Assembly (NCBI GenBank): GCA_002356455.1
Contig: AP017968.1
Location: forward strand, 496,001 to 560,000
Source: Fusobacterium varium
GTDB lineage: Bacteria; Fusobacteriota; Fusobacteriia; Fusobacteriales; Fusobacteriaceae
DNA length: 64,000 nucleotides
Reading direction: 5' to 3'
Shown here in pieces: positions 1 to 64,000 of this stretch. The notes beneath the pieces are model-generated. The model saw only the letters and a list, made by a program, of their open reading frames with translations, searched no databases and had not been told where the DNA came from. The translations under genes and the position numbers were made by a program. How positions within the stretch are numbered: the stretch's first letter is position 1; each line of letters opens with the position of its first letter.

Positions 1-171
1 GGACTGGGAGCTAAGACAGTACGTATTGGTTTTGAAGACAGCGACTATTTAGATCCAGAAGCTAGAGTAGATACTAATGTTCCATTGGTAGAAAAAGTAG
101 TGAAACTTCTTCATGCAATGGATAAGGAAGCAATGACACCAGATGAAGCAAGAAAAATGCTGAATATGTAG
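1..171 (+). CDS. BKACE family (3-keto-5-aminohexanoate cleavage-type) enzyme, C-terminal part
   Basis: Only the last 56 codons are inside the window, ending in TAG at 169-171. The visible C-terminus contains V-R-I-G-F-E-D-S followed by an acidic, loop-rich stretch and a helical tail. This matches the end of the BKACE (DUF849) family, zinc enzymes that condense a beta-keto acid with acetyl-CoA to give acetoacetate and a new CoA ester. The beta-keto acid substrate cannot be read from this fragment. The next gene, a DUF1537 kinase, starts 12 bases after the stop, so the two are almost certainly co-transcribed. Family call is fairly firm, substrate unknown. Confidence 0.75.
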   Translation, partial: GLGAKTVRIGFEDSDYLDPEARVDTNVPLVEKVVKLLHAMDKEAMTPDEARKMLNM

Positions 172-182
172 GGGGAAAAAGA

Positions 183-1619
183 ATGAAAGAGATTGCACTG
201 GAGATTGAAATATTAGACTCATACAAATCAATGAATGAAGAAGAACTAAATAAACAGCTTTTAGAATGCGTAGAAAAAAATGAGAAAAAAATCATTGTTT
301 TAGATGATGACCCTACTGGAGTACAGACAGTGCATGATGTGTCTGTATATACAGACTGGTCAGAAGAGAGTATTCGTGAAGGATTTAATGAGACTGGAAA
401 ACTGTTCTATATATTAACTAATTCCAGAGGATTTACTGTGGAGCAGACTACAAAATGTCATACAGAGATAATTCAGAATGTAAATAAGATTTCTAAAGAA
501 ACTAAGAAAGAATATATGATTATAAGTAGAGGAGACTCCACTTTAAGAGGACATTATCCTTTAGAAACAGAACTGCTTCGTAAAGGGTTTGAAGCCGATG
601 GGGCAAAACATGTAGATGGTGAGATTATGTGTCCGTTTTTTAAAGAGGGAGGAAGATTTACCATAGGAAATATTCACTATGTTAAAAATGAAAATCTTTT
701 AGTACCAGCAGGGCAGACAGAATTTGCTAAGGATAAAACATTTGGATATACATCTTCAAATTTATGTGAATATATTGAGGAAAAAACAGAAGGAAAGTAT
801 CAGGCTGATGGAGTAACTTGTATTTCTTTGGAAGAACTTCGTGGAATTAAAATTGATGAAATAACAGAAAAGCTATTAAAAGTGGAAAATTTTGGAAAAG
901 TGGTAGTTAATGCAGTGGACTACTGTGACTTGAAAGTCTTTGTAATAGCTTTGTATAAAGCAATGGAACAAGGTAAGAATTTCATGTTCCGTGTAGCAGC
1001 AGCGATTGTTAAAGTTATTGGTGGAATTTCTGATCAACCTCTTCTTACAAGAAAAGATATGGTAGTTAAAGAAACAAAAAATGGCGGAATAATTGTAGTT
1101 GGTTCACATACTCAAAAAACAACAAATCAGGTAGAGGAATTGAAAAAATTGAAGGATCTTATTTTTATGGAATTTGATTCTGATCTGGTACTTGATGAAG
1201 CAGATTTTCAAAAAGAGATAGAGAATACACTAAAAACTGAGGAAGAGCTGATATCTTCTGGAAAAACAGTTGTAGTATATACAAAAAGAAAATTGCTTGT
1301 TGTGGAAAATGACACTAAGGAAGATGCTCTTATACGTTCTGTAAAAATTTCTGATGCAGTGCAGTCTTTAGTTGGAAAACTTAAAGTAACTCCAGCTTTT
1401 GTAATAGCAAAAGGGGGAATAACTTCCAGTGATGTTGGAACAAAAGCATTAAAAGTAAAAAAAGCAAATGTACTGGGACAAATTCGTCCAGGAATACCAG
1501 TATGGCAGACAGGAGCAGAGAGTAAATTTCCAATGATACCATATATTATTTTTCCTGGAAATGTAGGAGAAGTGGAAACATTAAGAGAGGCTGCAGAGAT
1601 TTTATTAGATAATGAATAG
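183..1619 (+). CDS. Four-carbon acid sugar kinase family protein (DUF1537)
   Basis: 478 residues, the normal length of the DUF1537 family. The N-terminal domain carries the family signature I-I-V-L-D-D-D-P-T-G-V-Q-T near residue 38, the acid-sugar binding half. The C-terminal half (about 300-470) contains the glycine-rich nucleotide-binding segment with I-A-K-G-G-I-T-S-S-D. Characterised members phosphorylate four-carbon acid sugars such as threonate, erythronate or 3-oxo-tetronate with ATP. Here the partner is a class II aldolase (9 bases downstream) and a BKACE enzyme upstream, not the usual PdxA-type or OtnC-type partner, so the substrate may differ. The start is the ATG at 183, preceded by GGGGGAAAAAGA, a usable purine-rich ribosome site. 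Confidence 0.85.
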   Translation: MKEIALEIEILDSYKSMNEEELNKQLLECVEKNEKKIIVLDDDPTGVQTVHDVSVYTDWSEESIREGFNETGKLFYILTNSRGFTVEQTTKCHTEIIQNVNKISKETKKEYMIISRGDSTLRGHYPLETELLRKGFEADGAKHVDGEIMCPFFKEGGRFTIGNIHYVKNENLLVPAGQTEFAKDKTFGYTSSNLCEYIEEKTEGKYQADGVTCISLEELRGIKIDEITEKLLKVENFGKVVVNAVDYCDLKVFVIALYKAMEQGKNFMFRVAAAIVKVIGGISDQPLLTRKDMVVKETKNGGIIVVGSHTQKTTNQVEELKKLKDLIFMEFDSDLVLDEADFQKEIENTLKTEEELISSGKTVVVYTKRKLLVVENDTKEDALIRSVKISDAVQSLVGKLKVTPAFVIAKGGITSSDVGTKALKVKKANVLGQIRPGIPVWQTGAESKFPMIPYIIFPGNVGEVETLREAAEILLDNE

Positions 1620-1627
1620 GAGGAAAA

Positions 1628-2611
1628 ATGTCTTATAATTATAGGGAACTAGGGCTGGTAAACACTAGAGAGATGTTTAAGAAAGCTAATGAAAATGGAT
1701 ATGCAGTTCCAGCTTTCAATTTTAATAATTTGGAACAGGCTTTGGCAATAATAGAAGCTTGTGCAGAAACAGGGTCGCCAGTGATACTTCAATGTTCAAA
1801 AGAGGTTATAGAATATATAGGAGCAACAATGATACCCTTGATAGCAAAAGGGGCAGTGGACTATGTAAAAGCATCAGGGTCAGAGATTCCAGTAGCATTG
1901 CATTTAGATCATGGTTCAAACTTTGAAATGACTAAAAAATGTATAGATATTGGTTTTTCATCTGTAATGTTTGACGGATCTCATTATCCCTTTGATGAAA
2001 ATATAGCTAAAACAAAGGAAATTGTAGAGTATGCTCATTTAAAAAATGTCACAGTAGAAGCTGAACTTGGGGTATTAGCAGGAGTAGAAGAGGGAAAGAA
2101 AGTAGAAAAATATGAATTTACAAGACCTGAGGAAGTAGAAAATTTTGTTAAACAAACAGGAGTTGATTCTCTTGCCATCGCCATAGGAACTTCTCATGGA
2201 GCTCATAAGTTTAAACCAGGAGATGATCCCAAATTAAAGTTAGAGGTATTGGCAGAAATTGAAAGAAAGATACCAGGATTTCCAATAGTTCTTCATGGTT
2301 CTTCAGCAGTACCAAAGCAATATATTGAAATGATAAAACAGCATGGTGGAATGATAAAAGATGCTATTGGAATACCAAATATAGAATTAAGAAAGGCTAC
2401 AAAATCTGCTGTTGCTAAAATTAATGTAAGCACAGACGGTTCTTTAGCTTTTACGGGAGCATTAAGAAAATTTTTAATGGAAAAACCAGAAGAATTTGAT
2501 TTAAAAAAATATTTAGGTGCAGCTAGAGAAGAAATGAAAAAGTATTATAAAATAAAAATTATTGATGTATTTGGTTCTGATGGGGCATATAAAAAAGCAA
2601 CAATAATATAA
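1628..2611 (+). CDS. Class II (zinc) fructose-bisphosphate-type aldolase
   Basis: 327 residues, the size of class II ketose-bisphosphate aldolases. The metal and catalytic motifs are present: L-H-L-D-H-G near residue 92, V-E-A-E-L-G near 143, G-T-S-H-G-A-H near 187 and V-L-H-G-S-S near 222. The start ATG at 1628 is preceded by AGGAGGAAAA, an excellent Shine-Dalgarno sequence. It is the last gene of the BKACE-kinase-aldolase operon and is followed by a terminator at about 2783-2820. The obvious inference is that it cleaves the sugar-acid phosphate or ketose phosphate made by the DUF1537 kinase. A housekeeping glycolytic role is less likely in this context but cannot be excluded. Confidence 0.85.
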   Translation: MSYNYRELGLVNTREMFKKANENGYAVPAFNFNNLEQALAIIEACAETGSPVILQCSKEVIEYIGATMIPLIAKGAVDYVKASGSEIPVALHLDHGSNFEMTKKCIDIGFSSVMFDGSHYPFDENIAKTKEIVEYAHLKNVTVEAELGVLAGVEEGKKVEKYEFTRPEEVENFVKQTGVDSLAIAIGTSHGAHKFKPGDDPKLKLEVLAEIERKIPGFPIVLHGSSAVPKQYIEMIKQHGGMIKDAIGIPNIELRKATKSAVAKINVSTDGSLAFTGALRKFLMEKPEEFDLKKYLGAAREEMKKYYKIKIIDVFGSDGAYKKATII

Positions 2612-2782
2612 AAATAATTCTATATAGAAAAAACTAGAGCTGTAATGAAAATATAGAGATTTTAAAACTGTTTTAAATATTACTGGAAATACTTTTATAA
2701 TTCCTAAGAGTGAAGAAGAAGTTTCTTAAGAAAAGGGAACTTGAAAATATAAGAAAGCAGAAATATAAAATGGATATTTTTT

Positions 2783-2820
2783 AAGGAAGACAAATTAAAA
2801 AAAATTGTCTTTCTTTTTTA
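2783..2820 (+). terminator. Intrinsic terminator of the BKACE/kinase/aldolase operon
   Basis: AAGGAAGACAA and TTGTCTTTCTT form an imperfect stem (one mismatch) closed by an A-rich loop and followed by a run of T. It lies about 170 bases after the aldolase stop. The bases between (2612-2782) hold only very short open frames. Confidence 0.7.
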
Positions 2821-2929
2821 TTTCTTAGGAAATTATAATTTGATAAATTTGTTAAAAAAATAAAAAATGTTAATTATTTTGTATTCATATTAGATATATT
2901 AATTGAATAAGATTAAAATTGACAGCACA

Positions 2930-2957
2930 AAAAAGCTGATTGTTAATCAGCTTTTTA
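2930..2957 (-). terminator. Hairpin at the 3' end of the IS91-like transposase
   Basis: AAAAAGCTGAT and ATCAGCTTTTT form an 11-bp perfect stem with a 5-base loop. The stem overlaps the transposase stop codon and has a T-run on the minus strand, so it works as a terminator for the transposase. A hairpin at this end is also typical of single-strand transposing elements. Confidence 0.8.
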
Positions 2958-4163
2958 GCGATATTCTTTCCAGCAAATGGAGCCTGTATGTATATTAAAA
3001 TATGATATTTTTTTAACTTTCATTCTGGTATTACATTTAAAACAATAAAAAGGATTTACTCCAAAAGTTTTCCATATTTCAAGTTGATAAAAAGTAAAAT
3101 TGGAATATTTAGAGACATATTTTCTCATGAATTTCATGATGTTTTTAAGTTCTGATTTAATATTTCTAGAATAGATTCCAAAGCGCCTAATCATTTTGAA
3201 ATGTTTAGGGGGAATGTGAATAATTAATTTGGAAAGAAATGTTTCCGCATCTAAAGTAAGTTCAATTCTTTGTTTATCATCAGCAAGACTTTCATAATAG
3301 AAAGTAACCTTATTATCATAGAAATCAATAATTTTATATTCTGCGATAGGAGCTCTTGATAGATATCTGCCAATATATTTAATTGCATGAATATTATTAT
3401 TTAAATCATTTTTTGCAACATTGAAAAAGAATCTTGTATTTTTGCGATAAAGGTAGTTAGCAGCAGCATAAGCTTTAGCTTTAATTTCAGGCTTGTCATA
3501 ATTTCCAGATTTAACAATATCAATAACCATTTTTTTCCATTGTCCAGCAATGGAATTGACATGAAAATATTTTTTTTCAAGAAATTGGTAGTTTTTATTG
3601 AATCCACCTAAAGTAACAATAGCATGAATATGAGGATTCCATTTAAGATCGCGTCCAAAGGTATGAATAACAGTAATCAATCCATAATGAATGATATCTG
3701 AGTTAGTAAAGTATTTAGAGGAATATTTTGAAATTTTATGAATTCTTTGATTTTTTGCTTTAATGTTATGAAATTGATATTTAAAAACATCATTAACAGC
3801 ATAAGCAAGCTTAGTTAAAAGGTCTCTATCATAGAAGAAAAACATTCTAAGTTCTTCAGGAATAGTAAAAAGGACACTTCTATGTTTAACATCAATAAGA
3901 GAAGTGGAAGTTTTTTCAGTTCAAACAGCAGAATAACGTTTACCGCAGGAAGGACAAAATCTAGATTTACAAGTAACTTTAATTTTATGCGCCTCATGAC
4001 AATTAGGGCATTGAAGAGAGAGAAAAGATTTATCAATAGAACAAGCTAAGAATTTTTGAATAGTCTGTTTAACATCCTCAAAATGTTCATTTTTAAAATA
4101 TTTCTTGATTTTACCTAAAAGATTTGTTATATTGATTTTAGAGATAATATGTTTGATTTGCAT
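2955..4163 (-). pseudogene. IS91-like transposase, interrupted by in-frame TGA
   Basis: Reading on the minus strand from ATG 4163, the first 80 residues include a zinc ribbon (C-P-N-C-H near residue 53 and C-K-S-R-F-C-P-S-C-G near 67-76). A TGA at 3921-3923 then stops the frame. The same frame continues without further stops to TAA at 2955, through the typical H-I-H-A-I-V-T-L-G-G segment of Y2 transposases. Read through, the product is about 402 residues, normal for the family. The position after R-Y-S-A-V would be satisfied by tryptophan (TGG), so a single G-to-A change is the simplest explanation. It could be inactive, suppressed at low level, or a sequencing error. Confidence 0.85.
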
Positions 4164-4214
4164 GAATGTCTCCTTTGTATAATTAGGGTGGTAACTATAT
4201 TATACAAAAAAGAG

Positions 4215-4257
4215 AGCTGAGTAAAACATTTTTTTAAATGTTACTCAGCTTTTTTTA
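4215..4257 (+). terminator. Strong hairpin upstream of the IS91-like transposase
   Basis: AGCTGAGTAA-AACATTT and AAATGTT-ACTCAGCT form a stem of about 15 bp followed by TTTTTTT on the plus strand. It lies 50 bases upstream of the transposase start at the outer edge of the element, where it could block transcription between the element and its surroundings. Confidence 0.75.
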
Positions 4258-4260
4258 TCT

Positions 4261-4476
4261 TTAAGAAAAATGAATAATGTAATATTTAATTTAACAATAA
4301 AAAATAATAAGAGTAGATTTTAAATTTTCTGATGTCAGACTGGTATAGATAAAAAAATAAGAAAAATGAAAGGTAAATTACCTAAATTTGTGAAAAAATT
4401 ATAATATTTTACTTTGCTTTTATATAAATTATAGTTTATAATTAAAATAAAATCATTTAAATAAGAGGGGAAAACT
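4261..4476 (+). promoter_or_regulatory. Leader of the RpiR gene with a candidate operator
   Basis: This AT-rich stretch precedes the RpiR regulator. It contains a 13-base palindrome at 4371-4383 (AGGTAA-A-TTACCT) and AT-rich promoter-like sequence. A role as an autoregulatory operator is only a suggestion from symmetry and position; no convincing -35/-10 pair was identified. Confidence 0.3.
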
Positions 4477-5328
4477 ATGAAGAAAAAAATACTAAATTAT
4501 TTGGATGGAAATTATGAAAGCTTCAGTAAAAGTTTTAAGAAAATAGCTGATTATATAAAATATAATCAAAGTATAATATCTTTCATTTCAATAAATCAAT
4601 TAGCCATAGAAACAGAAACAAGTCCAGCTACAATCACAAGATTTTCAAAAAATCTTGGTTTTAAAGGATATCCAGATTTTCAAAAAATATTCCAAAAAGA
4701 AGTAGAAAAAGAAACATCCTATATGAAAGGGCTTAAAAATAGTATAGGAGAGGCTGCTACTGGAAGTAATATAATTAAAGATATTATAGATACCAATATA
4801 GAACTTCTTCAAGAAATGGATATAGTAGAATTAGAAAAATCTTTAGATCAGGCTGTTGATTGGATAAAAAACAGCAGAAAATTATATGTATTAGGAGCTA
4901 GGGGATCATATGCTCTTGCATATTATCTTTATTTTATGCTGAAAGAGTTTAGAGAAGGAGTAGAACTGATGATATCAGGAGCATCAGATTTTACTGATAA
5001 ATTACTTTATTCACAAAAAGAAGATTTATTATTTACAATATCTTTTCATCCATATACAAACTTTACATGTCAAGTAACAGATTTTTTTAAGGAACATGGA
5101 AATAAAGTAATTACAGTGACAGACAAGAAAGACTCTACATTAGGAAATATATCTGATCTTGTGTTGACAACTAAAAATGGTGAAAAAGCATATACTTTTG
5201 TTCCAGGGATAGTTTTGATTAATGCACTTTTAGTAAAGTTAGGAATGGAAGATAAAGAAAATGTTATGGATAGATTTGATAAATTAAAGGAAATAACTGA
5301 TAGATTTAATATATATATAGATAAATAG
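4477..5328 (+). CDS. MurR/RpiR-family transcriptional regulator
   Basis: 283 residues with the family layout. An N-terminal helix-turn-helix of the RpiR type (about 1-75) includes I-S-I-N-Q-L-A-I-E-T-E-T-S-P-A-T-I-T-R-F. A SIS sugar-phosphate-binding domain follows (about 110-265) with L-Y-V-L-G-A-R-G-S-Y. Such regulators sense phosphorylated sugars. Start ATG 4477 follows AAGAGGGGAAAAC, a good ribosome site. The nearest sugar-type operon is the sugar-acid kinase/aldolase set upstream across the IS91-like element, so it may be the cognate regulator displaced by the insertion; this is inference. The next gene starts 21 bases downstream. Confidence 0.9.
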   Translation: MKKKILNYLDGNYESFSKSFKKIADYIKYNQSIISFISINQLAIETETSPATITRFSKNLGFKGYPDFQKIFQKEVEKETSYMKGLKNSIGEAATGSNIIKDIIDTNIELLQEMDIVELEKSLDQAVDWIKNSRKLYVLGARGSYALAYYLYFMLKEFREGVELMISGASDFTDKLLYSQKEDLLFTISFHPYTNFTCQVTDFFKEHGNKVITVTDKKDSTLGNISDLVLTTKNGEKAYTFVPGIVLINALLVKLGMEDKENVMDRFDKLKEITDRFNIYIDK

Positions 5329-5346
5329 TATATGTGCAGGAGATGA

Positions 5347-5685
<339 letters not shown>

Positions 5686-5713
5686 TTTTATACAGATATA
5701 GGAGAGATGAAAA

Positions 5714-6523
5714 ATGAAAAGAGTAGGATTTATTGGCTGCGGAAATATGGGAGAAGCTTTTCTAAAGGGAATAATAAATTCTCTTATAGTAGAAATAAGT
5801 GATATAAGTGTCTATGATTCAGCAAGAGGAAAAGAAATAGAAAATAAATATGGAGTTAAAGCTCTTAAAAATGAGCTTGATCTAGTTCATAATAGTGATA
5901 TAATTTTTCTTGCAGTAAAACCTAACATTTATTTTGATGTAATTGATGAGATTAAAGACAGTATCAACAGCAGCAAAGTGTTAGTAGCAATGGCACCTGG
6001 TATAACTATGGAAGATATTCTTGAAGAAACAGAAAATAGAAACAGCAAAATAGTTAGAACCATGCCCAATCTTCCATTAATGGTACAAGATGGATGTATA
6101 GCTTATTCCTTTAACGAAAATGTTGAAGATGAAGAAAAAGTATTTTTTAAAGATCTTTTTGAAAAAATTGGAATGGCAATAGAAATTAAAGAAGAACTTT
6201 TTGATGCTGTAATAGGAGCTTCAGGATCATCACCAGCATTTATGTTTATGTTTATAGAGGCACTGGCAGATGCGGCAGTCTTAGAAGGACTTCCAAGAGC
6301 AGCAGCTTATAAATTAGTAGGACAGACTCTTATAGGATGTGGAAAGCTTTTCCTTGAAAGTGGAAAACATCCAGGAGAATTAAAAGATAATGTTTGTTCT
6401 CCTGGTGGAACAACAATAGTTGGAGTGAAATCGCTAGAGGAAAATGGATTCAGAGGTGCTATAATAAAAGCAGTTGTTGAAACTATAAACAAATCTAAAG
6501 AAATGACTAAAAAAGATAAATAA
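5714..6523 (+). CDS. proC: Pyrroline-5-carboxylate reductase
   Basis: 269 residues, the standard ProC length. It begins with the NAD(P)-binding Rossmann motif G-F-I-G-C-G-N-M-G-E. The C-terminal dimerisation domain carries the ProC signature S-P-G-G-T-T-I-V-G-V near residue 232. It catalyses the last step of proline synthesis, reducing 1-pyrroline-5-carboxylate. Start ATG 5714 follows ATAGGAGAGATGAAA. It is 28 bases downstream of the tRNA-binding protein gene and ends at a strong terminator. Confidence 0.95.
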   Translation: MKRVGFIGCGNMGEAFLKGIINSLIVEISDISVYDSARGKEIENKYGVKALKNELDLVHNSDIIFLAVKPNIYFDVIDEIKDSINSSKVLVAMAPGITMEDILEETENRNSKIVRTMPNLPLMVQDGCIAYSFNENVEDEEKVFFKDLFEKIGMAIEIKEELFDAVIGASGSSPAFMFMFIEALADAAVLEGLPRAAAYKLVGQTLIGCGKLFLESGKHPGELKDNVCSPGGTTIVGVKSLEENGFRGAIIKAVVETINKSKEMTKKDK

Positions 6524-6538
6524 ATTTATATAAAAGGG

Positions 6539-6580
6539 TGGAAAAAGAAAACATAAATATTTCTTTTTCCATTTTTTTTA
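6539..6580 (+). terminator. Intrinsic terminator after proC
   Basis: TGGAAAAAGAAA pairs perfectly with TTTCTTTTTCCA across a 9-base loop and is followed by eight T residues, 15 bases after the proC stop. Confidence 0.9.
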
Positions 6581-6613
6581 GAGAAAATAACTGGATGAAA
6601 AGATATTAAAAAG

Positions 6614-6763
6614 TTGAATAAAATAACTATATTGGGTAATATAACTGATGGTTTTAATTCAGATAGCTGTTATGAGTATTTTATTCAATAGATGCAGTTC
6701 ATAGGAACCTCTATAATGATAATAGGGATAATTATAGTTAAAAAAATAGAAATATTAATTTGA
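6614..6763 (+). pseudogene. Possible remnant of a small membrane protein gene
   Basis: One frame starting with TTG at 6614 reads 25 codons (beginning L-N-K-I-T-I-L-G-N-I-T-D-G), meets TAG at 6689, then resumes from ATG 6692 for 23 hydrophobic codons (M-Q-F-I-G-T-S-I-M-I-I-G-I) to TGA at 6761. The continuity of frame and the membrane-like tail suggest a decayed small gene. The second half alone could be a very small membrane peptide. No good ribosome site was seen. Confidence 0.25.
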
Positions 6764-6789
6764 CAATTCTTGAGAATACACGATATACT
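6760..6789 (+). promoter_or_regulatory. Promoter of the DUF4234/DUF2752 pair
   Basis: TTGACA at 6760-6765 and TATACT at 6784-6789 are separated by 18 bases. This promoter lies over the upstream TTG codon at 6770, which rules that codon out as the start of the next gene and supports GTG 6821. Confidence 0.75.
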
Positions 6790-6820
6790 AGAATATAAAA
6801 CTAAAAAAGGAGAGAGAAAA

Positions 6821-7153
6821 GTGAAAAACAGAAACATAGCTTTGTGCATAATTTTAACACTTGTAACTTGTGGAATTTATAGTTTATTTTGGAATGTTAA
6901 TTTAAACAATGATTTTGCAGAGCATAATGGGAAAGAAAAAAATGGATGGATGATTATACTCTTAAGTATAATTACATGTGGAATATATTACTTTGTATGG
7001 ATATATAGAATGGGAGAAGAAATAGAGAAAGCTGGAGGAAAGAATGAGGGAATAGTCTATTTATTGCTGAGCCTTTTTGGTTTTGGAATAATAGCTATGG
7101 CTCTTATTCAGCATCAGGAAAATGAATTATGTCCAAAAATAGAGAACTTATAA
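6821..7153 (+). CDS. DUF4234 domain small membrane protein
   Basis: 110 residues from GTG 6821, chosen because AAAGGAGAG lies 7 bases upstream and a promoter covers the region before it. The protein contains two copies of a T-C-G-I-Y motif, each in a hydrophobic segment (about 8-25 and 45-62), and a third hydrophobic segment near 80-95. That is the DUF4234 arrangement, a small integral membrane protein family of unknown function. Its end overlaps the start of the following DUF2752 gene by 25 bases, which suggests translational coupling. Confidence 0.8.
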   Translation: MKNRNIALCIILTLVTCGIYSLFWNVNLNNDFAEHNGKEKNGWMIILLSIITCGIYYFVWIYRMGEEIEKAGGKNEGIVYLLLSLFGFGIIAMALIQHQENELCPKIENL

Positions 7154-7515
7154 TAGTTATATTTATTGGGGCTTTTATAAGTTTTATAGTAGGAATTATT
7201 TTCAATAAAAGTATATGTCTTTTTATAAATATATTTGGGATACCATGTCCAGCCTGTGGAATGACAAGAGCATATATTTCTCTTGCCCATTTAGAAGTAA
7301 AGAAAGCATTCTATTATCATCCACTTTTTTGGAGTGTACCATTTATCCTGTTAGGGTATAAAAATAAAAAAATTGTATATATATTGGGAGTTCTTTTTAT
7401 AGGTGTCTGGTTGGTAAGGATGTATCTTTATTTTCTATATATAGAGCCTATGAAATTTAATAATAAAGCTGTATATATAAAAATATTTAATAAATTAAGA
7501 AATATAATAAAATAA
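7129..7515 (+). CDS. DUF2752 membrane protein
   Basis: 128 residues. The family signature C-P-A-C-G-M-T-R-A lies near residue 43, between hydrophobic segments, and is followed by Y-Y-H-P-L-F-W. DUF2752 proteins are small multi-pass membrane proteins of unknown role. The gene overlaps the end of the DUF4234 gene, so the two are probably made together. The pairing of DUF4234 and DUF2752 is a recurring bacterial arrangement to my knowledge. Transcription probably ends at the hairpin in the left end of the IS1182 element. Confidence 0.8.
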   Translation: MSKNRELIIVIFIGAFISFIVGIIFNKSICLFINIFGIPCPACGMTRAYISLAHLEVKKAFYYHPLFWSVPFILLGYKNKKIVYILGVLFIGVWLVRMYLYFLYIEPMKFNNKAVYIKIFNKLRNIIK

Positions 7516-7524
7516 GAATAATGA

Positions 7525-7577
7525 AGGGGCTGTTGCAAATTAGTGATTGATAAACTAATTTGTGCAGCCTCTCTTAT
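7525..7577 (+). terminator. Hairpin formed by the left end of the IS1182 element
   Basis: GGCTGTTGCAAATTAGT at the terminal repeat pairs with ACTAATTTGTGCAGCC about 8 bases further in, with one small bulge, and is followed by TCTCTTATTTTT. It would stop transcription entering from the upstream DUF2752 gene. Confidence 0.65.
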
Positions 7578-7680
7578 TTTTCATAAAAAAATAGAAATCT
7601 ATTTTATAGATTTCTGCTAATTTATATTTTTATATTTATTTTTAAGTATCAAAAAAAGAAGTAGATGATTTTTTATTTAT

Positions 7681-9159
7681 CTAAGCTACTTTTAATGAGT
7701 GAAGTGTTGTTCCTAAGCGATTATTTATATTTCTGCTTAGATATCTGTTGAAGTTGTAAGCGATACAAAACAAACATATTTCTCTTAAAACACTTTTTTT
7801 ACTTCGAACTTTTAATTTTCGCAATTTCATATCTTCTTTCAAAACTGCAAAAGCACCTTCTACTTGAATACTTCTGTTCATTCTTAATTGTTTTCCATAA
7901 TTGCTTGATACATTCTCTTTTGATTTATTTGATAAAATTCTAAATCTCGCATTGTACTTAATTTTTTTGTTAGTTTCAGGATTCCAAAAATATTGAACTG
8001 TATTATTTTTGTTAGAGTATAGAAATTCTAATTCTAATCCATCTTTTCTAAATAGCTTATTTTCAGAATTATTATATATTAAATTTTCTACTCTGTTTAA
8101 ATCATTTTTAAACTTTCTGATTTTAGATTTTTCAAAATATATTGGTTTTATGTATGAAGTATAGTCCATTTTTTCCAAATATTCATAATTTGAAATACTT
8201 TCATATCCTGCATCAGCTACAATATTTTTAATTTCTAAATTTTGAGATGAAATTTTCTCTAAAAATGGAATCAAAGTTTTAGAATCAGAAGGGTTAGAAA
8301 AAATTTCATATGAAGAAATATATTCACTAATCACTCCTATTTGTAGATTATATCCAGGTTTTAATTGACCATTTCTCATATGGTCATCTTTCATTCTCAT
8401 AAAAGTAGCATCTATATCAGTTTTTGAATAGCTATTTCTACCATTAAGATTTTTAAAATGATTAGAATATTTTTGATACTTTTCTAAGTATTCTGCGCAT
8501 AATTCTAAATACTTTTGCTCTTTAGATTTTCTCTTTCCTCTACCTTTGACTATTTGAAAATTCAAATTAGAAAGATATGAATATATTTCAAGGAAGTTGT
8601 CATATTGTAAGTTGAAATCATCATTAAAATTTGAAATTAATTCAAGAATTTTTTCATCTAATCTAGTTCTATATTTCTCAATAGATTTTTTCCAAACAAA
8701 TGTATATTTATTAGCATATGCTTCAATTTTAGTGCCATCAATATATATTGTTTCAGTGGAAATATTTTCCATTTCAAAAATTTTTTCAACGAATTGTTCA
8801 AATAGATCTGGAAGAATATCTTCAGTTTTTACTAAGAATCTAGAAATAGTAGAGTGATCAGGAATTTTAGAATCTTGTAAAAGAAACCTAAATTTAATAT
8901 TTTCATGGCAAGCCATTTCTATATCTCTAGTAGAAGTTAAATTGCGCGAATAGGCATAAACAATGATAGAAAACATTCTGATAGGATGTACCTTTGTTTT
9001 GTAAGAAAATACTTGCATTAAACTACTAAAATCTAATCCCTCCAATATTGAGCTAAGTTTTCTTACAGGATCATTATCAGAAATTTCATATTGTAAAAAG
9101 TTAAAAAGTTTAGGTTGATTTAATTGAAAAAAAATGTTATTATTAGTTGGTTTTTGCAT
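7681..9159 (-). CDS. IS1182-family DDE transposase
   Basis: 492 residues, full length. The N-terminal part carries the conserved R-M-F-S-I-I-V-Y-A-Y-S-R-N and P-D-H-S-T-I-S-R-F segments of this family. The DDE residues appear as I-D-G-T-K-I-E near residue 140, V-A-D-A-G-Y-E-S near 313 and V-E-G-A-F-A-V-L-K near 433. It cuts and joins the element ends. The frame is uninterrupted, unlike the IS91-like transposase nearby. Confidence 0.93.
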   Translation of the reverse strand: MQKPTNNNIFFQLNQPKLFNFLQYEISDNDPVRKLSSILEGLDFSSLMQVFSYKTKVHPIRMFSIIVYAYSRNLTSTRDIEMACHENIKFRFLLQDSKIPDHSTISRFLVKTEDILPDLFEQFVEKIFEMENISTETIYIDGTKIEAYANKYTFVWKKSIEKYRTRLDEKILELISNFNDDFNLQYDNFLEIYSYLSNLNFQIVKGRGKRKSKEQKYLELCAEYLEKYQKYSNHFKNLNGRNSYSKTDIDATFMRMKDDHMRNGQLKPGYNLQIGVISEYISSYEIFSNPSDSKTLIPFLEKISSQNLEIKNIVADAGYESISNYEYLEKMDYTSYIKPIYFEKSKIRKFKNDLNRVENLIYNNSENKLFRKDGLELEFLYSNKNNTVQYFWNPETNKKIKYNARFRILSNKSKENVSSNYGKQLRMNRSIQVEGAFAVLKEDMKLRKLKVRSKKSVLREICLFCIAYNFNRYLSRNINNRLGTTLHSLKVA

Positions 9160-9222
9160 AGGTATATTATATTAGAAATTTGAAAAAATTTTTAGTATTT
9201 TATACCTTTTTTTATTTAAAAA

Positions 9223-9262
9223 GAAAAAGCTGACAGGAAGAAAACTTCAAGTCAGCTTTTTG
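9223..9262. terminator. Bidirectional hairpin at the right end of the IS1182 element
   Basis: AAAAAGCTGAC and GTCAGCTTTTT form an 11-bp stem around a 16-base loop, with T-runs usable on both strands. On the minus strand it would insulate the transposase from transcription coming from the exonuclease gene. Confidence 0.7.
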
Positions 9263-9309
9263 GGTAATTGGGCTATTTTGAATTTGCAACAGCCTCTTCA
9301 TTTTATTTA

Positions 9310-9870
9310 TTATTTCATTAACAGCATCATTTTTTTTGTAAGAGCTTTAGTTGCCTTAATATCTTCTAAGGAATCATGAGCTTTTAATTCTATTCCAAAA
9401 TGATTACACCATGTTTCAAGTTTATTATCTTTAAGTACAGGAACTTTTTTTAGAAGCTGTAATGCTGCAATCCATTGTAAAGGATCTAATGTTGTTGACT
9501 GAATATAGCTGAAAAGATATTTTTCTCCATGTCTTCGTAAAAATCTATTCAAAACATCTATATCAAATCTTACATTATAGCCACCTACAAGAAATTTATC
9601 TTCTTTATTATATTTATCAATATATTTGTTTAAAATATGCATGAATTTTTTAAAGATTTCTTCTTCAGAATTATATTGTTCAACTTCTTCTCTAGTTCTG
9701 CCTTGAATTCTGAGAGCTTCATCTGTAACTTCTGATCCTGGAAATGGTTTTATATAAAAATCAAATTCCTCAGCGACTTCTTTTCCAATTTGAACAATTC
9801 CTGAAAGCTGAATAAGTGCAGATTTTTCAGTTATTCCCCCAGTTTCAGTATCTATAAAAAGTATCTTCAT
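9310..9870 (-). CDS. DnaQ-like 3'-5' exonuclease (DEDDh)
   Basis: 186 residues. The DEDDh active site is complete: D7 and E9 in F-I-D-T-E-T-G, D103 in N-V-R-F-D-I-D, and H165 with D170 in A-H-D-S-L-E-D. This is the exonuclease fold of the DNA polymerase III epsilon subunit, but the protein has no polymerase-binding tail, so it may be a free exonuclease in repair or RNA/DNA turnover. ATG 9870 follows AAGGGAGAATTTTT on the minus strand. It is probably monocistronic. Confidence 0.88.
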   Translation of the reverse strand: MKILFIDTETGGITEKSALIQLSGIVQIGKEVAEEFDFYIKPFPGSEVTDEALRIQGRTREEVEQYNSEEEIFKKFMHILNKYIDKYNKEDKFLVGGYNVRFDIDVLNRFLRRHGEKYLFSYIQSTTLDPLQWIAALQLLKKVPVLKDNKLETWCNHFGIELKAHDSLEDIKATKALTKKMMLLMK

Positions 9871-10246
9871 AAAAATTCTCCCTTAAAATATTTATTAATA
9901 TTATTTTCTATTATCATTATAGCATAAATATTTTATATAAAAAATCCTCTTTATAAATATAGAAAATTATAATAAAAAAATTACATTCAATGACAGGCTG
10001 GAGAATAGTATATACCATTTTCCCATTGGAATATAGAAGATATTTTTTGAATACTACCTTATATACATTTGGAACAGAAAATATTTTATAATATCACTTA
10101 CAGCAGATATATCTAAAGTGAAAGAAGCTGTATAAAGAATAGAGAAATATGTGAAAGAAAAATAAAATTGTATAACCAAAAATATTAAAAATAAATTAAA
10201 AAATCCCTTTGTATATTATAACAGAGGGATTTCTTATTTGGAAATA
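9871..10246. other. Intergenic region without a convincing gene
   Basis: The region holds the upstream sequence of the exonuclease gene and, at 10201-10232, the terminator of the 5'-nucleotidase gene. Between them (about 9990-10165) a few short frames read protein-like stretches interrupted by stops, possibly a gene remnant. Nothing could be recognised. Confidence 0.4.
10201..10232 (-). terminator. Terminator downstream of the 5'-nucleotidase gene
   Basis: AAATCCCT and AGGGATTT form an 8-bp stem with a 16-base loop and a T-rich tail on the minus strand, 15 bases after the gene's stop. Confidence 0.6.
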
Positions 10247-11830
10247 CTATTTTTTTATTAACCTATTGTCTGTTGTTAGATTAGTTATACCATTTTTCTT
10301 AATATTTTCTATAACTATTTCTGTAAGAGCAGGATAATTAGCTATTTCTTCAGCATTAATAAACATATTATATTCATCTCCACCCACAGCAATATAATCA
10401 TCACTGGCTACTTTATATATTTTGTTTAAATCAAGTGATTTTCCATTTTTTAGAGTTATTTTTTCTACTCTTTTACCAGCTGGTTTTTTAGAATTAAAAG
10501 TAACTGTAACACCAGAGAACTGAGGAAATCTTCCATCAGTTTCAGGATATTTAGTAAATCCATTTTCAAACATATCCCATATTTGTTTTCCAGTGAGTTT
10601 TTTTACTATAACATAGTTTCCGAAGGGAAGTATATTTATAATATCTTCAATTGTTATATTTCCAATTCCAATAGAACTTCTTATGCTTCCACCACTTGTA
10701 ATAGCTATATCAGCTTCACTTTTTTCAAGCATAGCATCTGTAATAAGGTTTCCCAGATTAGTTTCACTAGTTCTTACTATTTCTCTGCTTGCTTCTAACA
10801 ATACAGGAGTTTTGCCAATTATTTCTGATATTATTTTCTCCTGTCTCTCTTTTATATCATATATTAGTGAAGCTATTTTTGCATCATCTTTAGCTACAAA
10901 TTTTTCGTTTAACTCCATTTTTACAGATAAATCTTTTCCGTTCTCTACTTCAGCTTTAGATAAAAGAACAGGATAAATAGCCTTTTCTCCATACGCAAGT
11001 TCATCAAAATCTATTTTTACAATGCCAAGATTTTTATCATATTCACCAGTCTGTACTATAGTTACACCATTGACTATAGTTTTATCTTTTAAAGCTGTAT
11101 GACTGTGACCATCAATAATAAGATTAATTTCTGGGACAGATTCAGCCAATCCTACACTCTGCCATTCATATTTTGTAGCAGGATCATCACCAAGGTGTGT
11201 GACAACAATGATGAACTGTACATTTTCCTTTTTAAGATCTTTAATTACTTTTTTAGCCGTGTCTATTGGATCAGCAAAAATTAAATTTTTAACTATTTGT
11301 GGATTAGCTTTATAAACAGTTTCAGGAGTAGTCAAACCAAATATTCCTACTTTAATACCTCTTATTTTTTTTACAATATATTTACTGCCAAAAGATTTTC
11401 CATCTTTAGTTAATATATTAGTAGTAAGAAATTTAAAATCTGCCATGTCTTCTAATTTAAATAATTGTTCCATCCCATAATTAAAATCATGATTTCCTAA
11501 GGTTATAGCATCAAGTTTCATCTCATTTGAGAGATTTATCATAGATTCTCCTTTTTCAAGTGTTGCAAAAGTAGTTCCATGAGTATTATCACCTGCATCT
11601 AGATAAAGGACATTTTCTTTTCCAAAGATTTGCCGATATTCATTAAGTATAGAAGCTACTTTAGGATATCCCATTCCATCATATTTTCCTTCTTCAGCTC
11701 TTCCATGTACATCATTTAAATGAACAACAATAAGTTCATATTTATTGTTTGGATTAGATTGAACATTACTGCATCCAGATAATAAAAAAATAATGCTGAT
11801 AAAAGAAAATACTAACATTTTAAGGTTCAT
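10247..11830 (-). CDS. 5'-nucleotidase/2',3'-cyclic phosphodiesterase-type lipoprotein
   Basis: 527 residues. The N-terminus is a lipoprotein signal with lipobox L-S-G-C, cysteine at residue 20, so the enzyme is probably anchored to an envelope membrane. The metallophosphatase domain shows all metal-binding blocks: H-L-N-D-V-H-G near residue 37, D-A-G-D-N near 79, L-G-N-H-D-F near 114, V-T-H-L-G-D near 208 and D-G-H-S-H near 238. The C-terminal 5'-nucleotidase substrate domain spans about 330-500. It would dephosphorylate extracytoplasmic nucleotides for nucleoside and phosphate recovery. The ArsC-like gene ends 27 bases upstream, so the two probably form an operon. Confidence 0.92.
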   Translation of the reverse strand: MNLKMLVFSFISIIFLLSGCSNVQSNPNNKYELIVVHLNDVHGRAEEGKYDGMGYPKVASILNEYRQIFGKENVLYLDAGDNTHGTTFATLEKGESMINLSNEMKLDAITLGNHDFNYGMEQLFKLEDMADFKFLTTNILTKDGKSFGSKYIVKKIRGIKVGIFGLTTPETVYKANPQIVKNLIFADPIDTAKKVIKDLKKENVQFIIVVTHLGDDPATKYEWQSVGLAESVPEINLIIDGHSHTALKDKTIVNGVTIVQTGEYDKNLGIVKIDFDELAYGEKAIYPVLLSKAEVENGKDLSVKMELNEKFVAKDDAKIASLIYDIKERQEKIISEIIGKTPVLLEASREIVRTSETNLGNLITDAMLEKSEADIAITSGGSIRSSIGIGNITIEDIINILPFGNYVIVKKLTGKQIWDMFENGFTKYPETDGRFPQFSGVTVTFNSKKPAGKRVEKITLKNGKSLDLNKIYKVASDDYIAVGGDEYNMFINAEEIANYPALTEIVIENIKKNGITNLTTDNRLIKK

Positions 11831-11857
11831 AACCTTCCTCCCAAGAAGTTCATATTT

Positions 11858-12217
11858 TTATTTATTAAAAAACTCCTTCCATTGATCAGCTTTGAAACCA
11901 ATTAAAACATCATTATCAGTTACAACTAAGGGCCTTTTTACGAGCATACCATTTGTAGCAAGTATTTTAATCATTTCATCATCAGTGGCTGCAGCAGTTT
12001 TTTCTTTTAAATTCATTTCTCTATAGAGCATACCACTTGTATTAAAGAATTTTTTTACAGGAAGTCCACTTAATTTTATATATTTTTTTAATTCATCTTC
12101 TTTTGGATTATCTTCAACAATGTGTCTGCTTATAAATTTTATGTTATTTTCTTCAAGCCACTTTCTAGCATTGATACAAGTACTGCATTTAGGATAGTTA
12201 ATAAATAATACTGACAT
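11858..12217 (-). CDS. ArsC/Spx-family thioredoxin-fold protein
   Basis: 119 residues with the ArsC/Spx/YffB fold. The N-terminal motif is P-K-C-S-T-C (C11, C14), and the C-terminal half has K-R-P-L-V-V with I-G-F-K. Annotated members include arsenate reductases and Spx-type regulators. The second cysteine makes a redox-switch C-x-x-C and leaves the exact role open. No arsenic-resistance genes are nearby. ATG 12217 follows AAGGAGGAAAAATT on the minus strand. The 5'-nucleotidase gene follows closely. Confidence 0.85.
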   Translation of the reverse strand: MSVLFINYPKCSTCINARKWLEENNIKFISRHIVEDNPKEDELKKYIKLSGLPVKKFFNTSGMLYREMNLKEKTAAATDDEMIKILATNGMLVKRPLVVTDNDVLIGFKADQWKEFFNK

Positions 12218-12367
12218 AATTTTTCCTCCTTAAAAATATATTTTATTTACTATTATACAATAAATTTTAATATTATTATATAGGAATTATTTAAAGAAAC
12301 AGTATGGAAATAATAAAAATTATATATGAAGTTTATACTAAAAAAATAGTCTGTTGATATTACTATA

Positions 12368-12396
12368 TTGACATGCATTGAAAATATTGATATAAT
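12368..12396 (+). promoter_or_regulatory. Consensus promoter of brnQ1
   Basis: TTGACA at 12368-12373 and TATAAT at 12391-12396 have an exact 17-base spacer, a perfect sigma-70-type promoter. It leaves a leader of about 100 bases before the first brnQ gene, in which no recognisable riboswitch or leader peptide was found. Confidence 0.9.
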
Positions 12397-12503
12397 TTTT
12401 GTTAGTACAGTTATTAATCATTAAGTCTAAATTATAAACTTGAAGAGAATAATTTAGAGATTTAATATAGAGATAATGGATAAATATTTTTTAGGAGGAA
12501 AAA

Positions 12504-13775
12504 ATGTATAAAAAGAAAGATGTTATATTAACAGGGTTTGCTTTATTTGCAATGCTGTTTGGAGCAGGGAATTTAATATTTCCACCAGTAGTAGGATTTA
12601 CTAATGGAGATAACTGGATAGCTTCAGCTGTAGGATTTATATTAACAGGAGCTGGGTTTCCACTTTTAGCAATAATAGCAGCAGCAGTAGCAGGAAAAGA
12701 TCTTGATAGTTTTGCTACAAGAGTTTCTCCTTTGTTTAGTAAAATATTTAATATAGCACTTATTTTATCTATTGGCCCTCTTTTAGCCTTGCCTAGAACA
12801 GGAGCTACAGCTTTTGAAATGATGGTTCCACAAAATATAGAAAATTTCCAAATGTATAAATTTGCATTTTTAACAGTATTCTTTGCAATAACAATTTTAT
12901 TTTCATTAAAATCAAGTAAAGTTGTAGATAGAGTAGGAGCAATTCTTACTCCAATACTTCTTGTAGTATTGGCAATAATAATATTTAAAGGAGTATTTTC
13001 TCCACTGGGAGATCCAAAAGTAATGGGAACAGCAACACCGTTTAAATATGGTTTTCTTAATGGATATCAGACAATGGATACTCTTGCAGCAATAGTATTT
13101 TCGGAAATTATATTAAAATCAATAAGAAAAGGAAGGAATCTTGGAGCTGAAGCTGAGTTTTCATTTCTAATAAAAGCAAGTTTTATAGCCATTGGAGGAC
13201 TTACAATAGTATATGGCGGACTTGTATATATTGGTGGAACAGCAACAGGAGTACTAACACAGGGAATTGGCAGTACAGAACTTCTTTCTACTATAGTAAC
13301 TCTTCTTTTGGGAAAAATAGGAAAAGTTGTACTTGGAATATGTGTAGCAGGAGCTTGTCTGACTACAGCTATTGGGCTTACTGCAACAGTGGCAGATTAT
13401 TTTAGTGGACTTTTAAAAATAGCATATGAAAAGTTAGCAATAATAACAGTTATAATCAGCTTTATTTTTGCAAGCTTTGGAGTAGATGTTATAGTTAAAT
13501 TAGCAGTTCCTGTTTTAGTATTTATTTATCCAATATCTATTGCTCTAATCTTTTTGAATTTTATGAAAAATATGATAAAGAATGACAATGTGTATGTAGG
13601 AACTGTTATAGGAACTGGAATAGTAAGTGCTTATGAAGCAATGCAGACAATGGGAATTAATATTGAAATATTCAATACAGTTTATTCAAAACTTCCTTTA
13701 GAAAGTTTTGGGCTATCTTGGGTACTTCCTGGAATATTAGGAGGAGTAATATTTAGTTTTTTTAAAAAACATTGA
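12504..13775 (+). CDS. brnQ: Branched-chain amino acid transporter, BrnQ/LIVCS family (copy 1)
   Basis: 423 residues with about 12 hydrophobic segments. Family hallmarks are the N-terminal G-F-A-L-F-A-M-L-F-G-A-G-N-L-I-F-P-P and N-G-Y-Q-T-M-D-T-L-A-A near residue 190. BrnQ proteins import leucine, isoleucine and valine with a cation. ATG 12504 follows TTAGGAGGAAAAA. A second, clearly related brnQ follows 130 bases downstream, separated by a strong terminator-like hairpin. The gene has its own perfect promoter. Confidence 0.93.
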   Translation: MYKKKDVILTGFALFAMLFGAGNLIFPPVVGFTNGDNWIASAVGFILTGAGFPLLAIIAAAVAGKDLDSFATRVSPLFSKIFNIALILSIGPLLALPRTGATAFEMMVPQNIENFQMYKFAFLTVFFAITILFSLKSSKVVDRVGAILTPILLVVLAIIIFKGVFSPLGDPKVMGTATPFKYGFLNGYQTMDTLAAIVFSEIILKSIRKGRNLGAEAEFSFLIKASFIAIGGLTIVYGGLVYIGGTATGVLTQGIGSTELLSTIVTLLLGKIGKVVLGICVAGACLTTAIGLTATVADYFSGLLKIAYEKLAIITVIISFIFASFGVDVIVKLAVPVLVFIYPISIALIFLNFMKNMIKNDNVYVGTVIGTGIVSAYEAMQTMGINIEIFNTVYSKLPLESFGLSWVLPGILGGVIFSFFKKH

Positions 13776-13801
13776 TATTTTTTTAGAAAAAATGTTACAA
13801 T
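13772..13801 (+). promoter_or_regulatory. Candidate promoter between the two brnQ genes
   Basis: TTGATA at 13772-13777 and TACAAT at 13796-13801 are separated by 18 bases, starting at the brnQ1 stop. If used, transcripts would run through the large hairpin at 13818-13876 before reaching brnQ2. Moderate match only. Confidence 0.4.
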
Positions 13802-13817
13802 TTAATAACTAAAAAAT

Positions 13818-13880
13818 AAATAGTATGCCTTAAAATAATAAGGAAAGAAAAAAATTCCTTTTAAGGCATACTATTTTTAC
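13818..13880 (+). terminator. Large terminator or attenuator between brnQ1 and brnQ2
   Basis: An 18-bp perfect outer stem (13818-13835 with 13859-13876, containing TAGTATGCCTTAAAA and its complement) encloses a short inner GGAA/TTCC stem. It is followed by TTTTT. It ends brnQ1 transcription, but because only about 30 bases remain before brnQ2 with no clear promoter, it may instead act as an attenuator in the brnQ2 leader. Confidence 0.8.
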
Positions 13881-13905
13881 GAATAAAATAATTTTTAAGA
13901 TTGGA

Positions 13906-15192
13906 GTGGTTCATATTTATAAGAAAAAAGATGTTGTATTAACAGGGTTTGCTTTATTTGCAATGTTATTTGGAGCAGGAAATCTGATATTTCCTCCTAT
14001 GGTAGGATATGTAGTAGGAGATAAATGGATATCAGCTGCAGCAGGATTTTTCATAACTGGAATAGGATTTCCTCTTTTAGCTATATTGTCATCAGCATTA
14101 GCTGGAAAAGAATTGGATGATTTTGCTGATAAAGTATCACCTCTATTTAGTAAAATATTTAATATTGTTTTAATTTTGGCTATTGGACCTTTTCTTGCAA
14201 TTCCTCGAACTGGAGCTACAGCTTTTGAATTGATGCTTCTTCCTCATATAAATATTGGAAATGAAAATTTATATAAGTATGGTTTTTTGGCTTGTTATTT
14301 TATAATTGTATTTTTATTCTCTATAAAAGCTAATGCAGTTATAGAAAGAATTGGAAAAATTCTTACACCAGTATTATTAATAATATTGGCAGTTATAATT
14401 ATAAAAGGAGTATTTTTTCCAATAGGAGAACCAGCAGCAAAAGAGATTAATAATACATTTAGATATGGATTTTATAATGGATATCAAACAATGGATACTC
14501 TTGCAGCTATAATATTCTCAAGTATAATATTAAAAGCCATCAGAAGCGGAAGAAACCTTACTGCAAAGCAGGAAATGAATTTTTTGAGTAATTCTAGTAT
14601 GATAGCTGTTTGTGGACTTTCAATTGTGTATGGAGGACTTTTGTATATAGGAGCGACTTCTTATGGAGTATTGCATAGCACAGGAACTACTCAGCTTCTT
14701 ACAGATATAGTAAATAAATTATTAGGAAAAGAAGGAAATATGGCTTTAGGAATATGTGTAGCAGGAGCTTGTTTAACGACAGCAATAGGTCTTACAGCCA
14801 CAGTAGGAGATTATTTCAGCAGTTTTTTAAAAATGTCATATGAGAAAATAGTTACTGGAACAGTTATATTGAGTTTTATTTTTGCTGGGTTTGGAGTAGA
14901 TGCAATAGTGAAAGTATCAGCTCCAATACTTACATTCCTTTATCCAATAGCAATAGTTTTGATATTGCTTAATTGTTTTAAAAAGTTTATTTCATCAAAT
15001 AAAACTTATCTTGGAGCTGTAATAGGGGCAGGAATAGTAGGCTTTTTTGAAATGACTCAAACTCTTGGAATAAATCTTCAATTCTTGAATAAAATATATG
15101 TAAAGCTTCCATTACAAGCTTTTGGACTTGCATGGATAGTGCCAAGTTTAATATTTGCTGTCATTTTTAGTATTATCTTTAGAAAGAAGTAA
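13906..15192 (+). CDS. brnQ: Branched-chain amino acid transporter, BrnQ/LIVCS family (copy 2)
   Basis: About 428 residues and closely related to copy 1 over the whole length, including the N-terminal G-F-A-L-F-A-M-L-F-G-A-G-N and N-G-Y-Q-T-M-D-T-L-A-A. The start is odd. The only standard start codon is GTG 13906, but it overlaps the sole Shine-Dalgarno-like GGAG (13903-13906). Aligning with copy 1 (M-Y-K-K-K-D-V) puts the start at ATT 13915, 8 bases after GGAG, an ideal spacing. Either an AUU start or a mutated ATG is likely. Such a start would lower or regulate translation. The function is predicted to be import of branched-chain amino acids. Confidence 0.88.
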   Translation: MVHIYKKKDVVLTGFALFAMLFGAGNLIFPPMVGYVVGDKWISAAAGFFITGIGFPLLAILSSALAGKELDDFADKVSPLFSKIFNIVLILAIGPFLAIPRTGATAFELMLLPHINIGNENLYKYGFLACYFIIVFLFSIKANAVIERIGKILTPVLLIILAVIIIKGVFFPIGEPAAKEINNTFRYGFYNGYQTMDTLAAIIFSSIILKAIRSGRNLTAKQEMNFLSNSSMIAVCGLSIVYGGLLYIGATSYGVLHSTGTTQLLTDIVNKLLGKEGNMALGICVAGACLTTAIGLTATVGDYFSSFLKMSYEKIVTGTVILSFIFAGFGVDAIVKVSAPILTFLYPIAIVLILLNCFKKFISSNKTYLGAVIGAGIVGFFEMTQTLGINLQFLNKIYVKLPLQAFGLAWIVPSLIFAVIFSIIFRKK

Positions 15193-15311
15193 TAAAGTTC
15201 GTTTTTCGTACTGTTTTCAAGTAATTTTGTTTATAAAGGAAATTAAGTTGTATGTTTTTTAAATATATTATAAAATATAGTATAAACCTTTTAAGCGAAA
15301 GGAGTTGAAGT

Positions 15312-16706
15312 ATGGATTATAAAATTTTAGTATGTGGGATTTTGTTATTAATAAGTTTGCTCTCAATAAGAGTGACGAAAAAAGTACAGGTACCTTTGCT
15401 TATAATGTTCCTTTTTATAGGAATGGCAGCAGGGTCAGAAGGAATTGGAAAAATAGAATTTAATGATGCAAGATTGACTCAAAATATAGGGAACTTTGCA
15501 TTGTTGTTTATTCTTTTTGCAGGAGCTTTGGAAACAAAAAAATCAGATGCCATGATGGCACTTTACCCCAGTGGGATATTAGCAACAGTAGGAGTTTTTC
15601 TTACAGCAGTATTAGCAGCTTTTGCAGCATATATGATAACAGATTTTACTTTAAAAGAAGCTTTTCTTTTTGGAGCAATAGTATCATCAACTGATGCAGC
15701 AGCGGTTATATCTATGTTGGGAGGTTCTAATCTGAAAAAAAGAATAAGGACAGTTATAGAAATAGAGTCAGGAAGTAATGACCCTATGGCTTATGCTCTT
15801 ATTCTCTTTGTTTTATCAATGTTTCAGGCTGGAGATTCAAATATCTTTATGAGTATTTTATTTCTTATTCAGCAGATAATAGTTGGAGCATTAATGGGAG
15901 TATTATTTGGGAAAATAACTCTTCCTATGGGAAGAATACTTAGAATTGAAAGAGAAGAATTTCTTACTATACATATGATAGCTGTATTATTCATATGCTT
16001 TTCTGCAACTAATCTTATTGGAGGAAATGGGTTTCTTGCAATATATCTTATGGGAATAATAGTGGGAAATGAAAGATTTGATTTTAGAATGAATACTATC
16101 AGAAATATGAGAGTAGCTTCATGGTTAATGCAGATAACAATGTTTATTATTCTTGGACTTCTTGTTTTCCCAAGTCAATTAAAGATGGTTATGATAACAG
16201 GAAGTATTCTTGCAATAATGATAACAATTGTAGCAAGAACAGCAGTTGTATTTTCTTTAATGGCACCATTTAATTACAGTAAAAAAGAAAAATTCTTTAT
16301 GTCATGGGCTGGATTGAAAGGTGCTGTACCAATCATATTTTCTACAACAGCTATTACAGCAGGAATAGATAATTCACAAGGGATATTCAATATGGTATTT
16401 TACTTAGTGGTATTTTCAGTATTGATACAAGGAATGACATTGAAACCTCTTGCAAAATATTTAGGTCTTGTAGAAGAAGCTGTAGATGATAAAGCTAATG
16501 AAATAGATTTAGAGGAATTAGAAGAACTTTCTATTAAAAAACTTTACCTTGATAAGCGTTCAGAATATGTAGATAAAAAAATAAAAGATCTTCAGTTGCC
16601 AAAAAGTATGCATATTATTTCCATAAGACGTGGAGATGAGGATATAATTCCAAAAGGAGATGTAATATTAAAAGTTGGAGATAAGATATTATTTTCAACT
16701 AAATAA
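15312..16706 (+). CDS. Potassium/proton or sodium/proton antiporter, CPA1 (CvrA/NhaP2-like)
   Basis: 464 residues. About 12 membrane segments fill residues 1-390, with the CPA1 core sequence S-S-T-D-A-A-A-V near residue 128 and E-S-G-S-N-D-P near 154 containing the cation-binding acidic residues. A cytoplasmic TrkA-C-like regulatory domain follows (about 400-464), ending D-V-I-L-K-V-G-D-K-I-L-F. It would exchange K+ or Na+ for protons across the inner membrane. ATG 15312 follows GAAAGGAGTTGAAGT. It is monocistronic, with a terminator just downstream. Confidence 0.88.
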   Translation: MDYKILVCGILLLISLLSIRVTKKVQVPLLIMFLFIGMAAGSEGIGKIEFNDARLTQNIGNFALLFILFAGALETKKSDAMMALYPSGILATVGVFLTAVLAAFAAYMITDFTLKEAFLFGAIVSSTDAAAVISMLGGSNLKKRIRTVIEIESGSNDPMAYALILFVLSMFQAGDSNIFMSILFLIQQIIVGALMGVLFGKITLPMGRILRIEREEFLTIHMIAVLFICFSATNLIGGNGFLAIYLMGIIVGNERFDFRMNTIRNMRVASWLMQITMFIILGLLVFPSQLKMVMITGSILAIMITIVARTAVVFSLMAPFNYSKKEKFFMSWAGLKGAVPIIFSTTAITAGIDNSQGIFNMVFYLVVFSVLIQGMTLKPLAKYLGLVEEAVDDKANEIDLEELEELSIKKLYLDKRSEYVDKKIKDLQLPKSMHIISIRRGDEDIIPKGDVILKVGDKILFSTK

Positions 16707-16715
16707 TAAATAAAA

Positions 16716-16757
16716 AACTGACTGACAATTAAAATTATATGTTAAGTCAGTTTTTTT
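16716..16757 (+). terminator. Terminator after the CPA1 antiporter
   Basis: AACTGACT and AAGTCAGTT pair across an AT-rich loop and are followed by TTTTTTT. Confidence 0.75.
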
Positions 16758-16853
16758 ATATAAAATTATAAAAAAAGAAGAAATTTTAAACTATTCCAGA
16801 ATAATTATATAAATAAACATTTTATTATAGTGAAAGCAAAAGGAGGGGTAAAA

Positions 16854-17363
16854 ATGGAATTTAAAAATAAATATATTTATACCCAGCAGATGTTTAGAGA
16901 ATTTGTAAAATATTATAAATACAGATATCTTCATACAGGAATAATATTTCTTATTGCAAGTACTGTATTCTGCTTATTTATAGCTAATAAACTTGATTTA
17001 GTAAATACAAAATTTGTTCTTTGTATGATTGGAATGATTATTCTTCTTTTCCTAATAAATTTTCTTTATACTTTAGAGAGTGAAATTTTGTATAAAAACT
17101 CATTGGACGAAGAAGGAATCTTAGAAACAGAAGTAGAATTTACTGATAGAATAATAGTAAAAATTGGCGAAAATAAAAAATATTTTGACTATGAAGATAT
17201 AAATTCAATATATAATCTAAAGGGTATTTGCATTTTGATGATTGGAAAAACTGATGGAATTATTTTGAAAAAGAATGGGTTTTATTCAGGAGATTATACA
17301 GATTTTTTGCATTTTATAAAATCAAAGTGTAATGAGATAAAAAAATTAGAAGCAGTTTTATAA
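16854..17363 (+). CDS. YcxB-family small membrane protein
   Basis: 169 residues from ATG 16854, which follows AAAGGAGGGGTAAAA; a GTG at 16830 lies upstream of this ribosome site and is less likely. Two membrane segments occur at about 25-45 and 52-72. A soluble domain follows with E-T-E-V-E-F-T-D and Y-F-D-Y-E-D-I-N-S-I-Y near 115, as in the YcxB-like C-terminal domain. Function unknown. It is convergent with the next gene, the two sharing a terminator. Confidence 0.75.
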   Translation: MEFKNKYIYTQQMFREFVKYYKYRYLHTGIIFLIASTVFCLFIANKLDLVNTKFVLCMIGMIILLFLINFLYTLESEILYKNSLDEEGILETEVEFTDRIIVKIGENKKYFDYEDINSIYNLKGICILMIGKTDGIILKKNGFYSGDYTDFLHFIKSKCNEIKKLEAVL

Positions 17364-17369
17364 TTGTAT

Positions 17370-17400
17370 AAAAAGAAGCGGATAAAACCGCTTCTTTTAA
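17370..17400. terminator. Bidirectional terminator
   Basis: AAAAGAAGCGG and CCGCTTCTTTT form an 11-bp perfect stem with a 6-base loop and T-runs on both strands. It serves both the YcxB-like gene and the convergent hypothetical gene. Confidence 0.9.
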
Positions 17401-17402
17401 AT

Positions 17403-17999
17403 TTAAACTGTTACTTTCAGTAATTCATTTCTACGTTTGAAAGCTTTGTCAATAGCAGCATATGGAAGCTTAAATTTTCCATCATGTGGTTTTAAACATT
17501 GTATATCAAGTACCCATGTATTATTTTTTAATAATTCTATTTCAAAGTCATCTAGATTTTCAAAACTGGTGTGTGAAGAAGTATCACTGCTGATATTTTT
17601 TTCACTGCTGGTTATAGTTTCAATAAGGCTTCCTTTATCATTATAAAAATGATAGCCATAACCATACACTTTTCCCCAGCTGTTCATTATTATAAAAGAG
17701 GTAATTAAAGCTATTTCAGAAAAGTAATAAACTTTTTCCTTATCTTTTTTTAAAATAACAATGGCATTTTCATATAGTTGTACTATGGAATTGTTTTTTC
17801 CATTATAAGATTTTTTTAGAACTCCTTTATCTAAATTTTTTTCATTAGAAGATTTCAATAATATTTCTATTAAATTATCTTTGGGATAATTTTTATTTTC
17901 AAAAATTTTAGACATAAATTTTGAAATTAAAAAAATAATCATTAATGTTACAATTCCTAAGACTATTACTAAAAAATATGCTTTTTCCTTACTTATCAT
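17403..17999 (-). CDS. Hypothetical membrane-anchored protein
   Basis: 198 residues, not recognised. A single N-terminal membrane helix (about 8-30) is followed by a basic stretch and a soluble domain of mixed beta content. Near residue 105 it reads S-W-G-K-V-Y-G-Y-G-Y-H-F-Y-N-D-K-G, and a serine/threonine-rich linker lies near 130-145. The N-in, C-out or N-out, C-in orientation cannot be decided. It has a plausible ribosome site AAGGGGGAAAGATG. Placed between unrelated genes, its context gives no clue. Confidence 0.6.
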   Translation of the reverse strand: MISKEKAYFLVIVLGIVTLMIIFLISKFMSKIFENKNYPKDNLIEILLKSSNEKNLDKGVLKKSYNGKNNSIVQLYENAIVILKKDKEKVYYFSEIALITSFIIMNSWGKVYGYGYHFYNDKGSLIETITSSEKNISSDTSSHTSFENLDDFEIELLKNNTWVLDIQCLKPHDGKFKLPYAAIDKAFKRRNELLKVTV

Positions 18000-18129
18000 T
18001 CATCTTTCCCCCTTAATACTTGTAATTCACTGATGTATGTAATATTAAATATAGCATATACTTAATTTGATTACAAGTAATCTTTCTTTGCATTTTGTCA
18101 TAGGACAGTTGCAATATCTTAAAAAAATA

Positions 18130-18163
18130 GAAAAGGTATAATCCATATAGATTATACCTTTAA
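18130..18163 (-). terminator. Terminator after the DUF1846 gene
   Basis: AAAGGTATAATC and GATTATACCTTT form a perfect 12-bp stem with a 6-base loop and a T-rich tail on the minus strand. Confidence 0.85.
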
Positions 18164-18169
18164 ATTTAT

Positions 18170-19681
18170 TTAAATGTTATAATAAAGATTTTCTGTTGGA
18201 AATACTTGATCACAAGTAAGATCAATACCTAATTTTCTCAAAGTTTGTTCATCATTTCTGCCAAGTATATTAGTACTATGAGCTTGAGCACCTTTTAACA
18301 TATGTATTTTATCCATAGCAACTTGAGCCATTGGATTAGTTGCTGCAGAAATACTTAGAGCTATTAGTATTTCTTCACAATCAAGAGCTATATTTTTACT
18401 TTTAAAAGTTTTAGATTTTAAATTGATTATTGGTTCAAGTATAACAGGAGATATAAGAAGTATCTCATCATTTATATTTGCAAAATGTTTAATCGCATTA
18501 AGAATAGCAGCAGAAGCAGCATCCATTAATGCTGATTTTTTTCCGGTAACAATAGTACCATCAGAGAGTTCTAAAGCAATAGCAGAACAAATACCATTTT
18601 TATCATTATGTTCAGTTTTTAATTTAGTTAATCTTTCTCTAGCTACAGATACTACCTTTCTATCTTCTTCTTTTAAATTTAAAGATTCCATTATCATTTG
18701 TGTTCTCTGAAAAGTTTCCTTATCTACATAACCTTTTTTATATTCACAGCCAGTTTTAAAATATCTTCTTATTATTTCTTGTTTAGAAGCTTCTTTTACA
18801 ACATCATCATCAACTATTCCATAACCTACTCTGTTTACTCCCATATCTGTAGGAGATTTATACATAGATTCTTTTCCTGTTATTTTTTCTATTATTCTTT
18901 TTAATAGAGGAAAAGCTTCAATATCACGATTGTAGTTTATAGCTGTTTCTCCATAAGCTTCCAAATGGAAAGGGTCAATCATATTTACATCTTTAAGATC
19001 TACAGTAGCTGCTTCATATGCGATGTTTAAAGGGTGTTTAAGAGGTACATTCCACACAGGAAAAGTTTCAAATTTTGAATACCCTGCAAAAGTTCCTCTT
19101 CTGTATTCATGATACAACTGGCTCAGACAAGTAGCAAGTTTTCCACTTCCAGGTCCAGGAGCAGTAACAACAACTATAGGTTTAGTTGTTTCTATGTAAG
19201 GATTTTTTCCATATCCTTCATCACTGACTATTGTATCTATATCTGTAGGATACCCTTTAGTTGATCTGTGTTTGTACACTTTAATACCTCTACGCTCTAA
19301 TTTATTTATAAATAGAGTTGTAGCAGGCTGATCATCATATCTAGTGATAACTACGCTATTTACTGCTAATTGATATTCTCTAAGATCATCTATCAATCTG
19401 AAGACATCCATATCATAAGTAATTCCAAAGTCTCCTCTGATTTTATTTCTTTCTATATCCCCAGAGTATACACAGATAACAATTTCTACTTTTTCTTTTA
19501 ATCTGTGCAGTAGTTTTATTTTGGCATTTTCATCAAAACCAGGAAGAACTCTCTTGGCATGAAGGTCAAACAAAAGTTTTCCTCCAAATTCAAGGTATAA
19601 TTTATCAAAATTATTTACTCTTTCAAGAATATATTTTGATTGTTCTTCAAGATATTTATTATGATCAAATCCTATCTTCAT
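18170..19681 (-). CDS. DUF1846 domain-containing protein
   Basis: 503 residues, the usual full length of the DUF1846 family. It begins [14 protein letters not shown] and contains [12 protein letters not shown] near residue 170, a phosphate-loop-like segment, and the conserved D-P-F-H-L-E near 236. The family is widespread in Firmicutes and Fusobacteria; the structure is known but the function is not. ATG 19681 follows AAAGGAGAGATGA. It appears monocistronic. Confidence 0.88.
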
Positions 19682-19776
19682 TCATCTCTCCTTTAAAATT
19701 ATAAAAAATAAAAAACTAATTATTTTAATTTAAACGACTTTATATTTTAACATATTTATTAAAGAATTACTAGAGA

Positions 19777-20814
19777 TTATTTGAGTATAAAATCAATATA
19801 TTTATTTAATGATTCTCTTGTATTCCCATCTCTGCCAGTAGTTGAAGTGCTATGGAGGAGAGAGCTGATAATAGATTCCTCTACAGTTTCTATCACAGCA
19901 CGGAATATTGTGTCTATTCTATTTTCGTTGATTATTTTCATAGTTATAATATCTTTTTCTTCATAATGATTAATCTTATTTGCAGTAGTAAAAGCAATAA
20001 CAATATCACCACTTCCGTTACCAATATGTGAGCCAGTTCTGGCAAGTGAAACAGGAACTCTTTTAGAAATTCTTTTTAATTGTCTTTCATTCATTGGAAT
20101 ATCAGTAGCAAGAATAATTATAATGGAACCTTTTTCTAATTGTTCTTCATTTTCCAAAGAAATAATTTTATCTCCTAATTTTTTTCCATTTATTGTAAGA
20201 TCTTTTTTCAAACCAAAATTTGAAAGAACTATAGCTCCAATTGTATATTCTTTCTCATCTAAATTAACTATTCTGGAAGCTGAACCAATTCCGCCTTTTA
20301 GTTGGTAACAGCTCATTCCTGTACCAGCTCCTATATTACCTTCTTGAAATTGTATATCTGCATTTTCTATAGCTTGAAAAATATGTTCTTCTTTTACATG
20401 AAGCCCTCTTATGTCATTAAGATAGCCATCATTACATTCGCAAACTACAGGATTTATTGTTCCAGTAGTTATTCCAATGTCTTTATTATTTTTAAGCATA
20501 TATTTAATAAGAGCAGTAGAAGCGGTTCCTACACTTAGAGTATTTGTAAAAATGATGGGGGTTTCTAGTGTTCCCAATTCATTGATTTGTATTAGGCCAC
20601 AACTTTTTCCAAAGCCGTTTATTATGTAAGAGGAACATATAAGTTTTTCTTTAAATATATTTCCATCATGAGGAAGTAAAGCAGTAACCCCTGTTTTTAT
20701 CTTTCCATTGTTTAAAGTAGTATGACCAACTTTTATTCCTTTAACATCACTAATAAGATTGTTTTTTCCAGAAGGAAATTCTCCTATTTTTATATTTAAA
20801 TTTTCTACTCCCAT
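19777..20814 (-). CDS. P1-family (DmpA-type) peptidase
   Basis: 345 residues from ATG 20814, chosen because GGAGGT lies 4 bases upstream; the ATG at 20826 overlaps that ribosome site. DmpA-type enzymes are made as a precursor that cleaves itself before a serine. Here the site is R-T-G-S-H-I-G-N-G-S-G-D, with the predicted nucleophile at S268. Early family motifs include V-G-H-T-T near residue 29 and G-A-G-T-G-M-S near 162. It is predicted to be an N-terminal aminopeptidase or esterase with loose specificity, located in the cytoplasm as no signal peptide is seen. Confidence 0.88.
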   Translation of the reverse strand: MGVENLNIKIGEFPSGKNNLISDVKGIKVGHTTLNNGKIKTGVTALLPHDGNIFKEKLICSSYIINGFGKSCGLIQINELGTLETPIIFTNTLSVGTASTALIKYMLKNNKDIGITTGTINPVVCECNDGYLNDIRGLHVKEEHIFQAIENADIQFQEGNIGAGTGMSCYQLKGGIGSASRIVNLDEKEYTIGAIVLSNFGLKKDLTINGKKLGDKIISLENEEQLEKGSIIIILATDIPMNERQLKRISKRVPVSLARTGSHIGNGSGDIVIAFTTANKINHYEEKDIITMKIINENRIDTIFRAVIETVEESIISSLLHSTSTTGRDGNTRESLNKYIDFILK

Positions 20815-20946
20815 AACTACCTCCATTTTACAATTATTATAATTATAACTTAAATATTAAAGTATTTGAAGTAGAAATTAAAAAAGGAAAACCAATGAAA
20901 ATTATATAAGACTTATATAGAAACTATTTTATTAAAAGGAGGAAAA

Positions 20947-21570
20947 ATGAATACTTATGAAATATTTACTGAAACATTGATGCTTGTAGCAGTGCTCAAT
21001 CCATTTGGAAATGTTCCTCTTTTTGTAGGAATGACAGAAAAAATGGAAAAGGAAACAAGAAAAAAACTTTTTAAAACTATAGCTGTAACTGGTTTTTTTA
21101 TAATGTGGTTATTCAGCTTAGTGGGAGAATTTCTGATGACAAATTTTTATAGAATAGATATGAAAGAACTAAAAATGGCGGGTGGAATGATTCTTGTTGT
21201 GATGGCTTTTAGAAATTTGATTTTTTCAATAGGAAAACAGGATACACAACAAGATAAAATATCACCAGAGGATCAAATAAAAAGGGCTGTAATACCAATG
21301 GCATTTCCAATGATGGTAGGACCTGGAAGTTTAACTACTGTGTTAATACTAAAAGCAGAAAAAGGAACTATGATGACAAGCTTTTCTATTCTGATAGCTT
21401 TTATACTCATATATTTAACTTTTATTATTGGAAATTATTTGGAAAAAATAGTAGGAACGCTAGTATTATATATTTTATCCAGAGTAATGCAGATATTTAT
21501 TATGTCTATAGGTATAAGAATATTTTTTAGTGGGCTTATGGGAATATTGCAGGCTCATATGGTTCTTTAA
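20947..21570 (+). CDS. MarC-family membrane protein
   Basis: 207 residues with six hydrophobic segments. The family signature is present: L-N-P-F-G-N-V-P-L-F near residue 18 and P-M-A-F-P-M-M-V-G-P-G-S-L-T near 114. MarC proteins are inner-membrane proteins of uncertain function, once linked to antibiotic resistance. ATG 20947 follows AAAGGAGGAAAA. It ends 9 bases before the promoter of the fluoride-riboswitch unit, so it is probably separate from the antiporter downstream. Confidence 0.88.
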   Translation: MNTYEIFTETLMLVAVLNPFGNVPLFVGMTEKMEKETRKKLFKTIAVTGFFIMWLFSLVGEFLMTNFYRIDMKELKMAGGMILVVMAFRNLIFSIGKQDTQQDKISPEDQIKRAVIPMAFPMMVGPGSLTTVLILKAEKGTMMTSFSILIAFILIYLTFIIGNYLEKIVGTLVLYILSRVMQIFIMSIGIRIFFSGLMGILQAHMVL

Positions 21571-21579
21571 TGAGAATAG

Positions 21580-21608
21580 TTGACAAAAATAAATAAAAGT
21601 GATAATAT
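21580..21608 (+). promoter_or_regulatory. Promoter of the fluoride-riboswitch transcript
   Basis: TTGACA at 21580-21585 is followed after 17 bases by TAATAT, or after 15 by GATAAT. Transcription would begin about 15 bases before the aptamer. Confidence 0.65.
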
Positions 21609-21627
21609 AAATTGAAAATTTAATATT

Positions 21628-21691
21628 TTGGGAATGAGGTTCTCCCTTTGTGACAACACAAAAACCGCTTATAAGCTGATGACTTCTGCAT
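21628..21691 (+). ncRNA. Fluoride riboswitch (crcB RNA motif)
   Basis: The aptamer is recognised by its conserved blocks: GGGAATGAGGTTCTCCC at 21630-21646, then AACCGCT near 21663, and AGCTGATGACTTCTGC near 21674-21689. They correspond to the GGcgAUGAGGcccGCC and GCUGAUGrCcUCU parts of the fluoride riboswitch, which forms a pseudoknot around one fluoride ion and metal ions. The aptamer's 3' strand is shared with the terminator at 21675-21724, so fluoride binding should prevent termination and turn on the downstream antiporter. Fluoride riboswitches upstream of cation/proton antiporters are an established arrangement. Confidence 0.92.
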
Positions 21692-21724
21692 TTTTTTGTT
21701 ATGCAGATTCATCAGCTTTTTTTA
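21675..21724 (+). terminator. Expression-platform terminator of the fluoride riboswitch
   Basis: GCTGATGACTTCTGCAT (21675-21691) pairs with ATGCAGATTCATCAGC (21701-21716) and is followed by eight T residues. Its left arm is the conserved last strand of the aptamer, making aptamer and terminator mutually exclusive. Confidence 0.92.
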
Positions 21725-21738
21725 TTAAAGGAGGTAAC

Positions 21739-22917
21739 ATGTTAACAAGTCTGGCATTTATATTTTTATTAGGATTGATATTAGGTTCTTTATTTACTAA
21801 ATTGAAGCTTCCAGCTCTTTTGGGCATGATAATAACTGGAATAATATTAGGACCATATGTTTTAAATCTTTTGGATAGTTCAATACTTTCAATATCTTCA
21901 AGTCTTAGACAGCTGGCTTTAGTTATAATTCTTACAAGAGCAGGATTGGCAATGGATATAGAGGATTTAAAAAAAGCAGGAAGACCAGCTTTTCTTATGT
22001 GTTTTTTACCAGCATTATTTGAAATAACAGGAACTGTTCTTATAGCTCCAAAACTTTTAGGAATAACAGTTTTGGAAGCTGCTATAATAGGAAGTGTAAT
22101 AGCGGCAGTATCTCCAGCAGTTGTAGTTCCTAGAATGCTGAAATTAATAGAGGAAAAAAGGGGAACAGGAAAAAGTATCCCTCAGCTTATAATGGCAGGA
22201 GCTTCTGTAGATGATGTATTTGTTATTGTACTATTCACTTCATTTTTGGGATTTGAAAAAGGAGGGGAATTATCAGCAATAAAACTTGTATATGTTCCTG
22301 TTTCGATAATAGTTGGAATAATAGTTGGTTTGATTGCAGGATATATTTTAGTGAGATTATTTAAAAAGTTTCATATGAGAGATTCTGTAAAGGTAGTTAT
22401 TTTATTGAGTGTGTCATTTTTACTCCTCGAACTTGAAAAAAAAATAGGAGAAAAGGTTCCTTTCTCTGCCTTGATAGCAGTTATGAGTATAGGAGTAGGG
22501 ATTTTAAAAAATTATGATATTCTTGCAAAAAGACTTTCGGCAAAGTTTTCAAAATTATGGGTAGCTGCTGAAATTCTTCTTTTTGTACTGGTAGGAGCAA
22601 CAGTAGATATAAAATATGCTGTTGCAGCAGGAGTATTAGCATTGATATTGATACTGGGAGCATTAATTTTCAGAATGGCAGGAGTTTTTTGCTGTCTGTT
22701 AGGAAGCAGACTTGATACAAAGGAAAGAGTTTTTACAATGATGGCCTATACACCTAAAGCAACTGTGCAGGCAGCTATTGGAGGGATACCTTTAGCTATG
22801 GGACTTGCATGTGGAGAACTTACTTTAACAATAGCAGTTCTTTCTATATTGGTAACTGCTCCATTGGGTGCAGCAGCAGTGGATTATAGTTATAAAAAAC
22901 TTCTCAAACAAGAATAA
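21739..22917 (+). CDS. Cation:proton antiporter under fluoride-riboswitch control
   Basis: 392 residues from ATG 21739, which follows AAAGGAGGTAAC right after the riboswitch terminator. An upstream in-frame start would lie inside the aptamer and is rejected. About 12 membrane segments fit the CPA fold: T-R-A-G-L-A-M-D-I near residue 67 and A-G-A-S-V-D-D-V near 151, the paired aspartates expected at the ion site. In other bacteria such antiporters under this riboswitch are thought to aid survival in fluoride, alongside CrcB/Fluc or CLC-F exporters. No such exporter is in this window. A terminator follows immediately. Confidence 0.9.
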   Translation: MLTSLAFIFLLGLILGSLFTKLKLPALLGMIITGIILGPYVLNLLDSSILSISSSLRQLALVIILTRAGLAMDIEDLKKAGRPAFLMCFLPALFEITGTVLIAPKLLGITVLEAAIIGSVIAAVSPAVVVPRMLKLIEEKRGTGKSIPQLIMAGASVDDVFVIVLFTSFLGFEKGGELSAIKLVYVPVSIIVGIIVGLIAGYILVRLFKKFHMRDSVKVVILLSVSFLLLELEKKIGEKVPFSALIAVMSIGVGILKNYDILAKRLSAKFSKLWVAAEILLFVLVGATVDIKYAVAAGVLALILILGALIFRMAGVFCCLLGSRLDTKERVFTMMAYTPKATVQAAIGGIPLAMGLACGELTLTIAVLSILVTAPLGAAAVDYSYKKLLKQE

Positions 22918-22920
22918 TAA

Positions 22921-22958
22921 AAAAGAGAGTTGTTCCAATATGAACAGCTCTCTTTTTT
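22921..22958 (+). terminator. Terminator after the riboswitch-controlled antiporter
   Basis: AAAAGAGAGTTGTTC and GAACAGCTCTCTTTT pair with one G-T pair and are followed by T residues. Confidence 0.88.
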
Positions 22959-23055
22959 ATCTATATATAAAACATCTTGGGGAAAGATTTATTTATGTTT
23001 AAAATATACCATTGTTTTATGGCAATTCTGTTACAGATAAAAGAAATAATAATAT

Positions 23056-23838
23056 TTATAAAACATATTTTTTTATAGCTTTTATTACACCATTATTATT
23101 GTTGCTTTCAGCTGTAAAGTTAGAATGTGCTTTCAAAAGAGGATGAGCATTTTCCATAGCAAAACTGTACTTTCCTGTAGACATCATTTCAAGATCATTT
23201 AAATAATCTCCAAATATCATTGTTTCATCATATGATATATCAAGTTTTTTCTGAATCATCTCAACAGCTTTTCCTTTATTAGCATCAGACATCATAATGT
23301 CCAACCATATTTTTCCTGAAACAACTACTTTGTATTTATTTTCAAATTTTTTAAAATGAGTATAGCAGTTTTTTTCAGAACCCATAAAATCACACACAGC
23401 TAATTTTAAAATATCATCTTCCACTTTTGTAATATCATCAACTATTTGCAGTTCAGTATAATATTTTTTAAATTCTTCCATAAATTTTTCATTGCAAGGT
23501 TCTATATATGCAGACTTTTTTCCACAAAGTACCACATGAGTTCTCTCTATTCCTCTAGAAGCTTCTATAAGTTTCCCAGCTTCTTCTTTTGGAATTGTAT
23601 TAACATACAATTCTTTATTTTTATACATAACATAAGTACCATTTTCAGCTATAAAAAGCATATCATCTTTGATAGGAGCAAATCTTTGGAGAAGATTATA
23701 ATATTGTCTTCCACTTGCAGCAGCAAAGATGATATCTTTTTTATTAAGTTTTTTTTCAAGTTCCCAAAATTCTTCATTTATATTGTTGTTATCATCAAGA
23801 AGAGTTCCATCCATATCTGTAATAATCAATTTTATCAT
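23056..23838 (-). CDS. Cof-type HAD-IIB family phosphatase
   Basis: 260 residues. Motif I is I-T-D-M-D-G-T-L-L-D-D (D8, D10). Motif II includes the serine of A-A-S-G-R-Q near residue 43. Motif IV is I-F-G-D-Y-L-N-D-L-E-M near 209, typical for Cof-type enzymes that dephosphorylate sugar phosphates or cofactors such as pyridoxal phosphate. The cap between residues 85 and 185 is the C2B type. The substrate cannot be predicted. It is on the minus strand and probably monocistronic. Confidence 0.9.
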   Translation of the reverse strand: MIKLIITDMDGTLLDDNNNINEEFWELEKKLNKKDIIFAAASGRQYYNLLQRFAPIKDDMLFIAENGTYVMYKNKELYVNTIPKEEAGKLIEASRGIERTHVVLCGKKSAYIEPCNEKFMEEFKKYYTELQIVDDITKVEDDILKLAVCDFMGSEKNCYTHFKKFENKYKVVVSGKIWLDIMMSDANKGKAVEMIQKKLDISYDETMIFGDYLNDLEMMSTGKYSFAMENAHPLLKAHSNFTAESNNNNGVIKAIKKYVL

Positions 23839-23989
23839 TTATATCTACCTTTCCATACGATTTTTCTTTATTTTATCATATTAAAGATAAAAATTGGAAA
23901 AATTTTGATATATAAGAAAAATTTATTTTTTCATGAATGTTTTGAGAACTAAAGGTTTATATTTTGAGTGGAATGTGTATAGAAAATAA

Positions 23990-25321
23990 TTAAACTCTAA
24001 CAGCTTCATATTTATGCATATATTTTCTGATGAAATAAAAAGATGAAACAAGAGTAACTAATTCAGCAGCAGGAACAGACCACCATATACCAACTGTACC
24101 AAATACTTTGGGAAGAACTATAAGAAATAACCCTATAAGAATAACACCTCTTAAAATAGTTATTGTAGTGGAGATTTTAACTTTTTTTACAGCAGTAAAA
24201 TATCCAGCTGTAACTATATTCAGTCCATTAATTATATAAGCAAAGCTATAAACAGTAAGGGCGTATTTTGTCATTTTAAATGTTTCTATATCATTTAAGA
24301 AAGTTGATATTATTTTTTCTGAAAGAATATTTATGCTTCCATAAAAAATTATTCCTGTAGCTATTATCATTAATAAACTTATTTTTAAAGTTTTTATTAC
24401 ATTTGCATATTTTTTTGCTCCAAGATTAAAACTGACAATAGGCTGTATTCCTTGACTGAATCCAATCATAGTCATAACAACAAAAGAAGAAATATACCCA
24501 ATTATACCAAAAGCAGAAACTCCTTTTTCTCCCAGTTCTTTTATTATGACAATATTAAAAATAAATATGGCAATACCAGTAGAAACTTCTGCTAGAAATT
24601 CAGCAAAACCTATTTTAGAAATTTTTAATAAATCTTTAAAAGAATATTTTAATTTTATAAATTTTATTTTCTTGGTTTTGAACAATATATAAAAAAGAAG
24701 CATAGAAGTAGATGTAAGTTGTGACATTCCAGTAGCAAAAGCAGCTCCTTTTATTCCATAAGGATATACAACAACAAAAAGATAGTCTAAAAATATGTTT
24801 ATAATTCCTCCAGTCATAACACAGACAGCAGGATAAACTGGATTACCATCTACTTTTATATAAATTTCAAGAGCATAACCGACCATATAGCAGGTGCAGA
24901 ATAAAATAACAACACTCATGTAATCTTTTACATATGGGAATAATACACCACCACCACCTAAAAAATGAATAATGGGGTCTATAAATATTGTTATAAGTAT
25001 AGAAAGAATTATTCCAAAAGCAGCCAAAGATAAAGTTGCTGTAGTAAATATTTTATTCCCAGCTGTTCAGTCACCTTCACCAAAATGTATTGCTATCATT
25101 GTTGAACTTCCAACAGCTATCATTATTCCAACAGCGAATGTGAAGTTGATAAGAGGCATAGTAATATTTACTCCTGCAAGACCTAGAGGACCTACATATT
25201 TTCCAATGAAGATACCATCTACCATAGTATAAATAGTGAACATCCACATAGAGATTACAGAAGGTATACTATACCTCAGTATGGTCCTTATTAATGAATT
25301 TTTTTCTTTCATATAAATCAC
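23990..25321 (-). pseudogene. MATE-family efflux transporter, interrupted by in-frame TGA
   Basis: On the minus strand the frame begins at ATG 25321 after AAAGGAGTGATTTAT and reads 84 residues of a MATE transporter, including V-D-G-I-F-I-G-K-Y-V-G near residue 30. It meets TGA at 25067-25069, right after H-F-G-E-G-D. The same frame then continues to 23990 with the rest of the transporter. Full read-through would give about 443 residues, a normal MATE length. One base change (for example from AGA or TGG) explains it. The intact downstream part could be re-initiated only poorly. The divergent MerR regulator and its operator are intact, so the loss looks recent, or the base is an error. Confidence 0.85.
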
Positions 25322-25341
25322 TCCTTTTAATATTTGATTAT

Positions 25342-25372
25342 ATTTTAAACCTTAGAACGATTCTAAGGTCAA
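25342..25372 (-). promoter_or_regulatory. MerR-type promoter and operator for the MATE gene
   Basis: On the minus strand TTGACC (25367-25372) and TAAAAT (25342-25347) are separated by 19 bases, the over-long spacer typical of MerR-activated promoters. The spacer is filled by a perfect inverted repeat, ACCTTAGAA and TTCTAAGGT around a CGA centre (25349-25369). The divergent MerR gene has a TATAAT at 25384-25389 whose -35 region falls in the same repeat, implying autoregulation. Confidence 0.9.
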
Positions 25373-25432
25373 GGGAAATATGATATAATTAAAAGAAAAA
25401 ATTTAATTTACAGAGTTTAATGAGAGGATATT

Positions 25433-26239
25433 ATGAAAAAATTGTATAAAATTGGAGAGATAAGCAAACTTTATAATATAAGCAGTGATATATTAAGGCA
25501 TTATGAAAAAATAGGATTGATTATTCCTGATGCGAGAGATGAAAATGGATACAGATACTATTCTCAAAAGCAAATATGGAAATTAAATAATATAAGAAAT
25601 TTAAGAAATTTAGGAGTTGGATTAAAAGAAATAACAGAATTTATGGAGGATAGAAATTTAATAAAAACAAAAGAGGTAATAGATTTTCAGCTGATAAAAA
25701 TAGAGGAAAAATTAAAAAAATTTTCTGAATTAAAAAAAGAGCTTGAGGATAAGAAAAAAAATATAGAATACTTTGAAGAATTTAAAGAATATGAAAAGCC
25801 TGTGTTAAGAGAAATCGATAAAAGATATATTCTATATAAAAAGGGAAATTTTCATGAAGAATGGGAAATAGATTTTGAACTAAAAAAATTAAAAAAGAAA
25901 CTTCCAGATGATAATGACTTTATTTTTACTGAGAGTGAAGTTGGAACTACTATTTTAAAAGAAAATTGGAAAAATGATAAATATCTTGATTACAGCAGTA
26001 CATTTGTAATAACGACAGATAAAACAGAAAATATAATTGAAAAAGGATTGTATTTAACTTTTGTATTTAAAGGAAGTTATGAAAAAGTAAAAGAACATTA
26101 TACTTTTTTAAAAGAATATATAAAAATGAATAATCTTACTGTAACAGGAGATATAATTGAAATATACCATATAGAGATACATATTACAGACAATGTAAAT
26201 GAATATGTCACTGAAATTCAAATACCTATAAAAAAATAG
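25433..26239 (+). CDS. MerR-family regulator with effector-binding domain
   Basis: 268 residues. The N-terminal winged helix-turn-helix is typical of MerR: Y-K-I-G-E-I-S-K-L-Y-N-I-S near residue 5, then L-R-H-Y-E-K-I-G-L-I and Y-R-Y-Y-S. A coiled-coil dimerisation helix rich in K and E spans about 80-125. The C-terminal 140 residues resemble a GyrI-like small-molecule binding domain, as in BmrR-type multidrug sensors. It lies divergent to the MATE gene and the shared operator makes it the obvious activator of that pump. ATG 25433 follows GAGAGGATATT. Confidence 0.9.
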   Translation: MKKLYKIGEISKLYNISSDILRHYEKIGLIIPDARDENGYRYYSQKQIWKLNNIRNLRNLGVGLKEITEFMEDRNLIKTKEVIDFQLIKIEEKLKKFSELKKELEDKKKNIEYFEEFKEYEKPVLREIDKRYILYKKGNFHEEWEIDFELKKLKKKLPDDNDFIFTESEVGTTILKENWKNDKYLDYSSTFVITTDKTENIIEKGLYLTFVFKGSYEKVKEHYTFLKEYIKMNNLTVTGDIIEIYHIEIHITDNVNEYVTEIQIPIKK

Positions 26240-26249
26240 TATTATCCTT

Positions 26250-26277
26250 TTGAAAATAATAAAAAATAAGTTATAAT
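26250..26277 (+). promoter_or_regulatory. Promoter of the Hint-domain gene
   Basis: TTGAAA at 26250-26255 and TATAAT at 26272-26277 with a 16-base spacer lie about 50 bases upstream of the Hint gene, which therefore has its own transcript. Confidence 0.6.
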
Positions 26278-26328
26278 TGTATTAAGGGAAAAGGGGTTAT
26301 ATTTATTATTTATGGAGGATGATGTGTA

Positions 26329-26733
26329 ATGTGCTTAGAAGAAAATACTAAAATATTCATGGCTGATGGATCACAGAAACCTATTAAGGAAATAAGAATA
26401 GGAGATATGATAATGTGTGATTCAGGAGAACCTAAAATAGTGAGAAATGTATGGCAGGGAAGGGAAGAACATATGATGTGTATAGAACTGAAAAATGGTT
26501 CAAAAATTATACTTACAGAAAACCACCCTGTAAAAACTATATTTGGAATGAAAAAAGCAAGTGAAATAAATGAAGATGATGAGATATTAACAACTTATGG
26601 GGATAAATCTAAAATTGCTTCAATAAGTTGTATTGAATACAATGGAAGGGTTTATAATTTAGATATTTCTGGAAATTTTATGATGGCTGAAGGTATAGCT
26701 GTTGGAGATTTTGAAGTACAAAATAGAAGATAG
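26329..26733 (+). CDS. Stand-alone Hint (hedgehog/intein) domain protein
   Basis: 134 residues forming only a Hint domain. The catalytic cysteine of block A is residue 2, directly after the initiator methionine (M-C-L-E-E-N-T-K-I-F-M-A-D-G). Block B is T63-E-N-H66, with the T-x-x-H that activates the first splice bond. The last block (G-R-V-Y-N-L-D-I near 106) is present but the terminal His-Asn pair of true inteins is missing, the end reading A-V-G-D-F-E-V-Q-N. With no N-terminal extein and no His-Asn, splicing is not possible. Removal of Met1 would expose Cys2 as an N-terminal thiol. ATG 26329 follows ATGGAGGATGATGTGTA. Function unknown. Confidence 0.82.
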   Translation: MCLEENTKIFMADGSQKPIKEIRIGDMIMCDSGEPKIVRNVWQGREEHMMCIELKNGSKIILTENHPVKTIFGMKKASEINEDDEILTTYGDKSKIASISCIEYNGRVYNLDISGNFMMAEGIAVGDFEVQNRR

Positions 26734-26736
26734 TAA

Positions 26737-26777
26737 TAAAAAAGACTGTAGAAAGTAAATCAACTACAGTCTTTTTT
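26737..26777. terminator. Bidirectional terminator between Hint gene and flavodoxin
   Basis: AAAAAAGACTGTAG and CTACAGTCTTTTTT form a perfect 14-bp stem around a 13-base loop. It serves both convergent genes. Confidence 0.9.
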
Positions 26778-26787
26778 ATTTATATAA

Positions 26788-27264
26788 TTATTTTAATTTT
26801 TCAACCCATGCAGCTATTCTTTCATCAGTAAGGTTACTTTGGTTATTTTCATCAATAACAAGACCTAAGAACTCACCATCATCTGCACCTTTTGAATCTG
26901 AGAACGAGTATCCATCAGTCGAAGTTTTTCCTATAAGAGTGATTCCTTTACCTTTTATTTCATCATAGATTATTCCTATTCCATCAACAAAAGTGTCTCC
27001 AAATCCTTCTTGATCTCCTACACCTATTAAGGCTATTTTCTTTCCAGCAAGGTCCATTGTTTTTAATTTATCAAGAGGATCAAACCAGTCATCTTGAAGA
27101 TCTCCCATACCCCATGTAGATGTAGCCAGGATAGCTAGATCATAATCTTTTATTTTATCAATATCAGATGCTGGCATAACATCTGCATTTAATAGTTTTC
27201 CTACTCTTTCAGAAATATCTTGAGTGACTCCAGTTGTACTTCCATAAAAAATTCCAGTTTTCAT
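26788..27264 (-). CDS. Flavodoxin
   Basis: 158 residues, a short-to-medium flavodoxin. The FMN phosphate loop is G-S-T-T-G-V-T-Q near residue 8. The isoalloxazine-flanking loops are S-T-W-G-M-G-D-L-Q near 49 with its tryptophan, and G-V-G-D-Q-E-G-F-G-D near 82. It carries electrons at low potential in place of ferredoxin. In this organism it could exchange electrons with the 2-oxoacid:ferredoxin oxidoreductase encoded downstream. ATG 27264 follows AAAGGAGAGTTATAATT on the minus strand. Confidence 0.93.
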   Translation of the reverse strand: MKTGIFYGSTTGVTQDISERVGKLLNADVMPASDIDKIKDYDLAILATSTWGMGDLQDDWFDPLDKLKTMDLAGKKIALIGVGDQEGFGDTFVDGIGIIYDEIKGKGITLIGKTSTDGYSFSDSKGADDGEFLGLVIDENNQSNLTDERIAAWVEKLK

Positions 27265-27589
27265 AATTATAACTCTCCTTTTTTCATTTTATTTTTTCTG
27301 CTAATAGAATTATAAAACATTTTATTTTGAAAATCAAGATATTTTTAAATAAAATAATTTTAAAAAAGAAATAAAAATTAATTCAAGGAATGACTAGAAC
27401 TAAAAGCTAATAAATAAAATTATGAATGATAAATTGTAGAAAAATTTTTAAAAGGATTGTAGAGTATATTATATGTAAAAAAAAATAAAAAGATGTAAAG
27501 AAAGGGAAAAGTCTTAAAATTTAAAATACTTTTTAGTAAAAAATGTTATAATAAAAAAAGAAAATAAGATTTATAAGGATTGGTGGAAA
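27265..27589. other. Divergent intergenic region
   Basis: Apart from the flavodoxin promoter, the 325 bases are very AT-rich. A TATAAT-like box near 27546 probably belongs to the sensor gene, but no clear -35 partner or repeat was seen. No gene is evident. Confidence 0.4.
27309..27337 (-). promoter_or_regulatory. Promoter of the flavodoxin gene
   Basis: On the minus strand TTGATT (27332-27337) and TATAAT (27309-27314) have a 17-base spacer, about 45 bases upstream of the start codon. Confidence 0.7.
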
Positions 27590-29170
27590 ATGAAAATAAT
27601 AGAAATAGTAAAAAAGAATCATGTATCTGAGATAATACTGATAATATTTTTTCTTTTTTTATCATTTATATGTTTAAATTTTATAGGAGATATACCTTTA
27701 AAAGAAAAATTTACAGATTATTCAAGAATATCAGATTTGATACAGCTTTTAAAAATAGAAGTGGTAACTGAAAATATAAATATGTCTCTTGTTTATGCGT
27801 ATAAGAGATATATTATATTATTTTTAGGAAGCGGATATTTAACATATTTGATACTTCTTACTATACTTTTTCATAAAACTTGTAAAGAGAGCATACTATA
27901 TATTGGTTCTCTTTATTTTTCTTTTGCAATAGGAACAGAAATTCTAAGTTATGTACTTCCATTTGATAATTGTAAAGTATTTCTTACTATTTTGAGCTGG
28001 ATATTTGTATTTTGTGGATATATAAGATTTATAAAATATTTTTGGGAATTACTTTTTAATAAACAATCAAAAATAATAGATATAATTAATCTTGTTCTTA
28101 TTGTTGCAACAGTTTTCCCTCTTTCGCTTGCCATTAAAGAATTTCATACTATATATTTTACAGAAGACTTTATGAGTCCGACTTTAGGATTACAAATATT
28201 TTTTGATTATTTTAAAAATGGGTTTATTGTTATAATAATGATATTCAGCTTTATTTCAATTTTTTATAATAAAAATAAAAACAAAAAAAAAGAATCTCTT
28301 TATTATTTTATACTTTTTTCAATTCAGCTTTTATGCAGTATATATATTTACAATGAACTGAATTTATATGGAAATTTTGAATTTATGGCTCATTTTATGC
28401 TTAACATACTTTTTGTTCATGTGCAGCTTGAAGATATCAAACTTACAACAGATAATCAGTTTTTTAGAACTATAAATTTTAATGTAACAAGGATATTAAT
28501 AACCTTTATAACTATAAGTTACTTTATAAAGAAAAATATACTTACAGGATATGTTACTGGAATGCTTGCAATAATCATATCTGTAGAAATTATTTCTTTT
28601 GTTTTTTTATTTTTTTCAGAACAGGAAGAAGTGAACTTTGATAATTTTTTAAATAAATTGAAAGGAATTGAATCCTTAAATGAATTTTATATTTTTCTCG
28701 AGGATGGATATACAAAAATATTTAGGCTTATAGAATTTAAAATGGCAGTATTTGATCTTGACTTTGATTCTAGTAAATATGAAGATGAGCCACTAATAAC
28801 TTTTTCTCCAATTTTTGAAGGGAAAAAATATGATGTGAGGATAAAAATACAAAATAGAAATAAACTTTTAGGTTTTATTTATATAAAAGACCCTCGTATG
28901 CTGTTATATAGGAGAAAACTTAAAAATTTAAAAAAACTTACTTTAGAAACAGCTCCTGTAATTGAAAATCTTTTGCTTAAAAATCTTCAGATACATCATT
29001 ATAAAAAAATAGAAAAAGAACTTAATAAAAAAATAGAAGTTTTGGAAAAAGATTTATTTTATATAAAAGAATTAGCTGGTCTTATAGAAAAAGTTGATGA
29101 TAGGAAAAAAATTGAAATACTAGGGATAATAAGAGCAAAACTGACTGGAGACAGCGGAGGTGAAAAATAA
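27590..29170 (+). CDS. Multi-pass membrane sensor-like protein with GAF-like C-terminus
   Basis: 526 residues, not assigned to a named family. A short cytoplasmic N-terminus leads into about eight or nine hydrophobic segments between residues 12 and 345. One helix pair flanks a non-membrane loop at 40-70. The cytoplasmic C-terminal part (about 350-470) looks like a GAF or similar sensor fold. A coiled coil (about 470-515) ends the protein. No histidine-kinase H-box, ATPase domain or GGDEF is present, so it is not a standard kinase. Its stop overlaps the ATG of the LytTR gene by one base, so it very probably signals to that regulator by direct contact. Confidence 0.65.
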   Translation: MKIIEIVKKNHVSEIILIIFFLFLSFICLNFIGDIPLKEKFTDYSRISDLIQLLKIEVVTENINMSLVYAYKRYIILFLGSGYLTYLILLTILFHKTCKESILYIGSLYFSFAIGTEILSYVLPFDNCKVFLTILSWIFVFCGYIRFIKYFWELLFNKQSKIIDIINLVLIVATVFPLSLAIKEFHTIYFTEDFMSPTLGLQIFFDYFKNGFIVIIMIFSFISIFYNKNKNKKKESLYYFILFSIQLLCSIYIYNELNLYGNFEFMAHFMLNILFVHVQLEDIKLTTDNQFFRTINFNVTRILITFITISYFIKKNILTGYVTGMLAIIISVEIISFVFLFFSEQEEVNFDNFLNKLKGIESLNEFYIFLEDGYTKIFRLIEFKMAVFDLDFDSSKYEDEPLITFSPIFEGKKYDVRIKIQNRNKLLGFIYIKDPRMLLYRRKLKNLKKLTLETAPVIENLLLKNLQIHHYKKIEKELNKKIEVLEKDLFYIKELAGLIEKVDDRKKIEILGIIRAKLTGDSGGEK

Positions 29171-29829
29171 TGAAATTTCTATTTTATGGAGATGATTTGT
29201 TTTTTTACCTTTTAAAAGAAACCTTTACTTTTGATATTGAAAGAGTAGAAAATTTTGAGATATGTTTTATAGAAGAGAGTATTCTTATAACTGATAATAA
29301 TATTTTTAATATTGAAAATATGTCTTTTGATAATCTAAAGAAAATATATATTTATTCTGACAGAGTAGAAACAAAATTCTTGAAGAGATATAGTGATTTT
29401 ATAAATAAAATGTCTTTTCATGGAAGAGATGAATATATATTCTTTGAGAAATTTTTTACAGAAAAATTAGACAAAGTAAAATTAAATAAGCGTAATAAGG
29501 TTATATTGTCTGATAGTTTTAAAGATGTAATAATTCCTATGGAAGATATTGAATATTTTTCATATGACAGGAATCAGAAAAAATCTTTTGCTATTGTTGA
29601 TGGAAATTCATATTTTCTAAAAAAATCTTTAACAGAAATTGAAAAATTTATGGAAGATTCAGATTTTATAAGAATTGAGAGGGGAATAATTCTCAATATA
29701 AAGAAGATAAAGGAGATAGATTACAAGGAAGAATATGTAATGACAAATAGTGGACAGAAAATATATTTAGGAAGAAGCATATTGAAAAAAATAAGTGAAA
29801 ATTATTTTGAAGATTTTTATAGATTGTAA
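29170..29829 (+). CDS. LytTR-domain DNA-binding regulator without a standard receiver domain
   Basis: 219 residues. The C-terminal half (about 105-219) is a LytTR DNA-binding domain: I-P-M-E-D-I-E-Y-F near residue 120, the K-S-L-T-E-I-E-K-F-M helix, and F-I-R-I-E-R-G-I-I-L-N-I-K-K-I near 165. The N-terminal 100 residues have no aspartate-containing receiver signature and do not resemble CheY-like domains; they may bind the partner membrane protein. Start ATG 29170 overlaps the stop of that partner (TAATG), giving translational coupling. Its targets are probably local, such as the PLP-enzyme operon that starts 137 bases downstream. Confidence 0.8.
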   Translation: MKFLFYGDDLFFYLLKETFTFDIERVENFEICFIEESILITDNNIFNIENMSFDNLKKIYIYSDRVETKFLKRYSDFINKMSFHGRDEYIFFEKFFTEKLDKVKLNKRNKVILSDSFKDVIIPMEDIEYFSYDRNQKKSFAIVDGNSYFLKKSLTEIEKFMEDSDFIRIERGIILNIKKIKEIDYKEEYVMTNSGQKIYLGRSILKKISENYFEDFYRL

Positions 29830-29966
29830 TAAAAAATAAATTTCGAGGAAAAAAATAAAGTTTTGGGGAAATAAATAGTTGTTTTTGTTCTTTTTTAATA
29901 TTATTGGACTTAAATTGATATATAATTATTTCAAAGGTAAATAAAAGTATCATGGGAGATGGTTAT

Positions 29967-31130
29967 ATGTCTATAAAAGAAATGGAATTAGAAACAAAAC
30001 TAGCTCATGGATGTCATACTCCAGACAGTGAAACAAGATCACTCACTTCACCTATATATCAGACAGCAACATATGGAGCTGTCACTCAGGAACATTTTGA
30101 AGATCTGTGTTATAACTGGGGACATGTATATGCCAGAGAATCAAATCCTACAACTGATGAACTTGCAAGAACTCTTGCTTTAATAGAAGGATGTGAAACT
30201 GGAGTTGTAACTTCTTCAGGAATGGGAGCAGTAACTTCTATGTTTTTCAGTCAGGTAAAAAGTGGAGATCATATAATTTGTGCAAATGGAATGTTTTCTC
30301 ATACAACACTTTTTGTAAAAGAATGTCTTATGAATTTTGGAGTAGAAGCAGATTTTGTAGATGCTACAGATTATAAGAATGTAGAAAGATGTTTGAAGCC
30401 CAATACAAAAATAGTATATGTAGAATCACCTTTAAACCCTTCATTGAGATTAGTAGATATAGAAAAAATTGCCAATTTAAAAGAAAAACAAGATTTTATA
30501 TTTGTAGTTGATTCTACATTTGCACCAAATCCTATACAATATCCAACAAAGCTAGGAGCAGATCTTGTAATTCATAGTCTTACGAAATTTCTTAATGGAC
30601 ATGGAGATGCAATAGGAGGAGCAGTTCTTGGAAAAAGAGAACTTATCCATAAAATAAAATGGCCTTCAATGCCTTGCTTTACAGGAGCATGCCTTGCACC
30701 TATGACAGCATGGCTTATTCTTAGGGGAGTAAGAACACTTGATATGAGAGTGGAAAGACATTGTAAAAATGCTTTGGCGATAGCTGAATTTTTAGAAAGT
30801 CATCCTCTTATTGAAAATGTAAATTATCCAGGATTAAAATCTAGTCCAGATTATGAATTATGTCAGAAACAAATGAATGGAATGGGCGGTGGAATGCTTT
30901 CATTCACTTTGAAAAAAACAGGAACTGAAGAAGAAAGAGTTGCTATGACAAAAAGATTTATAAATAAAGTAAAATTAATTACAATAGCTACTAGCCTTGG
31001 GGAAGGACACACTCTTATATCTTTATATGATGGTGGACTTGTAAGAATAGCAGTAGGACTGGAAAAAGATACTGATCTTATAGCGGACTTAAGGAATGCA
31101 TTGAATGAAATAAATGAAGGGGAGAGATAA
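29967..31130 (+). CDS. Trans-sulfuration-family PLP enzyme (methionine gamma-lyase/cystathionine synthase-like)
   Basis: 387 residues from ATG 29967, chosen because GGGAG lies 8 bases upstream; ATG 29952 precedes that site. The PLP lysine is K207 in S-L-T-K-F-L-N-G-H-G-D, and Y-A-R-E-S-N-P-T (55-62) gives the phosphate contacts. Two oddities stand out. The usual catalytic tyrosine of L-Y-G-G/C-T is phenylalanine (F110, M-F-S-H-T). The segment near the C-terminus that normally reads H-P-A-S-M-T-H is absent, leaving S-L-G-E-G-H-T-L-I-S. Substrate specificity is therefore uncertain. A 2-oxoacid product fits the ferredoxin oxidoreductase downstream. Confidence 0.82.
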   Translation: MSIKEMELETKLAHGCHTPDSETRSLTSPIYQTATYGAVTQEHFEDLCYNWGHVYARESNPTTDELARTLALIEGCETGVVTSSGMGAVTSMFFSQVKSGDHIICANGMFSHTTLFVKECLMNFGVEADFVDATDYKNVERCLKPNTKIVYVESPLNPSLRLVDIEKIANLKEKQDFIFVVDSTFAPNPIQYPTKLGADLVIHSLTKFLNGHGDAIGGAVLGKRELIHKIKWPSMPCFTGACLAPMTAWLILRGVRTLDMRVERHCKNALAIAEFLESHPLIENVNYPGLKSSPDYELCQKQMNGMGGGMLSFTLKKTGTEEERVAMTKRFINKVKLITIATSLGEGHTLISLYDGGLVRIAVGLEKDTDLIADLRNALNEINEGER

Positions 31131-31132
31131 TT

Positions 31133-32371
31133 ATGAATGATAGATTTAAAAAATTTATGATAGTATTTATGATTGGATTTGCAACTACAGCTATGTATAG
31201 TCTACCTTATATGAAATCAGTATTTTATGATCCAATGAGAGAGGCTTTAAGCTTAAATCATAAACAATTGGGAAATTTATTAAGTATATATGGGATAGTA
31301 GCAACAGTTTCTTACTTTCCAGGAGGATGGCTTGCAGATAAGTATTCAGCTAAAAAACTTGTTTCTTTTTCATTGATATCAACTGGAATTTTAGGTATGT
31401 GGATGGCAATGGCACCAAGTTATCCTATTCTTTGTATGATTTTTCTTTTATTTGGAATAACTACTATTCTTACATATTTTGCTGCAATAATTAAAGTAAT
31501 AAGAATGTTGGGGGATAGTTCAGAACAGGGAAGATTATTTGGACTTTATGAAGGATTTGGAGGAGTAGCTGGAACTGTACTTTCATTTGGAGGATTATAT
31601 TTTTTCTCAAAATTTGAGAATATAGTGGAAGGATTTAAAGCTGCAACTATAATGTATTCAGTTTGTTCAATGGTATGTGGAGTAATTCTATTTATGGTGA
31701 TAAAAGAAAAAGAAGTAGAGAAAAAAGAGCAGGTGAAATTTACAAGTTTAATACAAGCTGTAAAAATGCCAAAAGCATGGTTGATAAGTGCAATTATTTT
31801 CTCTGCATATATGGTATTCTCGAGTCTTACTTATCTTAATCCATACATGACAGAAATATTTAAGATGTCTATGGCATTGGTTTCATTTGTTGCTATCTGC
31901 AGAACATACGTTATTAAATTTATAGCTTCTCCATTAGCAGGAGTAATAGCAGATAAAATAGGTTCATCAACAAAATGTCTTTTTGGAGGATTTATTTTAG
32001 TAACAATAACACAAGCAGTATTCCTAATCACACCAGGAAATCCATCATTAGTTTATGTAGCTCTTGTAAATATGCTTGTTCTTACAATACTGATGTTTGC
32101 TTTTAGAGGTATTTATTTTGCAACAGTAGATGAATCTAATATTCCTATCAATGTAACAGGAATAGTAGTAGGATTTGTATCAGTTATCGGATTCCTTCCA
32201 GATGCTTTCTATTATACATTAGTTGGAAGCTGGTTAGATAAATATGGAAATACAGCTTATAAATATGTTTTTTCACTTTCTTTAGCTTGCAGCATTTTAG
32301 GGATAATTGCATCTTATGCACTATTAAGAATAGTAAGTAGAGAGAAAAAGGAAGAAATTATAAACCAATAG
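31133..32371 (+). CDS. MFS transporter
   Basis: 412 residues, 12 predicted membrane helices. The loop 2-3 motif of the major facilitator family appears as G-G-W-L-A-D-K-Y-S-A-K-K near residue 63, and a second copy after helix 8 reads G-V-I-A-D-K-I-G. Substrate unknown. The start lies only 2 bases after the stop of the PLP-enzyme gene, so the two are one transcription unit. A natural guess is uptake of the amino acid degraded by that enzyme or export of its product. Confidence 0.88.
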   Translation: MNDRFKKFMIVFMIGFATTAMYSLPYMKSVFYDPMREALSLNHKQLGNLLSIYGIVATVSYFPGGWLADKYSAKKLVSFSLISTGILGMWMAMAPSYPILCMIFLLFGITTILTYFAAIIKVIRMLGDSSEQGRLFGLYEGFGGVAGTVLSFGGLYFFSKFENIVEGFKAATIMYSVCSMVCGVILFMVIKEKEVEKKEQVKFTSLIQAVKMPKAWLISAIIFSAYMVFSSLTYLNPYMTEIFKMSMALVSFVAICRTYVIKFIASPLAGVIADKIGSSTKCLFGGFILVTITQAVFLITPGNPSLVYVALVNMLVLTILMFAFRGIYFATVDESNIPINVTGIVVGFVSVIGFLPDAFYYTLVGSWLDKYGNTAYKYVFSLSLACSILGIIASYALLRIVSREKKEEIINQ

Positions 32372-32410
32372 TGGTATTATATAAGTAAAGGGAAAAAGGA
32401 GGGGAAAATT

Positions 32411-33982
32411 ATGGAGTTTTTAGAGTATATTTTAAAAATACATAGAGAAATCTTCTTCTTTTCCTGTGAACACATATTCTTGTCTTTTATGTCTATTATA
32501 ATGGCAGTAATTATAGGAATACCAACAGGAATAATAATAACTTATTATGGAAAAGCGAGAAAAACAATACTTGGAGCAATAAATATCATACAAGCAGTAC
32601 CAAGTATGGCTCTTTTTGGGTTTTTAATTCCAATCATTGGGATAGGAAAACTTCCAGCAATAATAATTGTTGTTCTTTATTCACTTCTTCCAATAGTTAA
32701 AAATACATATATAGGATTAGATGGAATAAATCCTCTTACTATTGAGGCTGCAGAAGGAATAGGAATGACAAAATATCAAATACTGCAGAAAGTTCAACTT
32801 CCACTGGCTTTGCCAGTAATAATGGGAGGAGTAAGAATAGCAGTAGTAACATCTGTAGGGCTTATGACAATAGCTGCTTTTGTAGGAGCTGGAGGATTGG
32901 GCTATCTCGTATTTTCTGGAATAAGGACAATAAATAATTATCAGATATTAGCAGGAGCTATACCAGCCTGTATATTGGCTCTATTGATAGATTATCTTAC
33001 TGGAGTTTTAGAAAAGGCTGTTATTCCCACTGGGATACAGCTAAATAAGAAAAGATCTATTTTTAATAATAGAAAAAAGAAAAGAATACTGGCCTTAACA
33101 ATGTTTGCTGGAATCTTTTTTACAGTAATTTTTTCTGGAATGGTAACTATGTATAAACCTAGAAGTGAAAAAGTTATTGTTATGGGAAGTAAGGAATTTA
33201 CAGAGGGAGAAATACTGGCAAATATAATGGCTATAATGATAGAGAAAAAAACAGATATATCTATAGACAGAAGATTTGCTCTTGGAGGAACACAAATATG
33301 TTTCAATGCTCTAAAGAGCAATGAAATAGATATGTATGTTGATTATACAGGAACTGTATATGGAGATACCTTAAAATATCCACCTATTCAAGATATGGAA
33401 AAAGTATATGACACAGTGAAAAAAGATATGAAGGAAAAATATAATATAGAGGTTTTACAGCAGCTTGGGTTTAATAATACTTATGCTCTGGCTGTGAGAA
33501 GGGATACTGCTGAAAAGTATAATTTGAAAACAATAAGTGATTTAGAAAAAATAGCAAAAAATCTTACTTTATCAGCAAGTCTTGAATTTCTTAATCGAGA
33601 AGATTGTTATATAGGATTAAGTAAAAAATATAAATTAGATTTTAGAAAAGTAATAGGTATAGATGGAAGTTCCAAATATCTTGCTTTAACAAATAAAGAG
33701 AGTGATGTTATAGATGTATATACTACAGATGCTCTTCTTCAAAAACTTGATTTAGTTGTATTGGAAGATGATAGACATTTCTTTCCACCATACTATGCTG
33801 TCCCTCTTGTAAGAGATAAAACAATAGAAAAATATCCAGAAATAGTTCCAATAATAGAGGAATTGCAAAATGTATTAAATGATAAAGTCATATCTTCTCT
33901 TAATTATAAAGTAGAAAATCTTGGAAAGAAACCAAATGAAGCAGCACTGGAATTTATAGAGGAATATAAACTTTTGAAATAG
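32411..33982 (+). CDS. Fused permease/substrate-binding protein of OpuB/OpuC-type ABC transporter
   Basis: 523 residues made of two parts. Residues 1-215 are an ABC permease with five or six helices and the E-A-A-E-G-I-G-M-T coupling motif near 115. After a linker and one more hydrophobic segment (about 225-245), residues 255-523 form an OpuAC-type binding protein beginning V-M-G-S-K-E-F-T-E-G-E-I-L and containing V-D-Y-T-G-T. Such fusions import quaternary amines like glycine betaine, choline or carnitine. ATG 32411 follows AAAAAGGAGGGGAAAATT. The ATPase gene follows 13 bases downstream. Confidence 0.9.
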   Translation: MEFLEYILKIHREIFFFSCEHIFLSFMSIIMAVIIGIPTGIIITYYGKARKTILGAINIIQAVPSMALFGFLIPIIGIGKLPAIIIVVLYSLLPIVKNTYIGLDGINPLTIEAAEGIGMTKYQILQKVQLPLALPVIMGGVRIAVVTSVGLMTIAAFVGAGGLGYLVFSGIRTINNYQILAGAIPACILALLIDYLTGVLEKAVIPTGIQLNKKRSIFNNRKKKRILALTMFAGIFFTVIFSGMVTMYKPRSEKVIVMGSKEFTEGEILANIMAIMIEKKTDISIDRRFALGGTQICFNALKSNEIDMYVDYTGTVYGDTLKYPPIQDMEKVYDTVKKDMKEKYNIEVLQQLGFNNTYALAVRRDTAEKYNLKTISDLEKIAKNLTLSASLEFLNREDCYIGLSKKYKLDFRKVIGIDGSSKYLALTNKESDVIDVYTTDALLQKLDLVVLEDDRHFFPPYYAVPLVRDKTIEKYPEIVPIIEELQNVLNDKVISSLNYKVENLGKKPNEAALEFIEEYKLLK

Positions 33983-33995
33983 GAAGGGATATAAA

Positions 33996-34712
33996 ATGAT
34001 AGAATTTGTTGATGTAAACAAAAATTTTGGAGAATATCATATAATAAAAAACCTTTCTTTAAAGATAGAAAAAGGTAAAATTACAGTGATAATAGGTTCT
34101 AGTGGTTGTGGAAAGACTACAACTTTGAAAATGATAAATAAGCTTATTCTTCCTACTTCAGGAAAAATATATATAGATGGAGAAGATATTTCTCAAAAAG
34201 ATACTATTAAACTAAGAAGAAATATAGGATATGTTATACAGCAAACTGGACTTTTTCCACATATGACTGTAAAAGAAAATATAGAACTTATTGCTAAAAT
34301 AGAAAATATAGATAAAAATAAAATAAATCTGAGAACGAAAGAGCTTATGAAAATGATAAATCTTGATTATGCAACATTTTCCGAGAGATATCCTTTAGAA
34401 CTTAGTGGAGGGCAACAACAGAGAGTGGGAGTAGCTAGAGCTTTTGCTCTTGATCCGGGAATAATACTCATGGATGAGCCTTTTAGTGCTGTTGACCCAA
34501 TAAGCAGGAAGCAACTGCAGGATGAATTGATAGATATTCAAAAAAAACTTGAGAAGACAATTGTTTTTGTAACCCATGATATTCAAGAAGCAATAAAAAT
34601 AGCTGATAAAATATGCCTTATGAATAATGGAGAGATAATGCAGTATGATACTCCTGAAAATATTATTAAAAATCCTAAAAATGATTTTATTAGAGAATTT
34701 ATAAATATTTAA
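33996..34712 (+). CDS. ABC transporter ATP-binding protein (OpuA/OpuC-type)
   Basis: 238 residues with Walker A G-S-S-G-C-G-K-T-T near 33, signature L-S-G-G-Q-Q-Q-R near 137, Walker B I-I-L-M-D-E-P near 155 and the switch histidine in F-V-T-H-D. It lacks the C-terminal CBS pair of OpuCA proteins, so ionic-strength sensing of that type is not expected. It powers the fused permease/binding protein encoded just upstream. Together they form a two-gene osmoprotectant-type importer. Confidence 0.92.
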   Translation: MIEFVDVNKNFGEYHIIKNLSLKIEKGKITVIIGSSGCGKTTTLKMINKLILPTSGKIYIDGEDISQKDTIKLRRNIGYVIQQTGLFPHMTVKENIELIAKIENIDKNKINLRTKELMKMINLDYATFSERYPLELSGGQQQRVGVARAFALDPGIILMDEPFSAVDPISRKQLQDELIDIQKKLEKTIVFVTHDIQEAIKIADKICLMNNGEIMQYDTPENIIKNPKNDFIREFINI

Positions 34713-34725
34713 ATGTTAAGGTATC

Positions 34726-34745
34726 AAGAGTGGTAATACACTCTT
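34726..34745 (+). terminator. Weak hairpin before the oxidoreductase genes
   Basis: AAGAGTG and CACTCTT form a 7-bp stem with a 6-base loop, followed by AT-rich sequence without a true T-run. It may be a processing or partial stop site between the ABC genes and the oxidoreductase operon. Confidence 0.35.
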
Positions 34746-34775
34746 AATAAATAAATATGCAAAGGAAGGGGATTT

Positions 34776-35351
34776 ATGAAAGAAATTTTTGAAATAAGAT
34801 GGCATGGAAGAGGCGGTCAAGGAGCCAAAACAGCTTCTTTACTTTTGGCAGATGCAGCATTCAGTGGCGGAATGTTCGTTCAAGGTTTCCCAGAATATGG
34901 ACCTGAAAGAATGGGTGCTCCTATCACTGCTTATAATCGTATCTCTAAAGAGAGAGTTACAGTTCATTCTAATATTTATGAACCTGATTTCGTTGTTGTT
35001 GTTGATGAAACTCTTATTGAAAGTGTTGATGTTACTAAAGGTCTTAAAGAGGATGGAGCTATCATTATCAATAGTTCTAAGCCTGCTTCTGAATTTAAAG
35101 CTCTTTTAAAAGGGTATAAAGGAAGAGTTTGTACTTGTGATGCAAGAACTATTTCTGAAGAAACTCTTGGTAAAAACTTCCCTAACACTCCTATGCTTGG
35201 AGCAGTTGTAAAAGTCAGTGGTGTAATGGAAGAAAAAGCTTTCCTTGAAGCAATGGAAAACTCTTTTGCGCATAAATTTGCAAGTAAACCAGAAGTACTA
35301 AAAGGAAATATGGCGGCATTAGTACGTTCTATGAATGAGGTGAAAGAATAA
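34776..35351 (+). CDS. 2-oxoacid:ferredoxin oxidoreductase, gamma subunit
   Basis: 191 residues with the gamma-subunit hallmark W-H-G-R-G-G-Q-G-A-K-T-A near residue 9, plus Y-G-P-E-R-M-G-A-P near 43. It is one of four subunits of a pyruvate or related 2-oxoacid:ferredoxin oxidoreductase that converts a 2-oxoacid and CoA to acyl-CoA, CO2 and reduced ferredoxin. ATG 34776 follows AAAGGAAGGGGATTT. Codon choice is richer in GGT, GCT and ATC than neighbouring genes. Its stop overlaps the next start by one base. Confidence 0.92.
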   Translation: MKEIFEIRWHGRGGQGAKTASLLLADAAFSGGMFVQGFPEYGPERMGAPITAYNRISKERVTVHSNIYEPDFVVVVDETLIESVDVTKGLKEDGAIIINSSKPASEFKALLKGYKGRVCTCDARTISEETLGKNFPNTPMLGAVVKVSGVMEEKAFLEAMENSFAHKFASKPEVLKGNMAALVRSMNEVKE

Positions 35352-35653
35352 TGAAAAATAAAGCTGGTGTACCAATAACTGAAGATATTAGCTGGAAAGA
35401 TATAACTCCTGGTGGAGTAGTTTATGAGGCTGGAAGTGCTCAGCACTTTAGAACTGGTGACTGGAGATCTATGAAACCAGTACTTTTGAGAGATAAATGT
35501 ATTGACTGTCTTTTATGTGTTCCTTGCTGCCCAGATTCAGCAATACCTGTAAAAGATGGAAAAAGATTAGAGTTTGATATGGATCATTGCAAAGGATGTG
35601 GAATTTGTGTAAAAGCATGCCCATTTAAAGCAATAGAATTGATAAAAGAGTAG
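35351..35653 (+). CDS. 2-oxoacid:ferredoxin oxidoreductase, delta (4Fe-4S) subunit
   Basis: 100 residues. Two classical 4Fe-4S cluster motifs are visible: C-I-D-C-L-L-C-V-P-C-C-P near residue 52 and C-K-G-C-G-I-C-V-K-A-C-P near 80. It carries electrons from the thiamine-diphosphate centre to ferredoxin or flavodoxin. Start ATG overlaps the stop of the gamma gene (TAATG). Confidence 0.93.
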   Translation: MKNKAGVPITEDISWKDITPGGVVYEAGSAQHFRTGDWRSMKPVLLRDKCIDCLLCVPCCPDSAIPVKDGKRLEFDMDHCKGCGICVKACPFKAIELIKE

Positions 35654-35669
35654 TTCGGAGGTAGAATTA

Positions 35670-36848
35670 ATGAGTATAAGAGAAAGAATGTCAGGAAATG
35701 AAGCTATTGCAATAGCAATGAGACAAATAAATCCAGATGTAGTACCTGCTTTTCCAATCACTCCATCGACAGAAATACCACAATATTTCTCTCAATATGT
35801 TGCTGATGGTTCAGTAGACAGTGAATTTATTCCAGTGGAATCAGAGCACAGCGCTATGTCAGCTGCAATGGGATCACAGGCTGCAGGAGCTAGAACTATG
35901 ACAGCTACTTCATCATGCGGACTTGCATTGATGTGGGAAATGCTTTATGTTGTATCTTCTGCAAGACTTCCTATAACTTTAGCATGTGTTAACAGAGCTC
36001 TTACAGGACCTATCAATATCAATGCAGATCACAGTGATTCTATGGGTGCAAGAGATGCTGGATGGATTCAGTTATATAGTGAAACAAACCAGGAAGCTTA
36101 TGATAATATGCTTCAGGCTAACAGAATAGGAGAACATCCAGATGTTCAGCTTCCTGTAATGGTATGTCAGGATGGATTTATAACAAGCCATGCTGTTGAA
36201 AATATAGAATTATTAGAAGATGACAAAGCTAAAGCATTTGTTGGAGAATATAAACCTGAAGATTATCTTTTAAATGCAAAAAGACCTACAGCAGTAGGAC
36301 CATATGATATAGTTTCTTACTATATGGAGCATAAAGTAAATCAGGCTCATGCTATGATGAATGCTAAAAAAGTTATTCTTGAAGTAGCAGCGGAATATGA
36401 AAAACTTACTGGAAGAAAATATGGCTTATTTGAAGAATATAAGCTGGATGATGCAGAAGTTGCAATAGTAGTTATCAACTCAACTGCTGGAACAGCTAAA
36501 GCTGCAATAGAAGAAATGAGAAAAGAAGGTAAAAAAGTAGGACTTCTAAAAATCAGAGTATTCAGACCATTCCCTATGGAAGAAATAGCACAGGCGCTTA
36601 AAAATATAAAAATGGTAGCAGTAATGGATAAATGTGAGGGATTCTCAGCAGCTGGAGGACCAGTATTTGCAGAGGTAAGATCAGCGCTTTATGACTGCAG
36701 CCCAAGACCAAAAATGATCAACTATGTTTATGGACTTGGAGGAAGAGATATAACTGTTAATCATATAAAAGAGATCTTTAATACTCTACTGGCTGAAAAA
36801 GATCAGGAAGTTAAAGACACATATAGACATTTTGGTGTAAGAGGGTAG
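35670..36848 (+). CDS. 2-oxoacid:ferredoxin oxidoreductase, alpha subunit
   Basis: 392 residues. It starts S-G-N-E-A-I-A-I-A-M-R-Q and contains P-I-T-P-S-T-E near residue 29, the conserved substrate-side segment, and V-E-S-E-H-S-A-M-S-A-A near 55. The domain after 245 has the CoA/transketolase C-terminal fold. The substrate is not fixed by sequence; pyruvate or 2-oxobutyrate are both plausible given the PLP-enzyme upstream. ATG 35670 follows CGGAGGTAGAATTA. Confidence 0.92.
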   Translation: MSIRERMSGNEAIAIAMRQINPDVVPAFPITPSTEIPQYFSQYVADGSVDSEFIPVESEHSAMSAAMGSQAAGARTMTATSSCGLALMWEMLYVVSSARLPITLACVNRALTGPININADHSDSMGARDAGWIQLYSETNQEAYDNMLQANRIGEHPDVQLPVMVCQDGFITSHAVENIELLEDDKAKAFVGEYKPEDYLLNAKRPTAVGPYDIVSYYMEHKVNQAHAMMNAKKVILEVAAEYEKLTGRKYGLFEEYKLDDAEVAIVVINSTAGTAKAAIEEMRKEGKKVGLLKIRVFRPFPMEEIAQALKNIKMVAVMDKCEGFSAAGGPVFAEVRSALYDCSPRPKMINYVYGLGGRDITVNHIKEIFNTLLAEKDQEVKDTYRHFGVRG

Positions 36849-36860
36849 GAGGAAAGGAAT

Positions 36861-37805
36861 ATGGCATATAATTTCAAAAAAGAAATGGAAAAACCTGAAA
36901 GACTTACTGGAGGACACAGAATGTGTGCAGGGTGTGGAGCACCAGTAGCAGTAAGAGGAGTATTAAGAGCACTAAAAGAGGAAGATGAAGCTGTAATATG
37001 CAGTGCAACAAGCTGTCTTGAAGTATCAACTTTCCTATATCCATATACAGCATGGAAAGATTCATTCATTCACTCAGCATTTGAAAATGCAGCAGCAACA
37101 ATAAGCGGAGCGCAGACTGCATATAAAGTATTAAAGAAAAAAGGAAAAATAGATGAGTCATATAAATTCATAGCTTTTGGAGGAGATGGAGGAACTTATG
37201 ATATAGGATTCCAGTCACTGTCTGGAGCAATGGAAAGAGGACATGACATGGTTTATGTATGTTATGACAATGAAGCATATATGAATACAGGTATTCAAAG
37301 ATCATCAGCAACACCTATAGGAGCAGATACAACAACAACACCTATAGGAAAAGAAAGCGCAGGAAAACCACAGGGAAGAAAGGATCTTACAGATGTAATA
37401 TCAGCTCACAATGTGGCATATGTAGCACAGACAACATTTATAGGAAACTTCAAAGACCTTCATGAGAAAGCGGAAAAAGCAATCTACACAGAAGGAGCAG
37501 CATTCCTTAATATATTAGCACCATGCCCAAGAGGATGGAGATATGAGGGAGAAGATTTAATGGAAATGTGTAAACTGGCAGTAGAAACTTGTTACTGGCC
37601 ATTATTTGAAGTAATAGATGGAGAATGGAAATTAAGCTACAGACCAAAAGTAAAATTACCAGTAGAAGAATTCCTAAAAAAACAAGGAAGATTTAAACAC
37701 TTATTCAAACCACAAAACAGACATATCATAGACAGAATACAAAAAGATGTGGATTTGAAATGGGAAAGACTTCTTAAGAGATGTGGAGAAGAATTAGATA
37801 AATAG
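36861..37805 (+). CDS. 2-oxoacid:ferredoxin oxidoreductase, beta (TPP) subunit
   Basis: 314 residues. The thiamine-diphosphate binding region is clear: G-H-R-M-C-A-G-C-G-A near residue 18, F-G-G-D-G-G-T-Y-D-I-G near 107 (the Mg-TPP G-D-G motif), and Y-D-N-E-A-Y-M-N-T-G near 136. It completes the four-subunit enzyme. ATG 36861 follows TAGGAGGAAAGGAAT, 12 bases after the alpha stop. Codons here are A-ending (GCA, ATA, GGA), unlike the gamma subunit. Confidence 0.94.
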   Translation: MAYNFKKEMEKPERLTGGHRMCAGCGAPVAVRGVLRALKEEDEAVICSATSCLEVSTFLYPYTAWKDSFIHSAFENAAATISGAQTAYKVLKKKGKIDESYKFIAFGGDGGTYDIGFQSLSGAMERGHDMVYVCYDNEAYMNTGIQRSSATPIGADTTTTPIGKESAGKPQGRKDLTDVISAHNVAYVAQTTFIGNFKDLHEKAEKAIYTEGAAFLNILAPCPRGWRYEGEDLMEMCKLAVETCYWPLFEVIDGEWKLSYRPKVKLPVEEFLKKQGRFKHLFKPQNRHIIDRIQKDVDLKWERLLKRCGEELDK

Positions 37806-37828
37806 TCTGCACAACCAAAATAATATAA

Positions 37829-37855
37829 AGGGGTGGTCTAAGACCACCCTCTCCT
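37829..37855 (+). terminator. Terminator of the oxidoreductase operon
   Basis: GGGTGGTC and GACCACCC form an 8-bp GC-rich stem with a 3-base loop, 23 bases after the last stop, followed by a C/T-rich tail. Confidence 0.7.
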
Positions 37856-37863
37856 AATTTTAT

Positions 37864-38328
37864 TTAAAGACAAGATTGAACGAATTTTTCAGAGAAAAGA
37901 GTTTTTTTAGCTACCTCTTCTATTGACATTCCTTGTTCTAAAAATCTTTTACAAACTAATTTCATATTTTCTCCAACTTCAATAATATGAAAATCAGGGT
38001 CATAAAATCTAATAGCTCTCTGTCCCCAAAAATGTTCTATTACATCATGAACATATTCTATTTCAGAAAAAGATTTTAATTTTTTTATAAAGTTGTCAAA
38101 ATCATCTTCTTCAAAGTACATTTCTGTATCATTACCTTTATATTTTATATCTTTAGACTGTTTGCCAATAAATTCAATCCATGATTCTTTAGTTTGAAGA
38201 GCTAATCCTCCAGTAAAAGTTATATTTGCTCCAAAATCTGAAATGACTCTTAATCCCAAAACTTTCTTATAAAATTCTCTTGATTTTTTTATATTATTTA
38301 CTACAAGCATTGGACATTTAAACTTCAT
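37864..38328 (-). CDS. VOC-family (glyoxalase/bleomycin-resistance fold) protein
   Basis: 154 residues from ATG 38328, which follows AAAGGAGCTGAAAAA on the minus strand; a longer frame upstream overlaps the MATE gene and is not supported by a ribosome site. The vicinal-oxygen-chelate fold is recognised from V-N-N-I-K-K-S-R-E-F-Y-K-K-V-L-G near residue 10 and F-Y-D-P-D-F-H-I-I-E-V near 108. The C-terminal extension (about 120-154), a helix-turn-helix-like tail, is unusual. The substrate is unknown. It starts 22 bases after the MATE gene and is probably co-transcribed. Confidence 0.82.
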   Translation of the reverse strand: MKFKCPMLVVNNIKKSREFYKKVLGLRVISDFGANITFTGGLALQTKESWIEFIGKQSKDIKYKGNDTEMYFEEDDFDNFIKKLKSFSEIEYVHDVIEHFWGQRAIRFYDPDFHIIEVGENMKLVCKRFLEQGMSIEEVAKKTLFSEKFVQSCL

Positions 38329-38350
38329 TTTTTCAGCTCCTTTTTTCCCC

Positions 38351-39682
38351 TCACACAAAACGTTTGCTTTCCCATTTTCTGCTTTTCCATCTAAGCAGCA
38401 TGGCAATAGCTCTGCACCATTCATCAGCAGCATTAGCTATCCAGATTCCAACAAGTCCCCATCCTAATTTTATCCCTAAGATATATGAAAAGAGAACAGC
38501 AACAATAAAAATAAATATTATTCCCATAAACATTGGAAATTTTATATCTCCAGCAGCATGCAGAGAGTTAATAATAACAATATTAAATACTCTGCCTACC
38601 TCTAATAATATCATTAATGGAAATACTTTTAAAGATATTTCTAATATCACAGGATCAGTAGTAAAAATTCCCATTATATTTCTTTTAAATAGAACAACTA
38701 TAGAAGTGACAAAAAAAGCTAAAATTATTGATAACTTTAAGCTCTTGAAGCATTTTTTATAGGCTTCATCAGGTTCATGAGCTCCTACCAATTGACCTAC
38801 TTGTATAGCAGTTCCTTGTCCTAATGAGATGGAAAATGTCATTACAAAAGTTGCAACAAGCATAAGATAAGTACGAGATGCTATATAACTTGTACCAAGA
38901 GCATTTACCATTGATAAAATCATAAGCTGTCCAATATTCCATGCAAGATTTTCTCCAGCTGTAGGGATTCCTATGGAAAGTAGATTCTTTATTACATTAA
39001 ATGGAAATGGAGAAAGATACTTTTTCTTAAACTTAAATTTGCAGTATCTCATCATAACTATCAAACCAACAATACATCCTATTCCTCTTGAAACAACAGT
39101 AGATATACCAACTCCTGTAGCCCCCAGTATAGGCATTCCAAACCATCCAAATATAAACATACCATTACCAAGGATATTTAATAAATTAACTCCAATATTT
39201 ACAAATAGCATAGGTTTAGGATTCCCATGACTTTTCATAATTGCTCCACAAGTAAGAGTAATAGCTTGAAATACACACAATCCTCCAACCAGTTTAAAAT
39301 AAGTCTTGCCTATACCTATAAGCTCTGTTGGAAGCTTTATTTTTATAAGAATATTATTCCAAAATATGAAATAAATAAGTCCCATAAGAACACCTAATAC
39401 AATATTAAATAAAACAGATACACTGATAACTTCTTTAATTTTTTTCTTATTTCTGGCACCAATATATTGAGCTATGAGAATACTTGTAGCCAGAGATATA
39501 AATCCAAATATTACATTTTGAATATTTAATACCTGGCTGATACCACCAACAGCTCCAACAGCTTTATCACTATATTTTCCCAACATAATAGTATCAATAT
39601 TTCCCACAATATTAACTAATAAAAGTTCTAAAAAAATTGGTACAGTTAAGGACATAAGTGATTTAATTTTAATTTTATCCAT
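38351..39682 (-). CDS. MATE-family efflux transporter (intact)
   Basis: 443 residues with 12 hydrophobic segments, the MATE layout. The first helix bundle contains I-D-T-I-M-L-G-K-Y-S-D near residue 29, and the mirrored half is present after residue 230. It would export drugs or metabolites with Na+ or H+ antiport. This copy is intact, in contrast to the TGA-interrupted MATE gene at about 24-25.3 kb, and the two are only distantly alike. ATG 39682 follows GGGGAGATTTTTAA. Confidence 0.9.
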   Translation of the reverse strand: MDKIKIKSLMSLTVPIFLELLLVNIVGNIDTIMLGKYSDKAVGAVGGISQVLNIQNVIFGFISLATSILIAQYIGARNKKKIKEVISVSVLFNIVLGVLMGLIYFIFWNNILIKIKLPTELIGIGKTYFKLVGGLCVFQAITLTCGAIMKSHGNPKPMLFVNIGVNLLNILGNGMFIFGWFGMPILGATGVGISTVVSRGIGCIVGLIVMMRYCKFKFKKKYLSPFPFNVIKNLLSIGIPTAGENLAWNIGQLMILSMVNALGTSYIASRTYLMLVATFVMTFSISLGQGTAIQVGQLVGAHEPDEAYKKCFKSLKLSIILAFFVTSIVVLFKRNIMGIFTTDPVILEISLKVFPLMILLEVGRVFNIVIINSLHAAGDIKFPMFMGIIFIFIVAVLFSYILGIKLGWGLVGIWIANAADEWCRAIAMLLRWKSRKWESKRFV

Positions 39683-40046
39683 TTAAAAATCTCCCCATTG
39701 TTTTTTAATAATATATTACATCATTGTATTTTATAGCATTTCTTTGAATTAATCTATAAAATTTTTAATTTCCATGTAAATAAAAGAAAAGATTATAAAA
39801 TTTTGACTTTTTGTATTTGAAAAGGATAAAATTGGGGTTATTGATGGAAAAAAAGAGATTAAAGATACTTAATAGTATATTTTTATGAAGCTATATAAAA
39901 TAGGAAGAAGTATTAAAAAATTTATTATAATATTAACCGAAAATATTCTTTGCCATATAAATATAATAAAGGAGCTTTTTTATTTCTATTTTTTATCAGA
40001 TATGTTATAATATTCAGTAATATAAAAGTAAAGTGAGGAACAGAAG
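39683..40046. other. Divergent intergenic region, no gene seen
   Basis: The 364 bases are AT-rich. A TATAAT at about 40006 is a likely -10 box for the lysine-rich gene that follows, without a clear -35. Only trivially short open frames occur. Confidence 0.4.
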
Positions 40047-40457
40047 ATGGAGATAATAAGCAAGGATAAACCAAAAGGATTAGCCTACTCAAAACATAAA
40101 AAACTAAAAAAAGCCAAAAGGTTAGAGGAAGAAAAAAAATTTAAAAGACTGACTGAAAATAAAAGAAAAAATGCTGAAAGCAGAAAAGAAAGAGTAATAG
40201 AAAAAGAAAATATAGATAAGATATCTGAAGTGACTATATTAGACTATAACAAAGGAATGCTTCTAATTCAAATAGAAGGGAAGACAGAAAAAAGAGCTCT
40301 TTTATTTGATAAAAAAATAGTCACCAAAGGAAATATTGAAAGAGAAATAAGAAATTTTGAAGTGAAGCTTTATGGTGAAAATTGGAAAATATCATTATTG
40401 AAAGGTTTTCAGGAAAAGAAAGATGAACTTGTCTGGAAATTATCTGAAGAAATGTAA
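40047..40457 (+). CDS. Hypothetical lysine-rich protein
   Basis: 136 residues, not recognised. The first 60 residues are extremely basic and helical, with repeated K-K/R-K and E-E-K patterns that suggest a coiled coil or nucleic-acid-binding tail. The remaining 75 residues (from I-S-E-V-T-I-L-D-Y) look like a small beta-rich domain. No membrane segment or signal is present. ATG 40047 follows GTGAGGAACAGAAG. It lies upstream of two acetyltransferase genes, with a gap of 60 bases. Confidence 0.55.
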   Translation: MEIISKDKPKGLAYSKHKKLKKAKRLEEEKKFKRLTENKRKNAESRKERVIEKENIDKISEVTILDYNKGMLLIQIEGKTEKRALLFDKKIVTKGNIEREIRNFEVKLYGENWKISLLKGFQEKKDELVWKLSEEM

Positions 40458-40517
40458 AATAAGTCCATGCTGTTTGAGTATGGATTTTTTAATACTATAT
40501 ATTTGGAGGAATAAATT

Positions 40518-41045
40518 ATGAAAGAATATATATTGAAGAATGGAAAAAAACTTATAATAAGACTTGCTGAAGAAAAAGATGCAGAAGGACTTTTACTACA
40601 TATAAATGAAGCTGGGAGAGAAACTGATTTTCTTGGATTTGGAAAAGAGGGGTATGATAAAGATATTGAGCATGAAAAGAAATATATAAAGTCATTTACT
40701 CCAAAAAACTTTATGCTTATAGCCATATTAGATGAAGAAATAGTAGCAAGCTGCAGTATAGGAGCAAGAGAAGAAAGAATAAGATTAAAACATATGGGGA
40801 ATCTAGGAATATGTGTTCAAAAAAAAGCATGGGGAATTGGTGTGGGAAATTATTTAATGGAATATGTTTTAGAAAAATCTAAAGAAGGTGGACTTACTAA
40901 AGTAAATCTTGATGTAAGAGTAGACAACGAAAAAGCTATTCATTTATATGAAAAATTTGGATTTGAAAAAGAAGGAACTATTAAGAAATGTCTGCTTATA
41001 GATGGAGTGTATTATGATAATTATATAATGGGCAGAGAGATATAG
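40518..41045 (+). CDS. GNAT-family N-acetyltransferase
   Basis: 175 residues. The acetyl-CoA binding motif reads V-Q-K-K-A-W-G-I-G-V-G-N near residue 105 (Q/R-x-x-G-x-G/A type). The C-terminal V-R-V-D-N-E-K-A-I-H-L-Y-E-K-F-G-F near 135 is typical of RimI/RimJ-like enzymes. Substrate unknown. ATG 40518 follows TGGAGGAATAAATT. The next gene, also a GNAT, begins one base after its stop, so they are a coupled pair. Confidence 0.88.
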   Translation: MKEYILKNGKKLIIRLAEEKDAEGLLLHINEAGRETDFLGFGKEGYDKDIEHEKKYIKSFTPKNFMLIAILDEEIVASCSIGAREERIRLKHMGNLGICVQKKAWGIGVGNYLMEYVLEKSKEGGLTKVNLDVRVDNEKAIHLYEKFGFEKEGTIKKCLLIDGVYYDNYIMGREI

Positions 41046-41046
41046 A

Positions 41047-41484
41047 ATGGTTTTTAAAGCAGACAAAAAGAATTATAAAGAATTAGAAGAAATATGGGAA
41101 AGGTCTGTAAGAGCTACCCATGATTTTCTTACTGAAAAAAATATAGTAGATATAAGGAAAGAAATTCCTTTATATTTTGAGGCAGTAGAAATATACTATA
41201 CTAAAAATTATGATGGGAAAATAACTGGATTTATAGGAACAGCAGAGAAAAAAATAGAAATGCTTTTTGTAGATCCGGAATATTTTGGAAAGTCTTTAGG
41301 AAAAACTCTTATTAGGTATGCCTTAGAAAATAAAGAAATAGATGAAGTAGATGTAAATGAACAAAATGAAAAAGCTTTAAAATTCTATCAGTACATAGGA
41401 TTTGAAGTGATAGCAAGAGATGAATTTGATAGTATGGGAAATCACTTTCCAATATTACATATGAGAATAAAAAAGATGGCATAA
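41047..41484 (+). CDS. GNAT-family N-acetyltransferase (second)
   Basis: 145 residues. E-M-L-F-V-D-P-E-Y-F-G-K-S-L-G-K-T-L near residue 76 is the acetyl-CoA site. V-N-E-Q-N-E-K-A-L-K-F-Y-Q-Y-I-G-F near 100-120 matches YjaB/PhnO-like members. The early W-E-R-S-V-R-A-T-H-D-F-L motif resembles YjaB-type proteins. The gene follows the first GNAT at once (TAG-A-ATG) and ends inside a terminator stem. Confidence 0.85.
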   Translation: MVFKADKKNYKELEEIWERSVRATHDFLTEKNIVDIRKEIPLYFEAVEIYYTKNYDGKITGFIGTAEKKIEMLFVDPEYFGKSLGKTLIRYALENKEIDEVDVNEQNEKALKFYQYIGFEVIARDEFDSMGNHFPILHMRIKKMA

Positions 41485-41499
41485 AACCATCTTTTCTTA
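41471..41499. terminator. Terminator between the GNAT pair and the FMN-binding-like gene
   Basis: AAAAGATGG and CCATCTTTT form a 9-bp stem overlapping the GNAT stop codon, with T-runs on both strands. Confidence 0.8.
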
Positions 41500-41505
41500 T
41501 TTTAA

Positions 41506-42240
41506 TTATTTTGATGATGGAATAATAACTTCTATACGATTTTCATAAGCATTTTTAATAGCTCCAAGAATATCTCCATGAGAATCTTTTATACTCATAG
41601 TAGCTCCAGCTACAACATCAACAAGTTCTTTTTTTTCAGAATCAGATAATTTATTAAATTTTTCTATATCTTTTTCATTTTTACTTTTTTCTTTTAAAGG
41701 TCTTCCATTTACATCAGAAGTTGATTTAGTAAACCAAGTTTCTATTTCAGTAACAGTTTTACCTTTAAAAAACTCTTGATAAAAATTCATTTGCTTATCC
41801 CATTCATTTCTTGGATTCATTCCATAGTCTTTTCCACGTTCACGTTTAGTTTTCCAACTATTTACTTCAGCAGTAATATTTTTTACTGTATTTTCTGATA
41901 CTCCAGTAACCTTTCCAGATTCATGATCAGTCACATTATATCCAGCTGTTCCAGGCCATCCAGAGAAATGTGGCATAGATGGGCCATCATAATTTGGAGT
42001 ACTTAATTCAAGTGCATCTACAACAATATTAATTATTCTACCATTTTCATCAAATAATCCAGAAGCAGTTACATAGTTAAGACTGTATACATCCACTCCT
42101 TTGCTGTCTTTACCAGGACCTACACGGAAATTGGCAGATTTTCCAAGTCCTTGATATACTTTAGTTTCAGCAGAAAGATTAATACTCATTCCCAGAAATA
42201 GACTTCCAGCTAAAAGGGTATAAATTGATTTTTTTAGCAT
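41506..42240 (-). CDS. Exported FMN-binding-domain-like protein with flavinylation motif
   Basis: 244 residues. A signal peptide (about 1-24, cleavage near L-S-A-E) sends it out of the cytoplasm. The mature part begins with a segment containing N-Y-D-G-P-S-M-P-H-F-S-G-W-P-G. Near the C-terminus is D208-V-V-A-G-A-T-M-S216, which fits the D-x-x-[SA]-G-A-T-x-S motif where ApbE attaches FMN covalently to the threonine (T214). This suggests an extracytoplasmic flavoprotein of the FMN_bind/RnfG-like group, used in envelope electron transfer. No apbE gene is in the window. ATG 42240 follows AAGGAGGATAT on the minus strand. Confidence 0.7.
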   Translation of the reverse strand: MLKKSIYTLLAGSLFLGMSINLSAETKVYQGLGKSANFRVGPGKDSKGVDVYSLNYVTASGLFDENGRIINIVVDALELSTPNYDGPSMPHFSGWPGTAGYNVTDHESGKVTGVSENTVKNITAEVNSWKTKRERGKDYGMNPRNEWDKQMNFYQEFFKGKTVTEIETWFTKSTSDVNGRPLKEKSKNEKDIEKFNKLSDSEKKELVDVVAGATMSIKDSHGDILGAIKNAYENRIEVIIPSSK

Positions 42241-42523
42241 ATATCCTCCTTGATTAAAATTAGAATAAATTATACTTAAATTATATAGAAAAAACTATAA
42301 TAAATCAATTAAAGTTATTTAAGATACAAAATTTATATAATTATTAAAAGTATTTTAAAGGTGATGAAACACATAAAAGATTAAAAAAGCTAGAAATATA
42401 AAGGTTTTTATAAACTTAAAAAATGGTAATTAGTATAAATAAAATATATTTATTATTAAAAAAGAGAATATTTTTATCAATAAATTTTTGATATAATTAA
42501 GAAAAAGATAATAGGAGAAAGAT

Positions 42524-43141
42524 ATGATATTAGATAGAGAATTTTATACAAGAGATGCAGTAACAGTAGCAAAAGAACTTTTAGGAAAAGTATTGGTTAA
42601 AAAAAGAGGAAAACATCTTTTTAAAGGGAGAATAACAGAAGTAGAAGCATATATGGGAGCAGAAGATAAAGCAAGTCATTCATATAATAACAGAAGAACG
42701 GACAGAACAGAAGTTATGTACAAGGAAGGAGGATATTCCTATGTATTTTTGATATATGGTATGTATAATTGTTTTAATGTAACAGTCTCTGTAAAAAATA
42801 ATCCTCAAGCAGTTCTCATCAGAGGTTTAGAACCACTTGATAATAAAGAATTAATGATGGCAGAAAGAAAGGTAAAAAAGGAAAAAGATATATCAAATGG
42901 ACCAGGTAAATTAACAAAAGCATTAGGAATAACCAAAGAAGATAATGGAGATGATTTAACAAAAAAGAAAAATCTCTGGATAGAAGATGATGGATATATT
43001 CCTGAAAGAATAACTGAAACTACAAGAATAGGTATAGATTATGCAGAAGAAGATGCTTTAAAACCATGGAGATTTTATATAACAAATAGTATATATGTAT
43101 CTAAAAAAATTGAGGTAAATAAAAAAGAAGCTAAAGAATAA
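42524..43141 (+). CDS. DNA-3-methyladenine glycosylase (Mpg/AAG type)
   Basis: 205 residues. The family signature is I-T-E-V-E-A-Y-M-G near residue 39 (with the catalytic glutamate), then A-S-H-S, Y-V-F-L-I-Y-G-M-Y-N-C-F-N-V near 78, and N-G-P-G-K-L-T-K-A-L near 125. It excises alkylated purines in base-excision repair. ATG 42524 follows AATAGGAGAAAGAT. It appears monocistronic and ends at a terminator shared with the convergent GGDEF gene. Confidence 0.93.
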   Translation: MILDREFYTRDAVTVAKELLGKVLVKKRGKHLFKGRITEVEAYMGAEDKASHSYNNRRTDRTEVMYKEGGYSYVFLIYGMYNCFNVTVSVKNNPQAVLIRGLEPLDNKELMMAERKVKKEKDISNGPGKLTKALGITKEDNGDDLTKKKNLWIEDDGYIPERITETTRIGIDYAEEDALKPWRFYITNSIYVSKKIEVNKKEAKE

Positions 43142-43156
43142 CAGCTTCTTTTTTAT
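43121..43156 (+). terminator. Terminator after the glycosylase gene
   Basis: AAGAAGCT and AGCTTCTT pair around a 10-base loop spanning the stop codon, then TTTT. Confidence 0.75.
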
Positions 43157-43179
43157 AGTAGAGGGGAACTCTGCTTTAT

Positions 43180-44742
43180 TTAGGTTGGAAGAAAATAAAT
43201 TTGGGATTTTCCTCTCTTTTTTGCTTCATATAAAGCTATATCACTTTGTTTAATAAGAGCATCAAAATCAATAACTATATCATAAGCTGTTGTAATACCA
43301 ATACTAGAGCTTAGAGAAATTCCTAAAGGAGCTTTTTTTAAGTCTTCTATTAAAAGAGAAGCTTTTTTTTTGATATCTTCTATGCTCCATGGCTTTAATG
43401 AAACCATTAAAAATTCATCTCCACCAATACGTGCATTCAATTCATTAGGAAAATTTTTCTTAATAATAGAGGAAGTAAGTACTAATATCTCATCTCCTAC
43501 TTGATGTCCATATATATCATTGATAGATTTAAAATTATCAAGATCCATATATAAAATAGTAATTTGTTTTACTTTATCAAATTGTTTCATATATTCATAT
43601 AAATAACGCCGATTATATAATCCTGTTAGATAATCAGTATTAGAACTATGAAGAAGTTGATTTTCTAATTCTCTTTCTTTTGTTATATCTCGAAAAATAC
43701 ATAATTTTCCCATATTTTTTTGAAATGTATCTAAAATAATTTCTTCATGGCACTCTAATACTTGAAGTTTTGATTGGATATAATTATGACATTCGAAATA
43801 TCCATTTTTATTCATTGATGTTATTTGAGATAAATTTGATTTTAACCATTCATAATAAATTTGTTTTACAATAATATTTTTTTCGATTTTGAAATATTCA
43901 ACAAATTTATTATTGACATTAATTATTTTTCCTTCTGCATTGCAAATTAATATTGCAAATTGCATAGTATTAATAATAAGTTGTAGTTCTATATCAATAT
44001 TTTCAAGATCAGTAATATCGTGAGCTATTCCTACAGTTCCCATCATTTTACCATCTTCATCATATAAAGGAGATTTATATGTATTTAAACGACGAAATCC
44101 TTTTCTATTTTTAACTTTTTCATATAGCAGTATGGTTTTTCCAGCTTTACGGACATCTTCTTCACTCTCCATACAGATATAGCCACCTTTTTCATATTCA
44201 GGTTTTGGGATGTCCCAAATAGCAAAATGATCTTTTCCTTCAATATTTTCTTTTGTTTTACCTATAATATTGCAAAAGGCATCATTTACTTTCAAATGGA
44301 TTCCATTATTATCTTTAAACCAAACCATATCAGGAATACTATTTATTAATGTATTCAAATAGTTTTCTGCTAATAATTTTTCTTTTCGCAGTTTTATGCT
44401 ATCAATTATTTTTTCCATTCTAAATAGTACTTCTTGTTCAGATATAGGAGAAAACCATATATCATTTGCAAAATTAAAAAGAGCATGATTATCAGCAAGA
44501 CTGCTATGCTCTAAAATAAAAATCAGTATTATATTGGAATTTATTGATTCTTTTAATTTTTTAATATCGAATTCAGTAGAATAAAAAAGTATAAGTATAT
44601 TGCTTTCCTTAATATCATCAATTACTAGATTGTCATATTTTACTAAACTGTAATTAAAGTGTTCTCTCCCTTTTAAGCTCTTCATTGCTGCATCAATTAG
44701 AGAGTTATTTGGGTACAAAATTTTTAAAATTGCATTGTACAT
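43180..44742 (-). CDS. PAS-PAS-GGDEF diguanylate cyclase
   Basis: 520 residues, no membrane segment. Residues 1-110 look like a degenerate receiver-type domain. Two PAS domains follow (about 125-245, with P-D-M-V-W-F-K-D-N-N-G, and 250-355). A GGDEF domain fills 365-520, with D-Y-L-T-G-L-Y-N-R-R near 371 and an intact active site R-I-G-G-D-E-F near 445. It should make cyclic di-GMP in response to a small-molecule or redox cue sensed by the PAS domains. It lies directly downstream of the fimbrial locus controlled by two c-di-GMP riboswitches, making it a candidate source of the signal. ATG 44742 follows TATAAGGAGTAGTT. Confidence 0.92.
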   Translation of the reverse strand: MYNAILKILYPNNSLIDAAMKSLKGREHFNYSLVKYDNLVIDDIKESNILILFYSTEFDIKKLKESINSNIILIFILEHSSLADNHALFNFANDIWFSPISEQEVLFRMEKIIDSIKLRKEKLLAENYLNTLINSIPDMVWFKDNNGIHLKVNDAFCNIIGKTKENIEGKDHFAIWDIPKPEYEKGGYICMESEEDVRKAGKTILLYEKVKNRKGFRRLNTYKSPLYDEDGKMMGTVGIAHDITDLENIDIELQLIINTMQFAILICNAEGKIINVNNKFVEYFKIEKNIIVKQIYYEWLKSNLSQITSMNKNGYFECHNYIQSKLQVLECHEEIILDTFQKNMGKLCIFRDITKERELENQLLHSSNTDYLTGLYNRRYLYEYMKQFDKVKQITILYMDLDNFKSINDIYGHQVGDEILVLTSSIIKKNFPNELNARIGGDEFLMVSLKPWSIEDIKKKASLLIEDLKKAPLGISLSSSIGITTAYDIVIDFDALIKQSDIALYEAKKRGKSQIYFLPT

Positions 44743-44821
44743 AACTACTCCTTATATTTTAAATTTCTGTTTTCACATCAAGCTTTTAATACATATACTT
44801 AATTGTTCATATATTAATATA

Positions 44822-44850
44822 AGTATAGCTCCAAAATATGCGAATGTCAA
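44822..44850 (-). promoter_or_regulatory. Promoter of the GGDEF gene
   Basis: On the minus strand TTGACA (44845-44850) and TATACT (44822-44827) with a 17-base spacer, about 75 bases upstream of the start codon. The gene is thus transcribed separately from the fimbrial genes. Confidence 0.85.
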
Positions 44851-44886
44851 ACTTAAAAATACGATTTGAAGGTTTTATTTTAACAG

Positions 44887-44916
44887 AAAAGACTATTCAT
44901 TATGAATAGCCTTTTT
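44887..44916 (-). terminator. Terminator after fimbrial chaperone B
   Basis: AAAAGACTATTC and GAATAGCCTTTT form an imperfect stem with T-run on the minus strand. It separates the fimbrial locus from the GGDEF promoter. Confidence 0.75.
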
Positions 44917-44919
44917 ATA

Positions 44920-45657
44920 TTATAAAGTATGAACTTTGTCATAATATACTTTTCCATTTTGATCAGTAATTATCAACTTTGCTTTTTTTCCTTTTAATTT
45001 TTCAGGAGCTTCCATGGTTAAATTAATATCTCTTTCGCCATTTCTTGCAGAAACTCCGAATAAACCAGTAGAATTTATGTCTGAACCAGCTATATTTAAA
45101 GAATATAAGAATTTAAGTGAAGTGTTTCCTTCAGAAAATGAAGAAGCAGAAATTGTAATAGCATTCCCTGTATAATTTAATTTTAAATTAGAAAGATTTC
45201 CTTTGACATTAGGAGTACCTTTGTCTCCATAGATACTAATACTAATCTCTGTTTGAATAGCAATATTTGTTTCACCATTGATTTTAGTGGAATCAGTTGT
45301 TTTTATTTTACCTTGTATTTCTTTAAATGTAAGATAACTCTTATACTCACCATCTTGCATATTAGGTGAAGGTTTTACTTTAAATCGTACTATTTGGCTA
45401 CTTGCAGGTTTTAATGAGATTATTTTTGGAAATACAGTAATATTAGAATTAAGATTATATTTTTCTCCAAAATCTTTATCAGATTCAGAAAAAGATTCTA
45501 ACCTCAAAGGTTGATTTGTATTATTGATAATAGTTATCTCATTAGTAATAGTTTTATTTAAATCTATTTTGAAGCCAGTTGGAGCAATAGAGAAATTTAA
45601 ACAATAAACAACAGATGATGAAATTATAAAAAGTGTTATAGAAATAAGTTTTTTCAT
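44920..45657 (-). CDS. PapD-like fimbrial chaperone (B)
   Basis: 245 residues from ATG 45657, after TTGGAGGATACTT; an upstream ATG lacks a ribosome site. A signal peptide (1-20) directs it to the periplasm. The mature N-terminus N-F-S-I-A-P-T-G-F-K-I-D-L and F-P-K-I-I-S-L-K-P-A-S-S-Q-I-V-R-F match the first domain of PapD-like chaperones (F1-G1 strand region near residue 80). The second domain ends K-V-Y-Y-D-K-V. It would fold and deliver pilin subunits by donor-strand complementation. It is paired with pilin B just upstream and related to two other chaperones of this locus. Confidence 0.85.
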   Translation of the reverse strand: MKKLISITLFIISSSVVYCLNFSIAPTGFKIDLNKTITNEITIINNTNQPLRLESFSESDKDFGEKYNLNSNITVFPKIISLKPASSQIVRFKVKPSPNMQDGEYKSYLTFKEIQGKIKTTDSTKINGETNIAIQTEISISIYGDKGTPNVKGNLSNLKLNYTGNAITISASSFSEGNTSLKFLYSLNIAGSDINSTGLFGVSARNGERDINLTMEAPEKLKGKKAKLIITDQNGKVYYDKVHTL

Positions 45658-45683
45658 AAGTATCCTCCAAATATAAATATAAA

Positions 45684-45712
45684 AGAACTGCAACAACATG
45701 TTACAGTTCTAT
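45684..45712 (-). terminator. Intra-operon hairpin after pilin B
   Basis: AGAACTG and CAGTTCT with inner AAC/GTT pairs form a stem between pilin B and chaperone B, followed on the minus strand by TTTTAT. It probably makes pilin mRNA more abundant than chaperone mRNA. Confidence 0.65.
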
Positions 45713-45723
45713 AAAATTATAAA

Positions 45724-46299
45724 TTAATTCATGTCACCAGAATCCATTAATGGATTGTCATATTTGGCTTTAACTAATAAACTTCCACTGTAATTTCCAA
45801 AATCTTGTGATTTAATAGTTTTTACTCTACCATCAATTTTGATAACTGCTTCTCCAGCTTTTTTTCCAGTTTCCTTATCATAACTAGCATAACCAAGTTT
45901 TATAGAACCATTGTTAATTGGAGCATTTTTTAAAGTTAGAGTAAGATTAGATGTCATTTTAGCATTATTTCCTACTCCGTTAGGATTTGTCATAACTACT
46001 TGAATTGGTGTTCCTGTAACAGCTTTAAAATCATCAGAAGAATTTCCATCTTTAGCTTCAAGTATGACTTTGCACTTACTACCACCAACAATAGTAAATC
46101 CTCCCTCAGAAGAATATTCTTTTTCTGTACCAGCAGCAAGGTAACCAAAATCAACATTTTTTACATCTTTTATAATTAAAGAGGCAACAACAGTAGCGGT
46201 TACTTTAACTTCAGCTTGATCTTCATTTAAAGCTTTATCAGCAGCAAAAATAACTCCAGATGCTGCTAATATACCAGCTAATAATAATAATTTTTTCAT
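45724..46299 (-). CDS. Pilin-like structural subunit (B), DUF4402-like
   Basis: 191 residues. The signal peptide is M-K-K-L-L-L-L-A-G-I-L, cleaved after I-F-A (about residue 19). The mature protein is beta-rich and reads A-T-V-V-A-S-L-I-I-K-D-V-K-N-V-D-F-G-Y-L-A-A-G early on, as in DUF4402-type fimbrial subunits. It ends N-Y-S-G-S-L-L-V-K-A-K-Y-D-N, a motif shared by all four subunits of this locus. It probably is a major or alternative fimbrial shaft protein. It has its own consensus promoter without a riboswitch. ATG 46299 follows AGGAGGGATAGAT. Confidence 0.8.
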   Translation of the reverse strand: MKKLLLLAGILAASGVIFAADKALNEDQAEVKVTATVVASLIIKDVKNVDFGYLAAGTEKEYSSEGGFTIVGGSKCKVILEAKDGNSSDDFKAVTGTPIQVVMTNPNGVGNNAKMTSNLTLTLKNAPINNGSIKLGYASYDKETGKKAGEAVIKIDGRVKTIKSQDFGNYSGSLLVKAKYDNPLMDSGDMN

Positions 46300-46416
46300 A
46301 TCTATCCCTCCTGGAATATTAAAATATTTAATGATAATATATACAATAATAATTGTAATTTGCTACTGTTATAAGTTTTGTATTATTACAAATATTAATA
46401 TATACCTCTTTAATGT

Positions 46417-46445
46417 ATTATACTTCAAAAATTAATATATGTCAA
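46417..46445 (-). promoter_or_regulatory. Consensus promoter for pilin B/chaperone B
   Basis: On the minus strand TTGACA (46440-46445) and TATAAT (46417-46422) have an exact 17-base spacer. The leader of about 110 bases has two small hairpins (near 46341-46356 and 46376-46391) but no c-di-GMP aptamer, unlike the other two fimbrial transcripts. Confidence 0.9.
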
Positions 46446-46503
46446 TATCGAAAATGCTAAAAAAAACAGATTTAAAGATATTAAATAAAAATGAAAATAT
46501 TAA

Positions 46504-47253
46504 TTATAGATTTATAACTTTATCATAATATATTTTTCCATCTTGATCTGTTACTGTAAATTTTATTTTTTTTCCTTTTAAATTTATTTCAGGATCAATT
46601 GATATATTTATATCTTTTTTTCCTTCTCTAGCAGACATTCCAAGCATTCCTTCTAATTCAATATCAGAATTTAAAACTTTTAAATTATAATAAAATTTTA
46701 TAGAAGCATTTCCTTCAGATGAAGTTACAGCAGTAGCAGTTATTGAGTTTCCAACATAATTTAATTTTAAATTATTTAAAGTTCCTTTTGAAATTTGTTT
46801 TCCTCTTTGTCCAAATACACTAATACTAATTTCAGTAATCATTTGTAAATTAGTTGACATTGTAGTTTTGTTATTACTGTCTTCACCAGGAATAGTTTTT
46901 ATTTCTTGAGGAATTTCTTTGAAAGTAAGATAACTCTTATATTCACCATCTTTCATATTAGCATCAGGTTTTGTTCTAAATCTTATGGTTTGTTTAGCAC
47001 CAGGTTTCATAGCAATTATTTTAGGAAATATCACAGAATTAGAATTAAGATTGAAATTTTCCCCAAAATTAGGATCACCTTGAAAATATGCTTCTAATCT
47101 AAGTGGGGCAGAAGTATTATTAGTAATATAAACTTCTTGAGTAGAAACTTTATCTAAATCTACTACAAAACCAGTAGGCATAACAGAAAAATTAAGAGAA
47201 TAAGAAACCATAGAGAGCATCACTAAAAGGGTAAAAAAAGAAAATTTTTTCAT
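46504..47253 (-). CDS. PapD-like fimbrial chaperone (A)
   Basis: 249 residues with signal peptide (1-20). The mature start N-F-S-V-M-P-T-G-F-V-V-D-L-D and F-P-K-I-I-A-M-K-P-G-A-K-Q-T-I-R-F give the PapD-like fold. The C-terminal I-Y-Y-D-K-V-I-N-L is shared with chaperone B. It follows pilin A in the same transcript, 89 bases away across a hairpin. Its job would be periplasmic folding of pilin A and handing it to the usher. ATG 47253 follows TTTGGAGGAACAGCT. Confidence 0.87.
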   Translation of the reverse strand: MKKFSFFTLLVMLSMVSYSLNFSVMPTGFVVDLDKVSTQEVYITNNTSAPLRLEAYFQGDPNFGENFNLNSNSVIFPKIIAMKPGAKQTIRFRTKPDANMKDGEYKSYLTFKEIPQEIKTIPGEDSNNKTTMSTNLQMITEISISVFGQRGKQISKGTLNNLKLNYVGNSITATAVTSSEGNASIKFYYNLKVLNSDIELEGMLGMSAREGKKDINISIDPEINLKGKKIKFTVTDQDGKIYYDKVINL

Positions 47254-47282
47254 AGCTGTTCCTCCAAAGAATTTAGTTAAAA

Positions 47283-47309
47283 AACAGCAGCAAATAAATG
47301 CTGCTGTTC
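47283..47309 (-). terminator. Intra-operon hairpin after pilin A
   Basis: AACAGCAGCA and TGCTGCTGTT form a perfect 10-bp stem with a 6-base loop and a T-run on the minus strand. Located between pilin A and chaperone A, it should act as a partial terminator or mRNA 3'-end stabiliser. Confidence 0.8.
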
Positions 47310-47342
47310 CAGTAAAAAGTTATTATTGATTTATAGAACTAG

Positions 47343-47909
47343 TTATTTAGTAGGAGTGGCAGCAGGCCAAGAGTCATATTTAGCAGTTACTTTTATAGCA
47401 CCTTTATAATTACCTGTATTTTGACTAGATTTAGTTTCAATATCTCCTCCAACTTTAAATTCTTTTGATTGTGCTAAATGTAATTGGCTTTTAGAAGCAA
47501 TATTAAAAGTTGTATTAGTTATTTTTTCCCCATTATCATATACATATATTTTTGGAGTTAATATATCATTACCAGTAGTACTACCTCCACCATCTCTTAC
47601 TAATTTAGCTACTACCTCTCCATTATTAAATGTACTTTTTGTATCTCCTGTATCTGCTATTGTTAAAGTAATATTTGTATTTGTTGCTCCTGTAATAGTA
47701 AATTTACCGACACCTTGATCTGTTGATTCTACAGATTTTTTATCATTTATTCCAAGAACACCAAAATTTAAAGGTTCAGAATCAATTTGTAAATCAGTAA
47801 GAACTTGAGCATAAATATCAACATTTCCACTTGCTTCTGTTTTAATGTCAGCTGCAAAAGCTGAACCAGCTATAACCAATAATCCAGTTAATAATAATAA
47901 TTTTTTCAT
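47343..47909 (-). CDS. Pilin-like structural subunit (A), DUF4402-like
   Basis: 188 residues from ATG 47909, after AGGAGGGATAGAT; a longer frame up to 48068 reads through the riboswitch and is rejected. The signal peptide (M-K-K-L-L-L-L-T-G-L-L) is cleaved after A-F-A near residue 20. Mature sequence includes L-T-D-L-Q-I-D-S-E-P-L-N-F-G-V-L-G, and the end reads N-Y-K-G-A-I-K-V-T-A-K-Y-D. The signal peptide and the DNA before it are nearly the same as in pilin B, pointing to gene duplication. It is the first gene after a c-di-GMP riboswitch. Confidence 0.82.
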   Translation of the reverse strand: MKKLLLLTGLLVIAGSAFAADIKTEASGNVDIYAQVLTDLQIDSEPLNFGVLGINDKKSVESTDQGVGKFTITGATNTNITLTIADTGDTKSTFNNGEVVAKLVRDGGGSTTGNDILTPKIYVYDNGEKITNTTFNIASKSQLHLAQSKEFKVGGDIETKSSQNTGNYKGAIKVTAKYDSWPAATPTK

Positions 47910-47956
47910 ATCTATCCCTCCTAAAATATCTCGTATTTTATTTATCCCCTGTATAC

Positions 47957-48018
47957 TAAAAATGCAATTATTATATAAAAACACGATTATAAAATCATAT
48001 CTTTTTATAATAATTGCA
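47957..48018 (-). terminator. Expression-platform terminator of c-di-GMP riboswitch 1
   Basis: On the minus strand TGCAATTATTATA's complement pairs (48006-48018 with 47963-47975, 13 bp perfect), followed by a T-run. The upstream arm includes the TTGCAA that closes the aptamer's P1 helix, so aptamer and terminator compete. Confidence 0.85.
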
Positions 48019-48080
48019 ACTGGCTGCCATTTAACAGGCCCTATAGCTTTGCGTCGTAATGTTTCCATTACTTTGCCAAG
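48014..48080 (-). ncRNA. Cyclic di-GMP-I riboswitch (GEMM) 1
   Basis: Read on the minus strand the aptamer shows the GEMM-I blocks in order: TTGGCAAAG, a stem capped by a GAAA tetraloop (TAATGGAAACATTA), GACGCAAAGC, GGGCC, ATGGCAGCC and GTTGCAA. These form the P1 stem, the tetraloop and receptor pair, and the ligand pocket. The downstream gene is fimbrial pilin A. Since the P1 3' strand is also the terminator's left arm, c-di-GMP binding should block termination, an ON switch; this polarity is inferred from pairing. It differs from riboswitch 2 at very few positions in the core. Confidence 0.95.
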
Positions 48081-48111
48081 AGATTAAAATATACTTCTTT
48101 TATGTAATATA

Positions 48112-48140
48112 ATTATACATCATTAATTTATGTGTGTCAA
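48112..48140 (-). promoter_or_regulatory. Perfect promoter of riboswitch 1 transcript
   Basis: On the minus strand TTGACA (48135-48140) and TATAAT (48112-48117) with a 17-base spacer, starting transcription about 25 bases before the aptamer. Confidence 0.93.
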
Positions 48141-48251
48141 CAAAAATTTTTTTTGAAAATGTATATAAAATACTGAATAAGAGATGCTTTAGAAAAGAAT
48201 GTTGGAAAAGTATATTAAAAAAGTCAAAGATATAAAACAGAACATAAAAAT

Positions 48252-48280
48252 AAAAAGAAGGAGATTATCTCTCCTTCTTC
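48252..48280 (-). terminator. Terminator at the end of the usher operon
   Basis: AGAAGGAGA and TCTCCTTCT pair around a 5-base loop with a T-run on the minus strand, a few bases after the stop of chaperone C. Confidence 0.85.
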
Positions 48281-48292
48281 ATTTATAAGACT

Positions 48293-49033
48293 TTATAAAG
48301 AATTTGTTCTTGTATAAACAATTTTATTATCTTGGTTTTTCAATATGAGCTTTACTTTTTTTCCTCTTAATTCAGGTATTTCTATATTGGCAGAAAGTTT
48401 TTTTTCACCAGATCTTGCACTTGTTCCAAGCCTTCCTTCAGAAATAATATTACCATTTTCATTTTCTAATGTATAATTTATTCTCATAGCAGTATTACCC
48501 TTTGAAATAGTTTTACATTGAAGAGAAAGAAATTTTCCAGCATAAGTTACTTTTACATCTTGTATTGTACTATCAATTATAGGCTTTCCTTTAATGCCTG
48601 ACACACCTATTGCAACTTCTGTAATAAAAGTAAGTTCTGTAGATAATCCTTTATTATTTTGATTATCAGTGATTACAGTTTTTATTTCTTTGGGAACTTC
48701 TTTGAATATTAATAAACTTCTGTATTCACCATCTTTCATTTCTGAGTTGGGTTTTATTCTGAATCTTATAGTTTGTTTAGCTCCTGGCTTGATAGATATC
48801 ACTTTAGGAAAAACAGTGATATCATTATTTAAATTAAAATTTTCAAAAGAATGAGCAGCTTCTAAGTATGTTTCTATTCTTAAAGGAACAGGAGTATTAT
48901 TGATTATATACACTTCCTGAGTTATAGGTTTTTTAAGGTCAACTTTAAAACTTGTAGGAGCTACAGAAAAATTAAGAGCATATAAATTGATTCCGATAAT
49001 AAAAGTCATAAAAAATAAAAATATTTTTTTCAT
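48293..49033 (-). CDS. PapD-like fimbrial chaperone (C)
   Basis: 246 residues with a signal peptide (1-20). N-F-S-V-A-P-T-S-F-K-V-D-L-K-K-P-I-T-Q-E-V begins the mature protein, and F-P-K-V-I-S-I-K-P-G-A-K-Q-T-I-R-F is the chaperone G1-strand region. It is the last gene of the long usher operon and probably serves the adhesin or pilin C. Of the three chaperones it is the only one co-transcribed with the usher. ATG 49033 follows GAGGTGACTTC, 15 bases after the MORN gene. Confidence 0.87.
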   Translation of the reverse strand: MKKIFLFFMTFIIGINLYALNFSVAPTSFKVDLKKPITQEVYIINNTPVPLRIETYLEAAHSFENFNLNNDITVFPKVISIKPGAKQTIRFRIKPNSEMKDGEYRSLLIFKEVPKEIKTVITDNQNNKGLSTELTFITEVAIGVSGIKGKPIIDSTIQDVKVTYAGKFLSLQCKTISKGNTAMRINYTLENENGNIISEGRLGTSARSGEKKLSANIEIPELRGKKVKLILKNQDNKIVYTRTNSL

Positions 49034-49048
49034 GAAGTCACCTCTAAA

Positions 49049-49960
49049 TTAAAGTTCTGATAATAGTTTATCATATTTTTCAAATTTTAAATTTCTATTA
49101 AATTTTTTAAATCTTTCTACAATTCCATCTTTAAACGGTTGGCTTTTTTCAATTATATTTCCTTTATCGTCAATTTCATCTCCATTTTTAAACAAAGATA
49201 CAAGGACTATTCCTCCACCTTTATCATAGATAATGACTTTTCCATCTTTTAATCCATTTTTATATGTGACAGTAGTTTTTATATCACCTGTTTTATAGAA
49301 AAATTTCCAAGTATTTTCTCTTTTGTTATTTTTATAAGCCCCCTCTATAAGTGGAACATTATCTGTGGAAAACATTTTTAAAGGACCATTAAGTTTTCCA
49401 TATGAAAAAATAGCTGTGGTATCTAATACACTTGGACTATGGAAGAAGATAGCCTCTCCATCCAATAGTCCACTTTTATATGTTACTTGTGTTTTTACAT
49501 TTCCTTTTGGATCATAACTTACTACTTTTCCAGAAAGAATACCATCTTCAAAATTCTCATAGCTCTCTATTTTATTAGTTTCATAAAAATATGCCCATTG
49601 ACCATGCGGTTTGTCATAGTTATATCTAAGAATAGCTTTGTTGCTTCCTGTAAGATATTTAATAACCCATTGACCATGTTTTATTCCTTCTACATATCTT
49701 CCTTCATAGATGAAGTTTTTTCCTTCATCTGAAATAACGCCTTTGAAAAATCCATCTTTTATCCCTGATTTATACTCTTCATTGATACCAGGACCTCTGA
49801 ATTCACCCGTAAAAGGGACAGATTCATTTTTGAAATAGACGATATTATTTTTTATCTGTTTATTTTCGATTTTCTCTATCCTTTTGTCATCAGAGTATGA
49901 GAGTTCGAATATACTAAAACATAAAATCATAATTATTATTAATAGTTTTGATTTTTTCAA
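49049..49960 (-). CDS. Exported MORN-repeat (YwqK-like) protein
   Basis: 303 residues with a signal peptide (1-23). The body is a series of MORN-variant repeats with the pattern G-x-x-x-G-x-x-x-x-Y, for example G-I-K-H-G-Q-W-V-I-K-Y, K-P-H-G-Q-W-A-Y-F-Y, G-L-L-D-G-E-A-I-F-F and G-L-K-D-G-K-V-I-I-Y. Such beta-hairpin repeats build elongated surfaces for binding proteins or lipids. Its place between usher and chaperone genes suggests a role in the fimbrial system, perhaps as a scaffold, envelope anchor or accessory subunit. This is not a known part of chaperone/usher systems. ATG 49960 follows GAGAAGGGTTATTTT. Confidence 0.8.
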   Translation of the reverse strand: MKKSKLLIIIMILCFSIFELSYSDDKRIEKIENKQIKNNIVYFKNESVPFTGEFRGPGINEEYKSGIKDGFFKGVISDEGKNFIYEGRYVEGIKHGQWVIKYLTGSNKAILRYNYDKPHGQWAYFYETNKIESYENFEDGILSGKVVSYDPKGNVKTQVTYKSGLLDGEAIFFHSPSVLDTTAIFSYGKLNGPLKMFSTDNVPLIEGAYKNNKRENTWKFFYKTGDIKTTVTYKNGLKDGKVIIYDKGGGIVLVSLFKNGDEIDDKGNIIEKSQPFKDGIVERFKKFNRNLKFEKYDKLLSEL

Positions 49961-49983
49961 AATAACCCTTCTCCTTTGATTTT

Positions 49984-52608
49984 TTAGTAATTATTTAAGA
50001 TGTCATCCATTTCATCTTCATTCATATCAGTTGTTGTTTCTTGAGTTGTTTCCTCTTCAACTTTTCTCATCAGTTGAGTGTCATAACCTTCGAAATACTC
50101 TCCAGTTTCTGTATCTGTAAGAGTAACATCAACATCTAGTTCAGAAGTAGTAAAACCAAAATTTTCCTGACCTAGATATATGAATTTCATTTTATATTGT
50201 CCTGGTGGTATATCTTCAAAGAAGAACATTCCATCAAATTCAGGATCGACTTCATATTGAACTTGCCCATCTTTTTCAAGAACTATAGTGGTCATAGATA
50301 CAGCTTGTATAAATTGCCTTTCTGTAAATTCAGATGTATTCCAGATATTTCCTGTAACCATTGAAACAACTTCAATAGGGATATCAACTTTAAGCCCAGA
50401 AGATTTTCTTGTTTTTATTTTTAAAGCACCCTTAGAGTTTTTCATCATAGGGTCAATAGTTTTTCTGTTGATTGTAAGTTCGATAGCTTCATTAGTAACA
50501 ACCCCTTCAGCTACATAATTTCCATCTTCATCAGCTATGAAAGTTTTGTTATTTACCATAACTCCAGCTTCTGGAATAGGAATATCGCCTTCATCAAATA
50601 TACCATTTCCATTTTTATCAAGGAATACTTTACCATGTATCCAAGCTCCAGTAATAGAAACATTACTTTTAATTTTTCTAAGTGGATTACTAATATCAAT
50701 AATTTTACTTGCATGAAGACTTGTGGTTGTTTCACGATTATTATTTTCATCTATTGTAATATCAGTTGGAACTTCAAGGTAGATAAAATCGTCTAATTCC
50801 ACAGTGAAAGTAATACCATATCTAAATTTTTCTGTTTCACTGGAATATTTTGCTTCTACACCAAAATCAACAAATAAAGTATCTTTTACTAGTTCCATAT
50901 TTCTTTTGTTTATTTTTAGTGAATATTCCTGTTTATATTCATCATCACTTTTCTTTTTACTTATTTCTCCATCCAGCATCATATTCAAACTTTGGAATCC
51001 AGAATAGGCAAAAGATGGATAAAAGGATATTCCCTCATTATCTTTTGTTAATTCTTTTTCCATTCTTAAAGAAAATGATACAGGATTAAAAAATGAGGAA
51101 TACCATGTACCATATATATTTTTGCTTTCAACATCGGTATCATAATAAATATATCTATTAAGCCCAAATTCAAGAGAGTTTCTATCAAAACTTTTACCAA
51201 TAGATATTGAATTATATTTTTTTAAATTTGTATCTTCATAGACATATGGTGAATATTTATTTTCAGTAAATCTTAAATTATATGAAAATAATTTTTGCTC
51301 TATAGAAAGATTGTAACTATTTTCTTGCTTTTCTATTTCATAAAAATTTTTGTAATTAATTAAAGTTGGAAAATTATGAAGACCTGTACTCCATAAAAAA
51401 GTGTTTTCTAAAAATCTATACTTTCTTCCAGAAGTGCTGATAAGATCACTTCCACTTATTCCGATAGTGAGGTTATCTGCTAACCCATAAAAAGCTTTTA
51501 TAATACTTTGAGGATCACCATTATCAGCATTTTTACCACTTTGAGCTGAAAATCTGTATCTTCCTTTTTTTAATAATTCAGAATCTGATAGAGAATAGAC
51601 TGTTCTTTCTTCTACTCCACCATTTTTATAATAAATTTTTAATATATAGTCAGAGCTAAGTATTCCATCATCTATTCTAAACTCAAAATCCTTTGTTTGA
51701 GGTGTTATATAACTTAAAAGCATTCCATTTCTATATAACTCAATTACATCAGCATCAAATGCTTCCCCTTTTATAACTGTAATAGCCCCATCTTTTGTTA
51801 CATATGTTTCTTCATTATTAAAACTTACTCCTAGAATATTGCTGTCTATGCTTAAAAAATTAGGTGTTATAAGAGAAAAATTTCCTAATACAAGGTCATT
51901 ATCTCCAATAATGTCAGAATAGGTAAGGTTACCATAAGTGAGTTCTGATTTAGGTCTTATACCACCTGAGAGATATAATTCTCCATAAAGAAATTGTGAA
52001 GCATATTCATATGAAAGATGATTCTCAGGTTCTTTTATATCAGATTGAGAATAATCTAGTTTTAATAATCCAGGAGTTATAAGTTTTCTGGGAACTTCAA
52101 TATCAATCTTTTTCTTTTCTTCTTCTTTTCTGCTGTCTAATCTCAATCTTTCTACTTTTCCTTTTTCTCTTTCTTCATATGGAAGAACAAAATTTGGTTC
52201 TAAAGTTAATCTTAAAGATGAAAAATCATATTTTATTGAAGTAAAATCCATCTTTTTTTCTAAAGATTTTGAGTTAACAAACAGTTCTCCATCTAAGACA
52301 TAAGCTTCATTATCTGAAAAAGAAACATTAAAATCTTTTCCATCAAGTTTTCCTGATATGGATTTTTGATTGATATTTACTTCAAGTCCATAAAGTTCCA
52401 TAAAATAGAATAATGCATTCATTCCTATGTATACTTCTTCATTATCATAATCATATTTTACCATGAAAAAGTCATCTTTGATTTTTTTAGCATTTATTTG
52501 TATATATGAATCTTCAAAATTTTCATAATCTTCTATTGAATAAAGAGATTTAGATACAAGCATAAGAAATACTAAAGAAAGCAGAAGCTTTCTTTTTTTA
52601 ATCATCAT
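49984..52608 (-). CDS. Outer-membrane fimbrial usher-like protein
   Basis: 874 residues, the size of an usher. A signal peptide (1-25) is followed by an N-terminal domain, then a region matching the usher plug: I-K-G-E-A-F-D-A-D-V-I-E-L-Y-R-N-G near residue 280 and D-Y-I-L-K-I-Y-Y-K-N-G-G near 323. A long beta-barrel-like region with alternating aromatic strands covers about 345-640. The C-terminal part contains D-K-N-G-N-G-I-F-D-E-G-D near 678, a calcium-loop-like carboxypeptidase-regulatory type module, and an acidic tail. It differs strongly from classical FimD/PapC ushers, resembling more divergent alternative types. It overlaps the adhesin gene by 11 bases. Confidence 0.82.
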   Translation of the reverse strand: MMIKKRKLLLSLVFLMLVSKSLYSIEDYENFEDSYIQINAKKIKDDFFMVKYDYDNEEVYIGMNALFYFMELYGLEVNINQKSISGKLDGKDFNVSFSDNEAYVLDGELFVNSKSLEKKMDFTSIKYDFSSLRLTLEPNFVLPYEEREKGKVERLRLDSRKEEEKKKIDIEVPRKLITPGLLKLDYSQSDIKEPENHLSYEYASQFLYGELYLSGGIRPKSELTYGNLTYSDIIGDNDLVLGNFSLITPNFLSIDSNILGVSFNNEETYVTKDGAITVIKGEAFDADVIELYRNGMLLSYITPQTKDFEFRIDDGILSSDYILKIYYKNGGVEERTVYSLSDSELLKKGRYRFSAQSGKNADNGDPQSIIKAFYGLADNLTIGISGSDLISTSGRKYRFLENTFLWSTGLHNFPTLINYKNFYEIEKQENSYNLSIEQKLFSYNLRFTENKYSPYVYEDTNLKKYNSISIGKSFDRNSLEFGLNRYIYYDTDVESKNIYGTWYSSFFNPVSFSLRMEKELTKDNEGISFYPSFAYSGFQSLNMMLDGEISKKKSDDEYKQEYSLKINKRNMELVKDTLFVDFGVEAKYSSETEKFRYGITFTVELDDFIYLEVPTDITIDENNNRETTTSLHASKIIDISNPLRKIKSNVSITGAWIHGKVFLDKNGNGIFDEGDIPIPEAGVMVNNKTFIADEDGNYVAEGVVTNEAIELTINRKTIDPMMKNSKGALKIKTRKSSGLKVDIPIEVVSMVTGNIWNTSEFTERQFIQAVSMTTIVLEKDGQVQYEVDPEFDGMFFFEDIPPGQYKMKFIYLGQENFGFTTSELDVDVTLTDTETGEYFEGYDTQLMRKVEEETTQETTTDMNEDEMDDILNNY

Positions 52609-53452
52609 ACTCCACTCTTACTATAAAACTTCCTTTGTAGATTCCACGACTATTTGGATTTGATTGACATTTACCATGAATTTTGATGTTAGATACTTTT
52701 CCAGTATAAGTTTCATTAGTATTTTCATTTAATCTTTTTATAATTGTTTTACTCATATTAGAGTTTTCAAACCATACATCAACTTTTAATGAATCTTGAG
52801 AATTTTTAGTACTGATAATCTTTATATTTTCAGAATTTAGAATTTCAAATTTTACATTTTTACCATATTCCCCAGTAGCTTCAACTATTGCAGGAGAACC
52901 ACTACCCTTAGAAGTATCAAGAATAGAACCAGCTATTCCTTTTCCAAGATTCAAATCTTCTTTAATATTTATTTTCAGTAGAGTTATTGGTTTTACATCA
53001 CTAAGATTAACAGTTATATAATTACTAGTGTTTTTATCGTGATTTTCTTCTCCTCTATAACCAATAGCTAAGTCAGACTTTTTGTTAGCTTCTTTCCAAT
53101 TAAAGATAAGAGTACCTTTTAAAGAAAATTTAATAGTATCAATTGAATTATTTTCATTATCTTTAAAATAAACATATTTTTCATTTCCTATACCTTTACT
53201 TATATTTGTTATTTTTAAGTTTTGTCCTTTGATAAAATTTTCACTTGTAGTTCCTATATCTGCAACTTCAAAAAAAGTATCTTTAGTATTATTTTTGGCT
53301 CTTATTGTAACTTCACTAATTTCAAAATTTACAATTTGAGTTTGATTTTTTATAACATCTTCTTTTGTATATATTCCTCTTGCTGAAACATCAAATGTAG
53401 TATTACTTGAATAAGAAAAAGAAAACACTATAAACATAAGTCCTATTATCAA
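52598..53452 (-). CDS. Two-domain pilin-like protein, putative tip adhesin
   Basis: 284 residues if started at TTG 53452, about twice the mature size of the pilins. It has a signal peptide and ends G-I-Y-K-G-S-F-I-V-R-V-E-Y-D-D, the C-terminal motif shared by the pilins, so the second half is probably the pilin domain and the first a binding domain. The start is unclear. The strong ribosome site GGGGAGGGG lies 24 bases before TTG, but only 6 bases before an in-frame ATA at 53468-53470. Starting there would add six residues (M-Y-K-R-L-K) that complete a signal peptide. It lies between the solute-binding protein and usher genes. Confidence 0.72.
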   Translation of the reverse strand: MIIGLMFIVFSFSYSSNTTFDVSARGIYTKEDVIKNQTQIVNFEISEVTIRAKNNTKDTFFEVADIGTTSENFIKGQNLKITNISKGIGNEKYVYFKDNENNSIDTIKFSLKGTLIFNWKEANKKSDLAIGYRGEENHDKNTSNYITVNLSDVKPITLLKINIKEDLNLGKGIAGSILDTSKGSGSPAIVEATGEYGKNVKFEILNSENIKIISTKNSQDSLKVDVWFENSNMSKTIIKRLNENTNETYTGKVSNIKIHGKCQSNPNSRGIYKGSFIVRVEYDD

Positions 53453-53485
53453 TTTTAGTCTCTTATATATTTTAATCCCCTCCCC

Positions 53486-54925
53486 TTATCTTTTTATATA
53501 TTTATATTTTTCAGCTCCTACTATGATAGTCTTACCATGTGAAATTGGAATATATGGAAGATCTTTATAAATAAGTTGAACTATTTTGTCAAATACTTGG
53601 TCTCTTTTATCTTTTTCTTTTTCTTCTTTTATTATTTTGAGAAATGGTTGCAAGGCATTGTACATTTCCATGTCTCCAATATCATAAAGAAGAATTTTAC
53701 CTAAATTAAATACAGTATAATTGTCATTAAATGTAACATCAAAAATAGCAAGATCAAAATCTTTGCTCTGAAATTTAATATAGTATGAATCTATTTGATG
53801 AGGCAAAAGATTTACTTTCATTCCAGCCTTTTCAAGAGAAATTTTTATTTTTTCAGCTTGTTCCATACTATTATTTGTATTAAGCACCATAATATTGACT
53901 TCTTTATTTTTCAATCCTACTTTATTTATATTTTCTTTGGCTTTTGAAGTACTGTAGTCAATATTTATTTTGGAAAGTCTTGGAATAAACATTTCTTTAG
54001 GAAAAAAAGAATCAGCTGTTCTTTGGACAGCACTTTCAATTGCTTTTCTACTTTCTAAAGGATAATTTTTTTGATTACCAAACATAAGTACGGTACTTTC
54101 TGTTTCATCATTTTTTTCAATGAATAAGTTTTCATCAATTATTCCATATTCTTTTGCATTATTTAAAGATTTCTCTGTTACATCTAAAGCTATATTTGCT
54201 TTGTCATTAAATAAAGCTATAAGCCTTTGGCTTTCATTAACTTCTTCTCCAATATTTACTTTTTTTATATTAGAAATTCCATTGAAGTAATTAGAAAATC
54301 TTTCCAATTTTAAAGTTTTTCCATTAAAACTTTTAATAAAAAAAGGACCAGTACCAGTTATTTCTTTTCCATTTCTTTTGGCTATAGAACTAATTTCATA
54401 AGTTAATGAAGTTAAAAAAAGACTATCTTTTTCAGCAATTTTTATTATTAGTTCTTTTGTACTTAAAACTTTTATATCTGTTATTTCAGAATAAAAAGTT
54501 TTCAATGTTCCATTTTTTTTCAGATATTCTAATGAATCTTTCACATCTTTTGCAGTAAGAATACTTTTGTCATGAAATTTTATATCATTTTTTAATTCTA
54601 TAGACAGCTCTTTTTCGTTCAGCCATTTATAGTTTTTAACTAAATTAGGTTTTACCACTCCATTTTTGTCAGAAATAAAAAGAGTATCATATAATAAAGG
54701 AATAGCTCTTTTAGAGTAATTGTCTTTTATCATAGCAGGATCAATAGTTGAAACCCTCATTCCTTGAAGAATATTTAAAGTTTCTGGTATTTCACTAATT
54801 TTTTCATTTTGATATCCAAATTCATCAGCAAAAATATTTTCTACATCATTGGTAGTACTGCTAAAGCTAAAGATCAAAGAAAAATTAAATATCAATAATA
54901 ATAAATATTTTCTCAAAAAATTCAC
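53486..54925 (-). CDS. Family 5 (peptide-type) solute-binding protein, orphan
   Basis: 479 residues. A signal peptide (1-23) with no lipobox cysteine makes it periplasmic. The SBP_bac_5 fold is seen from L-N-I-L-Q-G-M-R-V-S-T-I-D-P near residue 49, I-K-F-H-D-K-S-I-L-T-A-K-D-V near 114 and G-T-G-P-F near 190. Such proteins bind oligopeptides or nickel for ABC importers, but no ABC permease or ATPase gene is near. It sits directly downstream of an HD-GYP protein with periplasmic sensor domains. A sensory role, presenting a ligand to that protein, is an inference. The gap to the HD-GYP gene is 11 bases. Confidence 0.88.
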   Translation of the reverse strand: MNFLRKYLLLLIFNFSLIFSFSSTTNDVENIFADEFGYQNEKISEIPETLNILQGMRVSTIDPAMIKDNYSKRAIPLLYDTLFISDKNGVVKPNLVKNYKWLNEKELSIELKNDIKFHDKSILTAKDVKDSLEYLKKNGTLKTFYSEITDIKVLSTKELIIKIAEKDSLFLTSLTYEISSIAKRNGKEITGTGPFFIKSFNGKTLKLERFSNYFNGISNIKKVNIGEEVNESQRLIALFNDKANIALDVTEKSLNNAKEYGIIDENLFIEKNDETESTVLMFGNQKNYPLESRKAIESAVQRTADSFFPKEMFIPRLSKINIDYSTSKAKENINKVGLKNKEVNIMVLNTNNSMEQAEKIKISLEKAGMKVNLLPHQIDSYYIKFQSKDFDLAIFDVTFNDNYTVFNLGKILLYDIGDMEMYNALQPFLKIIKEEKEKDKRDQVFDKIVQLIYKDLPYIPISHGKTIIVGAEKYKYIKR

Positions 54926-54936
54926 CTCTGCAGTAT

Positions 54937-57051
54937 TTATTTATTTTTTATAGCTGAATAGATTTCATCAGCAAGATATATAGATTTTGTATTTTCTTCA
55001 TAGATTTTTTTAAATAATTCACTATTTTTTAGGAAAAGATTTACCAATTCAGGGTCAAAGCTAATATTACTTTCCTCAGTTATAATTTGTACAGCCTTTT
55101 CATGTGAAAATCCAGGTCTATATGCTTTATCTTGTCTTAAGGTATCATAAGTATCTGCTAAAGCTACAATTCTTCCTTCAATTGGAATTTCAGTTCCTTT
55201 TAATCCTAATGGATATCCTAAACCATTCCATTTTTCATGATGAAATTTAACAAGATTTTCAGCAACACTTCCTAATCCTAATTTTTCAGCAAGTCTATGC
55301 CCTACAATTGCATGTTCTTTTACTTTATTAAATTCTTCAGCAGTTAATTTTCCAGGTTTATTTAAAATTTCATTAGGAACGATAACTTTACCTAAATCAT
55401 GTAGAATAGCAAATTTTTTAATTTCTGATACTACTTTTTTATCTAACCCTGATTTTTCAGCAAGCAATTCAGAATACATAGACAATCTTTTTGCATGATC
55501 TCCAGCTTCCTCTTGATCTAACTGGTTTATCATTTCTAGTGTTTCTACTAAAGCATTACCTAAAATTTCAGCTTTTTTTCTATTTTTTTCAGATTTTATA
55601 AGAACTATTATTAATATAATTATAAAAATTATAGTTGGAATAGCTACTTTCATCATAAGTTTGTAATTTTTTTCTACAAGAATATTTTTATTGGCTTCGG
55701 GATCAGATAGAGTTTTATCAACTGCGAAACTTCTCATTATCGTGTTGACAAGTTGGCTTAATTCTTCTTCACTGCTTTTTACTCCAAGACTAATAGCCAT
55801 ATTTTCATTTATAGTTCCAGCTATTTTAACTTTATCATCTAAAAATTCATTAGTTATAGCTCCTCTGATAACGCTTGAAAATCCAACAAAATAATCTCCT
55901 TCTCCAGCAGATAATTTTTTTAGTCCTTCTTGAACTGATTTAACAGGAATTATTTTGATATCTTTAGCTACTTGTGGAAGATATTCAGAAAAATAGCTGT
56001 TTTGTACAACCAATATTTTTTTATTATCTAAATCTGTTATACTTGCTCCATATGAATCTAGTTTTCTATTTGCTATAGCAATGTCATTTGAGTAATATGG
56101 ACTGCTGAAAATGTATTTTTCCATTTTTTTCTGATTTTTTATAATATAGGCATTTATGTCTCCATCAGCTTTGGTAAGTTTGAAAGGGATTCCAATGATA
56201 CTTTCTAAATCTTTCAATATATCAGGAAGAAGCCCTTTATATTTTCCACCCTTCTCATAATAAAGTGGAAGTGCATATTTTGCTTCAGGAAGTCGTACCT
56301 TTACTTCTTTGAATTTATTTCTTACAATTTCTTGATTAGGAGTATCTTTTAAAAGATATGTATAATAATTTATTCTGTTTCCTTTTATAATATTAGTAAA
56401 ATTAGAAGCTGATAATGAAGCTATATAATTTTTAATAGAATTATATAATTCAGTTTTATCTTCTCTTACTGCAATTTGTTCTTTGTATTGAAGAGATTCT
56501 ATTATCCTAATATGACTTTCTACAGAGTTGCTTTCAGACCAATCGACTATAATGAAAGCATCTGCTTCTCCAATTTCAAGTGCTTCCAATCCTTTATCCT
56601 CGTTAGAAACAGTAACTTTTTTAAATCCTATGTTTGAAAATCTTTCTTCAAATTCTTTTAATCCACGTGAATTAGGGATATAAGCTATTTTTAATCCATT
56701 AAGATCACTTATTTTTCTAATATTACTGTTATTTTTTACTAAAACTGATACCTTATAAGTAATAGATGTAGGAATATAGTTATAATGTTCATCTTCATAA
56801 GAATCCACTACCCTAATCATTATTTCAGGATTTTCACTTTCCAGTTTATAGTTTAAAATATAATTAGAATTGAATTTTTCATTATTAATTTTTTCAAATA
56901 ATTCGGCATAAACACCTTCATATTTCCCAGTTTCCAAATTTTTGTACAGATACATATCTGTAAGGTTAAGAGGTATCTTTATAGTCAGAGGTTCTTTTGC
57001 AAAAATAAAAGAAGTTATGATTACAAAGAAAATTATAATTAGTTTTTTCAT
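54937..57051 (-). CDS. HD-GYP c-di-GMP phosphodiesterase with two periplasmic binding domains
   Basis: 704 residues from ATG 57051, after GGTGG; a start 4 codons upstream is possible. The order is signal peptide (1-19), two SBP_bac_3-type periplasmic domains (about 25-240 and 245-460), one membrane helix (about 470-492), then a cytoplasmic HD-GYP domain. All HD-GYP residues are present: H-D-L-G-K near 550, K-E-H near 578, F-H-H-E-K-W-N-G-L-G-Y-P near 608 and A-L-A-D-T-Y-D near 635. It should degrade c-di-GMP when a ligand is, or is not, bound outside. It is made from the transcript that c-di-GMP riboswitch 2 controls, which gives a feedback loop. Confidence 0.92.
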   Translation of the reverse strand: MKKLIIIFFVIITSFIFAKEPLTIKIPLNLTDMYLYKNLETGKYEGVYAELFEKINNEKFNSNYILNYKLESENPEIMIRVVDSYEDEHYNYIPTSITYKVSVLVKNNSNIRKISDLNGLKIAYIPNSRGLKEFEERFSNIGFKKVTVSNEDKGLEALEIGEADAFIIVDWSESNSVESHIRIIESLQYKEQIAVREDKTELYNSIKNYIASLSASNFTNIIKGNRINYYTYLLKDTPNQEIVRNKFKEVKVRLPEAKYALPLYYEKGGKYKGLLPDILKDLESIIGIPFKLTKADGDINAYIIKNQKKMEKYIFSSPYYSNDIAIANRKLDSYGASITDLDNKKILVVQNSYFSEYLPQVAKDIKIIPVKSVQEGLKKLSAGEGDYFVGFSSVIRGAITNEFLDDKVKIAGTINENMAISLGVKSSEEELSQLVNTIMRSFAVDKTLSDPEANKNILVEKNYKLMMKVAIPTIIFIIILIIVLIKSEKNRKKAEILGNALVETLEMINQLDQEEAGDHAKRLSMYSELLAEKSGLDKKVVSEIKKFAILHDLGKVIVPNEILNKPGKLTAEEFNKVKEHAIVGHRLAEKLGLGSVAENLVKFHHEKWNGLGYPLGLKGTEIPIEGRIVALADTYDTLRQDKAYRPGFSHEKAVQIITEESNISFDPELVNLFLKNSELFKKIYEENTKSIYLADEIYSAIKNK

Positions 57052-57106
57052 TAGCACCACCATTTTTATAATATTTTATTATTTTATTTACTGAAATAAT
57101 TGTGAA

Positions 57107-57144
57107 AAAAGTTGTAATAATGAAAAAATCATAACTACAACTTT
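57107..57144 (-). terminator. Intra-operon hairpin after pilin C
   Basis: AAAGTTGTA and TACAACTTT form the base of an imperfect stem that also pairs TCATAA/TTATGA-like inner bases, with a T-run on the minus strand. Placed between pilin C and the HD-GYP gene, it would reduce expression of the downstream genes relative to the pilin. Confidence 0.65.
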
Positions 57145-57166
57145 AAAAGATAAAATATATTAGCTA

Positions 57167-57709
57167 CTACATAAAACTGTCATCATATTCAATTCTAAAA
57201 AGAATAGCTCCTTCATATGCTCCTGATGATGTACTTGAAGAAACATCAGTCAAAGTTCCAGAAACTAAGAGTGTTTCAGGAGAATTTTCAGTTAATTTTA
57301 AATTTTCGATATTTTTAAATTCTCCTTCTTTAAGAAATAGATTAAATTCAGCAGTAATTTTTTGAGATGGATTATTTTTATTTGTCAATATAACTTTAAG
57401 TTTTTCAGCATTTTTTACATCTTTTACAGTACCATCGTTTTTATCTGCCCATTGCATTTTTATATCACCATCGCCTGAAATTTTTATTTTTCCAGAATGA
57501 GCTCCACTATTTCCTGAACTTGTTTTAGGTCTATTATTAGAACTGTAATCTTGTGCTATGATGGTTCCAAAACTGGCTTGTTCAATAACTTCAATTTTAA
57601 TGGGGGCTAAAAATTCTGCACTGACATTTACTGTAGCTTCATTTTCAGGAATTCCAAAAGAAAGAAGGGAAAAAATAAATATTCCTAAGGAAATCAATAT
57701 TTTTTTCAT
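57167..57709 (-). CDS. Pilin-like structural subunit (C)
   Basis: 180 residues. Signal peptide M-K-K-I-L-I-S-L-G-I-F is cleaved near S-F-G. The mature part has the DUF4402-like pattern A-E-F-L-A-P-I-K-I-E-V-I-E-Q-A-S-F-G-T-I near 30-50 and ends A-Y-E-G-A-I-L-F-R-I-E-Y-D-D. It is the first gene of the usher operon, directly after riboswitch 2. It may be the shaft subunit of this operon's fimbria. ATG 57709 follows TTTGGAGGAAAATTT. Confidence 0.8.
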   Translation of the reverse strand: MKKILISLGIFIFSLLSFGIPENEATVNVSAEFLAPIKIEVIEQASFGTIIAQDYSSNNRPKTSSGNSGAHSGKIKISGDGDIKMQWADKNDGTVKDVKNAEKLKVILTNKNNPSQKITAEFNLFLKEGEFKNIENLKLTENSPETLLVSGTLTDVSSSTSSGAYEGAILFRIEYDDSFM

Positions 57710-57755
57710 AAATTTTCCTCCAAAATCTATAAATAATTAAATTAAAATTTAGATA

Positions 57756-57810
57756 AAAAAAATGCAATTATAAAAAAAGCAGACATTTTTTGTACTTTTT
57801 TATAATTGCA
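57756..57810 (-). terminator. Expression-platform terminator of c-di-GMP riboswitch 2
   Basis: A perfect 15-bp stem (57763-57777 with 57796-57810), including the TTGCAA of the aptamer P1, is followed by eight T residues on the minus strand. It has the same design as riboswitch 1. Confidence 0.9.
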
Positions 57811-57872
57811 ACTGGCTGCCATTTAACAGGCCCTATAGCTTTGCGTCATAATGTTTCCATTATTTTGCCATA
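57806..57872 (-). ncRNA. Cyclic di-GMP-I riboswitch (GEMM) 2
   Basis: On the minus strand the aptamer reads TGGCAAAA, a GAAA-capped stem (TAATGGAAACATTA), GACGCAAAGC, GGGCC, ATGGCAGCC and GTTGCAA, the c-di-GMP-I consensus in full. It controls the long operon pilin C, HD-GYP, solute-binding protein, adhesin, usher, MORN protein and chaperone C. The final P1 strand is reused in the terminator, so ligand binding is predicted to permit transcription. Its core is almost identical to riboswitch 1, indicating recent duplication or strong selection. Confidence 0.95.
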
Positions 57873-57915
57873 AAATATGTTTGAATCATTTTTTTGACCA
57901 TATCGTCTTACCTTA

Positions 57916-57944
57916 AGAATACTATACTTCATTAAAAAAGTCAA
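57916..57944 (-). promoter_or_regulatory. Promoter of riboswitch 2 and the usher operon
   Basis: On the minus strand TTGACT (57939-57944) and TATTCT (57916-57921) with a 17-base spacer, about 45 bases upstream of the aptamer. It is less perfect than the riboswitch 1 promoter. Confidence 0.7.
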
Positions 57945-58025
57945 TGTTTTTTGAGATAAAAAACCAATTTAAAATATGCTATAAAAGGGATATATGAATA
58001 GTATAGAGTATGTATATAAAATAGT

Positions 58026-58053
58026 TTGAAAAAATTGGAATATATGTTATACT
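58026..58053 (+). promoter_or_regulatory. Promoter of the purine permease/adenine deaminase operon
   Basis: TTGAAA (58026-58031) and TATACT (58048-58053) with a 16-base spacer, about 35 bases upstream of the permease start. No purine riboswitch was found in the short leader. Confidence 0.6.
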
Positions 58054-58094
58054 ACTTCTATTAATTTATAATTTTTAAGGGGGAAATTTTAAAA

Positions 58095-59402
58095 ATGGAT
58101 TTTTTAGAGAAGCAATTTAAGCTGAAAGAACATGGAACAGACATGAAAACTGAAATATTAGCAGGGATAACAACTTTTGCTACAATGGCGTATGTACTTG
58201 CAACTGTGCCATCTATGATGGGAGCAGCAGGATTCAGCAAGGCAGCAGTTCTTACTATGGTTATAATTTTATGTGCAGTAACATCTACAGCAATGGGACT
58301 TGTAACTAATAGACCTTTTGTACTTGGACCTGGACTTGGAAGTGTGGGAGTATATGCCATTACAATGATAGTTGGAGAAGAAATGTCACCTGCAGTTGCT
58401 TCAGGAGTTATTTTCTGGGAAGGAATACTTTTTGTTGTTATTTCTTTTGTAGGTCTTAGAGATATTATTGTAAAATTGATTCCATTAAGTATAAAAATAT
58501 CTATTAGTGCAGGTATAGGATTATTTATATCTTTACTTGGATTTAAAAATGCTGGGATAATAGTTGCAAATGCAAAGAAGAATGTACTTGGATTTGGAGA
58601 TCTTACAAGTCCAGCAGCAATTCTTGCAGTAATAGGTCTTGTTATACTTTTAGTTCTTGAGATAAGAAAAATAAATGGAGGAGTAATTCTTGCTATTATA
58701 CTTACTACAATTATAGGTATACCTTTAGGAGTTACTAAAATACCAACTACTATTTTTGCAGCACCAGGAAGTATTTCAGAAATGGCATTTAATATTGATA
58801 TAATAGGAGCATTAAATATAAAATATATTCCATTTTTATTTGCTCTTTTTATACCTGATTTTTTCTCTACTTTTGGAACTGTTATAGGTGTAGGAGCAAA
58901 AGCAGGACTTTTAGATGAAAATGGGAATTTGCCTGGGATAGAAAAATGTTTTTATGTAGATTCAATATCTACTGTACTAGGAAGTTTCTTCTGTATGCCT
59001 TGTATGACTACATATTTAGAATCAGCAAGTGGAGTAGAAGCAGGAGGAAAAACTGGACTTACTTCTGTATCTACATCAGCAGTATTCTTACTTATGTTTC
59101 TGATTACACCTCTGGCACTTATGATACCAGCAGCAGCTACAGCTCCTACATTAATGCTCATTGGAGTAAAAATGCTTAGTGGAATGAGAAATATAAATTA
59201 TGATGATGCTACAGAATGCATTCCAGCATTTTTATCAGTTGCTTTAACAATATTTACATTTAATGTTGCAAATGGAATATCAGCAGCAATAATAGTTTAT
59301 GTAATATTAAAAGTAGCAAGTGGAAGAGGTAGGGAAGTACCAAAAACTATGTATCCATTTGCAGCAGTTCTTTGTTACTACTTCTATACATTGACAATAT
59401 AG
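58095..59402 (+). CDS. NCS2-family purine permease (AzgA/PbuG type)
   Basis: 435 residues with about 12 to 14 membrane segments. N-terminal F-L-E-K-Q-F-K-L-K-E-H-G-T and E-I-L-A-G-I-T-T-F-A-T-M-A-Y are hallmarks of the AzgA group of hypoxanthine/adenine/guanine transporters, as is F-V-L-G-P-G-L-G-S near residue 75. ATG 58095 follows TTAAGGGGGAAATTTTAAAA. The adenine deaminase gene begins 20 bases downstream, so adenine is the likely substrate. Confidence 0.92.
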   Translation: MDFLEKQFKLKEHGTDMKTEILAGITTFATMAYVLATVPSMMGAAGFSKAAVLTMVIILCAVTSTAMGLVTNRPFVLGPGLGSVGVYAITMIVGEEMSPAVASGVIFWEGILFVVISFVGLRDIIVKLIPLSIKISISAGIGLFISLLGFKNAGIIVANAKKNVLGFGDLTSPAAILAVIGLVILLVLEIRKINGGVILAIILTTIIGIPLGVTKIPTTIFAAPGSISEMAFNIDIIGALNIKYIPFLFALFIPDFFSTFGTVIGVGAKAGLLDENGNLPGIEKCFYVDSISTVLGSFFCMPCMTTYLESASGVEAGGKTGLTSVSTSAVFLLMFLITPLALMIPAAATAPTLMLIGVKMLSGMRNINYDDATECIPAFLSVALTIFTFNVANGISAAIIVYVILKVASGRGREVPKTMYPFAAVLCYYFYTLTI

Positions 59403-59422
59403 AAACTAAATAGGAGAAAAGA

Positions 59423-61135
59423 ATGAAAATAGATTTATTGATTAAAAATGTAAAAGTCTACAATTCATATTTAAAAAAATTCAGAGAGGCTAATGTAGCT
59501 GTTTTAGATAAAAAAATACTTCATGTAGATATAAAAAAAGATGTAGAGTTTGATGCAGAAAAAATTATAGATGGAAAAAATCAATATATGATACCTGGAT
59601 TGATAGATATACATATGCATATAGAAAGTTCTATGATGACACCAGCACCATTTTGTCATCAGCTTGCAAAAAATGGGGTTACAACTATTGTAGCAGAGCC
59701 TCATGAGATAGCCAATGTTTTTGGGGCTAGAGGAATATATTCTATGATAGAAGCAGAAAATAATATTGAAACAAGTATATTTTATGGAATTCCAAGCAGT
59801 GTTCCATCAACTTCAGAAGAATTGGAAACAACAGGAGCAGTCATAGATTGTGAAGGAATGAAAAAAATTGCTGAGAATCCAAATGTTATCTGTGTAGGAG
59901 AAGTGATGAACTATAGAAAGGTTATAGCTGATAATACTTTAGAAATATGCAGATTTATAGAGTATGTAAAAAAAGAGAAGCCAACATATGCTATTGAAGG
60001 ACATTGCCCAAAACTTCTTGATCTTGAACTTTCAAAATTTTTATATCTTGGAATAAATGGAGATCATACAGAACATACAATGGAAGAATTTAAACAGAGA
60101 TTTGAAAATGGCATGTTTGTTGAAATACAAGCAAAATCTATAGAAAGAGAGCTTATAGACTATATTAAAGAAAATAATCTTTATGAACATTTTTCATTTG
60201 TAACTGATGATGTAATGGCAGATACTTTTCTCAATGAAGGTCATCTTAATGTTGTTATGAAAAAGGCTGTCAAAGAAGGACTTAAAATAGAAGATGCTAT
60301 ATATTCAGCAACTTATACTCCTGCTAGAAGAATGCACCTTTTAGATAGAGGAGTTCTGGCTCCTGGAAAAAAGGCTGACTTTTTATTTGTAGAAGATTTA
60401 GAAAAATTTGAAATAAAAAATACTTTTATTGATGGTAAAGAAGTTTATAATTTTTCAGAAGAAAAAAAATATATTCCTACTTCTTATAAATTTCCAGAAG
60501 ATTTTTATAAGAGTGTCCATGTGAAAAACATAAAGAAAGAAGATTTAAGGATTTCAGTACAAAGCAAAGAAAAAGAAGTCATGTGCAGAATTATAGAAGT
60601 AAGTGATGGAAGTACAAGAACTAAAGAACTTATTAGAGCTGTTCCAGTGAAAGATGGATTTCTTGATTGGGAAAATAGCGAGTATTGTTTAATAGCTGTT
60701 TTTGAAAGACATGGTAAAAATGGAAATATAGGTTTTGGACTGGTAACAGGAGATTCTATAAAAGAAGGAGCAATAGCTACTACCTATGCTCATGATCATC
60801 ATAATTTGATGGTAATAGGAAAAACTGCTGAAGATGTAGTAACAGCAGCTAACAGGATAATTGAAATTCAAGGTGGAATATGTGCTGTGAAAGATGGCAA
60901 TATTTTAAATGAAGTAAAATTACCAGTAGCTGGAATATTATCAGAAAAAAGTGTAGAAGAATTAGGTAAAGAAGTAGAAGGATTAAGAAATGCTATGAAA
61001 ATTCTTGGTTATAAACATTATAATCCTATAATGTCTCTTTGTACTTTATCTCTTCCAGTATCACCTGCATTAAAGATAACTGATAAAGGGATTATTGATG
61101 TAGCAGAATCAAGAATTGTAAGTATTATAGTATAA
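59423..61135 (+). CDS. ade: Adenine deaminase
   Basis: 570 residues, typical for bacterial Ade of the amidohydrolase superfamily. The metal motif is G-L-I-D-I-H-M-H-I-E-S-S-M near residue 57, with further ligands in A-E-P-H-E near 93 and G-H-C-P near 193, and V-T-D-D near 263. It converts adenine to hypoxanthine and ammonia. Together with the adjacent permease it forms an adenine uptake and salvage unit. ATG 59423 follows TAGGAGAAAAGA. Confidence 0.95.
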   Translation: MKIDLLIKNVKVYNSYLKKFREANVAVLDKKILHVDIKKDVEFDAEKIIDGKNQYMIPGLIDIHMHIESSMMTPAPFCHQLAKNGVTTIVAEPHEIANVFGARGIYSMIEAENNIETSIFYGIPSSVPSTSEELETTGAVIDCEGMKKIAENPNVICVGEVMNYRKVIADNTLEICRFIEYVKKEKPTYAIEGHCPKLLDLELSKFLYLGINGDHTEHTMEEFKQRFENGMFVEIQAKSIERELIDYIKENNLYEHFSFVTDDVMADTFLNEGHLNVVMKKAVKEGLKIEDAIYSATYTPARRMHLLDRGVLAPGKKADFLFVEDLEKFEIKNTFIDGKEVYNFSEEKKYIPTSYKFPEDFYKSVHVKNIKKEDLRISVQSKEKEVMCRIIEVSDGSTRTKELIRAVPVKDGFLDWENSEYCLIAVFERHGKNGNIGFGLVTGDSIKEGAIATTYAHDHHNLMVIGKTAEDVVTAANRIIEIQGGICAVKDGNILNEVKLPVAGILSEKSVEELGKEVEGLRNAMKILGYKHYNPIMSLCTLSLPVSPALKITDKGIIDVAESRIVSIIV

Positions 61136-61139
61136 AATA

Positions 61140-61177
61140 AAAATGGAGAATATCATTGTGGTTTTCTCCATTTTTTA
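61140..61177 (+). terminator. Terminator after adenine deaminase
   Basis: AAAATGGAGAA and TTCTCCATTTT form an 11-bp stem with T-run just after the stop. Confidence 0.88.
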
Positions 61178-61239
61178 ATTTAATTAAAAAATACAAGAGT
61201 TCACTATTTCATGAAATTAAAAAAATATGAGTATATCTA

Positions 61240-61268
61240 TTGACAAATTACTTCTAAGAGGGTAATAA
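61240..61268 (+). promoter_or_regulatory. Promoter of the CARF-type gene
   Basis: TTGACA (61240-61245) followed after 17 bases by TAATAA (61263-61268), about 38 bases before the start codon. Confidence 0.6.
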
Positions 61269-61305
61269 ATTAGGTAGAAAAACATTCAGAATGGAGGAAC
61301 TCATA

Positions 61306-62394
61306 ATGGACAATATTATTATGACTGTAGGGACTAGTCTTGTAGAAAATTATATAGCAAATAATCCCAAAAAAGAAAATATAACTAAAGAAGATATACT
61401 TGGGTATTATGAAAAAGAAAATATAGAGGATTTTAGAGATAGAAGATATGGAGCAGAAATAATAGCTCTTGAAAATCTTATGGAGAAAAAAATATTTTCT
61501 GGAAAAAGAATATTTTTAGTAATTCATGACACTATAAATGGAAAATTGGCTGGAGATGTTCTTGAAGAATTTATACTCAAAAAAAATATAGCAAAAGTAG
61601 TAGAAAAGAGAATTATTTATAACTTAAATAAAAGAAACCATAAAGAATTTAAAACTATTGGACTTAAAGGACTCACAGAAGAGATAAGTAATATAGTTAA
61701 TAAGATAGGAAATAGTTTAAATGTATGTGTATGTACAGTAGGAGGATATAAAGCTGAAATATTTCTTGTAGGACTTATGGCACAGCTTTTACATTTAAAG
61801 TCATATTTTATGTTTGATGAATTCAATGAAGTGACAGAAATATCACCTTTACCAATGAAAATTGATTATGATTTTTATTTAGAAAATAAAGAGTTTTTTA
61901 AATTGTTAGATAGAAAAGAAAAAGTTAAAGAATCTGAAATAAAAGATATTCTTAATAGAAACCCCCACTTAAAAAACTTTATAGAATTTGATGAAGAAGA
62001 TGGAGAAAAGTATGCTGAATTTTCTGCAATGGGAGAATTTTATATGAAAAGAATGACATCAACAAATAATCTTCCTTTAAGCACAAGCAAACATTCACCA
62101 GCAGATAAAGAAATGGAAGGAAGTATACAAGTAACAGATGAATTGGAAAATATAGTTAATTCATTAAAATGTTCTCCATATGTAGAAAAATTAAAAGTTG
62201 TATACTATAATCCTGATAGAAATATAGCCTTTTCTAAATTTTCGCTAGCACAAAATTACCATGAACAGATGATTGTAAGTTTAGAGTATAAATGCAGAAA
62301 AGGAGTAGCAGGAATAGATTTATATACAGTAGGAGGTACAGAAAAAGTAATGAAGTCATTACTTGCTTATTTTAATGAGAACTTTTTAGACTAA
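61306..62394 (+). CDS. Orphan CARF-domain protein (Cas_APE2256/TIGR02619-like)
   Basis: 362 residues from ATG 61306, chosen because GGAGGA lies 7 bases upstream; an ATG at 61291 overlaps that site. It begins M-D-N-I-I-M-T-V-G-T-S-L, the nucleotide-binding start of CARF domains. Near residue 146 it has V-C-V-C-T-V-G-G-Y-K-A-E, followed by F-M-F-D-E-F, the signature of the APE2256 group of CRISPR-associated proteins that bind cyclic oligoadenylate. The C-terminal 120 residues are a separate domain I cannot name. No cas genes or repeat array lie in the window. It may be a ring nuclease, a sensor or a defence effector. Confidence 0.72.
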   Translation: MDNIIMTVGTSLVENYIANNPKKENITKEDILGYYEKENIEDFRDRRYGAEIIALENLMEKKIFSGKRIFLVIHDTINGKLAGDVLEEFILKKNIAKVVEKRIIYNLNKRNHKEFKTIGLKGLTEEISNIVNKIGNSLNVCVCTVGGYKAEIFLVGLMAQLLHLKSYFMFDEFNEVTEISPLPMKIDYDFYLENKEFFKLLDRKEKVKESEIKDILNRNPHLKNFIEFDEEDGEKYAEFSAMGEFYMKRMTSTNNLPLSTSKHSPADKEMEGSIQVTDELENIVNSLKCSPYVEKLKVVYYNPDRNIAFSKFSLAQNYHEQMIVSLEYKCRKGVAGIDLYTVGGTEKVMKSLLAYFNENFLD

Positions 62395-62418
62395 ATATTA
62401 TTAATATATTGTTTATAT

Positions 62419-62446
62419 AAAGGCTGACATAGTTCAGCCTTTTTAT
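62419..62446 (+). terminator. Terminator after the CARF-type gene
   Basis: AAGGCTGA and TCAGCCTT form an 8-bp stem with a 6-base loop followed by TTTT. Confidence 0.85.
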
Positions 62447-62563
62447 AATTTATAAAATGTAGTATAATAAACAGAAGGACGTTTTGAAAATAATTAATAT
62501 TCAATTAAATTCAAAAGAAAAATATGGTATTATTTACATAGAAATTTAAAAGAGGTGGACATG

Positions 62564-63160
62564 ATGATTGTCGGTCTGACAGGTGGGATAGCAAGTGGAA
62601 AATCCACAGTAAGTAATTTTTTTAAAAAATTAGGTTTGGAAGTATTAGATGCTGATGGAATAGTAAAAGAGGTAAGTCAAAAGGAAGATACTATAAAAAA
62701 AATAGTAAAAGTTTTTGGAAAAAATATTCTTGATGGTAATGGAAAAATAATAAGAGAAAAATTAAGAAAAGAGGCTTTTGAAAATAGGGAATTATTAAAT
62801 AAATTAAATGAGATAATACATCCACAAGTAATAGAGATATTTGTGAAAAAGAAAAAAGAAACATCAGAAGACTCTATTGTTATTTTTGATATTCCACTTT
62901 TATATGAAGCTAAAATGGAAAATTTATGTGATAAGATAATTGTGGTATATATTAAAAGAGAGCAGCAAATAAAAAGAGTAATAGAAAGAGATAAAAATAC
63001 TAGAGAATTGGCAGAAAAAATAATAGATGCCCAAATGTCTTTAGAGGAAAAATCAAAAAGAGCAGATATTGTAATAAATAATAATAGTACATTGGAAGAT
63101 TTAAAAAATCAGGTAAATATGATATACTGTAATCTGCAAAAAATAAAAAATGTGAGGTAA
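62564..63160 (+). CDS. coaE: Dephospho-CoA kinase
   Basis: 198 residues from ATG 62564, preceded by AGAGGTGG at suitable spacing; GTG 62555 and ATG 62561 fall in or too near that site. It begins M-I-V-G-L-T-G-G-I-A-S-G-K-S-T with the P-loop. D-A-D-G-I-V near residue 31 and V-I-F-D-I-P-L-L-Y-E near 108 are also CoaE hallmarks. It catalyses the last step of coenzyme A synthesis. A U32 peptidase gene follows after 3 bases. Confidence 0.94.
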   Translation: MIVGLTGGIASGKSTVSNFFKKLGLEVLDADGIVKEVSQKEDTIKKIVKVFGKNILDGNGKIIREKLRKEAFENRELLNKLNEIIHPQVIEIFVKKKKETSEDSIVIFDIPLLYEAKMENLCDKIIVVYIKREQQIKRVIERDKNTRELAEKIIDAQMSLEEKSKRADIVINNNSTLEDLKNQVNMIYCNLQKIKNVR

Positions 63161-63163
63161 GTT

Positions 63164-64000
63164 ATGAAAATAGTAGCTCCAGCAGGAAATATGGAGAGGT
63201 TTTATGCTGCTGTAAAAGCAGGAGCCCAAGAAATATATATGGGATTAAAGGGATTTGGAGCAAGAAGAAATGCTGAAAATTTTACATTAGAAGAATACAA
63301 GGAAGCTCTCGATTATGCTCATAAAAGAGGAGTAAGAATATTTCTTACACTTAATACAATAATGATGGAAAAGGAAATGGATTTTCTTTATGAGAATTTG
63401 AAAGTGTTGTATGAACATGGTCTTGACGCTGTTATTGTTCAGGATTTAGGCTATTTTAGATATATGAAAGAAAATTTTCCAGATATGGAATATCATGGAA
63501 GTACTCAGATGACAGTAGGGAATCATGTAGAAGCTGAATATTTGAGAAAAATAGGATTTAAAAGAGTAGTTCTTCCTAGGGAAATGACATTTGAAGAGAT
63601 AAAAAAAATTAGAGAAAATACAAGCATAGAATTGGAAATATTTGTATCAGGGGCATTGTGTATATGTTATTCTGGAAACTGCTACATGAGTAGTTTTATA
63701 GGGAGCAGAAGTGGTAATAGGGGCATGTGTGCACAGCCTTGCAGAAAAGAATACGTTGACAGTAAGGGAAATAAAGGATATTTTTTAAGTCCTAAAGATC
63801 AGTTATTAGAATATGATGAAATTCAAAAGTTAAAAGATATAGGAATAGAAAGTATAAAAATAGAAGGAAGAATGAAAGATCCTAATTATGTATTTGAAAC
63901 TGTTGAATATTATTATCAAATGATAAATGAAAAAAAAGTAAAAGAAAGAGTATCTGAGATATTTAATAGAGGTTATGGTAAAGGATACTTTAATGGAGCT
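63164..64000 (+). CDS. U32-family peptidase, N-terminal part (runs off window)
   Basis: The first 279 codons are visible and the frame is open at the window end. M-K-I-V-A-P-A-G-N-M-E-R-F is the U32 start. The signature E-I-F-V-S-G-A-L-C-I-C-Y-S-G-N-C-Y-M-S-S lies near residue 163-182, followed by G-N-R-G-M-C-A-Q-P-C-R, the cysteines that in relatives such as RlhA/TrhP bind an iron-sulfur cluster. Members are either collagenase-type peptidases or tRNA/rRNA hydroxylation factors; the latter is likely for a full-length protein of this type. It starts 3 bases after coaE, so is co-transcribed. Confidence 0.9.
   Translation, partial: MKIVAPAGNMERFYAAVKAGAQEIYMGLKGFGARRNAENFTLEEYKEALDYAHKRGVRIFLTLNTIMMEKEMDFLYENLKVLYEHGLDAVIVQDLGYFRYMKENFPDMEYHGSTQMTVGNHVEAEYLRKIGFKRVVLPREMTFEEIKKIRENTSIELEIFVSGALCICYSGNCYMSSFIGSRSGNRGMCAQPCRKEYVDSKGNKGYFLSPKDQLLEYDEIQKLKDIGIESIKIEGRMKDPNYVFETVEYYYQMINEKKVKERVSEIFNRGYGKGYFNGA

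Follow-up and report, generated by a model that had tools for sequence, protein, structure and literature searches.

The analysed DNA, hereafter called the window, is a stretch of 64,000 nucleotides from the 4.1-Mb genome of Fusobacterium varium (GenBank contig AP017968.1, positions 496,001 to 560,000). Two neighboring genes of the window, here named S and R, encode a membrane sensor-like protein and a LytTR regulator, respectively, and are followed by genes for a PLP-dependent lyase and an MFS transporter. The two open reading frames and their one-base overlap, which had been reported in a preliminary description of this DNA, were both confirmed by the sequence. The features of the locus are presented in Table 1.

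Table 1. Features of the S-R locus; positions are those of the window.
Feature	Position	Strand	Basis or remark
Candidate extended -10 element of the S-R operon, TGTTATAAT	27544..27552	+	Upstream alignment; kept in four Fusobacterium species
S, membrane sensor-like protein, 526 aa	27590..29170	+	ORF; hydropathy, positive-inside loops, domain scans
S membrane region, residues ~12-342	27623..28615	+	Hydropathy; family alignment
S cytoplasmic GAF-like domain, residues ~345-465	28622..28984	+	hhalign vs GAF_2 domains
S C-terminal helical/coiled-coil extension, residues 466-526	28985..29167	+	AlphaFold2 helix; family alignment
Ribosome-binding site for R, GGAGGTGA, strong, within the end of S	29156..29163	+	Sequence
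TAATG, coupling the stop of S to the start of R, one base in common	29168..29172	+	Sequence
R, LytTR regulator, 219 aa	29170..29829	+	ORF; Pfam LytTR 8e-15
R degenerate receiver (pseudo-receiver), residues 1-106	29170..29487	+	hhalign; column counts; strand ends in low-confidence model
R LytTR DNA-binding domain, residues 120-210	29527..29799	+	Pfam; Foldseek
Candidate R operator, direct repeat TTTCGAGGA-N11-TTTTGGGGA	29841..29869	+	LytTR-like spacing; in the 122-bp gap after R
Candidate -10 element (TATAAT) of the PLP operon	29921..29926	+	Kept as far as Propionigenium maris
PLP-dependent Cys/Met-metabolism lyase, probable target	29952..31130	+	Pfam Cys_Met_Meta_PP 9.6e-107; true start probably 29967
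MFS transporter, probable target	31133..32371	+	Pfam MFS_1 3.1e-29

An autoregulatory repeat ahead of S was considered and rejected, since no LytTR-type direct repeat (at least 7 of 9 matches, 3 G/C) was found upstream of the S-R operon at 27265-27589. Farther upstream, at 26329-26733, the window encodes a free-standing Hint/intein-like protein of 134 aa (Pfam Hom_end_hint 5e-11, Intein_splicing 1e-8), which has no visible extein and is kept beside the S-R pair in three congeners.

Domain architecture of S and R

S is predicted to span the membrane with about 10 helices in an N-in/C-in topology, as judged from the mean hydropathy of 36 relatives and from positive-inside loops, the segments being counted by eye. 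No Pfam match was obtained for S at E<=1, no NCBIfam family above chance and no significant match in a PDB search, and the protein therefore represents an annotation gap in the two family databases. Neither S nor any of the 15 S-family members scanned contains a kinase or ATPase domain; the same scan, as a positive control, recognized 5TM-5TMR_LYT, His_kinase and HATPase_c in the canonical LytS of the genome. The earlier account of a many-helix membrane protein without a kinase is hence borne out. Many S relatives carry, after the first transmembrane helix, an extracytoplasmic Ig/transthyretin-like insert of ~90 aa, which gives a weak CarboxypepD_reg-type match in one of them and is missing from the subfamily of the window S.

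The cytoplasmic region of S aligned with the GAF_2 domains of related genomes over its last 38 columns (hhalign P=0.0017; best of 60 column shuffles, 0.16). It was undetectable when compared with the GAF domain of LytS alone and had no PDB match, and its GAF-like identity is regarded as moderately supported. The C-terminal extension was modelled as a helix with an AlphaFold2 pLDDT of 65-78, whereas the model of S overall, computed from a two-row alignment, reached a pLDDT of 38. In the family alignment the coiled coil is present in a part of the relatives only, most of them stopping right after the GAF-like domain. Of the GAF-like region and coiled coil originally proposed for S, the former can thus be kept as a moderate assignment; the latter is predicted for the window protein but does not extend to most of the family. 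In congener G001 (L058:4480-4720) an A tract in the coiled-coil part of the sensor gene lacks one base, which is likely a sequencing error because the adjoining genes are broken too. An ancestry of S in LytS was also considered and rejected, as neither the membrane part nor the GAF part has detectable similarity to LytS.

The LytTR DNA-binding domain attributed to the second gene was recovered by Pfam and, moreover, by Foldseek, which matched it to the LytTR domain of AgrA (E 2e-8) and also to full-length ComE; it is present in all 16 R-family members scanned. The N-terminal half of R has no Pfam match. However, a family profile of this half, built from 42 sequences, aligned with 23 receivers of the same genome with an hhalign P of 1.1e-4 (controls: best of 60 shuffles, 0.02; reversed, 0.03-0.05). 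Additionally, a profile search of the PDB gave weak matches that included the receivers 3lua and 6sy9, and the strand ends in a low-confidence fold model (E37-41, E58-62 and E82-85) are consistent with receiver topology.

In the alignment, D42 of R falls on the phospho-Asp column, which holds Asp in 36 of the 42 relatives and has lost it in the other 6. The Lys column is always basic, with Arg in 28/42 and Lys in 14/42, and is R86 in the window protein. The T/S column is mostly Leu, Val or Cys in the relatives (S63 in the window R), and the acidic pair is partial across the family, with D8/D9 as the candidate pair here. Because it is a divergent receiver with D42, a Lys-to-Arg change and a mostly lost Ser/Thr, the N-terminal domain is considered a pseudo-receiver, which in a 2025 review is defined by the absence of any of the five residues (PMC12632262), and not a new domain devoid of the aspartate. 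The original statement that R has no receiver aspartate was therefore incorrect. It is important to mention that the window R has lost fewer receiver positions than most of its relatives, and that the Lys-to-Arg change is compatible with a loss of normal phosphotransfer without proving it.

Recurrence and co-inheritance of the pair

Profile searches covered the Fusobacteriota, with 98 genomes for S and 61 genomes of the family for R, and 44 adjacent S-R pairs were found. The membrane gene precedes the regulator gene in 44/44 pairs, the search having been made for a sensor upstream of R, and among the 45 family R genes none was left with S only downstream. The distance from the end of S to the start of R is -35 to +15 bases in nearly all pairs; a copy with a frameshift and a disrupted locus are the exceptions. 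Directly behind S lie 42 of the 45 R genes (41 by match coordinates, and that of genome G066 by its open reading frames). Canonical LytTR response regulators score at about 1e-8 with the R profile, and nearly all pair members lie beyond 1e-30.

The trees of S and R have 22 of 31 splits in common; of the 24 well-supported splits in the S tree, 21 are also present in the R tree and a single conflict, a marginal one, was seen. The comparison gave no sign of partner swapping between paralogues. The pairing of sensor and regulator put forward in the preliminary description is strongly supported by its conservation, by the gene overlap seen in almost every pair and by the agreement of the trees, and, judging from these sequence comparisons, S-R is a recurrent Fusobacteriota module inherited as a unit. 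Co-evolution was compared at the level of domains only, owing to the number of pairs, which is too low for inter-residue analysis. The partial correlation of distance matrices between the S GAF-like domain and the R pseudo-receiver was 0.37-0.54 depending on the transform, about level with the links within each protein; the rank version places TM-GAF and NTD-LytTR slightly higher, and TM-LytTR is equally strong in the linear and Poisson versions. This correlation would fit a contact between the two domains and is no proof of it.

A narrow scan of genome contigs yielded Propionigenium maris only, no S match was found on plasmids and no R relative on viral contigs. Two long-frame matches to fused S-R proteins (L027 and L030) were rejected as chance. 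The genome of the window has two further S-R pairs, L042 (G000:C1, ~43 kb) and L043 (~1.797 Mb), which lack the coiled coil and lie beside unrelated genes.

The remaining three of the 45 R relatives have no S and are all located near ExbB-ExbD-TonB genes. Two of them (L115:3223-6118 and L116:1167-4054) show an 8-base overlap with a flavodoxin gene that ends the ExbB-ExbD-TonB operon, and the third (L117) is divergent, next to such genes and near a 741-aa protein, possibly a TonB receptor. This S-less branch suggests a different input.

The adjacent PLP-MFS operon and a candidate operator

An orthologue of the PLP lyase (E<1e-100) is present in 5 of the 61 genomes, and these are exactly the five with an orthologous S-R pair. 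The order S-R-PLP-MFS is retained in P. maris, at 60-62% identity. After the MFS gene, the window encodes a glycine-betaine-type ABC transporter at 32411-34712 (a permease fused to an OpuAC binding domain, and an ATPase); the P. maris gene in this place differs and encodes a protein of 436 aa, rhodanese-like by eye.

When fewer than 2 mismatches were allowed, the direct repeat at 29841-29869 was the sole match in the genome. As read by eye, related repeats occur in the same place in three congeners, and a version with a 12-bp spacing in P. maris. Since 28 of 1000 shuffles equal the score of the bare repeat, it is retained as a candidate only. The nominal -35 element of the PLP operon follows it at a distance of ~28 bp; in the LytTR Regulatory Systems of Streptococcus mutans the repeat lies 4-11 bp from the -35 element (PMC6193735). 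An excess of direct repeats beside all S-R pairs was also considered, and was set aside as too weak, with 5 regions against 2 expected, the loci orthologous to the window included. The co-occurrence of the PLP gene, the gene order in P. maris and the candidate repeat support the earlier suggestion that the pair controls the adjacent operon.

A proposed contact-based mechanism and its alternatives

LytS/LytTR two-component systems such as BtsSR and YpdAB, and L044 of the same genome (G000:C1:3693541-3695928), have in common with S-R a membrane region, a GAF domain, for which S has a GAF-like region, and a partner with receiver and LytTR domains. In contrast to them, S lacks His_kinase and HATPase_c and has no detectable homology to LytS. 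In terms of predicted domains, S-R thus has the LytS/LytTR architecture minus catalysis. We propose a stoichiometric S-R complex on the grounds that the receptor has no kinase, that the regulator inherited along with it carries a pseudo-receiver, and that the start/stop coupling would favor equal amounts of S and R. We consider it somewhat probable that S controls R by direct contact without phosphotransfer and so switches the PLP/MFS operon. S would sense a ligand or the state of the membrane through its helices and pass the signal to the cytoplasmic GAF-like domain, which, in the window protein together with the coiled coil, would bind the pseudo-receiver of R. Depending on the signal, S would hold or release R, or set its dimerization state, by contact instead of phosphotransfer, and free or activated R would bind the direct repeat that closely follows the R gene and switch the operon. 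By analogy with LytTR Regulatory Systems, from which alone the direction is taken, S is preferred as an inhibitor of R over an activator.

The phosphate-free signalling suggested at the outset agrees with the missing kinase and the change of K to R, but profile comparison revealed a hidden divergent receiver, which the same description had named as a finding that would refute it. In the window R, D8/D9, D42 and S63 could form 4 of the 5 receiver positions, which counts against the proposed mechanism, as do the dependence of the domain correlation on the transform, the distance of the repeat from the -35 element, greater than in LytTR Regulatory Systems, the frequency of such a repeat in shuffles, and the three R relatives without S. 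R could still be phosphorylated by another kinase or by acetyl phosphate. That R is phosphorylated on D42 in one of these ways, S being only a modulator, is unlikely in our view: the aspartate and serine columns, the possible acidic pair and the many other receiver-type systems of the genome would permit it, whereas the replaced lysine, the T/S position mostly lost and the aspartate sometimes lost in relatives, and a co-inherited S without kinase in every member scanned argue against it.

S-R is also close to the LytTR Regulatory Systems HdrRM and BrsRM of S. mutans, two-gene systems of a kinase-less membrane protein and a LytTR regulator, often with adjoining transporter genes (PMC6193735). 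In these, however, the regulator gene is upstream, whereas S-R has the membrane gene first; S, with its predicted helices and GAF-like domain, is far larger; their regulators lack the receiver domain that R carries in degenerate form; and, just ahead of the -35 element of their operon, they have direct repeats with a spacing of 11-13 bp, whereas none was found ahead of the S-R operon, whose candidate lies downstream. Moreover, S has no DUF3021/DUF2154 match. It is thus very unlikely that S-R is a true member of this type, in which S would act solely as a membrane inhibitor and the operon would regulate itself, despite the coupled kinase-less protein and the transporter gene nearby. By analogy, S-R may work like these systems, but it differs from them in gene order and repeats, two features that define them, and its regulator additionally contains a receiver-like domain. 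The Bacteroides "LRS-like" operons do have the membrane gene first, but their regulator is membrane-anchored (PMC6193735), and fusobacteria are not mentioned in the main text of that paper.

Slightly less probable still is that S is merely co-transcribed, a transport-like or structural protein next to an R that is constitutive or ligand-regulated alone, as its many helices and the three S-less relatives by ExbBD-TonB genes (two overlapping a flavodoxin gene) might suggest. Apart from these relatives the pairing is strict, and it argues against this reading together with the gene overlap and the matching trees, across many unrelated gene neighbourhoods.

7TMR-DISM receptors combine a multi-TM region with varied intracellular domains. 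S resembles them in its multi-TM region, and some relatives in their extracytoplasmic beta domain, but it has no 7TMR-DISM Pfam match and its output is a separate protein. Among the titles and abstracts on LytTR and Fusobacterium, no system of the S-R kind was described.

The 2025 review, which does not mention LytTR, states that the mechanisms by which bacterial pseudo-receivers are switched "remain a mystery" (PMC12632262). The atypical response regulators with pseudo-receivers in one section of it lack an identified partner, work via different protein contacts or belong to normal kinase systems. In contrast to those examples, R has in S an evident partner, a membrane protein that lacks a kinase and is inherited together with it, with more than 40 natural pairs and a likely target operon adjoining. 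We tentatively propose, at rather less confidence than for the single pair, a fusobacterial signalling class, spread across the lineage, whose multi-TM GAF-like receptor, devoid of a kinase, would switch a pseudo-receiver LytTR regulator purely by contact, phosphotransfer having given way to allostery. Since S and R are passed on together in many fusobacteria, they can be used to test how degenerate-receiver regulators are switched, a question that becomes directly testable in one organism and through partner swaps between paralogues.
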